From positions 1 through 35,243 of the IMG/VR virus record IMGVR_UViG_3300033571_016140: a stretch of DNA of 35,243 bases; one strand, written 5' to 3'. Source of the DNA: a virus. The position numbers and the translations under genes were made by a program. A model generated the notes under the pieces. That model saw only the letters and a list, made by a program, of their open reading frames with translations, made no database searches and was not told where the DNA came from. Below, one piece after another: positions 1 through 35,243 of the stretch. Position 1 is the stretch's first letter. The number at the start of each line of letters is the position of its first letter.

Positions 1-2
1 AT

Positions 3-524
3 ACATTCTTCAAAAAAAGATACGGCCATAGAGCAGTAATTCTAGAAACCGTGGCCGCAGTTCCGGGTATGGTTGCTGGCGCTGGATTACATTTGAAGTC
101 ACTTCGTAAAATGGAAGATGATAGAGGATGGATCAAAGAACTTCTAGATGAAGCTGATAATGAACGAATGCATCTAATGACATTCGTCCAATTGGCGCAA
201 CCAAATTGGATTGAAAGACTGATTATTCTTGTAGCTCAAGCAATATTTGTTGCTTTCTATGCAATTGTATATTTCTTTTTTCCAAAGACCGCACATCGTA
301 TTATCGGTTATTTTGAAGAAGAAGCAGTTAGATCATATACTGAATTTCTTGCTGAAATTGACAATGGCAAAATACCAAATGTCCCTGCACCGAGAATTGC
401 AATTGACTATTGGAAACTACCTGAAGATGCAACACTTCGTGATGTGGTACTTGTTGTAAGAGAAGATGAAGCTGGACATAGGGATAGAAATCATGAAATG
501 GCTGATGAACTTAGCAAAAAGTAA
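3..524 (+). CDS. aox: Alternative oxidase (ubiquinol:oxygen oxidase), 5' end cut by the window
   Basis: Di-iron quinol oxidase that passes electrons from ubiquinol to oxygen without pumping protons, bound to the inner face of the inner membrane. The reading frame is open from base 3, so the gene starts upstream; the GTG at 51 lies inside the conserved [11 protein letters not shown] block and is not the start. All six expected iron ligands are visible: Glu of LET (bases 45-47), Glu and His of NERMH (162-164, 171-173), a Glu of the EEEA block (315-323), and Glu and His of DEAGH (468-470, 477-479). The usual DEAHH has its non-ligand His replaced by Gly. NERMHL is the form seen in mitochondrial and proteobacterial AOX; the plastid-type enzymes (PTOX) of cyanophages are expected to differ there. 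Seen in sequence: motifs and frame. Inference: an auxiliary metabolic gene acting during infection. Confidence 0.93.
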
Positions 525-589
525 TTCTAACAGAGATCTAAGTAAACATAGAATTTACACAACAAACTATCAAGATCTCTGCATGTAAA

Positions 590-597
590 TATAAATA
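590..597 (+). promoter_or_regulatory. Candidate T4-type late promoter box before hsp20
   Basis: A perfect TATAAATA, the T4 late-promoter -10 consensus, lies in the 157-base gap between the oxidase and hsp20. Transcription would start near 603. This octamer is expected several times by chance in a sequence this AT-rich, so the intergenic position is the main support. Confidence 0.5.
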
Positions 598-600
598 AGA

Positions 601-628
601 TGGGAACGCCATATGGGTTCCCACTTTT
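601..628 (+). terminator. Hairpin with short T run after the oxidase gene
   Basis: The arms 601-607 (TGGGAAC) and 617-623 (GTTCCCA) pair over 7 bp. An extra CC/GG pairing (609-610 with 615-616) closes an ATAT tetraloop, leaving G608 bulged. CTTTT follows at 624-628. It probably terminates or 3'-stabilises the oxidase transcript. A transcript starting from the late box at 590-597 would begin inside the 5' arm and so would not form this hairpin. Confidence 0.45.
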
Positions 629-630
629 AC

Positions 631-649
631 TGCCGGTTAAATAACGGCA
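631..649 (+). other. Second small hairpin in the hsp20 leader
   Basis: TGCCG (631-635) pairs with CGGCA (645-649), and GTTA/TAA can extend the pairing around a bulge. It sits 33 bases before the hsp20 ATG and outside the ribosome-binding site. There is no T run, so it is more likely an mRNA leader structure than a terminator. Confidence 0.35.
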
Positions 650-681
650 AACATTAAACTCGCTTAATAAAGGAGAAACAA

Positions 682-1125
682 ATGACTATTGAACAAATAC
701 TACGCAACGATCCATTTTTTGTAGGTTTTGATCGCATTTTTGACAGAGTAAATGCAGCTTCAAAGCTAACAACCGCACAAAAATATCCTCCATACAATAT
801 AGTAAAAACAGATGAGAATACTTATCTGATCGAACTAGCTGTTGCTGGTTTCGGTCCCGATGATGTTGACATCGAGTTACACGACGGTGTTCTAGCTATC
901 AGCGGTAAAGTAGAGTCAACATCTGACGATAACTATATTTACAAAGGCATTGCAAATAGATCCTTCGAAAGACGATTCACTCTTGCCGACACAGTCGAAG
1001 TTGAGGGTGTTGATCTTCATCAAGGTATTCTAACAGTTAAACTGAAGAATGTAATACCAGAGGAAAAGAAACCTCGCAAAATTCCTATTGGTAAACCAGT
1101 AGAGAAACAGTTACTTACTGAGTAA
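682..1125 (+). CDS. hsp20: Hsp20 / small heat-shock protein (IbpA-like)
   Basis: ATP-independent holdase chaperone of the alpha-crystallin family, 147 residues, a normal length for bacterial IbpA-type proteins. The alpha-crystallin domain spans about residues 37-125, with the conserved G-x-L-T-V strand motif at 115-119 (GILTV). A C-terminal I-P-I anchor at 134-136 is used in these proteins to dock dimers into oligomers. The start is fixed by a strong AAAGGAG about 8 bases upstream of ATG 682. Hsp20 genes are a common feature of marine T4-like phages and may protect proteins during virion assembly or stress; that role is inference. It is monocistronic here, between a late-type promoter box and a strong terminator, and convergent with the tape-measure operon. 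Confidence 0.93.
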   Translation: MTIEQILRNDPFFVGFDRIFDRVNAASKLTTAQKYPPYNIVKTDENTYLIELAVAGFGPDDVDIELHDGVLAISGKVESTSDDNYIYKGIANRSFERRFTLADTVEVEGVDLHQGILTVKLKNVIPEEKKPRKIPIGKPVEKQLLTE

Positions 1126-1130
1126 CAAGA

Positions 1131-1155
1131 AGGGGAGCTTTTAGCTCCCCTTTTT
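1131..1155 (+). terminator. Strong intrinsic terminator between convergent genes
   Basis: A perfect 9-bp stem, AGGGGAGCT (1131-1139) with AGCTCCCCT (1143-1151), has a TTT loop and is followed by TTTT, starting 6 bases after the hsp20 stop. On the minus strand the stem is followed only by TTCTTG, so it would end the opposing tape-measure transcript less efficiently. It lies just beyond that gene's stop codon. Confidence 0.85.
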
Positions 1156-3508
1156 AGTATCCTAATCTCGATGTGTGATTTAATTCACTGTAGTTTCTTT
1201 GAGATTGATTATTGGTGATATTTATGTTAGTAGAAGTCTGTCTGGCATCAGTATTTCCACTATTAGCAACAAGTGATGCAGGTGCCTGTTGTGCACCTGA
1301 TGGAACAGTCGATGCAATTACTTCAAGACTTTTCAGAATATTCTGAGATAATTCAATCATTTTCTGTGTTTGAATTGTCAATACATTATCTTGTGCAAGT
1401 GCACTAGATGCAATAGGAGATTCTGCAGTTGCCGCAGCAGCACTTTGAGCAATATCTGGTGATGGTGTCGAGGATCTACCTAACACATAATTAACTTTAG
1501 ATATAGCATCCGCCATTTCATCCAATTGAAGTGACGGATCTAGTAGACCTTTTGGAAAATTAATATCATCTCCAAGTCCCCACCAACCGCCGGACCCTTC
1601 AACTGTGCCACCGTGAGCTAGTTTATCCAAGAATGGAATTGCCTGACCAAGATCAGTAGCAAGTTGTTTAAAATCTAAATCAATTTCACTTATTTTTATT
1701 GAAGCAAATTTACTTAATGCGGCTGCAATTTTTTCTAATGCTTCGCCACCTTTCATTAAATCATCAGCAGTATCAGCAATTCCCATTATTTGCGAAAATG
1801 CACTTTCACCACCTGTAAAGAATGATACTATTGCAGCTGCGCCTTGGGCAAGTCCATTAACTAGGGTAGCACCAGCAAATTCCGTCAATCCACCGGCCAC
1901 AGCTGATAAGCCTGCACCTAGATTTATTAAATCAATGCCTTCCAATTCTTTAGCGGCTGCAACACCCTGAAATACATTAGTAAATAGTGTTTTTATTCCA
2001 GAACCAGGTTCACCACCAGATACCATTGATATTAATTTAATAATGCCGTCACCTGCTGCGAGCGCAGCCATGAAACCAGCTATACCAACACCAATAAGAG
2101 GTAAACCAACCGCAATAGATGCACCACCAATACCAGTTGCTGCTACACCCATTAATACTGCAAGTGCTGCCATTGCTTCTGCGCTCAATGATAGGATTAT
2201 ATCATTAAACATTTTAAATGCTGATACTAATGCTCCACCATCAGCGCCACCAATACCGGATATCCATTCTAGACCTACGTCAGCTAAAACCAATCCGCCT
2301 AGGAACCCTGCAATACCTGCTGCGATACCGCCCATACTTTTTGCAATACCTATCGGATTTATACTAAATTTTGAAGCAACACCCAATAAACCGCCAAGAA
2401 CAGCAATGCTTTCTAAAGAAAGTACTGATACTGATTGATTAAACATTTCGAATGCCGCCGTTAATCCACTACCATCAGCTCCTGAGATATTAGTAATCCA
2501 ATCTAAACCGATATCAGTTAAAACAAGACCACCTAAGAAACCTGCAATGCCTGCACTCATAGCAAACATATTCTTTGCTACTGTTTTTGGATCTGAATTA
2601 AATTTTGTAGCAACTGCTGCTAAACCACCTAATATTAGAAGACTTTGTGTTGAAAGAACGGCAACAGAGTCGTTAAACATTTCAAATGCAGTTGTCAATC
2701 CAGAACCATCAGCACCTGAGATATTAGTAATCCATTCTAAGCCTATATCGGTTAAAACAAGCCCACCCAAAAATCCTGCAATACCCGCAGCAACACCAGC
2801 CATGGATTTTGCTAAACTTTTTGCATCACCACCAAAAGCTTGATTTGCTACAGCTATACCTGCTATACCTGCAAATACAGTTATTGCTTTAATAGATAAA
2901 TTATCTATGGCATCACTGAACGATGCTAGTGCACCACCTAGATTTGAATAATCATTTCCAATCCAGCTTAGACCAATTTCACCAAGTGAAAGTCCTATTA
3001 AAAATCCACTGATACCTGCACCAAGTCCTGTCATACCAGAAGCTGTACCAAGACCATATAGATTTTTAAATGATGATGTTGACGCAGCAATAGCAGCGGC
3101 ACCAGCTAGTGCTGTCATAGCAGCAGGAGATAAATTCTCCATTGCAGCACTAAATGATTTAAATGCATCGGATAATCCAGAATAATCTGCACCTAACCAA
3201 TCAAGACCTACACTTCCTACAGATAATGCTGCCATAAAACCAGCAATACCAGCTCCCATGCCCGTCAAACCAGCAGCAGAACCTATGCCAGCACCAATAC
3301 CAGGTGCTGCTGCTGACATGATACTTTGACCAGGTGAATTTCCTGCGGATCCATTTGCGCCAGTTGGCGGAACATTACTATTATTGACACTAGAAAGGCG
3401 ATCTCTAGTTGCTTGTGCTGTAATCATATTAGTCAACAATGCCTTTTGATCGATCATTGTTCTATCAATAGATTTTAAAACGTCTTGCAGATCGCTTAGT
3501 GTCGCCAT
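1154..3508 (-). CDS. Hydrophobic repeat protein, probable tail tape-measure protein
   Basis: 784 residues. The N-terminal 60 residues look like a short coiled coil. A long Gly/Ala-rich hydrophobic region (about 65-540) follows, built of five clear and one degenerate tandem repeats of 75-80 residues. Each repeat has the pattern AGIAGFLxGLxLxxIGLxWI, then a polar stretch with a SGL/GAL-xxAFxxFN motif, then another hydrophobic helix. The C-terminal 180 residues are polar and Gln/Asn/Ser-rich. It follows the gp26/small chaperone pair, the place a tape measure occupies in many tailed phages. At 1.5 angstrom per helical residue the length would match a tail of roughly 118 nm. It has no clear resemblance to T4 gp29, and a different hydrophobic tail component is possible. 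The start follows the previous stop directly (TAAATG). Confidence 0.6.
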   Translation of the reverse strand: MATLSDLQDVLKSIDRTMIDQKALLTNMITAQATRDRLSSVNNSNVPPTGANGSAGNSPGQSIMSAAAPGIGAGIGSAAGLTGMGAGIAGFMAALSVGSVGLDWLGADYSGLSDAFKSFSAAMENLSPAAMTALAGAAAIAASTSSFKNLYGLGTASGMTGLGAGISGFLIGLSLGEIGLSWIGNDYSNLGGALASFSDAIDNLSIKAITVFAGIAGIAVANQAFGGDAKSLAKSMAGVAAGIAGFLGGLVLTDIGLEWITNISGADGSGLTTAFEMFNDSVAVLSTQSLLILGGLAAVATKFNSDPKTVAKNMFAMSAGIAGFLGGLVLTDIGLDWITNISGADGSGLTAAFEMFNQSVSVLSLESIAVLGGLLGVASKFSINPIGIAKSMGGIAAGIAGFLGGLVLADVGLEWISGIGGADGGALVSAFKMFNDIILSLSAEAMAALAVLMGVAATGIGGASIAVGLPLIGVGIAGFMAALAAGDGIIKLISMVSGGEPGSGIKTLFTNVFQGVAAAKELEGIDLINLGAGLSAVAGGLTEFAGATLVNGLAQGAAAIVSFFTGGESAFSQIMGIADTADDLMKGGEALEKIAAALSKFASIKISEIDLDFKQLATDLGQAIPFLDKLAHGGTVEGSGGWWGLGDDINFPKGLLDPSLQLDEMADAISKVNYVLGRSSTPSPDIAQSAAAATAESPIASSALAQDNVLTIQTQKMIELSQNILKSLEVIASTVPSGAQQAPASLVANSGNTDARQTSTNINITNNQSQRNYSELNHTSRLGY
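1960..3300 (-). repeat. Tandem 75-80-residue coding repeats in the tape-measure gene
   Basis: Five recognisable repeats and a degenerate sixth, in the same phase. The two centred near 2500 and 2730 are nearly identical as protein (shared GFLGGLVLTDIGL and NISGADGSGLT) and very similar as DNA, suggesting recent duplication. The borders given are approximate. Confidence 0.75.
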
Positions 3509-3679
3509 TTATCTAGCTCTTTCTTTTTCTCTTTGACTTTCTATAAATTCAATTAACATTTCAAAATATAAATCTCTTTCATAAGGTAATAAATTTTCAA
3601 TTTCCGCTATACTATATTTATGGTGTTGAGCCATTCCAAATACCTTTTGATAATACACAAAAAGGTTAGTGTGACTCAT
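3509..3679 (-). CDS. Small ORF after gp26, probable tail-assembly chaperone extension (GT-like)
   Basis: 56 codons that read cleanly: it begins MSHTNLFVYYQKVF, continues with a YSIAEIENLLPYERD stretch and ends in a charged helix. Its ATG lies 2 bases after the gp26 stop in the -1 frame, and its TAA abuts the tape-measure ATG. No Shine-Dalgarno sits at a useful distance from this ATG; the nearest, AAGGA at 3703-3707, is 23 bases away. Direct initiation would therefore depend on coupling, and the frameshift described at 3688-3694 could instead fuse it to gp26. Position between a G-type protein and the tape measure matches the T part of lambda GT. Function is inference; the frame and termini are seen directly. 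Confidence 0.7.
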   Translation of the reverse strand: MSHTNLFVYYQKVFGMAQHHKYSIAEIENLLPYERDLYFEMLIEFIESQREKERAR

Positions 3680-3681
3680 GA

Positions 3682-4383
3682 TTACATAAAAAAACTTTGA
3701 GTTCCTTGAATTGTAAAGATTTTCTTTTCACCTTTAGAATTCACATATGGCATTTCGTGTCTTACTTTTGGCATTGTATCAAAGAATGTTTTAATTTTCT
3801 TTGTCACATCTGCATGAAGGCTTTCAATAAAATCATCAACTTGCTTTTTTGTGAAATCTTTGAAATTATAAACTTCATCATGAGATGCAAGAATATCAAT
3901 ACATGAAATTAAAATTTCATAACTTTTTTCCGCAGTTAATTCATTTTTGTCTAATATTTCAGAAAAATCATCTATTGTTGGATATTTTAAGAATAAAGTG
4001 TACTTTTCATCTAATTCTATCTTGTTTGTGTGATTTTCATCTTTATATACTTTTACATTTTGTAAATCTAATTTTAATTTAATCTTTTCGTTTGTATCAG
4101 GATCTTCAATTTCAAACTCTACATTATTATCTACAGATTTTGATCTAATATTAATTAGCATATATTCTAAATCAAACAGTGCTAATTTATCAATATCATA
4201 ATCTTGAATACAATTATTTACAATCTGTTTGATTGCTGTTACAATTTGTTCAGAATTTTTTGACTGTTGTGCAGTCAAAAGAATTTTTTCTTCTTTGACT
4301 GTAAATGGTCTATATTGAACCTTTGTTCCGTTGGAAGGAAGTGACAATTCATAAAGTGGCAAATCAATTTTTGGTAATGGCAT
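3682..4383 (-). CDS. gp26: T4 gp26-like baseplate hub / tail-assembly chaperone protein
   Basis: 233 residues (T4 gp26 is 208). It has the N-terminal LPxYExxLPSNGxxVxYRPFTVKEEKILL pattern of the T4 gp26 family, in which a short beta-rich start leads into helices. The middle is strongly acidic and lysine-rich and the last segment ends in SFFM. In T4, gp26 is a hub-assembly factor. The start at 4383 has GGAGAGA about 5 bases upstream. The 3' end carries a T7 slippery run and an internal AAGGA, so a longer product of about 291 residues may be made by -1 frameshifting into the 56-codon ORF. Within the minus operon it lies between the gp54-like gene and the tape measure. Confidence 0.8.
   Translation of the reverse strand: MPLPKIDLPLYELSLPSNGTKVQYRPFTVKEEKILLTAQQSKNSEQIVTAIKQIVNNCIQDYDIDKLALFDLEYMLINIRSKSVDNNVEFEIEDPDTNEKIKLKLDLQNVKVYKDENHTNKIELDEKYTLFLKYPTIDDFSEILDKNELTAEKSYEILISCIDILASHDEVYNFKDFTKKQVDDFIESLHADVTKKIKTFFDTMPKVRHEMPYVNSKGEKKIFTIQGTQSFFM
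3688..3707 (-). other. Candidate -1 programmed ribosomal frameshift signal
   Basis: On the minus strand the gp26 frame reads AGT TTT TTT ATG TAA. The seven T's (plus 3694-3688) form X-XXY-YYZ as T-TTT-TTT, which allows full re-pairing after a -1 slip. AAGGA (plus 3707-3703) lies 8 bases upstream, similar to the stimulatory internal Shine-Dalgarno of dnaX. After slipping, translation reads Tyr-Val-Ile and enters the 56-codon ORF at its Met, without a stop. Confidence 0.6.
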
Positions 4384-4396
4384 TTATCTCTCCATG

Positions 4397-5194
4397 TTAA
4401 AATATATTACGAAACGCATTAAAGGAATTTCTTAAACTTCTAAAATCATTTCGGACAGTCGTGAATGTATTTATGGCATCTTGTATAGATGTCGGCAAGT
4501 TTCTTTGTTGTGTTGTTTGGCCTCTAAAACCGACACTATTTAGAAAATCAAGTGTACCGTTACCTCTAGATAAATCGGATACTATATTACCTGGATCTGA
4601 TGCACTAAATGTCATAGAACTCGCACTAAAATTTATAGAAAGTGTTTGTATCGAATCATTAGGAGACCAAGATAAAGTTTTACTACCAACTTCAGTAGGA
4701 AAAACATTATCAAAATAATATACATATGGATTTTCTAATTTTCCATCCGTATTTGTTTTAAAGTGTTCTATTTGTAAATTGCATATATAATCGTCTTTAT
4801 AACCTATTTCATATGGCAAATGATCGCCGCCAACTTGTGACAGATAACCGTTACTTAATGAATCATAGTTTATTACTTCTTGCATCCATGAGTGAAAAAA
4901 TGAGATAACTCTGTGTTCGGAATCTAGCATAAATGTAGCATTTATCGCTATACCAGATAAATTTAGCGGCATTGACTGCGGTATACCTATTGTATTAGGC
5001 GTATACGATGCAGAGTTAATATTTAATGAAGGTACTACTACTTCAGAACAGAAAAATCTAAGATCCTGTTGAGTAATAAATTCTGTTTTTCGATTACCTG
5101 CTCTAAAGTTTCCAAGTGAAACTACAAATAAATTGGATTTAGCAGGTCCGCCATATTTGTTCATTACTGACTTGAATTCGTTAATATTGAACAT
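4397..5194 (-). CDS. gp54: gp54-like baseplate / tail-tube initiator
   Basis: 265 residues with the tail-tube fold style of T4 gp54 and gp19: a short N-terminal helix, then SNLFVVSLG, then VVVPSLNINS as the membrane-free beta-sheet start, an MDSE-like LDSEHRVISFFHSWMQ helix segment (about 101-116) and a C-terminal PTEVGSKTLSWSPNDS beta-hairpin. In T4, gp54 sits on gp48 and nucleates polymerisation of the tail tube. T4 gp54 is about 320 residues, so this is somewhat shorter. It lies in the minus operon one base after the preceding stop (TAA-T-ATG) and 13 bases before gp26, next to the divergent gp48 gene, its expected partner. A different member of the tube-fold family, such as a second tube protein, cannot be excluded. 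Confidence 0.65.
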   Translation of the reverse strand: MFNINEFKSVMNKYGGPAKSNLFVVSLGNFRAGNRKTEFITQQDLRFFCSEVVVPSLNINSASYTPNTIGIPQSMPLNLSGIAINATFMLDSEHRVISFFHSWMQEVINYDSLSNGYLSQVGGDHLPYEIGYKDDYICNLQIEHFKTNTDGKLENPYVYYFDNVFPTEVGSKTLSWSPNDSIQTLSINFSASSMTFSASDPGNIVSDLSRGNGTLDFLNSVGFRGQTTQQRNLPTSIQDAINTFTTVRNDFRSLRNSFNAFRNIF

Positions 5195-5195
5195 A

Positions 5196-5804
5196 TTATC
5201 TCGTTCCTCTTATAATTTTTCTTGAGTCTTCCCAGACTTGAGTTTGTGTAGCACCTTCAAATTTAGCAATATTCAAGAATAGAGCCATATCCCATTCAGA
5301 CGGATTGACATAAAGCAGTTTACTACGAACATGCTCAAATAGATAATGTTTAACAGCAGGTCTAAATTCTTTATATTGTGAACTTGCACCTAAAATACGA
5401 TATGAAATATTTAGTTTGGTACTTTCATCATATCTATCGTTAGATGCGGTATCATAGAGCGCATCCATTAATTTAGCACGCATTTTAAAAGGTAAATAGT
5501 GAAAGTTGATACCTAGAAACCCACCTTGAGCTCTATTAATTGGGAATATGAGAGGTACTCTGTCATAGTATGGAAGTGTATCTTTATGCTTTGGATCATA
5601 ATAGAACATATACATCGACCCAATTTTAAATTGGCTGCTGTTTCTAAATCTATCAGCGTCTGCGGTTCTGAAGAATGAAGTCTCATTTACCTTTCCGACT
5701 TCTTTTGCTTTTTCACGATACCATACACGTGCAGAACTATTACGAGAAGGCATTTGTCCTGCTCGAATACCCTTTAGCAAAATGTCATCAAATATTTTAG
5801 CCAA
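5196..5804 (-). CDS. Conserved T4-like late protein, possibly gp2 (DNA end protector)
   Basis: 202 residues, basic. Visible features: an N-terminal helix with GIRAGQMPS, a WYREKAKEV segment, then MYMFYYDPKHKDTLPYYDR and PLIFPI, a hydrophobic LGINFHYLPFKMRAKLMDAL segment, and a C-terminal PSEWDMALFL block. The tight KDTLPYYDxxPL motif suggests a small beta-barrel-like core. T4 has gene 2 (protects packaged DNA ends and joins head to tail) immediately after gene 4 in the same direction; the same order here supports a gp2-like role. That assignment rests on position and remembered family resemblance, not a search. It begins 4 bases after the gp4 stop. Confidence 0.5.
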   Translation of the reverse strand: MAKIFDDILLKGIRAGQMPSRNSSARVWYREKAKEVGKVNETSFFRTADADRFRNSSQFKIGSMYMFYYDPKHKDTLPYYDRVPLIFPINRAQGGFLGINFHYLPFKMRAKLMDALYDTASNDRYDESTKLNISYRILGASSQYKEFRPAVKHYLFEHVRSKLLYVNPSEWDMALFLNIAKFEGATQTQVWEDSRKIIRGTR

Positions 5805-5808
5805 CTTG

Positions 5809-6267
5809 TTACCTTATATTTAAATGCTTTTCAGTCATAATTTCAAATTTCCAATTACGACCTGCGCAGTATTGTCTAGCAGCTTTCCATTTTGCATCAT
5901 TAATACCAAATGTTTTCACTTCGTTTAAATACCTTCTAGAAATTCGTCCAGAAGGTGTTTTATTCTTTTTACTTATATCCGGTGGTCTTGTCTGACCTTC
6001 GGGTTTAATTTCAATCATTACAGTTTCAAATTTATCTTCTGCAATTTTCTTATGTAATATCACATCAGGAAAATAGCGATGCATTTTACCATCAATTGGT
6101 GATAAATAAGGAATGGCAACTTCTTCAGATTGCCACCAAACTACATCAGGATGCAAGTCAATAAATTTAAAAAACTTAAATTCCCATAATGATCTATATA
6201 CTATATTTGTCGGATCTCCGCGATATTTTTGCGGATTGACCGGTCTAAATCGCCCTTTGTATGCCAT
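5809..6267 (-). CDS. gp4: gp4 head completion protein
   Basis: 152 residues, matching T4 gp4 (150). The start MAYKGRFRPVNPQKYRGDP, the YRSLWEFKFFKF helix and the NDAKWKAARQYC segment are characteristic of this family, which completes DNA-filled heads before tail joining. A nuclease-like core is visible: Glu29, Asp68 in YFPD, and Glu86-x-Lys88 in IEIKPE, the layout of PD-(D/E)xK and TnsA-type endonuclease folds. Whether it cuts DNA is not known from the sequence. It is the first gene of the minus operon, downstream of a minus-strand TATAAATA box 38 bases before the ATG. The ribosome-binding site is weak (GGGA close to the ATG). Confidence 0.92.
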   Translation of the reverse strand: MAYKGRFRPVNPQKYRGDPTNIVYRSLWEFKFFKFIDLHPDVVWWQSEEVAIPYLSPIDGKMHRYFPDVILHKKIAEDKFETVMIEIKPEGQTRPPDISKKNKTPSGRISRRYLNEVKTFGINDAKWKAARQYCAGRNWKFEIMTEKHLNIR

Positions 6268-6281
6268 ATCCCAAGTTTTAA

Positions 6282-6289
6282 TATAAATA
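6282..6289 (+). promoter_or_regulatory. Late promoter box for the gp48 operon
   Basis: A perfect TATAAATA lies 35 bases before the gp48 GTG, in the only intergenic region that separates the two divergent structural operons. Transcription would start near 6296. Confidence 0.7.
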
Positions 6290-6304
6290 AGTTAAAATCA
6301 ATTC

Positions 6305-6312
6305 TATTTATA
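6305..6312 (-). promoter_or_regulatory. Late promoter box for the gp4 operon
   Basis: TATAAATA on the minus strand (TATTTATA on plus), 37 bases before the gp4 ATG. Transcription would start near 6298. It faces the plus-strand box with 15 bases between them, so each box lies within the early transcribed region of the other promoter. Confidence 0.7.
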
Positions 6313-6324
6313 AGGATTTTTAAG

Positions 6325-7320
6325 GTGGTTACACCAAGAGAAGAAATACTAAGAAAGAAAGCTAATCTGAATGGTATGTCAGTTTTGACATTTCCTAAAA
6401 AGGATCAAAGTGCGCACTCAATGCTTCTTATCTTTAAAAAATACAAGTATCAAAGTCCTGGCACAAGAGGCATTAATAGTGTAGCAGAAACTAATTTTAG
6501 TGTCGAAGAAATAAGCGGAAATGCTCTTCTATTACCTTTACCGAGAGAAATTAGTGATTCGTTCAGAGTAAACATAGGTGAATTTAGTCAAGGTGTATTT
6601 GGTGATGCTATCAGTCAAGGTAGCAGTTACATGTTAAACGGCGGCGCTGCACCTACTATGGCGGGCATGATTGAAAACGCAGGGTTGCCAAGTACACAAA
6701 CAGTTGTTGGGGCTGGCAGTGCTGCATTGGGTTCTGTTCTTGGATTTTTAACAAGAACCGGAACTGGCGGCGGCGGAATATTAGGTGCACTAGCACCAGG
6801 TAATGATACTATTGCTAATAGTCTCGAAGCAGGTGCCGGAGCTACAGTCAATCCAAAACAGGCACTTCAATTTAAAGGTATTGAATTAAAAACACACAAT
6901 TTTAGTTGGACATTTGCACCAAGATCTGTAGATGAATCTGAGGAAATTCTTAAGATAACACAATTGGTAAAACGAAATGCTTTACCTAGTTATGCAGCCC
7001 TCGGCCAGGTGAGAAGAGCAATTTTGAGTTATCCTAGCACAGTTGATATATACTTTTTCGGTTTACAAGAAGAATATTTTACACGATATAAAACTTGTAT
7101 GATAGAAAACTTCAACTTTAACTATACACCTCAAGGTATGGCAATTATGCGAGGCGGTAAACCAGCTATGGTAAATATGTCCATGACATTAAAAGAAATG
7201 GATATTCATACAGCAGAAGATTATGATGGTTCTTCAGGAACTTTTGCAGGTTTTGGAGATGCAAGTGCTTTAGCAAGTACATTAAGCGGTGTGATCCCGC
7301 GTTCATCCAATGCTCAATAA
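6325..7320 (+). CDS. gp48: gp48-like baseplate tail-tube cap protein
   Basis: 331 residues from GTG 6325 (T4 gp48 is 364). The frame is open further upstream, but that would overlap the gp4 start and both promoters. GTG 6325 has AAGGA 8 bases upstream (6312-6316), so it is preferred; ATG 6376 is an alternative with no good ribosome-binding site. Features: a beta-rich N-terminus with LLPLPREISDSFRVNIGEF (about 68-86), a long Gly/Ala-rich flexible middle (about 95-180), and a C-terminal tube-like part with FSWTFAPRSVDESEEI and NFNFNYTPQGMAIMRGG. In T4, gp48 caps the hub and starts the tail tube with gp54. It is the first gene of the plus baseplate operon and is directly followed by gp53. Confidence 0.78.
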   Translation: MVTPREEILRKKANLNGMSVLTFPKKDQSAHSMLLIFKKYKYQSPGTRGINSVAETNFSVEEISGNALLLPLPREISDSFRVNIGEFSQGVFGDAISQGSSYMLNGGAAPTMAGMIENAGLPSTQTVVGAGSAALGSVLGFLTRTGTGGGGILGALAPGNDTIANSLEAGAGATVNPKQALQFKGIELKTHNFSWTFAPRSVDESEEILKITQLVKRNALPSYAALGQVRRAILSYPSTVDIYFFGLQEEYFTRYKTCMIENFNFNYTPQGMAIMRGGKPAMVNMSMTLKEMDIHTAEDYDGSSGTFAGFGDASALASTLSGVIPRSSNAQ

Positions 7321-7330
7321 GGATACATAA

Positions 7331-7711
7331 ATGTCAGATTATTTTGATCAATTTCCAATTATCAATTACAATGGCTATCAAGTCCGTGATCTTTCAAGAA
7401 GAAATAGACTTTTACCGGTATCTCTTTCTAATCCTTATCTACTTCTCCCATACACTATTACAGATGAAGATAGACCAGAAGATATAGCTTATTATTACTA
7501 TGGATCTACTGAATATACATGGTTAGTACTTCTTGCCAACAATATCCTAGACCCATATCATGATTGGCCACTTAAAGAAGATGATTTTCATAAGTATCTA
7601 ATTAAAAAGTATGAACAGCAGTCTGGTCAAAAAGGCTATGCTGTTGTAGATTGGACAAGAAATGAAAATATTCAAGACAATATAGCATATTATTCGAAGG
7701 TAATTACATGA
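7331..7711 (+). CDS. gp53: gp53 baseplate wedge protein
   Basis: 126 residues, shorter than T4 gp53 (196). The family signature is clear: RPEDIAYYYYGSTEYTWLVLLANN followed by DPYHDWPL, which matches the T4 gp53 stretch with PEELANAIYGNPQLYWVLLMCN and DPYYGW. In T4 it clamps the inner wedge around the hub. AAGGAT lies 7 bases before the ATG. The stop overlaps the next ATG (ATGA), so the next gene is probably translationally coupled. The missing T4 C-terminal region is a true shortening; no frameshift is seen. Confidence 0.9.
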   Translation: MSDYFDQFPIINYNGYQVRDLSRRNRLLPVSLSNPYLLLPYTITDEDRPEDIAYYYYGSTEYTWLVLLANNILDPYHDWPLKEDDFHKYLIKKYEQQSGQKGYAVVDWTRNENIQDNIAYYSKVIT

Positions 7712-7962
7712 GTATAGATAGACTTATTTTAAACCCTGACAGTTTCAGAACAATATATCTTAGAAAAGAAGATAATATTATTATGAGAACTGAAAAAGGT
7801 CGCAGAATTGTCATTAAAAAAATAATACCAGAAGAGTGGATTCCCACAAGAATTTATGATTATGAGTTTGAAATGAATGAAAATAAACGAAATATTCTTT
7901 TAATAGACAAGCAATTTTTACCTGTAGTTGAAAAAGATCTAAAAAGATTGATAAGAGAATAA
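7708..7962 (+). CDS. Small conserved-position baseplate-operon protein, function unknown
   Basis: 84 residues, highly charged (many Lys, Arg, Glu), with beta-strand-like alternation in the middle (RRIVIKKIIPEEW) and no membrane segment or known motif. It overlaps gp53 by 4 bases (ATGA) and ends 6 bases before the hub gene, so it is part of the baseplate operon. A structural or assembly role is likely from position alone; I do not recognise the family. Confidence 0.7.
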   Translation: MSIDRLILNPDSFRTIYLRKEDNIIMRTEKGRRIVIKKIIPEEWIPTRIYDYEFEMNENKRNILLIDKQFLPVVEKDLKRLIRE

Positions 7963-7968
7963 TAGTTT

Positions 7969-9276
7969 ATGTCTGAACAAGATTTTCTACTTCCCGGTTA
8001 TTATAAACTAATTGCCGCATATATAACGCCTTACGGAAGTACTGAGCAAGCAGATATATCTGCAATTATACACAAAATAGTAATCGAAGAGTCAATTGAA
8101 AATGACTCTATAAGAGGCTATATCAGCGTTGCGGATGGTGTTGGGTTACTTGAAAAGTTGCCCCTTCGTGGAGAAGAACGTCTCTTCATTGAAGTTGAAG
8201 ATATTCTAAAAAATAAAAAGATCTTTGATCTATTTGTGTATAAAGTAGAAAATGTTCTTACCAAAGAAGCAAATGATATTCTATTTTATGACATGGTATT
8301 TGTTTCATATATAAGATGGAATGCAGGTACTAGAAAAATAATAAAGGCATTTGATGGTGTTGTTTCAAATACAGTCAAGGAAATATTTGATTTAACCTAT
8401 ATTCCAAATACTAAACCTATAGAAATTGAGGATACGTATGGTGATTTTTATTGTGTCATACCAAATTATACTGCACCAAATGCACTAAAATTTCTTTCTA
8501 ATAGAGCATATAATCAAAATTCACCGTCTTGCTCATATAGATTTTTTGAAAATTCTGAATCATTTTATTTTGTAACTGATGAATGGCTAATTTCAGAAGC
8601 AGTAACTACTAATAATATAAAAGAATTTACATTTACACCATATTCAAATCCTATGGATATAAGTACGTCAAATAATAGAGCTTCATTTGATCTTGAAGCA
8701 CAAATGAGAAACTTAATAGAATTAAATAATACTGATCGTATTAATACCGTTGCAGATTTATCAAGTGGTGCATATAAAAATAACCCAATTGTTATAGATT
8801 TTGTAAATAAAACTGTAACTGATAATAGATATTCATATGAAGATAGTAAAACACAGTTTGCTAGTTTAAATGCTGGTAATAGAAATATAGAAGACACACA
8901 TAGTGATAATTTCATAAGTACAATTTTTACAGATGAAAATGAAAAACGTTTTCTAGTTTTTAAAGATTATCAATCCGAAGGTGATTTACCTACTACAATA
9001 CGAAGTGATCAGTATTTACCTAAAATTATTTCAAGAAGAACTACATACCGTTATTTACTATATAGAAATACAATTTATGTCAAAGCACACGGTAGATTAG
9101 ATCTAAAAGCAGGTGATGTGATAAAGTTAAAAATACCAGAAATTACACCAGGTGAAAATAAAGAAGATTCTAAATTAGCTGGTAATTATTTAGTTCATGA
9201 TTGTACACATACATTTGACAAAGAAGTATACGAAGTTTCTATGATGTTGACTAAATTTGATTGGAGAGAAGATTAA
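7969..9276 (+). CDS. gp27: gp27-like baseplate hub protein
   Basis: 435 residues (T4 gp27 is 391). The N-terminal part has the hub tube-like domains, with SAIIHKIVIEESIENDSIRGYISVADG leading to a PLRGEERLFIEVED segment. The middle is Asn/Ser-rich and acidic. The end has KAGDVIKLKIPE followed by LAGNYLVHDCTHTFDK and a YEVSMMLTKF strand, a common closing pattern in gpD/gp27-type hub proteins. It forms the ring from which the gp5 spike hangs. It lies directly before gp5, whose start overlaps its stop (TAATG), the expected partner order. There is no good Shine-Dalgarno before ATG 7969, so coupling to the upstream gene is likely. Confidence 0.75.
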   Translation: MSEQDFLLPGYYKLIAAYITPYGSTEQADISAIIHKIVIEESIENDSIRGYISVADGVGLLEKLPLRGEERLFIEVEDILKNKKIFDLFVYKVENVLTKEANDILFYDMVFVSYIRWNAGTRKIIKAFDGVVSNTVKEIFDLTYIPNTKPIEIEDTYGDFYCVIPNYTAPNALKFLSNRAYNQNSPSCSYRFFENSESFYFVTDEWLISEAVTTNNIKEFTFTPYSNPMDISTSNNRASFDLEAQMRNLIELNNTDRINTVADLSSGAYKNNPIVIDFVNKTVTDNRYSYEDSKTQFASLNAGNRNIEDTHSDNFISTIFTDENEKRFLVFKDYQSEGDLPTTIRSDQYLPKIISRRTTYRYLLYRNTIYVKAHGRLDLKAGDVIKLKIPEITPGENKEDSKLAGNYLVHDCTHTFDKEVYEVSMMLTKFDWRED

Positions 9277-11420
9277 TGTTTGAAGAAACTGGTATTGGCA
9301 TTAAAAACCCACTTTGGTTTGTTGGTGTTGTAGAAAATAGAAATGATCCAAGAAAAGAAGGTCGAGTTCAAGTTCGAGCATTTGGTGTTCATGGAACAAA
9401 TAGAGAAGTTGCAACCGTAGATTTACCTTGGGCAATCTGTATAGCTGGTAATTACGATCCAAATTATCCAATTCCACCACTTAATTCTTGGGTTTTTGGA
9501 TTTTTCTTGGATGGGCGAGATGCACAACAGCCAATGATACTTGGTTTGATACCAACTCAAATGACATCTTTAATAGACCCTGAAACTAATGGATGGGGTA
9601 CCATACCAACTGAAAATGTAAGATTAGATTCTCAGGGATCAAGAGCAACAGATTTTGGCCAGCCGCAAAATTCAAGAAAAGCTCGAGGAGAAGAGTTAGA
9701 TAAAACTGATATTCTCTTGCAGGAAGTTAGTAGAGTTAGTGCTAACTTAGATTCTGTCGAGGAAGGTTTTTTACTTGAAGAACCAGCACCCGGTGCTGCT
9801 CCTGTCTATCCATATAATAGAGTCACAGAAACAGCAGGTGGTCATTCACTTGAACTTGATGATTCACCTAATGCGGCAAGGGTTCGTCTTGGACATTCAG
9901 AAGGTCAGTTTTTGGAGATGCATCAAAATGGTGTGACTGTTTTGAAGTCAACTAAAGATCTTTGGCTTGCAGCAGAAGGTAATATAATTATTTTTGCAAA
10001 AAGCGGAAATCAAATTATTAAAGTAGAAGGTAATGCAGTTTTCAGTGTTGACGGAAATATGGTTCAAGAAGTCAACGGAAATATGCAACAGATTGTAAGA
10101 GGTAATTACGAACTATCTGTAGGTGGACAATTAAACTTGAATGGTAGCGAAGAAATTCAAGCAAGAGCAGCAAAAGTTAGAATAGAATCTAATGTAGAAG
10201 GTATTAACTTAAAGTCTGCTAAAAAGATTAATATACAATCTGGCGAAGCAATTAACATAAAATCAGCAATGGGTATCCTTCAGGAAGCAGTTGGTGACTT
10301 TAATATTAAAGGTGATAATTTTTATACGCAAAGTGCCGGCGCAATACACTTTAAAGCCGGTGATGCAATATTCCAAGAGGCTGCAGCAGATATCAATATT
10401 AAAGGTGATAATCTATTCATCCAAGGTGCAGGAAATACAAATATTAAATCTGCTCAAGTATTCCTAGACTCAGCTGGAAACATGAATATTAAAGCTGCTT
10501 ATACCAAAATAGGCAATGGTCAAGTAAGTATTAAAGGTACTTCAGTTGCAATAGATGAATTTGTATTCCTAGCAAATGGACAAGCAGTAACTGCCCCAGG
10601 CGGCACAGCCGCTACAGCAGCTGAAGAGGCGCTTCCTGCTGGACCTGCAGAAGGTGCTGAACTCCCAGAACCAGCTACAAAATCGGCAGGTAATGGTAGC
10701 GGCGGAGGTAGTGGTATTGCCGGTGGTGGTTATGGAAGCCCATCATTATCTGGCAGTGGTGGTGTTGTGTCGCAAGATGATGCAGGTGGCGGTTCTGGTG
10801 GTAGTCAAAGTCTTGGATCTCAAGTAGAAGGAAATTTTGTAGCAGGTGATTATGCTGATATAGAAGAGGCGCTAAAGGCTCAAGGTTTCAGTGAACAAGA
10901 AATAACTGCTGCCCTCGCAATTATCGGAGGAGAATCTAATGGAGCATTTACTGCAGTAGAAACAAGTTACTCTGGAACCTCAAATGAACGAATTAGATCA
11001 ATATTTAATAAAACAAGATCACTGACAGATGCTGAATTAACCGCACTTAAAGGAAATGACACAGAGTTTTATAACTTTGTTTATGGTGGTAAACTTGGTA
11101 ACGGTGCTGGTAATAATGATGGTTACAATTATAGAGGCCGTGGACTCATACAATTGACATTTAAATCAAATTATGAAAGATATGCAAAATTAACAGGATA
11201 TGATATTGTTTCAAATCCTTCACTTGTAAATACAGATAAAAAGATTGCCGCGACTGTAACAGCAGCATATTTAAAAGATAGAGTCAGAAGAACTGGTGAT
11301 CCTGTTGCAGATATCAGAGCTGCGGTTGCGGGTACCAGAACAGGTCGTGCATATACAATGAATATTGATAAAGATAGAACAAGATATGCCCGTCTTTTAA
11401 GCGAACGCGGAATTAGTTAA
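9276..11420 (+). CDS. gp5: gp5-like tail spike/hub protein with C-terminal GH19 lysozyme domain
   Basis: 714 residues from ATG 9276, with GGAGA 8 bases upstream; the frame is open to TTG 9261 but that start is unlikely. Domains in order: an OB-fold hub domain (about 1-110, with GVVENRNDPRKEGRVQVR and a DGRDAQQPMILG strand); a linker; a long array of short beta-strands (about 185-430, with repeated NIKxxxxxIQ-type units) like the T4 gp5 triple-stranded beta-helix; a Gly/Ser-rich linker (about 470-515); and a GH19 chitinase/muramidase domain (about 525-714). The GH19 part shows Glu553 in GGES (usual HES), Glu562 in VETSYS, and YRGRGLIQLTFKSNY. In T4 the lysozyme is inserted between the OB and beta-helix domains; here a different enzyme family sits at the very end. 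It cuts peptidoglycan during infection (inference). Confidence 0.88.
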   Translation: MFEETGIGIKNPLWFVGVVENRNDPRKEGRVQVRAFGVHGTNREVATVDLPWAICIAGNYDPNYPIPPLNSWVFGFFLDGRDAQQPMILGLIPTQMTSLIDPETNGWGTIPTENVRLDSQGSRATDFGQPQNSRKARGEELDKTDILLQEVSRVSANLDSVEEGFLLEEPAPGAAPVYPYNRVTETAGGHSLELDDSPNAARVRLGHSEGQFLEMHQNGVTVLKSTKDLWLAAEGNIIIFAKSGNQIIKVEGNAVFSVDGNMVQEVNGNMQQIVRGNYELSVGGQLNLNGSEEIQARAAKVRIESNVEGINLKSAKKINIQSGEAINIKSAMGILQEAVGDFNIKGDNFYTQSAGAIHFKAGDAIFQEAAADINIKGDNLFIQGAGNTNIKSAQVFLDSAGNMNIKAAYTKIGNGQVSIKGTSVAIDEFVFLANGQAVTAPGGTAATAAEEALPAGPAEGAELPEPATKSAGNGSGGGSGIAGGGYGSPSLSGSGGVVSQDDAGGGSGGSQSLGSQVEGNFVAGDYADIEEALKAQGFSEQEITAALAIIGGESNGAFTAVETSYSGTSNERIRSIFNKTRSLTDAELTALKGNDTEFYNFVYGGKLGNGAGNNDGYNYRGRGLIQLTFKSNYERYAKLTGYDIVSNPSLVNTDKKIAATVTAAYLKDRVRRTGDPVADIRAAVAGTRTGRAYTMNIDKDRTRYARLLSERGIS

Positions 11421-11431
11421 AGGATAGAAAT

Positions 11432-12982
11432 ATGGTAGAAATTTGTAAAGATACTCCAGAAGAAAGAAATAGAAACTCTCTTATTAGTACAGATGGCTTT
11501 GCTTATTCGCCCACAATACAAATATACCAATTAAATAGATTACAAGCAGAGTTTGAAAGAAATGCAACAAGAATAACAAATTCAACAGTAATTAATAACT
11601 ATATTGATCTATTTACCCAAGAAACATTTAATCAAGGTTTAATTGCATTCAATAATTTTCTATTAGGTGCTTTTACCAATACAAATTTAAATTTACCTGT
11701 GAATTACCCATTGGTTCATGATAGATTATCTAAAGGTGTTGCTATCACGACTGTGGAATATTCGGATTTTATGCAGGATGTAGGTTATAATCCAGTTACA
11801 ATACAAGGTGCGGTTACGACCGGTCCTAGAACTGTTCTAGACCTTTATAACTCGCACATTAACGGCAAATTTTCCAAAAGTACGATGGGAACTTTCTGTG
11901 AATTAGCTCCATCTATTTTCGGTGCAGTTGCTGGTTTCTTTACAGCGATAAGATCATTTGCAAATAAAATTACCGACATCATTAACAAAATACAGAATTT
12001 TAGCCTTGCAGCATTGTTGGATAGCCTCAAAAGTAAAATAATGTCTGTTATTGAAAACACAATTGAAAAAGTTAAAAAGATTGTAGAAAACTTTTCTATT
12101 GATGGTCTTGTTTCCGAGGTTAATAAATTCTTTCATGAAAAGGTCACGTCAAAATTCTTTTTGTTGAAAGAAAAAGCAATGAAATTTTTTGAAAAATTAA
12201 ATATAGAAAATTTCAAGAAAACAATTGAAGGTATAATTTCATATGCTACAAATATATTCAAAGATCCAAAAATTGAAGAAATACAATATTTAATCTATAG
12301 ATTCTGTTCATTTATTACACAAGTTGAAGATATTATTAATGGGGTAAAATCTCCACTTGAAGATTTTTCAAATAAATACGTATATGCTGGTAATATATTG
12401 AGATCAAATTCTTCTACTAATACAATAGATGCAGTAAATGCTGGAGCTAAACGACCTAATGCTGGAGAAGTAGAAGCTGCAATTACTAGAGGTGTAGATT
12501 TAGAAACTGCTAGGGGAAATCAACCTCCACCAAGTATTGATGAGTTTAAAGAAATTACACCTTGGAATGATGGGGCAGGTGATAATAGAATAGGTTTTCA
12601 AGGTGGGTGGACAAGACCAGTTGAGCAGGGTGGAATGGGTTCAGAAGGTTGGACATGGGAAAGTCCAGTATTTCTTGAAGCAAAAGCCTACTTGATGAGA
12701 GTTTATAAGGAATTTTCTAGACAAACGGGAATTAATAAAATTATTGTAAATAGTGCTTATCGAAGCCCGCAATATAATCAATCACTACGAGATCGGGGTG
12801 TTGGGGCAGCAAAGAATAGTAATCACATGCAAGGTATTGCATTTGATATAACTTGGGCTGGTTATCCGAACAATAGAGATGTGTTTATTTCTGTTGCAAG
12901 ATCATATGGATTTAAAGGGATAGGAATATATGGGAGTTTTACCCATATAGATAGGGGCAACGAAAGAAGATGGAACGGATGA
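11432..12982 (+). CDS. Baseplate-associated protein with C-terminal M15 peptidase domain
   Basis: 516 residues. The N-terminal part (1-160) has no family I recognise. A hydrophobic and then amphipathic region follows (about 160-310, Lys-rich helices with FFxxIRSF and KMFFEKL-type segments). The C-terminal part (about 395-516) is a zinc D-Ala-D-Ala carboxypeptidase/endopeptidase of the M15 type: VNSAYRSPQYNQSLRDRG, then His465-x6-Asp472 (NHMQGIAFD) and His505 (THID) as zinc ligands. It would cut peptide cross-links in peptidoglycan, complementing the gp5 glycosidase. AAAGGAT lies 7 bases before the ATG. It sits between the hub and gp25, so it is probably part of the virion tail tip; substrate specificity is unknown. 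Confidence 0.85.
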   Translation: MVEICKDTPEERNRNSLISTDGFAYSPTIQIYQLNRLQAEFERNATRITNSTVINNYIDLFTQETFNQGLIAFNNFLLGAFTNTNLNLPVNYPLVHDRLSKGVAITTVEYSDFMQDVGYNPVTIQGAVTTGPRTVLDLYNSHINGKFSKSTMGTFCELAPSIFGAVAGFFTAIRSFANKITDIINKIQNFSLAALLDSLKSKIMSVIENTIEKVKKIVENFSIDGLVSEVNKFFHEKVTSKFFLLKEKAMKFFEKLNIENFKKTIEGIISYATNIFKDPKIEEIQYLIYRFCSFITQVEDIINGVKSPLEDFSNKYVYAGNILRSNSSTNTIDAVNAGAKRPNAGEVEAAITRGVDLETARGNQPPPSIDEFKEITPWNDGAGDNRIGFQGGWTRPVEQGGMGSEGWTWESPVFLEAKAYLMRVYKEFSRQTGINKIIVNSAYRSPQYNQSLRDRGVGAAKNSNHMQGIAFDITWAGYPNNRDVFISVARSYGFKGIGIYGSFTHIDRGNERRWNG

Positions 12983-12983
12983 T

Positions 12984-13412
12984 ATGGCAATAATACCTCA
13001 GGCTAGAGTTACGCCAAGAACAAGAAAAGTAGAAGCAATATATGCGGACTTTTATAAAGATCTGACTAAAAATCCATTTTCAAATGATCTTGCATTAAAG
13101 ACAGACGAAGAGGCAATAAAAGAATCTCTTAAAAATATCATTTTAATGGATAAAGGTGAAAAACTATTTCAACCATCATTTGGTGGCAATATAAGAGCAA
13201 TGCTTTTTGAATTAAATAGCCCTGCTACTATAAAATTAATTCAAGAACAAATTAAAAGTACCATAAATAACTATGAGCCAAGAGTACAATTAATCGATGT
13301 TGAAGTATACAGTTTGATTGATGATAATAGAGTTGCGATAAAGATAATTTATGCTCTTAGAAACAGAGAAGAACCAATCCAAGTAGAATTTATATTGGAA
13401 AGAGTAAGATAA
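12984..13412 (+). CDS. gp25: gp25 baseplate wedge protein
   Basis: 142 residues (T4 gp25 is 132). The conserved core is complete: ILMDKGEKLFQPSFGGNIR (about 52-70), and the NYEPRVQL motif with E-P-R at 98-100, the signature of gp25 and of the related type VI secretion protein TssE. It links the inner baseplate to the sheath. The ATG lies just after the preceding stop (TGA-T-ATG), and gp6 starts directly after its own stop (TAAATG). Confidence 0.95.
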   Translation: MAIIPQARVTPRTRKVEAIYADFYKDLTKNPFSNDLALKTDEEAIKESLKNIILMDKGEKLFQPSFGGNIRAMLFELNSPATIKLIQEQIKSTINNYEPRVQLIDVEVYSLIDDNRVAIKIIYALRNREEPIQVEFILERVR

Positions 13413-15200
13413 ATGGCAAAGACACCGATAACTGAACTTGACTTTTTTGCAATCAAAGAGCAATTCAAAACTTATTTGAGATCACAATCAACGTTCAAAG
13501 ATTATAACTTTGAAGGATCTAATATGTCCATACTCTTGGATGTATTAGCGTATAACACATTTCAGAATAATTTTTACACAAATATGGCGATATCAGAAAT
13601 GTTTCTTGATACTGCTCAACTAAAAAATTCTATTGTATCTCACGCAAAAGAATTAAATTACATACCTAAATCTTCTACTTCTGCTAAGGCAATTGTAAGA
13701 GTCACATTTGATGATGTGAATGGAGCAAGTACAGTAACGATTCCAAAGGGTACTAAATTTACAACATCAGTAGGTGGTTCATCATTTAATTTCGTAACAG
13801 CACAAAATTATCTTGCAAGAAAAACAAGTATTGCGGCCGGTGCACTTACTGCTACTTATGTCGCAGATCAGGTTGAAATTTTTGAAGGTGAAATTTTTAC
13901 TAACTTTGATACAGAAGGTTATTTCGTAGAAGACTCAGCATTTAAATGTATTCTATCTAGCGAAAATGTTGATATCACATCTGTAACTGTTACTACGGAT
14001 GACGATGATACTCAATTTATCTATAAGACCGATATTTTTGGTGTAGAACCTACTGATCGTGTATTTTATATCGAGCCACATTTTGATGATAGATATGCTG
14101 TAGTATTTGGAAGAAATATATTCGGACTTCAACCAGATCCTAATTCCAAAATACAAATTGAATATCGAGTATGTAATGAAGATGAGTCAAATGGTGCTTC
14201 TAGATTTGCATCATCATTTAAAACTGGTGTAAGAGTAGAAACAATTCAAGCAGCATCAGGCGGTGCCAAGAAAGAATCACTTGAAAATATTCGTTTCTTT
14301 GCTCCAAGATCAGTTCAAATTCAAGAAAGAGCTGTCACTGCAAGAGATTATGAAATTCTTCTAAAACAAAAATTCAATCAAATAAGTGCAGTATCGGTAT
14401 ATGGTGGTGAAGAATTAGAACCGCCGCAATTTGGTAAAGTAGCCGTTTCGGTTGTATTAGAAGGAAGTAATGATCTTTCTGAAAGTAGAAAGAACGAGTT
14501 TAGACGTTATCTAATAGATAAAACTCCTCTTACTATTGAACCTATATTTGTAAATCCCGAGTTTATGTTTGTTGATACAATTGTAAATATATATTATTCT
14601 TACAAACAAACAAATAAAAGTGAAGCAGAATTAGAAGGGTTGATAAGAACCGCTATAATAGATTACAACGATGTAAATCTAAACACGTTTGGTTCTACTC
14701 TCAGAACTTCTAAATTAATTGCAGCAATAGATAATGTTGATGATGCAATTTTAAGTAATAGTTTGAATTTAAGAGCTATTATCGAATATTCACCGCCATT
14801 ATTATTACCTCAAAACCCAACATTTAAATTTGGATCTGCACTCATTAAACCATATCCATTTGTAAATTCATCTGGATTTTCAGATTTTACTCCATCTATA
14901 ACAAGTTCAGTTTTTTCATATAATGGCGTATGTGCATTAATTCAAGATAATGGTGCTGGAATTATACAGATAATAAGCAGTGATATAGTTAATACTAGAG
15001 TTTTAAATGGATCTGCTGGAACCGTAGATTATAGCGCGGGCACCGTGCGCTTAGTTAATTTTACAACTGACGGTTATGCTGGGCCAGCTATTAAGATATT
15101 TGCAAAGAAAAAAGAAACAGATATTATTGCTCCTAAAAATAGATTGTTGCAATTAAGAGATAGTGATGTAAAAATTACATTTACAGAGGTTTCCTCATAA
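13413..15200 (+). CDS. gp6: gp6 baseplate wedge protein
   Basis: 595 residues (T4 gp6 is 660). The family start is clear: LDFFAIKEQFKTYLRSQ, NFEGSNMSILLDVLAYNTF and NFYTNMAISEMFLDTAQ, as in gp6/gpJ-type wedge proteins. Further along, APRSVQIQERAVTARDYEILL marks the conserved middle segment, and a mixed beta region follows. Gp6 dimers join the six wedges into the iris-shaped baseplate ring. It stops in TAATG overlap with the next gene, consistent with equal, coupled expression with gp25 and gp7. Confidence 0.93.
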   Translation: MAKTPITELDFFAIKEQFKTYLRSQSTFKDYNFEGSNMSILLDVLAYNTFQNNFYTNMAISEMFLDTAQLKNSIVSHAKELNYIPKSSTSAKAIVRVTFDDVNGASTVTIPKGTKFTTSVGGSSFNFVTAQNYLARKTSIAAGALTATYVADQVEIFEGEIFTNFDTEGYFVEDSAFKCILSSENVDITSVTVTTDDDDTQFIYKTDIFGVEPTDRVFYIEPHFDDRYAVVFGRNIFGLQPDPNSKIQIEYRVCNEDESNGASRFASSFKTGVRVETIQAASGGAKKESLENIRFFAPRSVQIQERAVTARDYEILLKQKFNQISAVSVYGGEELEPPQFGKVAVSVVLEGSNDLSESRKNEFRRYLIDKTPLTIEPIFVNPEFMFVDTIVNIYYSYKQTNKSEAELEGLIRTAIIDYNDVNLNTFGSTLRTSKLIAAIDNVDDAILSNSLNLRAIIEYSPPLLLPQNPTFKFGSALIKPYPFVNSSGFSDFTPSITSSVFSYNGVCALIQDNGAGIIQIISSDIVNTRVLNGSAGTVDYSAGTVRLVNFTTDGYAGPAIKIFAKKKETDIIAPKNRLLQLRDSDVKITFTEVSS

Positions 15201-17344
15201 TGAATATCGAAAAATTTATATCTTATCAGATAGAAAAACAGTTCCCATCTCTTTTCAGAGAAGATGGTGTTGAACTTGTAGAATTTATGAAATATTACTA
15301 TAAATTCTTAGAGGAAAGTTCTAATCAAAGTATCTATAATAATAGAAGACTGTTTGAATATCGAGATATAGATAATACACTTGAGAATATGGTTATATTC
15401 TTCAAGAACAAATATATGAAAGATCTTCCACTTGACGGCGATAATACTAGATTTGCTGTAAAAAATATTTTGGATCTATATCGAAGAAGAGGTACACCCG
15501 AAGGTGTAGAATTATTCTTTAGATTGTTTTACAACGAAACAGTAGATATTTACTATCCTTCTGAAGCAATATTAAAACCTTCATCTTCTGCGTGGAATAA
15601 TGGTATCTTTTTACAGTTGTATCCGAGAGAAATTGCAGACTTAAAAGACCTTACAGGTAGAGCAATATACGGTTCAATATCTAAGGCCGAGGGAGTGGTT
15701 GATAGAATACTTTTTACACTTGTCAACAACGTCTTAACTCCAATTCTATTTTTAGGAAGTGTAAGAGGTACTTTTGTTGGGTTTGATGATATCTATACCA
15801 TAATAAATGGTGAAATTGTCAACTTTGGAAGAGTATATGGATCTTTAGATTCAATAGCAATAGATCAAAATGAACCTAGAGCTACCACTGGTAATAATAT
15901 CGGTGATTTAGTATCAGTTGTATATCCTGGTGCTCGAGGTGGTAAAGCAATTGTTACCGAAGTTTCGCAGACTGTATCTGGAGAAATAGAATATTTTATA
16001 GATGAAGCAGGTTTCGGTTATACGGAAGAAAATACACTCTTACTTGTTTCAAATCAAATTATATTTTCTGATGGTCTGTTTGAGAAATTACAAGTTCTTG
16101 AAACACTACAAGATCAAAATGGGAATCGCGGCATTGTAATAGGCGGAAATGATATTTTAGTCGGCGTGCGAATGGAAGAAGGTCTTGAGTTTACAGCAAA
16201 TTCAATTATTATTACAGATAGATCTGCTAACAACGATATTACAATATTTAACGATGAGATTATAACTAGTATTGATAATTTAGTAATTATAAATGCAGAA
16301 GCTAATAACTATTTTAGTAACAGTGAAATAGTATATTACGAGTCTATTGTGCCAAAAAATGAATCTTCACCGGGTCCTTTATTTCCAGAAGTAGCAAATA
16401 CTGAAATACTTTCGGTAAAATTGGAAGAATTAGATAATCAAGAAACTGTATCACTTATTACCGATATCATAGGAAATTATTTAGCTGTTCAATTAAATTC
16501 GGCTAATTATAATGTATCACCAGCCTTAGTTCCAATGAGTGGTGTTGCAGATCCAGTTACAATAAGTACAAGAATAGATCAAGCTTTTGATCTTGAACCA
16601 TTTACTATAGGATCTATAAAACGGTTTGCAAATGTAAGGCCCGGTTCTTCATATCTTAATAGAGTATTTGCTGTTGCTCTGGATCCAGTTATGTCAAACT
16701 TTGAGGTGTATAATCAAGTAATTACACTTGAAAATATATCTGCAACATTTGAGGAAGGAAGTATTATAACACAAAATGGTGTATCTGGTAAAATTTTAAG
16801 AATTACGGGAACTACATTATTTGTTTTACCTTACTCTTATTATGGATTTCAAAGTGCACCTATTACATTTAATGGAGTTAGTTATAATACAATTAGTGTA
16901 AGCAGAGATTATAATTCTAAAAAACTAGGGTTTAACGCTGATATCAATACAGTAACTCAATTTGCTGTAGGAAAAATCTTAAAAGTTGATGTTACAAATT
17001 CTGGTTATGGATATTCGGATAAGCGTGAAGTAAGTATAATTGATGATACTGGAAATACATTAGCTGTTGGTATTGCGGGTGCAAGGGGTCAGGGTAGAAT
17101 TGAAGGTAGATGGTCTTCTAAAGAATCTCATCTAAATTATCAGGATGGAAAGGTGCTGCAAGACAGTGATTACTACCAAGAATATTCTTATAGGATATCT
17201 TCTAAGACGGATATAAATACCTATAAAAATACACTCACTGAAATATCACATCTGGCCGGAACTAAGATGTTTGGTCAATTTGTTCTTAAAGATGAAGTCA
17301 AAGTAAATTCTAGTGCTAGAATTTCTATAATAAGAAACGCTTGA
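15200..17344 (+). CDS. gp7: gp7-like baseplate wedge protein
   Basis: 714 residues, shorter than T4 gp7 (1032). The N-terminal 120 residues are helical and strongly conserved in style (ISYQIEKQFPSLFREDGVELVEFMKYYYKFLEES, with RRRGTPEGVELFFRLFYNE), and the rest is a series of beta-rich modules with repeated PGARGG and SGYGY-type turns. The assignment is by order: in T4 genes 6, 7 and 8 follow each other, and gp6 and gp8 are recognisable on either side. In T4, gp7 starts wedge assembly with gp10. TAATG overlap couples it to gp6. The shortening means that the outer-arm parts of gp7 may be absent or replaced. Confidence 0.65.
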   Translation: MNIEKFISYQIEKQFPSLFREDGVELVEFMKYYYKFLEESSNQSIYNNRRLFEYRDIDNTLENMVIFFKNKYMKDLPLDGDNTRFAVKNILDLYRRRGTPEGVELFFRLFYNETVDIYYPSEAILKPSSSAWNNGIFLQLYPREIADLKDLTGRAIYGSISKAEGVVDRILFTLVNNVLTPILFLGSVRGTFVGFDDIYTIINGEIVNFGRVYGSLDSIAIDQNEPRATTGNNIGDLVSVVYPGARGGKAIVTEVSQTVSGEIEYFIDEAGFGYTEENTLLLVSNQIIFSDGLFEKLQVLETLQDQNGNRGIVIGGNDILVGVRMEEGLEFTANSIIITDRSANNDITIFNDEIITSIDNLVIINAEANNYFSNSEIVYYESIVPKNESSPGPLFPEVANTEILSVKLEELDNQETVSLITDIIGNYLAVQLNSANYNVSPALVPMSGVADPVTISTRIDQAFDLEPFTIGSIKRFANVRPGSSYLNRVFAVALDPVMSNFEVYNQVITLENISATFEEGSIITQNGVSGKILRITGTTLFVLPYSYYGFQSAPITFNGVSYNTISVSRDYNSKKLGFNADINTVTQFAVGKILKVDVTNSGYGYSDKREVSIIDDTGNTLAVGIAGARGQGRIEGRWSSKESHLNYQDGKVLQDSDYYQEYSYRISSKTDINTYKNTLTEISHLAGTKMFGQFVLKDEVKVNSSARISIIRNA

Positions 17345-17351
17345 GGAAAAA

Positions 17352-19142
17352 ATGTCAATCATAACACATAAATTTAGAACAAATAATACAAATGATTTTA
17401 AAGAAGATTTTGATCTTTCTAATTATTACATTTTTGTTTCCTCTGTCAACCCATCGACCACAATAAATTCAGAATTTTCTAAAAATGAATTTTTAGAAAA
17501 TACATTATTTGGTAAAAAAGTTGATCCTAACGAAGTGTTCTTTATGATTGATAATACTAGATGGCAATACGATACAGTGTATGATCAATATGATGATAAA
17601 GTAGATTTAGTAGATAAAAAGTTTTATGCTATAGTATATCCTTCTGATAACGCCACTGGGGATTATAGAGTTTATAAGTGTTTGTATAACAATCACGGTG
17701 CAAAATCTGTTAATGCGCCTAATTATGATGTTGATGCAGATGATCAAATTTATAGAATGGGCGACGGTTATGTATGGAAATATATGTATGCAATATCCGA
17801 ACTCGATTTTAGAAAATATGCTGCTCTTAGATATGCTCCAGTAATGTATAAATCTTCTATTATTACTGATGTTGTTGGAACTGGAAATTTTGTAACATAT
17901 TATGCTGTGAATGATTTTGTCGTAGGTAATGTAGCTTCCGTTCGTGATGTAGAACCAATTCAATACAATATTACCGATAGGGTAATAGTCACGGCAAATT
18001 CATCTACGTTTACAGTCGGTGGTAATGAAACTGGAACATATGTAGAGTCTAGTGGAGTGTGTTACATAAAAAATAATCCAATTAATGGAAAATCTATAGA
18101 TCACATTGAAGTAGAAAATTATACCGTAAATAAAGGTTATGAATTTCGAGCAGGTGAAATTGGAATAGTGGAAACAAATAGAATTAATATTACTTCAACG
18201 AATGGTAACTTATCAGAATTACAAAATTATTATGCCGGTCAATATTTTTATGTTATAGATCCCAATAATGAAGCAAGAGTCTATACTATAGATACTTATC
18301 TATACGTGTCACCAAATAAAGGGATAATTACATTATTAGATAAAGACGAGTTTATAGAAGAAGATTTTGATTTTGAAATCTTTCCTAGAATAGAAATAAA
18401 GGGTGATGGATCTGGCGCAGTAGCAATACCTAAAATTAATGATTTAGGAACAATAGAAAGTACAGTAATATTAAATAAAGGTAGTGGATATACAAGAGCT
18501 ACAGCTCGAGTAGTAACCCCTTTATATGGCTTTGATTCATCCAGTGAATTTGCAGCAGACGTAGAAGCAACATTAAGACCTGTTCTCTCTCCTGAAAATG
18601 GTCATGGTTACGATTTTGAAAAAGAGTTATTATCTAGGAGAGCAATAGTATATACGCAATTAACAAACACGGATAATTTATCTATACCATCTACTAATCA
18701 ATACACAAAAATAGGATTGGTAAAGAATCCAGAATTTATTTCTAATACTGATTTATTTGATAACAGAATAGAATTAACTTTAAGTTCAAATATTCTCACG
18801 GTCGGTGAAATTGTTACACAAACTATAAATGGTGAAGTTACATTTTCTGCAGAGGTTCATGCAACGGGAAGTTCAAATAAAGTTTATCTATGCAATTATC
18901 ACGGCCCGTATAAAACTTCTAGCAATACCGCCCCGGATGCTGCTGGTTATATATATGATGATATACCGATTAATACATCAAGAAAAATCATTTCATCACA
19001 AAATCAGCTCTTAGATATAAATAATATCATAAGACCTGAGTATGTGCAAAAAACAGGTGATGTATATTACATGACTAACTTTGCACCGATAACAAGAACA
19101 TCTACTTCGAACGAAGAATATAAAATTATATTAGAATTTTAA
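17352..19142 (+). CDS. gp8: gp8 baseplate wedge protein, enlarged
   Basis: 596 residues against 334 in T4. The gp8 core is in the first 170 residues: THKFRTNNTNDF, DNTRWQYDTVYDQYDDK, DYRVYKCLYNN and the hallmark GDGYVWKYMYAI (T4 has GDGYVWKYLFEI). The remaining 420 residues are beta-rich with KGSGYTRATARVV and similar turn motifs also found in the preceding gp7-like protein, suggesting a shared repeat module. GAGGAAAA precedes the ATG. In T4, gp8 dimers bind gp7 and gp6. The long C-terminal extension is likely specific to this phage lineage. Confidence 0.8.
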   Translation: MSIITHKFRTNNTNDFKEDFDLSNYYIFVSSVNPSTTINSEFSKNEFLENTLFGKKVDPNEVFFMIDNTRWQYDTVYDQYDDKVDLVDKKFYAIVYPSDNATGDYRVYKCLYNNHGAKSVNAPNYDVDADDQIYRMGDGYVWKYMYAISELDFRKYAALRYAPVMYKSSIITDVVGTGNFVTYYAVNDFVVGNVASVRDVEPIQYNITDRVIVTANSSTFTVGGNETGTYVESSGVCYIKNNPINGKSIDHIEVENYTVNKGYEFRAGEIGIVETNRINITSTNGNLSELQNYYAGQYFYVIDPNNEARVYTIDTYLYVSPNKGIITLLDKDEFIEEDFDFEIFPRIEIKGDGSGAVAIPKINDLGTIESTVILNKGSGYTRATARVVTPLYGFDSSSEFAADVEATLRPVLSPENGHGYDFEKELLSRRAIVYTQLTNTDNLSIPSTNQYTKIGLVKNPEFISNTDLFDNRIELTLSSNILTVGEIVTQTINGEVTFSAEVHATGSSNKVYLCNYHGPYKTSSNTAPDAAGYIYDDIPINTSRKIISSQNQLLDINNIIRPEYVQKTGDVYYMTNFAPITRTSTSNEEYKIILEF

Positions 19143-19151
19143 GGATCGTAA

Positions 19152-22100
19152 ATGCCAATTCGCACTAATCTCAATGAATCCCCTTACTATGATGATTATG
19201 ATATTACTAAACAGTATCATAGAATACTTTTTAGACCGGGTTATGCTGTCCAAGCAAGAGAATTGACTCAACTTCAAACTATTCTACAAAATCAAGTAGA
19301 ACAGTTTGGTGATAACATTTTCAAAGAAGGTACAATTATCAAAGGTTGTAACTTTACTGAATTATCTGCACTTAAATATGTAAAGGTAAAAGAAACTCCA
19401 GTAAATATTGAAAACCCGGGTGTTGCTGCAACCGTAAATGAATTTGTTGGTGGAATAGATGAAGAAACTGGTATTGAAACCTTTTATGAAATTGTAGGTG
19501 CTACAACTCAATTAAGAGCATTAATCATAGCTGCGGCATTTGGATTTGAAACAAATGATCCAGATTTAAGTACATTTTATATCAATTATCTAAATTCCAA
19601 CAATGCACAAGAAAAAGTTTTTGATCAAGGTGAAACTTTAGAAATTTATAGATATACAATTGAAAATGATGTTACTAGTGTTGGAATACTAGTTGCAGAA
19701 TTTTCAGTCACAAATAGAGCAAATCATGTTGGTAGTTCATTTGGTATTGAATCTGCGGTTGGTATTACATATCAAAAAGGCCATTTTCTATTTGCCAAAC
19801 CGCAAATAGTAATTTTATCCAAATATTCAAATATCCCAAATAATATTTCTGTTGGTTATAGAGTAAGTGAAAGATTAATTTCAGCACTTACTGACGATAC
19901 TTTATATGATAATTCTATTGGAACACCAAATCAAAATGCCCCAGGCGCCAATAGACTTAAATTAGAACCTATTCTTGTAGCTATTCCAACCAATGAAGCA
20001 GATGCAGATTCAACATTCTTTACTCTTGCTAGATATGTAAACGGAAATGCTGTTCAGATAAGAGACGTTTCTCAGTATAACGTAATCGGCGAAGAAATGG
20101 CTCGAAGAACATTTGAAGAGTCTGGTAATTATAAAGTAAGAGGCTTTAAAACAAATGTTACAAGTTCTGCTAACGGTGCAATACAAGCAGCAATTGAACC
20201 TGGTGTTGCATACGTAAAAGGTTTCAGAATAGAAAATAAAGCCGAACTTTTCGTGTCTATAGATCAATTGGAAATTACAGATACAGAAACACAAGCAAAT
20301 CAGCCTGTCTCATTTAATTATGGATCTTATATTGATATTGCTAATACAACAATAATGGGAACATTGCCAGTAGGAACTTATGCTACAGCAACATTGAAAA
20401 ATGTCGGTGGAACTACTATAGGTACCGCAAAAGTACGAAATTTCACACCAAGTCGTGTTTATATTTCTGATATAAGAATGGGTGCAAATAATTTTGCTGA
20501 TGTAGCATCTATTAATGGCACTGGTGGTTCTGTAAAAATAATACCTACAATAAAACAGAAAAGTAATGACACTCTAATTTTTAATGTTGGTGAAACATTC
20601 CTTAGAACTGTTACAGATATCAGCATACCTGTACGGAAAGCAAGAACACTCACCAACACAATATCAGATTCGTTTATATTAACTGCACTCACCGGCGAAG
20701 ATTTTAATGTACAACTAGATGATACTTTAATAATTGCTAATACGAGCCAAGATAATCTTCAAATATCTAGTATTGTAAGAGATAGTTCATCTCAAATAAC
20801 AATCAATTTGGTTCCAGGTCAATCACCTTCAGCAAATGGTACTATATACTATAATTCAAGAGATCAACTTGCGGAACCGTACAATAAACTAGATAGAACA
20901 CTTTATGTCAAAGCTTCTTATTCGGCAGGAACAACATCTTACAGTTTAGGGTTCCCTGATGCATATAAACTAGTTAGTATTTTAGATTCAGATGATAATG
21001 ATGTAACCAATAGCTTTAGACTTAAAACAAATCAACAAGATCATTATTATGATCTTTCATATATTGAATATATACCTGGTCGTCCAGTTCCGGAACCAGG
21101 TTTAATGACTGTTACATTTAAAGCATTTAAACTTGATACTTCTACAGGATCTTATTTCTTTACTGTTGATAGTTATCCAAATGATTTTGACCTAAGTTTA
21201 ATACCAACATACACAACATCATCTGGCGCAAATCTAAATCTTCGTAATTGCCTTGATTTTAGACCATACGCGGTAAATACGGTAACATATGCGAACGCAG
21301 AGGTTCTAGGAACAGCACCAACAGTTAGTACTGCAGTAGGTGCCACACCTACATTCTCTGGGACATTTGTAATTCCAGCATTAAATTCAGCTGCAACTGT
21401 AGATTATGAGTATTATCTAAATAGAACAGATGTGATTGCTATAGATTCATATGGTAGATTTTCAACTGTAAAAGGTACACCTGCAAAGAAATCGAGAGCA
21501 CCAACTATTGGAGACGATCGTCTAGTTATTAGTGAAATTTATGTACCAGGTTATCCTGCAATTTCTTCTGATAGAGCATCATTAGAAAATAAAGCGGAAT
21601 TAGCTGTTAAAACCAAATCTCTTGGAAATAAAAATTACACTATGAAAGAAATAGGTGATTTAGATCAAAAGATCAGTAAATTACTTTATTACATGTCAGT
21701 TTCCATGTTAGAAGCTTCAACTGAAAACTTAAATATTACAGATGAAAATGGTGTAACTAGATTTAAAAATGGTATTCTTGTAGATCCATTTAATGACCTG
21801 TCCATAGCAGATGTAAAAAATAATGAATTTAGCGCAGCAGTTGATTTTACTGAAAAATCCCTTACACCTTCAGTAAAAACAATACCTATTAATTTAAAGT
21901 ATAAAACTTCAACAAATGTATCTTTACATCCTAGCAGTCTAGAAATAGATGCTGCAACTCTTGAATCCTCAGTAAACACACCAATAATTACACAACCTTA
22001 CGCTACCAGCTTTAGAAATTGTGTAAGTAACTTCTATGATTACAGAGGTACTGGGTTCTTATTCCCAGAATATGATGGAGCATTTGATACCGTCACAGCT

Positions 22101-24548
22101 CCAGCACCAAATATTGAGATTGATATGGCGACTCCATTCATAGAGTTCACTGAAGCTTTACAAGAATTTGTGCCACTGACATCAACACAATCTACAATCT
22201 TAGAATCAAGAGTTGAAGAAATTGGTAGAACAACTGCAGGTAAAGGAAGAAAAGCAAGAACAACTTCTATTACAACGCAACAAACGGACATTATTCAAGA
22301 TATAACTCGCTCTCTTCAAGTTTCAGAAGGTAGAGTCAATGAGCAAAATCTTGGAGAATTTGTCACAAACTTTAATTTCAATCCATTTATGAGATCTAGA
22401 GAAGTAAGAATTTTGATGCACGGTCTAAGACCAAATACACGTCACTATTTCTTCTTTGATGATGTTGACGTAAATTCCAGTGTTATACCTGGCATAGTAC
22501 CAGAATCAGACTCTGTACGAGATGTTGCGGCCGCAGGTACAACTGTTACTAGTGTTATAACAGATACCAATGGTAGTCTGGCAGCTATATTTACGATACC
22601 ACCTGAAACATTCTATGTGGGTGATAGAGTACTTAAAATCTCCGACGTTGATGATATAGATTCTATAGAATCAGCAGGAACATCGGGTGGGATTATAACA
22701 TACAGAGCTTATAATTTCTCTGTAAATAAACAAAGTCTCACACTTAGTACAAGAGAACCAGATATACGAGTAACAGAAACTATTACTTCAAGATCAGTAG
22801 TAAATAGACCTGTAACAGTTCAAACACCTAGACCTACAAACAATGATCCACTTGCACAAACATTCTTTATTAAATCTGCAATGGCATCAGGCGCTGATTG
22901 TATTTTTGCTTCTAGACTAGATCTTTTCTTCAAGAGAAAAAGCTTGACAAACGGTGTAACTGTTATGCTGAGAGAAGTAATTAATGGTTATCCTGCAGCA
23001 GAAATTATTCCGTTTTCTGTAGTACACTTTAAATCAACAGATATTAATACTTCTGAAGATGGTACATTTGAAACACCTGTATTCTTTAAAGCACCTATAA
23101 GATTAGACGTTGAAAAGGAATATGCGATTGTAATTATGCCTGATGCCGGAGATCCTGACTATTTGGTTTATACTTCTAAAGTAGGTCAAACTGATCTAGC
23201 ACCGCCGTTTGCACCGGTTGTTATGGACTGGGGTGATGGTGTACTTTTCACTTCTACAAACAACAGAGCATGGCAATCATATCAGGATGAAGATCTTAAA
23301 TTTACACTGTATAGAAAAGAATTTAATCAATCAAGTGGTACTGTAACACTTACAAACGAAGATAATGAATTCTTTACAATTTCTGGTATCACTGGAAACT
23401 TCCAAAGTGGTGAAGTTGTATATACCACTAAATCTAGAACAGGATCTACTGGCAGCTCTGTTTCACTTTCAGCAGGAAATACTGAAATAACTGGAACCGC
23501 ACTGTCTGATACCTATGTGGCAGACGATTATATCTATGTTGTAAGCGGTGGAAATAAAGATTTATTTAAAGTAACTCAAGTTTCAACTACATCAATAACA
23601 TTAGATAAACCTTCTAAATTTACTGGTTCATTCACTCACAACCCAGCAGTTGTAGGAGATATAGTTTATTATACTGGAAGAAATCCAGAATTTATGGTAC
23701 TTGAACGTTCATCAGCAAGTCTAAGCAAGGCCTTTGCTGCAGGAAATTCAATAACTGGTTTTACCAGTGGTGCTACAGCAACAATCAGTTCAGTAGATAA
23801 TATAGAACTTAGCTATATGCAACCAATTATATTGAAAACAAATAACAGTGTTACTGATACTACAATTACCGGAACATTCACTGATCCATCTAACACTAGT
23901 TCCACATATACTAGAAATATACTATTTAATGATAAAACACTATTTAATGAAAAAGGTTGTGTAATTTTCAGTAAATCCAACGGAGTAAAACCATTTGATC
24001 TTACTCTTACTTTAACAAATGGATCCAATCCTACTGCAACACCGTTTGTTGATATTGAAACTGCTACGATGTTAGCTTATCAATATAAGGTTAGTGCAAA
24101 TACAGAAAATACTTCATCATATGTTTCTAGAACCATTGAGTTAGCAGAAAATCTAGATGCAGAAGATTTTATACTTTATACTACTGCTTATAGACCAATT
24201 AATACTGACATTAATGTCTATATTAAGGTCCAACATGCTTCAGATCCATTGGCAATTGAAGTCAATGATTGGATACAACTTGAATTAGTCGAAGGTGCTG
24301 AAGTTTATTCATCAACAAGTAATAATAATGATTTTAAAGAGTTTGTATATAAATTACCAGAAAATCCAAATAATCTTGTTCCAGGGTTAATCGGGGGTGT
24401 ATTAACATATTCAAATACATCTGGTGAATATTCTGGTTATAGAAAGTTTGCCGTAAAGATTGAATTTATCGTAGATGAAGTAAATGGAAGATTACCGATA
24501 GGTTCTGTTCCAAGACTTCTTGATTATAGAGGCATTGCACTTACATGA
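19152..24548 (+). CDS. Giant DUF4815-type baseplate/tail-fibre connector protein
   Basis: 1798 residues. The N-terminal domain (about 1-700) has the DUF4815 signature: NESPYYDDYDITKQYHRILF, RPGYAVQARELTQLQTILQ, DNIFKEGTIIKG and a later PGVAYVKGFRIE. The middle has SLGNKNYTMKEIGDLDQKI, a helical segment near residue 820-845. A region around 1075-1090 is basic (TTAGKGRKARTT), and the remainder is made of many short beta domains. Proteins of this type are large virion structural proteins of marine T4-like phages; they occupy the place of T4 gp9, gp10 and gp11, which are not seen here. A connector between wedge and fibres is a reasonable inference. AAGGAT lies 7 bases before the ATG; the stop overlaps the next ATG (ATGA). 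Confidence 0.75.
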   Translation: MPIRTNLNESPYYDDYDITKQYHRILFRPGYAVQARELTQLQTILQNQVEQFGDNIFKEGTIIKGCNFTELSALKYVKVKETPVNIENPGVAATVNEFVGGIDEETGIETFYEIVGATTQLRALIIAAAFGFETNDPDLSTFYINYLNSNNAQEKVFDQGETLEIYRYTIENDVTSVGILVAEFSVTNRANHVGSSFGIESAVGITYQKGHFLFAKPQIVILSKYSNIPNNISVGYRVSERLISALTDDTLYDNSIGTPNQNAPGANRLKLEPILVAIPTNEADADSTFFTLARYVNGNAVQIRDVSQYNVIGEEMARRTFEESGNYKVRGFKTNVTSSANGAIQAAIEPGVAYVKGFRIENKAELFVSIDQLEITDTETQANQPVSFNYGSYIDIANTTIMGTLPVGTYATATLKNVGGTTIGTAKVRNFTPSRVYISDIRMGANNFADVASINGTGGSVKIIPTIKQKSNDTLIFNVGETFLRTVTDISIPVRKARTLTNTISDSFILTALTGEDFNVQLDDTLIIANTSQDNLQISSIVRDSSSQITINLVPGQSPSANGTIYYNSRDQLAEPYNKLDRTLYVKASYSAGTTSYSLGFPDAYKLVSILDSDDNDVTNSFRLKTNQQDHYYDLSYIEYIPGRPVPEPGLMTVTFKAFKLDTSTGSYFFTVDSYPNDFDLSLIPTYTTSSGANLNLRNCLDFRPYAVNTVTYANAEVLGTAPTVSTAVGATPTFSGTFVIPALNSAATVDYEYYLNRTDVIAIDSYGRFSTVKGTPAKKSRAPTIGDDRLVISEIYVPGYPAISSDRASLENKAELAVKTKSLGNKNYTMKEIGDLDQKISKLLYYMSVSMLEASTENLNITDENGVTRFKNGILVDPFNDLSIADVKNNEFSAAVDFTEKSLTPSVKTIPINLKYKTSTNVSLHPSSLEIDAATLESSVNTPIITQPYATSFRNCVSNFYDYRGTGFLFPEYDGAFDTVTAPAPNIEIDMATPFIEFTEALQEFVPLTSTQSTILESRVEEIGRTTAGKGRKARTTSITTQQTDIIQDITRSLQVSEGRVNEQNLGEFVTNFNFNPFMRSREVRILMHGLRPNTRHYFFFDDVDVNSSVIPGIVPESDSVRDVAAAGTTVTSVITDTNGSLAAIFTIPPETFYVGDRVLKISDVDDIDSIESAGTSGGIITYRAYNFSVNKQSLTLSTREPDIRVTETITSRSVVNRPVTVQTPRPTNNDPLAQTFFIKSAMASGADCIFASRLDLFFKRKSLTNGVTVMLREVINGYPAAEIIPFSVVHFKSTDINTSEDGTFETPVFFKAPIRLDVEKEYAIVIMPDAGDPDYLVYTSKVGQTDLAPPFAPVVMDWGDGVLFTSTNNRAWQSYQDEDLKFTLYRKEFNQSSGTVTLTNEDNEFFTISGITGNFQSGEVVYTTKSRTGSTGSSVSLSAGNTEITGTALSDTYVADDYIYVVSGGNKDLFKVTQVSTTSITLDKPSKFTGSFTHNPAVVGDIVYYTGRNPEFMVLERSSASLSKAFAAGNSITGFTSGATATISSVDNIELSYMQPIILKTNNSVTDTTITGTFTDPSNTSSTYTRNILFNDKTLFNEKGCVIFSKSNGVKPFDLTLTLTNGSNPTATPFVDIETATMLAYQYKVSANTENTSSYVSRTIELAENLDAEDFILYTTAYRPINTDINVYIKVQHASDPLAIEVNDWIQLELVEGAEVYSSTSNNNDFKEFVYKLPENPNNLVPGLIGGVLTYSNTSGEYSGYRKFAVKIEFIVDEVNGRLPIGSVPRLLDYRGIALT

Positions 24549-24745
24549 TCAGAGATGAAAGAACAAAGGCACTGATTAATACCGACTCAGATGCCCTTTA
24601 TAAATACAAGCAGGAAAGAGATAAAAATCGAAAGATGATTTCTATGCAAAAAGATATAGATTATCTCAAAGTAAGAGTGGACGCTTTATATAAACTTTTA
24701 GAAGATAGAATAGAGAAGAATAATGGCAAAGTCATCAATAACTAA
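24545..24745 (+). CDS. Small coiled-coil protein nested between two structural genes
   Basis: 66 residues, almost entirely charged helix with heptad-like spacing (KQERDKNRKMISMQKD, YLKVRVDALYKLLED). It overlaps the 1798-residue gene by 4 bases and the next fibre gene by 23 bases, so its translation is coupled on both sides. There is no signal peptide or membrane segment. It may be a trimerisation or assembly factor for the following fibre; that is inference from shape and position. Confidence 0.75.
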   Translation: MIRDERTKALINTDSDALYKYKQERDKNRKMISMQKDIDYLKVRVDALYKLLEDRIEKNNGKVINN

Positions 24746-25976
24746 TATATCCACTACTAATACATTTCAAAACTGGTTTGATAAAACTAATGAATTAGTA
24801 AATTTAGTAAAGTCAGATATATTAACTGCCTCTTCTGGTGGTGATACTACTATAGGTAATGCTACTCTACAGGGTATTTTTACTGCTAATACTATAATTG
24901 CCAGTACACTTTTAAGAGTTGATGATATTAGCCCTAAAGCAGGATCAACAGAAGTAGAATTTTCTGCCCCTGTTTTTATCACAACTAACCAGACTGTTTT
25001 GGGCAGATTGTCCAGTACTTCAGGTCCGAGATTATCTTTCTTTAATACTACTGATACGACTTGGCAAGTAGGATTCGAAAACAATACTAATAAAAACTTT
25101 ATTATTTCAAACGGTGCAGCAAGTTTGAAATTAACTTCAGGTGGTAATATCGAAATTACTGGTATACTTTCAGGGACTGCATCCATTGCGAGTACGGTTG
25201 CTCTTGTTGCAACAAATACAACAGATGCTACACATTATCCAGTTTTTGTAGATGCAGCAACCGGAAATGAAAATGTTAGAACTGATACTGGCTTTACATA
25301 TAATCCAAGTACAGGCACTTTAACATCTACAGTTTTTGCTGGAAATCTTACCGGTAATGTCACTGGTAATGTAACAGGTAATGTTACTGGTACTGTAACA
25401 GGAAATGTCACTGGTAATGCCGGTACTGTTACTAATGGTGTATATACTACTGGTGACCAAACAATAGGCGGTATTAAAACTTTTAGTGCGACCATAGCAG
25501 GGAGCATAACTGGCAATGCCGGCACTGTTACTAATGGTGTATATACTACTGGTAACCAAACAATAGGCGGTATTAAGACATTTAATAACGGTACCGCGAG
25601 TACAAGTACAACAACCGGTTCTGTAGTTATCACGGGTGGTTTAGGAGTTAGCGGTGCTATCAACGCGGGCGGTGATATTACTGCTTTTGCTTCGTCGTCT
25701 GATATACGAAAGAAAGAAAATATTGTAAGAATAGATAATGCGCTACAAAAAGTTCTACAAATTGGCGGCTATACTTATAACTTTAAAAATGATACCAGAA
25801 AAATAACCGGTGTTATTGCGCAGGAATTAGAACAAGTATTACCTGAAGTTATTTACGAAATCGACGATGCTGAATTTGGAAAATCTAAGGCTGTAAGATA
25901 TGGTAATATCGTTGGTCTCCTTATTGAAGCTATTAAAGAATTAAAAACAGAATTAGATGAATTAAAAGGATCATAA
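24723..25976 (+). CDS. Tail fibre with C-terminal S74 intramolecular chaperone
   Basis: 417 residues. A short helical N-terminus (WFDKTNELVNLVKS) is followed by beta-strand-rich shaft sequence. A run of GNVT-type tetrapeptides covers about residues 206-230, followed by two copies of a 24-residue NAGTVTNGVYTTG unit. The C-terminus (about 322-417) is a peptidase S74 / intramolecular chaperone domain: SDIRKKENI with the Ser326-Lys331 autocleavage dyad, then GVIAQELEQVLPEV and an amphipathic coiled coil (IKELKTELDELK). These domains trimerise beta-helical fibres and then cut themselves off. The ATG sits inside the preceding ORF with GAAGAA-like weak initiation, so coupling is likely. Confidence 0.85.
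   Translation: MAKSSITNISTTNTFQNWFDKTNELVNLVKSDILTASSGGDTTIGNATLQGIFTANTIIASTLLRVDDISPKAGSTEVEFSAPVFITTNQTVLGRLSSTSGPRLSFFNTTDTTWQVGFENNTNKNFIISNGAASLKLTSGGNIEITGILSGTASIASTVALVATNTTDATHYPVFVDAATGNENVRTDTGFTYNPSTGTLTSTVFAGNLTGNVTGNVTGNVTGTVTGNVTGNAGTVTNGVYTTGDQTIGGIKTFSATIAGSITGNAGTVTNGVYTTGNQTIGGIKTFNNGTASTSTTTGSVVITGGLGVSGAINAGGDITAFASSSDIRKKENIVRIDNALQKVLQIGGYTYNFKNDTRKITGVIAQELEQVLPEVIYEIDDAEFGKSKAVRYGNIVGLLIEAIKELKTELDELKGS
25339..25583 (+). repeat. GNVT tandem repeats and a 72-base direct duplication
   Basis: About 74 bases of GGT-AAT-GTN-ACN repeats are followed by two direct copies, 25413-25484 and 25512-25583, that match at about 67 of 72 bases with a 99-base period. They encode the same NAGTVTNGVYTTG shaft unit. 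Confidence 0.85.
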
Positions 25977-25977
25977 A

Positions 25978-26733
25978 ATGCCTTTACCATCTACTGGACT
26001 TTTAAGATTATCACAAATACAGGGTGAATTTGGCGGAACAAATCCTATTAGTCTAAGTGAATATTTAAGGGGAGGAAGTAATGTTCCAGATACCCCAAAT
26101 GCTGGAACTAATCAAACAGTACCAACTGGTCTTTCTAATATTTCTATGTCCAAATATCGCTCAACATCAAAAACAGTAGTAGTTACATATGAACTCATAG
26201 GTGGCGGTGGTGGCGGAGGCGGTGGATTTGCCAACGAGGGTGAAGGAGCCAGAGGTACATTTGCCGGTTCGGGGGGAAGTTCCTCTATAAGTGGAAGTTC
26301 TATAACTACTATAACAGCTGCTGGCGGACGAGGAGGCGAGAACGCGGAAAACGGTAGGGGTACCGCGGGCGATGCCGGTACAAGTACTGTTTATGGATCT
26401 GGTGGTGCAGGCGGTGGTCTTAATTCATCAGGCGGCGCCGCTCCTTCATCATCTTATGGCGCCGGCGGTGGGGGTGCAGGTGGTGATGATGGTTCGTATA
26501 ATGACTCTGGAGGCTGTTCAGGTGGAGGTGGTCTTGCTGGAACAAGACGAACTGGTACATTTACTGTGGCATATGGTTCTACTTTATCAATAGACATAGG
26601 TTTAAGAGGTTTAGGAACAACAAATACATCATATGATGGAGGAAATGGTGCTTCTGGATACTGTGAATTATCATATGACGGAGTTACAGCTACATTTACT
26701 ACTCCTGGTACTAGCACGAGGGTAATTAACTAA
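25978..26733 (+). CDS. Glycine-rich probable tail-fibre adhesin
   Basis: 251 residues. The N-terminus (1-60) has the pattern common to phage fibre and tail-tip attachment modules: LLRLSQIQGEFGG, NPISLSEYLRGG, VPTGLSNISMSKYR. From about residue 76 the protein is made of glycine-rich stretches (runs of up to nine Gly, then GGAGGG and YGAGGGGAGG) separated by short polar loops, ending in a beta-rich cap with SGYCELSYDG. Such glycine-rich motifs occur in T-even gp38 adhesins, where they form polyglycine II helices that display receptor-binding loops. Function by analogy only; overall sequence is not that of gp38. The next gene starts directly after its stop (TAAATG). Confidence 0.7.
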   Translation: MPLPSTGLLRLSQIQGEFGGTNPISLSEYLRGGSNVPDTPNAGTNQTVPTGLSNISMSKYRSTSKTVVVTYELIGGGGGGGGGFANEGEGARGTFAGSGGSSSISGSSITTITAAGGRGGENAENGRGTAGDAGTSTVYGSGGAGGGLNSSGGAAPSSSYGAGGGGAGGDDGSYNDSGGCSGGGGLAGTRRTGTFTVAYGSTLSIDIGLRGLGTTNTSYDGGNGASGYCELSYDGVTATFTTPGTSTRVIN

Positions 26734-27276
26734 ATGAATAGTATAGTAGATGTTTATGAAAAAGAATACAAAATTTTAAATAGATTACCTCAAAATTTAA
26801 AATTATCCATAAAGGAACTTATTTTTTCATACAGAAATGGTAAAGAAACAATTTGTGCAGTTTTTAATAATAAAGGTCCCCTCTTAGATTTGTTGGGTAG
26901 TCTACCAGAAATGGTAATGAATACGGACGTAGATATATATGGAATTGATTTAGAAAGTATAGGAACTGACCAAGTAAGACTCTATCATTCATGTAAAGAA
27001 AAAGATAAAATGTTAATTGGTTATTATATAAAAGATAACAAAATTGTTGAATATAAAATTTATAAACGAACAAATGATAGATCAATAATATTAATAGATA
27101 GATACAATTCAAATGATGAACTTATATCTGAAAATGAGAAAGAAATGAGAGCAGAACGAAGTGAATGGCCGGGTTCCAAAACAATTTTAAAATTAGCAGA
27201 TTCAAATGGATTTTATACAAATTTCCTAAAGAAGGTTAATAAAGATCAATTTTATGCTAGAGTAAGAATAATATGA
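26734..27276 (+). CDS. Unknown protein of the fibre region
   Basis: 180 residues, not recognised. It is mixed alpha/beta with no signal peptide or membrane segment, charged (Lys/Glu-rich) and has no glycine-rich or fibre-like repeats, unlike every gene around it. Visible segments include LPQNLKLSIKELIFSYR, TDVDIYGIDLES, KEKDKMLIGYYIKDNK and a C-terminal FYTNFLKKVNKDQFYARVRII. It starts directly after the adhesin stop, so it is co-translated with it. It could be a fibre-assembly chaperone, a fibre-modifying enzyme or a host-directed protein; the sequence does not decide. Confidence 0.7.
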   Translation: MNSIVDVYEKEYKILNRLPQNLKLSIKELIFSYRNGKETICAVFNNKGPLLDLLGSLPEMVMNTDVDIYGIDLESIGTDQVRLYHSCKEKDKMLIGYYIKDNKIVEYKIYKRTNDRSIILIDRYNSNDELISENEKEMRAERSEWPGSKTILKLADSNGFYTNFLKKVNKDQFYARVRII

Positions 27277-27285
27277 TTTTAAAAT

Positions 27286-27293
27286 TATAAATA
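27286..27293 (+). promoter_or_regulatory. Candidate late promoter box before the beta-helix fibre gene
   Basis: A perfect TATAAATA lies in the 36-base gap between 27276 and 27313. It would give a leader of only about 13 bases that still contains AAAGG at 27301-27305. The intergenic position supports it; chance occurrence is possible. Confidence 0.45.
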
Positions 27294-27312
27294 AAGATAA
27301 AAAGGTATTTAG

Positions 27313-29466
27313 ATGTCAAAAATCTCTCAATTAGGTCCGATACTAGCAGATGAAACTGCATCACAAGACCTTTTTGTCATGGTAAACATCGCGCAGGGCG
27401 ATGATGGTACAAAAAATGTTACTAGATCAGAATTAGTAAAAGTAATTCAAAAAGAACCTTTTAATAATATCAATATTACTGGCGGTGTTATTACAAATAC
27501 GGGTCTTACATCTGTTACTGTTAGTTCTAGTACAATCAATTCATCCTCTCTTAATAATAGTACAATAAATAATACTACTATGAACGGTGGTATAATAACT
27601 GGTGGTACCAGTCTTAGAAATTTCACATTAGACAATTTAAGTAACTATACTTCCCCTATTGCAGATGCAGACGAATTTATATTAAAGGATGTTTCATCTG
27701 GTCAAACTGTTAAGATAAGTTTTGCTGATTTTAATTTTGAAATTGCCGAACAACTTAAAAAGACAAATAAAATTTATGTAGCAGCAGACGCTGAACCGGA
27801 TGGTAATGGAAGTTATATGAAACCATACCAGACTCTTGAAGAAGCATTTGCATTTATGAATTCCGTTAATTATCCTCTATCAATATCAGTTATGCCAGGT
27901 GATTATTACACAGAAGGTAATTTATCACTCAGAGATGATTGTTCAGTAGTATCAACAAATGGACAGTATGCAACTAATATACACCTTTATGACTCAAATA
28001 ATGGACCAGGCGTGAATTGGGCTCAATATGACCCAATTGAAGAAAATTGCTTCTTAGTTGGATCAGGTTGTTATATACAAGGTCTAGGTTTCAAAAATAT
28101 GAGAGTCGATAGCTTTGATGATCCTACAAAGGGTTTCGCTGTTGCATTCCGACCAGGTGCTACAATCCTAAGATCACCATATATCAAAGATTGTAGTCAA
28201 ATTAGTAACTACACAAGAAGAAGTGTTGCCGCACCTTTAGATCCACTTAATGCAAATCCATTAGTAGGAAGAGGCGGTGGAGTTTTACTTGCAGACAGAG
28301 CAGTTCTTGATCCAGATACAATTTTCCCATATATGTTAGCATTTGGTGCAACACCAAGATCGCCAAATGGTATGGGTTATGTAGCGAAGAATGGAGCAGG
28401 TATTAACGGTATCGGTTCTATTACTATTTTCCAAAGATGCGCATTTTATGCACTAAATGGTGGACAAGTAACACTCAATAACTCTGGTACTCAGTTTGGT
28501 GATATCTCGATGAGAGCAAAAGGTTTTACATTTGTTGTAGATCCTTATGAATTAACTGGCGTAGAAAAAGATTTTCTTATAGTTGCAGAAACCTTTGCCG
28601 AAGCTATAGATACAAATAGACAACTAATCATAGATGATATGTGGGTAAATATATATGGTGAATATGTTGAAGGTATGGGTTTCACTATAGATGAAGCCCT
28701 GACCAGACGAGATGCCAATAACTTTATTCAGTCTATTTACTATGATTTATTATCTGGCGGTCAAACAAGTTCAAGAAACTTTGTTGCTGGTTTATTTGAT
28801 TACAAGGGTGACCACGTATTTCAGGTATTTGATCCCCCAGATGAAGATGCTGTATATGTAGGTAGTGCCAATAATGTTATAAATCTTCCTGATGCAAATA
28901 CAGTTTCAGTAAATTCAGCTTACATAATATACAATCCATCATCAAATCCTGTAAATATATATGCTGGAGATGTTTATGTGTCTGATGGTATTTCTACTTG
29001 GACTAATGTAGGTCCTAATGATACAACTTTATTAGATGCGTTTATATCATCATTTGATAGAATGACAACGTACATGTTAACTTTAACAGCAAATACAGAT
29101 GAAGAAAACATGCTTGGTAAAATAATAGGTTTAGTAAAACGAACATTGCTAAATCCTCAAAAGTTGTTATTTGGTAGTTTAATTGAAAGTCTAGCACATC
29201 AGTTTAACCTCGCAGGTGCCGGTGTAAATAAAAATGCATTACCACTAAACTTTAGACGTGTGGGTAAACCACTTCCGGCCAGTGGATCCGTTCTTAAAGA
29301 AGATAACGGAAGAGTTAGATGGTCGGGTGCAGATGAATTAAATAACCAGTATTTTGCTGGTGGACTAAAAATCAACGGAAGAACAGGCCGACTAGAAGGT
29401 AGACCTTTCACATCATCAGTTAGAAGACTAGCAAGAAGAGCAGCAAACAGTAGGGTATCAACATGA
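27313..29466 (+). CDS. Beta-helix-like tail fibre / appendage protein
   Basis: 717 residues. The N-terminus (1-60) is an attachment-like segment (MSKISQLGPILADETASQDLFVMVN). It is followed by a short run of beta-solenoid-like rungs (NITGGVITNTGLTSVTVSSSTINSSSLNN, quoted in pieces: GGVITNTGL, SSSTINSSSL, NSTINNTTM). The middle (about 155-420) has a right-handed beta-helix start (IYVAADAEPDGNGSYMKPYQTLEEA and VMPGDYYTEG, the pectate-lyase-like entry motif), with RGGGVLLADRAV and GGQVTLNNSGTQF rungs. The C-terminus is basic (RRLARRAANSR). No catalytic residues of a depolymerase are evident. It is probably a fibre or baseplate appendage. AAAGG precedes the ATG; its stop overlaps the next ATG. Confidence 0.7.
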   Translation: MSKISQLGPILADETASQDLFVMVNIAQGDDGTKNVTRSELVKVIQKEPFNNINITGGVITNTGLTSVTVSSSTINSSSLNNSTINNTTMNGGIITGGTSLRNFTLDNLSNYTSPIADADEFILKDVSSGQTVKISFADFNFEIAEQLKKTNKIYVAADAEPDGNGSYMKPYQTLEEAFAFMNSVNYPLSISVMPGDYYTEGNLSLRDDCSVVSTNGQYATNIHLYDSNNGPGVNWAQYDPIEENCFLVGSGCYIQGLGFKNMRVDSFDDPTKGFAVAFRPGATILRSPYIKDCSQISNYTRRSVAAPLDPLNANPLVGRGGGVLLADRAVLDPDTIFPYMLAFGATPRSPNGMGYVAKNGAGINGIGSITIFQRCAFYALNGGQVTLNNSGTQFGDISMRAKGFTFVVDPYELTGVEKDFLIVAETFAEAIDTNRQLIIDDMWVNIYGEYVEGMGFTIDEALTRRDANNFIQSIYYDLLSGGQTSSRNFVAGLFDYKGDHVFQVFDPPDEDAVYVGSANNVINLPDANTVSVNSAYIIYNPSSNPVNIYAGDVYVSDGISTWTNVGPNDTTLLDAFISSFDRMTTYMLTLTANTDEENMLGKIIGLVKRTLLNPQKLLFGSLIESLAHQFNLAGAGVNKNALPLNFRRVGKPLPASGSVLKEDNGRVRWSGADELNNQYFAGGLKINGRTGRLEGRPFTSSVRRLARRAANSRVST

Positions 29467-29933
29467 CAATAAAAAAACTTATAACTAGTCAAGCGCCTGA
29501 TGCAAAACCAGTAGGTGTTACTAAATCTATTTCAAATGCTGGTTGGACTATTTTAATAGAAGCGCCGCAATACGAAATTCCTGAAGAAACATTTGGGGGA
29601 GGTACTATAGTAGTTCCTGGTGTTGCTGAAATAATTAGCCCTCTTCTTATATCGAACATTTCGGCTGGAAGTATCACAGTAGATATAAGAATATATCGTG
29701 AACTTGATAGTGATGGCGAACCTGATGGTACTAATTATCTAATTGCTGCTGAACTACCTATCCCTGCATATGATATACTGCCTATACCATTGAATGGACA
29801 ATTTATCGCAACCGGCGATAGGCTAGAGATAACATCTGACGCAGCTAGCGGAATTAACGTAACAATTTCTTACACTGTTGGACAAGCTGAACAAGACGAT
29901 GTAGACGGGGTAGTAATCGAGGAAATCGTATAA
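29463..29933 (+). CDS. Small beta-sandwich-like tail protein
   Basis: 156 residues, rich in alternating hydrophobic beta strands (LLISNISAGSITVDIRIYREL, quoted in part: SNISAGSITVDIRIY), with an acidic tail (EQDDVDGVVIEEIV). The layout, with a strand pair ending in GQFIATGDRLEITSDA, resembles small fibre-head or collar-like beta-sandwich proteins found among marine phage tail genes. It overlaps both neighbours (ATGA before, TAATGG after), so it is coupled to the two long fibre genes and may connect or decorate them. The assignment is by appearance and context only. Confidence 0.65.
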   Translation: MTIKKLITSQAPDAKPVGVTKSISNAGWTILIEAPQYEIPEETFGGGTIVVPGVAEIISPLLISNISAGSITVDIRIYRELDSDGEPDGTNYLIAAELPIPAYDILPIPLNGQFIATGDRLEITSDAASGINVTISYTVGQAEQDDVDGVVIEEIV

Positions 29934-32900
29934 TGGTTTTAAGAACAGTACGTGGTTCTACGTCCGTTATTGGGCAAGGAGCTAAATTAGAAGTTCCTAT
30001 TACTTTAGATCCTAGCTATTTTGAAGGCGCCATAGTTTATGGTGTTGATAGTAATGTTTATTATTCCGATGGTGCAACTTGGATAATACTCAATGAAGGT
30101 GTTCAAGGTCTCCAAGGCATACAGGGTATGCAGGGTATTCAGGGCAGCCAAGGTATCCAAGGTATAACCGGTCAGGGTATTCAAGGTATTCAGGGGCAAC
30201 AAGGTCTACAAGGACAACAAGGTCTACAAGGTTTAACTGGACAAGGTATCCAAGGTACTCAAGGTATCCAGGGTGAACAAGGCTTGCAGGGTGTCCAAGG
30301 CGAGCAGGGTCTACAAGGTATCCAAGGCGAGCAGGGTCTACAAGGTGTTCAGGGTGAACAAGGCCTACAAGGTATTCAGGGTGTCCAGGGCCAACAAGGT
30401 GTCCAAGGGCCCCAAGGTATCCAAGGTGAGCAGGGTCTACAAGGTGTTCAGGGTATTCAAGGACAACAAGGTGTCCAAGGTCAGCAGGGTATTCAGGGAC
30501 CACAAGGTTTACAAGGTCAGCAAGGTTTACAAGGCCAGCAGGGCATTCAAGGCCAGCAGGGCATTCAAGGTCAACAAGGTTTACAGGGTATTACTGGACA
30601 ACAGGGTATTCAGGGCGCCCAAGGATTCCAAGGTATTCAAGGAACTCAAGGTCAGCAAGGCATTCAAGGCCAGCAAGGACTACAAGGTGTCCAAGGAAGC
30701 TATGGTCCATCTCTTACTATTATAGGAACTGTGGTAGATGTATCTAACTTTGTTCCCCCTGATGATGAACAAGATGTTTTAAATAATGCGTTTCCTACAG
30801 CAGTTTCAGGAAACGGTGTAATTGACCAAGCATCAGGTAATTTGTGGGTTTATGATGGATTAACATGGGAAAATGTTGGTCAAATTAAAGGGCCTCAAGG
30901 TATCCAAGGTACTCAAGGTCTAACTGGACAAGGTATTCAAGGTATCCAAGGACCACAAGGCACACAGGGTATCCAAGGTGAGCAAGGTCTACAAGGTACA
31001 CAGGGTCCTCAGGGTATTCAGGGCCAACAAGGTGTTCAAGGTATTCAAGGGCCGCAAGGAACACAAGGTATCCAAGGTGAACAAGGTGTTCAGGGTGTTC
31101 AGGGTGAGCAAGGTATACAGGGAACACAAGGACTTCAAGGTGTTCAAGGTATCCAAGGCCAGCAAGGTGTCCAAGGTTCTCAGGGTATTCAAGGCATTAC
31201 AGGACAACAGGGTATTCAGGGATCTCAAGGTATCCAGGGTATTCAAGGAATGCAAGGCATTCAAGGTAGACAAGGTTTCCAAGGTCTCCAAGGAATGCAG
31301 GGAATGCAAGGTATCCAGGGAAGACAAGGTCTAACTGGACAAGGTATTCAAGGTATTACTGGTCAACAAGGTATCCAAGGTTCTCAAGGTGTCCAAGGAC
31401 TTACAGGATCTCAAGGTCTAACTGGTCAACAAGGTATCCAAGGTTCTCAAGGTAATCAAGGTATTACTGGTGCTCAGGGTCTCACAGGTGTTCAGGGTCT
31501 TACAGGTGTTCAAGGTATCAGCGGTGCTGGAAATCAAGGTCTACAAGGCCTACAAGGAATTCAAGGTCGCCAAGGTGTTCAAGGTGTTCAGGGTCTAACT
31601 GGACAAGGTATCCAAGGTAATATAGGTCCTCAAGGCCTAAGAGGAGCACAAGGTGTTCAAGGTCTACAGGGTATTCAGGGTCAACAAGGTGTTCAAGGTC
31701 TAACAGGTCAAGGTATTCAAGGACAACAAGGTGTTCAAGGTACTTATGGACCTGGTTTAACTATTATTGGAAGTATTGAAGTAGCAAGTGATACATTATT
31801 AAAATCTGCATTTCCAGGTGCTGCCGCAGGTAGCGCAGTAGTAGAAACACTCACTGGTGATCTCTGGGTATATGACGGCACCAATTGGAATAGTGTAGGA
31901 CAATTCGTTGGATCACAAGGTATTCAGGGACGCCAAGGGCTCCAAGGACTTACAGGATCTCAAGGTATTTTAGGTCAGCAAGGTATCCAAGGTCCACAAG
32001 GTATCATAGGTCCACAAGGTATCATAGGACAACAGGGTATCCAAGGCCGCCAAGGTATTCAGGGCACTCAAGGTATCCAGGGTATTCAAGGTACTAATGG
32101 TGCATTTGCAGGCCAAGGTATCCAGGGACCACAAGGTATTTCAGGTGCCTTTGTAGGTCAAGGTATTCAAGGTGTTCAGGGCACTCAAGGTGTCCAGGGT
32201 ATTCAAGGTCGCCAAGGTGTCCAAGGTCTGACTGGACAGGGTATCCAGGGCATGCAAGGTGTCCAAGGATCACAGGGAACTCAAGGTATTTCAGGTGCCT
32301 TTGCAGGCCAAGGTATCCAGGGTCTACAAGGTACTGACGGTCTATTTGCAGGCCAAGGTATACAGGGTATCCAGGGTAGACAAGGTCTAACTGGTCAAGG
32401 TATTCAAGGTCTGCAAGGTATTCAAGGTCAACAAGGAACTCAGGGTATTTCAGGTGCCTTTGCAGGCCAGGGTATTCAAGGTGTTCAAGGTACTAATGGC
32501 ACATTTGCAGGACAGGGTATTCAAGGTATCCAGGGTATTTCAGGTGCATTCGCAGGTCAAGGTATTCAGGGTGTTCAAGGTACTAACGGTCTATTTGCAG
32601 GACAGGGTATTCAGGGTCTACAAGGTACTCAAGGCTTACAAGGTATCACAGGCCAACAGGGTATTCAGGGTGTACAGGGGCTCCAAGGCAGACAAGGTCT
32701 AACTGGACAAGGTATTCAGGGTATCCAGGGACCGCAGGGTATTCAAGGTGTTCAAGGGCTTCAGGGTCTAACTGGTCAAGGTATCCAAGGTATTCAAGGC
32801 ATTACAGGTCAACAAGGTGTTCAAGGTCTTACAGGACAGCAGGGTATTCAAGGTATTCAAGGTGTTCAAGGGATACAGGGTCGCCAAGGACTTCAAGGCT

Positions 32901-33334
32901 TAACTGGTCCATCTACTCTAGTAAATGCCACTAATGATACAACATCAACAACACTATATCCAGTTATGGTCGCTGCAGCAGGGTCTAATCAAACTCCTAG
33001 TGTAACTACTACAAAGCTGTATTTTAATGCAGCAACTGGAACATTGAATGCAACAGAATATAATTCACTTTCTGATATAACATATAAAGAAGATATTAAG
33101 ATAATAGATAATGCTTCTGAAATTCTTGACAGTGTTAAAACATATCAATTTAAATGGAAAGAATCAGGTGTTAAGAGTTATGGTGTTATTGCACAAGAAC
33201 TTGAAGAATTATTACCAGAGTTAATAAATAATACTAATGGTAATAAATATGTGAATTATACACCCCTAATTGCAATCTTGCTTGAAGGCTTTAAAGATCT
33301 GTCTGCTCGTATAAAGAGTTTAGAAAAAGAATAA
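29933..33334 (+). CDS. Collagen-like Gly-X-Gln tail fibre with C-terminal S74 chaperone
   Basis: 1133 residues. A short N-terminal domain (1-55, ending in YYSDGATWIILNEG) is followed by three collagen-like blocks (bases 30098-30697, 30890-31741 and 31910-32908; roughly 270 triplets) in which Gly is every third residue and the third position is nearly always Gln. Breaks of the type TGQG and GAFAGQG recur. Two related globular inserts of about 56-64 residues (YGPxLTIIGxxxx to LWVYDGxxWxxVGQ) separate the blocks. The C-terminus (about 1040-1133) is an S74 intramolecular chaperone with Ser1047-Lys1052 (SDITYKEDI) and GVIAQELEELLPEL. It is very probably a long trimeric triple-helical fibre. Proline is almost absent, so stability would have to come from other sources such as Gln-mediated contacts. 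Confidence 0.9.
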   Translation: MVLRTVRGSTSVIGQGAKLEVPITLDPSYFEGAIVYGVDSNVYYSDGATWIILNEGVQGLQGIQGMQGIQGSQGIQGITGQGIQGIQGQQGLQGQQGLQGLTGQGIQGTQGIQGEQGLQGVQGEQGLQGIQGEQGLQGVQGEQGLQGIQGVQGQQGVQGPQGIQGEQGLQGVQGIQGQQGVQGQQGIQGPQGLQGQQGLQGQQGIQGQQGIQGQQGLQGITGQQGIQGAQGFQGIQGTQGQQGIQGQQGLQGVQGSYGPSLTIIGTVVDVSNFVPPDDEQDVLNNAFPTAVSGNGVIDQASGNLWVYDGLTWENVGQIKGPQGIQGTQGLTGQGIQGIQGPQGTQGIQGEQGLQGTQGPQGIQGQQGVQGIQGPQGTQGIQGEQGVQGVQGEQGIQGTQGLQGVQGIQGQQGVQGSQGIQGITGQQGIQGSQGIQGIQGMQGIQGRQGFQGLQGMQGMQGIQGRQGLTGQGIQGITGQQGIQGSQGVQGLTGSQGLTGQQGIQGSQGNQGITGAQGLTGVQGLTGVQGISGAGNQGLQGLQGIQGRQGVQGVQGLTGQGIQGNIGPQGLRGAQGVQGLQGIQGQQGVQGLTGQGIQGQQGVQGTYGPGLTIIGSIEVASDTLLKSAFPGAAAGSAVVETLTGDLWVYDGTNWNSVGQFVGSQGIQGRQGLQGLTGSQGILGQQGIQGPQGIIGPQGIIGQQGIQGRQGIQGTQGIQGIQGTNGAFAGQGIQGPQGISGAFVGQGIQGVQGTQGVQGIQGRQGVQGLTGQGIQGMQGVQGSQGTQGISGAFAGQGIQGLQGTDGLFAGQGIQGIQGRQGLTGQGIQGLQGIQGQQGTQGISGAFAGQGIQGVQGTNGTFAGQGIQGIQGISGAFAGQGIQGVQGTNGLFAGQGIQGLQGTQGLQGITGQQGIQGVQGLQGRQGLTGQGIQGIQGPQGIQGVQGLQGLTGQGIQGIQGITGQQGVQGLTGQQGIQGIQGVQGIQGRQGLQGLTGPSTLVNATNDTTSTTLYPVMVAAAGSNQTPSVTTTKLYFNAATGTLNATEYNSLSDITYKEDIKIIDNASEILDSVKTYQFKWKESGVKSYGVIAQELEELLPELINNTNGNKYVNYTPLIAILLEGFKDLSARIKSLEKE
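30098..32908 (+). repeat. 9-base collagen-like DNA repeat array
   Basis: GGT-NNN-CAA/CAG units repeat in phase with the reading frame over three blocks. The array has many near-identical stretches, such as units containing GGTATTCAAGGT, and is prone to slippage and recombination. Confidence 0.9.
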
Positions 33335-33443
33335 ATACACATAATAACCGAGTATCCTATATGGACGCGAAGATGGTTTTGATATCTTTAATACGATGTG
33401 CGCCATCGCGTCCCTTAGAAACTTGATTTAAAAGGAGATAAAG
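33335..33443 (+). promoter_or_regulatory. Structured intergenic leader with two competing hairpins
   Basis: A GGACGCGA arm (33363-33370) pairs perfectly with TCGCGTCC (33406-33413), and TGG (33374-33376) pairs with CCA (33403-33405) inside it. A second hairpin, CGATG (33394-33398) with CATCG (33404-33408), uses the same 3' bases, so the two are mutually exclusive. No T run follows; a strong AAAGGAG ribosome-binding site comes about 20 bases later. The GC-rich stem stands out against the AT-rich surroundings. There is no TATAAATA; the AATAAATA just before it (33328-33337) is only a poor match. Confidence 0.5.
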
Positions 33444-33683
33444 ATGGCAATCAAGATTCAAGGCACTACAATTATCAATGATGTGACTGCGTATATAGAT
33501 CTCGCAGGAACAACTGCCGTTAAAGTGCCAACAGGTACTTTAGGAGAAAGACCAACAGGTGTTGCTGGTCAATTGAGATATAATACTACCGATACAACAT
33601 TTGAAGGTCATAATGGTACCGCATGGGGTTCAATCGGCGGAACTGACACATACGCAAGAACTATTGCATACTTAGGGTTATAA
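33444..33683 (+). CDS. Small tail-fibre module protein
   Basis: 79 residues. The centre has the common phage-fibre repeat pattern GTLGERPTGVAGQLRYNTT-DTTFEGHNGTAWGSI, often found as single or tandem units in fibre and structural proteins of marine phages. The start and end are short beta strands. AAAGGAG lies 7 bases before the ATG and a structured leader precedes it, so it is probably well expressed as a separate protein. TAATG overlap couples it to the RCC1 gene. A fibre tip, joint or decoration is likely; the exact role is unknown. Confidence 0.75.
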   Translation: MAIKIQGTTIINDVTAYIDLAGTTAVKVPTGTLGERPTGVAGQLRYNTTDTTFEGHNGTAWGSIGGTDTYARTIAYLGL

Positions 33684-35053
33684 TGTTAGGCGTAAATACT
33701 CTCATACAAAAATTGAATACTGTAATAGCTGGTGGTTCATTAACTGAATTGCAAGTGGTACAACTCAGTAAAGCTATAGACTCACTTGAAAATAAGGGTG
33801 TTAGTTCTGTAAAGACAGTCGCAGATTTACCGAACGTTGTTTTAAATCAAGGCAGATTCTTTTGGATTGAGAGTGAAAATAGATATGTTTTAAGTGACGG
33901 TGTTACTTGGGACATTAACAATATTATAAGAGAACCTTTCATCAATTTATTTGTTTGGGGATCAGCAACCGATGGTAGATTGGGTAATGGTACAATAATA
34001 GATAAAAGTTCGCCGGTCAAAGCGGCCGGAAGTTTTACTGACTGGATACAAGTAAGTGCTGGATATACCCACAGTTTTGGTATTCGTGCTGATGGTACCT
34101 TATATTCCTGGGGTGCTAATAACCAAGGTCGACTTGGTCAAAATACCGCAGCTACCGTAAGTACATCTTCACCAGTTTTGGTTGCGGGCGGATTTACAAA
34201 TTGGATTCAAGCAAGTGCGGGATTTTCCCATAGTCTTGGTATTCGTGCTAACGGCGAATTATATTCATGGGGTAACAACGGGCAGGGTGAACTTGGCCAA
34301 AATATTGCAACTGCTGTAAGTAGATCTTCTCCAGTTTTGGTCGCAGGTGGTTTTGTCGACTGGAAACAGATTAGTGCAGGCGCGAATTTAAGTCTAGGTG
34401 TACGTGCTAATGGTACCTTATATTCTTGGGGTTCTAATTTAGCCGGTCAACTTGGCCAAAATATTGCAACTACGGTCAGTAGATCTTCTCCAGTTTTGGT
34501 CGCAGGTGGTTTTACAAATTGGATTCAGGCCAGTGCTGGTGGCGTTCACTCATTAGGTCTACGGGCTACTGGCCAATTATATGCTTGGGGTGCTAATGGT
34601 TCCGGTAGAGTAGGCGATAATACCGGAATACCAAAAAGCTCTCCAGTATTGGTAGCTGGTGGATTTACAGACTGGATACAAGCTAGTGCAGGATATACCC
34701 ACAATCTCGGTATTCGTGCTAATGGTACATTATATGCTTGGGGAGGTAATGCCGTAGGTCAACTTGGTCAAAATACCGCGGCGGATGGCGGGCGATCTTC
34801 TCCAGTTTTAGTAGTCGGAGGTTTTACAGACTGGATTAGTGCATCTGTATCCAGTACTGACACAATTATTACTCCACATAGTTTAGGTGTCCGTTCTAAT
34901 GGTACATTATATGCTTGGGGGGATAATGGAAGTGGTAGACTTGGTGTTAATGATAGTAGTAATAGAAGTTCTCCTGTATTAGTATTAGGTGGTTTTACCG
35001 ATTGGGTTGATGCATCTGCGGGAGTACAACATAGTCTAGGTATTAGGGGTTAA
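33683..35053 (+). CDS. Seven-bladed RCC1 beta-propeller tail protein
   Basis: 456 residues. Residues 1-90 form a separate N-terminal module (helical start with LSKAIDSL, then VKTVADLP, then YVLSDGVTWD). From about 92 to the end there are seven RCC1-type repeats of 49-59 residues, each with LYxWGxNxxGxLG, then SSPVLVAGGFxDW, then SAGxxHSLGIRxxG. Seven is the number needed to close an RCC1 propeller. The C-terminus ends at the last repeat, so the propeller is probably the distal, exposed domain. RCC1 propellers bind proteins or other ligands; here a receptor-binding role is an inference from its place among fibre genes. Confidence 0.88.
   Translation: MLGVNTLIQKLNTVIAGGSLTELQVVQLSKAIDSLENKGVSSVKTVADLPNVVLNQGRFFWIESENRYVLSDGVTWDINNIIREPFINLFVWGSATDGRLGNGTIIDKSSPVKAAGSFTDWIQVSAGYTHSFGIRADGTLYSWGANNQGRLGQNTAATVSTSSPVLVAGGFTNWIQASAGFSHSLGIRANGELYSWGNNGQGELGQNIATAVSRSSPVLVAGGFVDWKQISAGANLSLGVRANGTLYSWGSNLAGQLGQNIATTVSRSSPVLVAGGFTNWIQASAGGVHSLGLRATGQLYAWGANGSGRVGDNTGIPKSSPVLVAGGFTDWIQASAGYTHNLGIRANGTLYAWGGNAVGQLGQNTAADGGRSSPVLVVGGFTDWISASVSSTDTIITPHSLGVRSNGTLYAWGDNGSGRLGVNDSSNRSSPVLVLGGFTDWVDASAGVQHSLGIRG
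33960..35050 (+). repeat. RCC1 blade repeats at DNA level
   Basis: Repeats have a period near 159 bases. The pair starting at 34292 and 34451 is nearly identical for about 63 bases, containing the same AGTAGATCTTCTCCAG stretch, suggesting recent blade duplication or conversion. Confidence 0.8.
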
Positions 35054-35057
35054 TGAT

Positions 35058-35243
35058 ATGGATGTAATTAAGATTACCGAAGCATTACACACTAAAATAA
35101 ATGCTACTTTAAATACCGAAGATGTTCTAATACTAAGTAAAGCCATAGAAAAATTAAAACTTGGTAATGTAAAAACTGTTACTGCATACGCTGATTTATT
35201 ACCTTTGTACCCTCAAAAAGGTGAAGTTTATTTTGTTGAAAAT
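35058..35243 (+). CDS. Start of a further tail protein sharing the RCC1 protein's N-terminal module (cut by window end)
   Basis: 62 codons are visible and the frame is open at the window end. The ATG follows the previous stop by 4 bases, with AGGGGT overlapping that stop as a weak ribosome-binding site. It aligns by eye to residues 1-65 of the RCC1 protein: LSKAIEKL against LSKAIDSL, NVKTVTAYADLLP against SVKTVADLP, then GEVYFVEN against GRFFWIES. The two genes are therefore probably paralogues with a common attachment module. What follows is outside the window. Confidence 0.75.
   Translation, partial: MDVIKITEALHTKINATLNTEDVLILSKAIEKLKLGNVKTVTAYADLLPLYPQKGEVYFVEN

Follow-up and report, generated by a model that had tools for sequence, protein, structure and literature searches.

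In phage lambda, a -1 slip at the site G_GGA_AAG, near the end of the chaperone gene and just upstream of the tape measure, turns the tail assembly chaperone G into the fusion GT, which gains a C-terminal domain. The signal of E. coli dnaX consists of an internal Shine-Dalgarno (SD) sequence, a homopolymeric A-run heptamer and a downstream stem-loop, and the shifted product is the shorter one. For T4-like phages, the abstract of Vladimirov, Gautam and Davidson (2022) reportedly describes frameshifting as apparently conserved in several groups and, for T4, points to genes 26 and 51. Tail assembly chaperone (TAC) genes of T4-like phages have already been reported (Vladimirov, Gautam, Davidson, Virology 2022, 566:9-15, via PMC10885494 and PMC12846349) and, as far as the citing articles relate that study, it is the source for poly-T slip signals in the TAC-N genes of T4-like phages (PMC12846349) and for some T4-like phages encoding a short and a fused long TAC in separate genes instead of frameshifting (PMC10885494). 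The frameshift reading given below is not new, since it was published for T4-like phages in 2022, and the additions of the present analysis are possibly the stem with its covariation, the relatives in which gp51 has no start and the excess of stop-start overlaps. T4 was treated as an exception to the conserved tail-chaperone frameshift in a 2016 review (PMC5009743); its gp26 and gp51 have been listed as hub assembly chaperones, with gp51 absent from the particle, and evidence that the T4 hub contains gp26 has also been cited (PMC3004832).

The DNA analysed here (the window, 35,243 nt, the whole of IMG/VR record IMGVR_UViG_3300033571_016140) carries gp26, the putative short chaperone TAC-N (233 aa), on the minus strand at 3682..4383. 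It matches PF12322 (E 5.2e-57), phrog_150 (E 3.7e-62) and, by hhalign, T4 gp26 (E 3e-20), and is at most about 43% identical to phage records among the matches listed; the window phage belongs to a lineage without a close isolate, which it adds to the T4-like phages for which a short and a long TAC have been described, as far as the articles citing the 2022 study relate it. The gene ends AGT TTT TTT ATG TAA, that is, T_TTT_TTT_ATG_TAA, and the minus strand across the junction reads CAAGGAACTCAAAG TTTTTTT ATG TAA TC ATG AGT. The X_XXY_YYZ heptamer (T_TTT_TTT, 3688..3694, minus strand) is in 0-frame phase within the overlap of the gp26 and gp51 frames, and the 0-frame TAA (3682..3684) lies three codons past the start of the first slip codon. 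An SD-like AAGGA at 3703..3707 precedes the heptamer by exactly 8 nt, so both this element and the slippery T run are placed as the initial annotation had described them. The -1 frame (3509..3688, minus strand), which would encode the C-terminal domain TAC-C (gp51), reads F-F-Y-V-I-M-S-H after a slip, continues as YVIMSHTNLFVYYQ...KERAR and stops at 3509-3511, and its residues and length are conserved across the junction. Counted from an ATG at 3677-3679, it forms a 56-aa ORF (3509..3679), whose -1 relation to gp26 follows from the coordinates (4383-3679 = 704 = 3x234+2).

This ORF had been described as hidden and unannotated, open through Tyr-Val-Ile and ending directly at the tape-measure ATG. 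The frame and its ending stand, the TAA abutting the ATG of a 784-aa ORF at 3508; the ORF is not hidden, since it has a match in phrog_634 (gp51 'baseplate hub assembly catalyst'; E 3.8e-19), and gp51 or that product name is annotated in S-PM2, P-SSM2, Caulobacter phage Cr30 and phiM12. The 784-aa ORF directly downstream of the gp26 and gp51 pair (1154..3508, minus strand) had no match in Pfam or PHROG and is a tape-measure candidate by position, length and internal repeats; ORFs near the equivalent place carry a tape-measure annotation in Cr30, HTVC008M and phiM12. An extra small ORF of about 80-140 codons lies between gp51 and the large downstream ORF in four relatives (L090, L091, L003, L089), and the window phage is without it.

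We consider it very probable (roughly 0.92) that gp26 and the 56-codon ORF make up a single tail-assembly-chaperone locus with a -1 frameshift fusion, TAC-NC. Most ribosomes would stop at the gp26 TAA and yield TAC-N, and a minority on T_TTT_TTT would slip back one base, aided by the upstream SD-like AAGGA and the downstream stem, and read on into gp51 to give TAC-NC. On the model of lambda G/GT, the tape measure would be coated by TAC-N, and tail tube subunits would be recruited by the C-terminal part. The locus resembles lambda G/GT in the position of the putative -1 slip, near the chaperone gene end and just upstream of the candidate tape measure, and in the C-terminal domain gained by the fusion, although the sites differ and the likeness is one of arrangement. 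With dnaX it shares the upstream internal SD, the homopolymeric heptamer and the downstream structure, whereas the run is of T rather than A and the dnaX shifted product is the shorter one. The evidence is drawn from sequence, namely the site, the frames, their conservation, the missing starts, the covarying stem and the in-frame equivalent in T4, and from it we infer the occurrence of frameshifting, its efficiency and the chaperone function.

The AlphaFold2 model of gp26 is of good quality (pLDDT 85). In Foldseek searches against the PDB, 3FGX had the highest and 2OB9 (HK97 gp13) the next highest probability among the matches listed (0.82 and 0.35), with E values of about 1 that are not significant alone; both proteins are TACs (PMC9603447). 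For gp51 the model has low confidence (pLDDT 71), and PDB sequence searches with the gp26 and gp51 profiles gave no match. T4 gp51 (249 aa) matches phrog_150 over residues 3-248 (E 2.6e-84) and phrog_634 over residues 147-246, and hhalign aligns the gp26 profile with its residues 4-187 and that of gp51 with 208-243; T4 gp26 matches the gp26 part only. A short form and a longer form with a C-terminal domain are thus found both in the gp26/gp51 arrangement here and in T4 gp26 versus gp51. Because T4 gp51 combines a gp26-like part and a gp51-like tail in one protein, the long form is encoded in T4 as a single gene, equivalent to the fusion expected from frameshifting in the window phage, and by the same token gp26 is the probable short chaperone TAC-N and gp26-gp51 the probable long one, TAC-NC. 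T4 thus holds both protein families, gp26 as TAC-N and gp51 as N+C, but as separate divergent genes rather than overlapping frames, an orientation also seen in two related records, Ent31 and AB1I1T. Since the two T4 genes are on opposite strands and T4 gp51 is already a complete N+C protein, a frameshift at this junction is impossible in T4. The earlier suggestion that a T4-like lineage uses a G/GT-type strategy, with gp26 as the G-type chaperone, is therefore supported by sequence for the lineage of the window and fails for T4 itself.

To follow the junction in relatives, IMG/VR and annotated phages were scanned, giving 179 loci with a complete junction, 132 of them distinct over 270 nt and falling into 36 deep clusters at <75% identity. 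All counts below ignore shared descent and come from a sample that over-represents P-SSM2-like phages and was in part selected for the presence of the T run; few loci came from the gp26 scans that used HTVC008M or nt-1 as seed. In all 179 loci the gp51 frame is -1 relative to gp26. It runs without a stop through the slip site and for a further 53-65 codons beyond the end of gp26; for the +1 frame the median is 5 codons. T_TTT_TT(T/C) is found in 129 of the 132 distinct regions (TTTTTTC in 78, TTTTTTT in 51), the others being TTTTTTG in a Rhizobium phage and, in only two regions without a T6 run, ACTTTTC and GGTTTTC. The stop follows the start of the first slip codon by 2-4 codons in 132/132 regions, and T_TTT_TT(T/C) lies 2-3 codons ahead of the stop. 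The heptamer extends over Kyanoviridae and phages of Pelagibacter, Methylophilales, Vibrio, Pseudomonas, Cronobacter, Caulobacter and Sinorhizobium, and the pattern is kept in deep relatives among Pelagibacter, Methylophilales, Vibrio, Pseudomonas, Cronobacter, Sinorhizobium and Rhizobium phages. Against the frameshift reading, two deep relatives, Serratia phage 2050H1 (GGTTTTC) and Vibrio phage K447 (ACTTTTC), have only weaker sites. These distant gp26 relatives (L093, Ackermannviridae, and L088, respectively) keep the -1 frame ORF, which neither record labels as gp51.

In the T6-run regions the first Phe codon is TTT and its preceding base T in 130/130, for which codon use predicts 79% and 83%, and Phe-Phe is spelled T TTT TTY in 130/130 at the junction versus 11/140 elsewhere in gp26. 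The junction signal is not a chance pattern, because the T run and the relative frame hold in relatives. Outside the T4-type group it is general in the T4-superfamily relatives surveyed, Pelagibacter phages and cyanophages among them.

Flanking elements point the same way. An SD-like motif lies 8-10 nt upstream of the heptamer in 126 of 130 regions, although the encoded Glu/Gln-Gly pair is itself conserved; together with the T run (129/132) and the -1 frame (179/179), the junction on which the initial annotation had built its case is thus conserved on alignment. Downstream, of 28 segments tested along the locus, the 60 nt immediately 3' of the heptamer give the best fold (mean -10.1 kcal/mol). 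In the group to which the window belongs, a stem starts 8 nt 3' of the heptamer, and pairing holds in 90.4% of cells compared with 25-40% when the arms are slid; covariation gives 29 double-change cells versus 12.1 when shuffled (reached in 0/500 shufflings), with kinship not corrected for. At one pair, a Ser/Cys change on the 5' side is coupled, on the 3' side, with changes at the third position of an Ala codon. The stem is 9 bp in relatives and 7 bp in the window (5' arm 3672..3678, 3' arm 3627..3633, minus strand), which itself forms 7 of the 9 pairs with a single-sequence fold z-score of only -1.7. RNAalifold on the gap-free group alignment kept just 5 pairs, explicit pair counting being the more informative method for this stem. 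Cyanophage hairpins at the same place differ (14 bp in S-PM2, about 11 bp in P-SSM2). The upstream SD and the downstream structure are the probable stimulatory elements of a -1 programmed ribosomal frameshift.

How gp51 begins bears most directly on whether it is a separate gene. In 21/132 regions, spread over 10/36 deep clusters, the six codons that follow the slip contain no ATG, GTG or TTG, as in TAT ATA ATC ACG AGT CAC (L005) and TAC GTA AGC CTT AGC CAT (L070), yet the N-terminal motif [YR][LIV]xLSHxxLxxYY is conserved there as elsewhere, at a nearly constant distance to FF; only frameshifting explains gp51 in those 21 regions. No SD was found 5-12 nt ahead of candidate gp51 starts (0/26), whereas 30/34 gp26 starts have one, which bears out the earlier claim that the small ORF has no ribosome-binding site of its own. 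An ATG does adjoin the gp26 stop in the window (TAATCATG), as TAATG or TGATG do in relatives, and an ATG or GTG overlaps this stop in 20/36 clusters, about four times the expectation from a background taken from the same ORF (16% of ANN and 1.6% of GNN codons), which hints at independent gp51 initiation as well. It is unlikely that many lineages (about half) have two outputs, the frameshifted gp26-gp51 fusion and a free gp51 (TAC-C) that would tune tail assembly, the latter arising by stop-start re-initiation at the ATG or GTG overlapping or following the gp26 stop.

Far less probable is termination-reinitiation at the stop-adjoining ATG as the sole route to gp51, with no fusion made. The excess of overlapping starts and the annotation of gp51 as a gene in S-PM2 and P-SSM2 would suit it, but 10/36 clusters have no usable start and conserve the same residues, SD sequences are missing from the gp51 starts, T4 has a fused protein, and re-initiation needs no T run, yet the T run is conserved. 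A start at an internal codon, deep within the domain, which is how annotators resolved the missing gp51 start in HTVC008M and Melnitz-2, is highly improbable, as the upstream stretch L..YY...F that it would leave out is conserved across phages in the -1 frame and is therefore translated. Slippage of RNA polymerase on the T run, giving a mixed mRNA pool, is just as improbable: a T7 run could allow some of it, but T6C is commoner than T7 (78 versus 51 regions), the X-XXY-YYZ phase is kept, and a stem and an SD-like element flank the site as in ribosomal frameshifting. Re-initiation alone, an internal start and transcriptional slippage were set aside on this evidence in favour of the -1 ribosomal frameshift.

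On the frameshift reading, the 'gp51, baseplate hub assembly catalyst' of relatives' records is most likely the C-terminal domain of the frameshift product and no free-standing gene. Several records omit gp51 (LPCS28, 2050H1) or truncate it to an internal start (HTVC008M, Melnitz-2), so the annotation should change.

Elsewhere in the window, the plus strand encodes an alternative oxidase at 51-524 (PF01786, E 3e-69), here phage-encoded; its ORF, with a GTG start, covers profile positions 63-216 only, and the actual start is possibly further upstream, beyond the edge of the window. A gene for an Hsp20 small heat-shock protein (PF00011, 682-1125, plus strand) adjoins it. The far end of the window holds a probable tail fibre, a very long protein of collagen-like G-x-Q-G repeats (29933-33334, plus strand), and, at the end of the tail-fibre region, a protein with seven RCC1 repeats (PF00415, E 1.1e-61; 33683-35053, plus strand).
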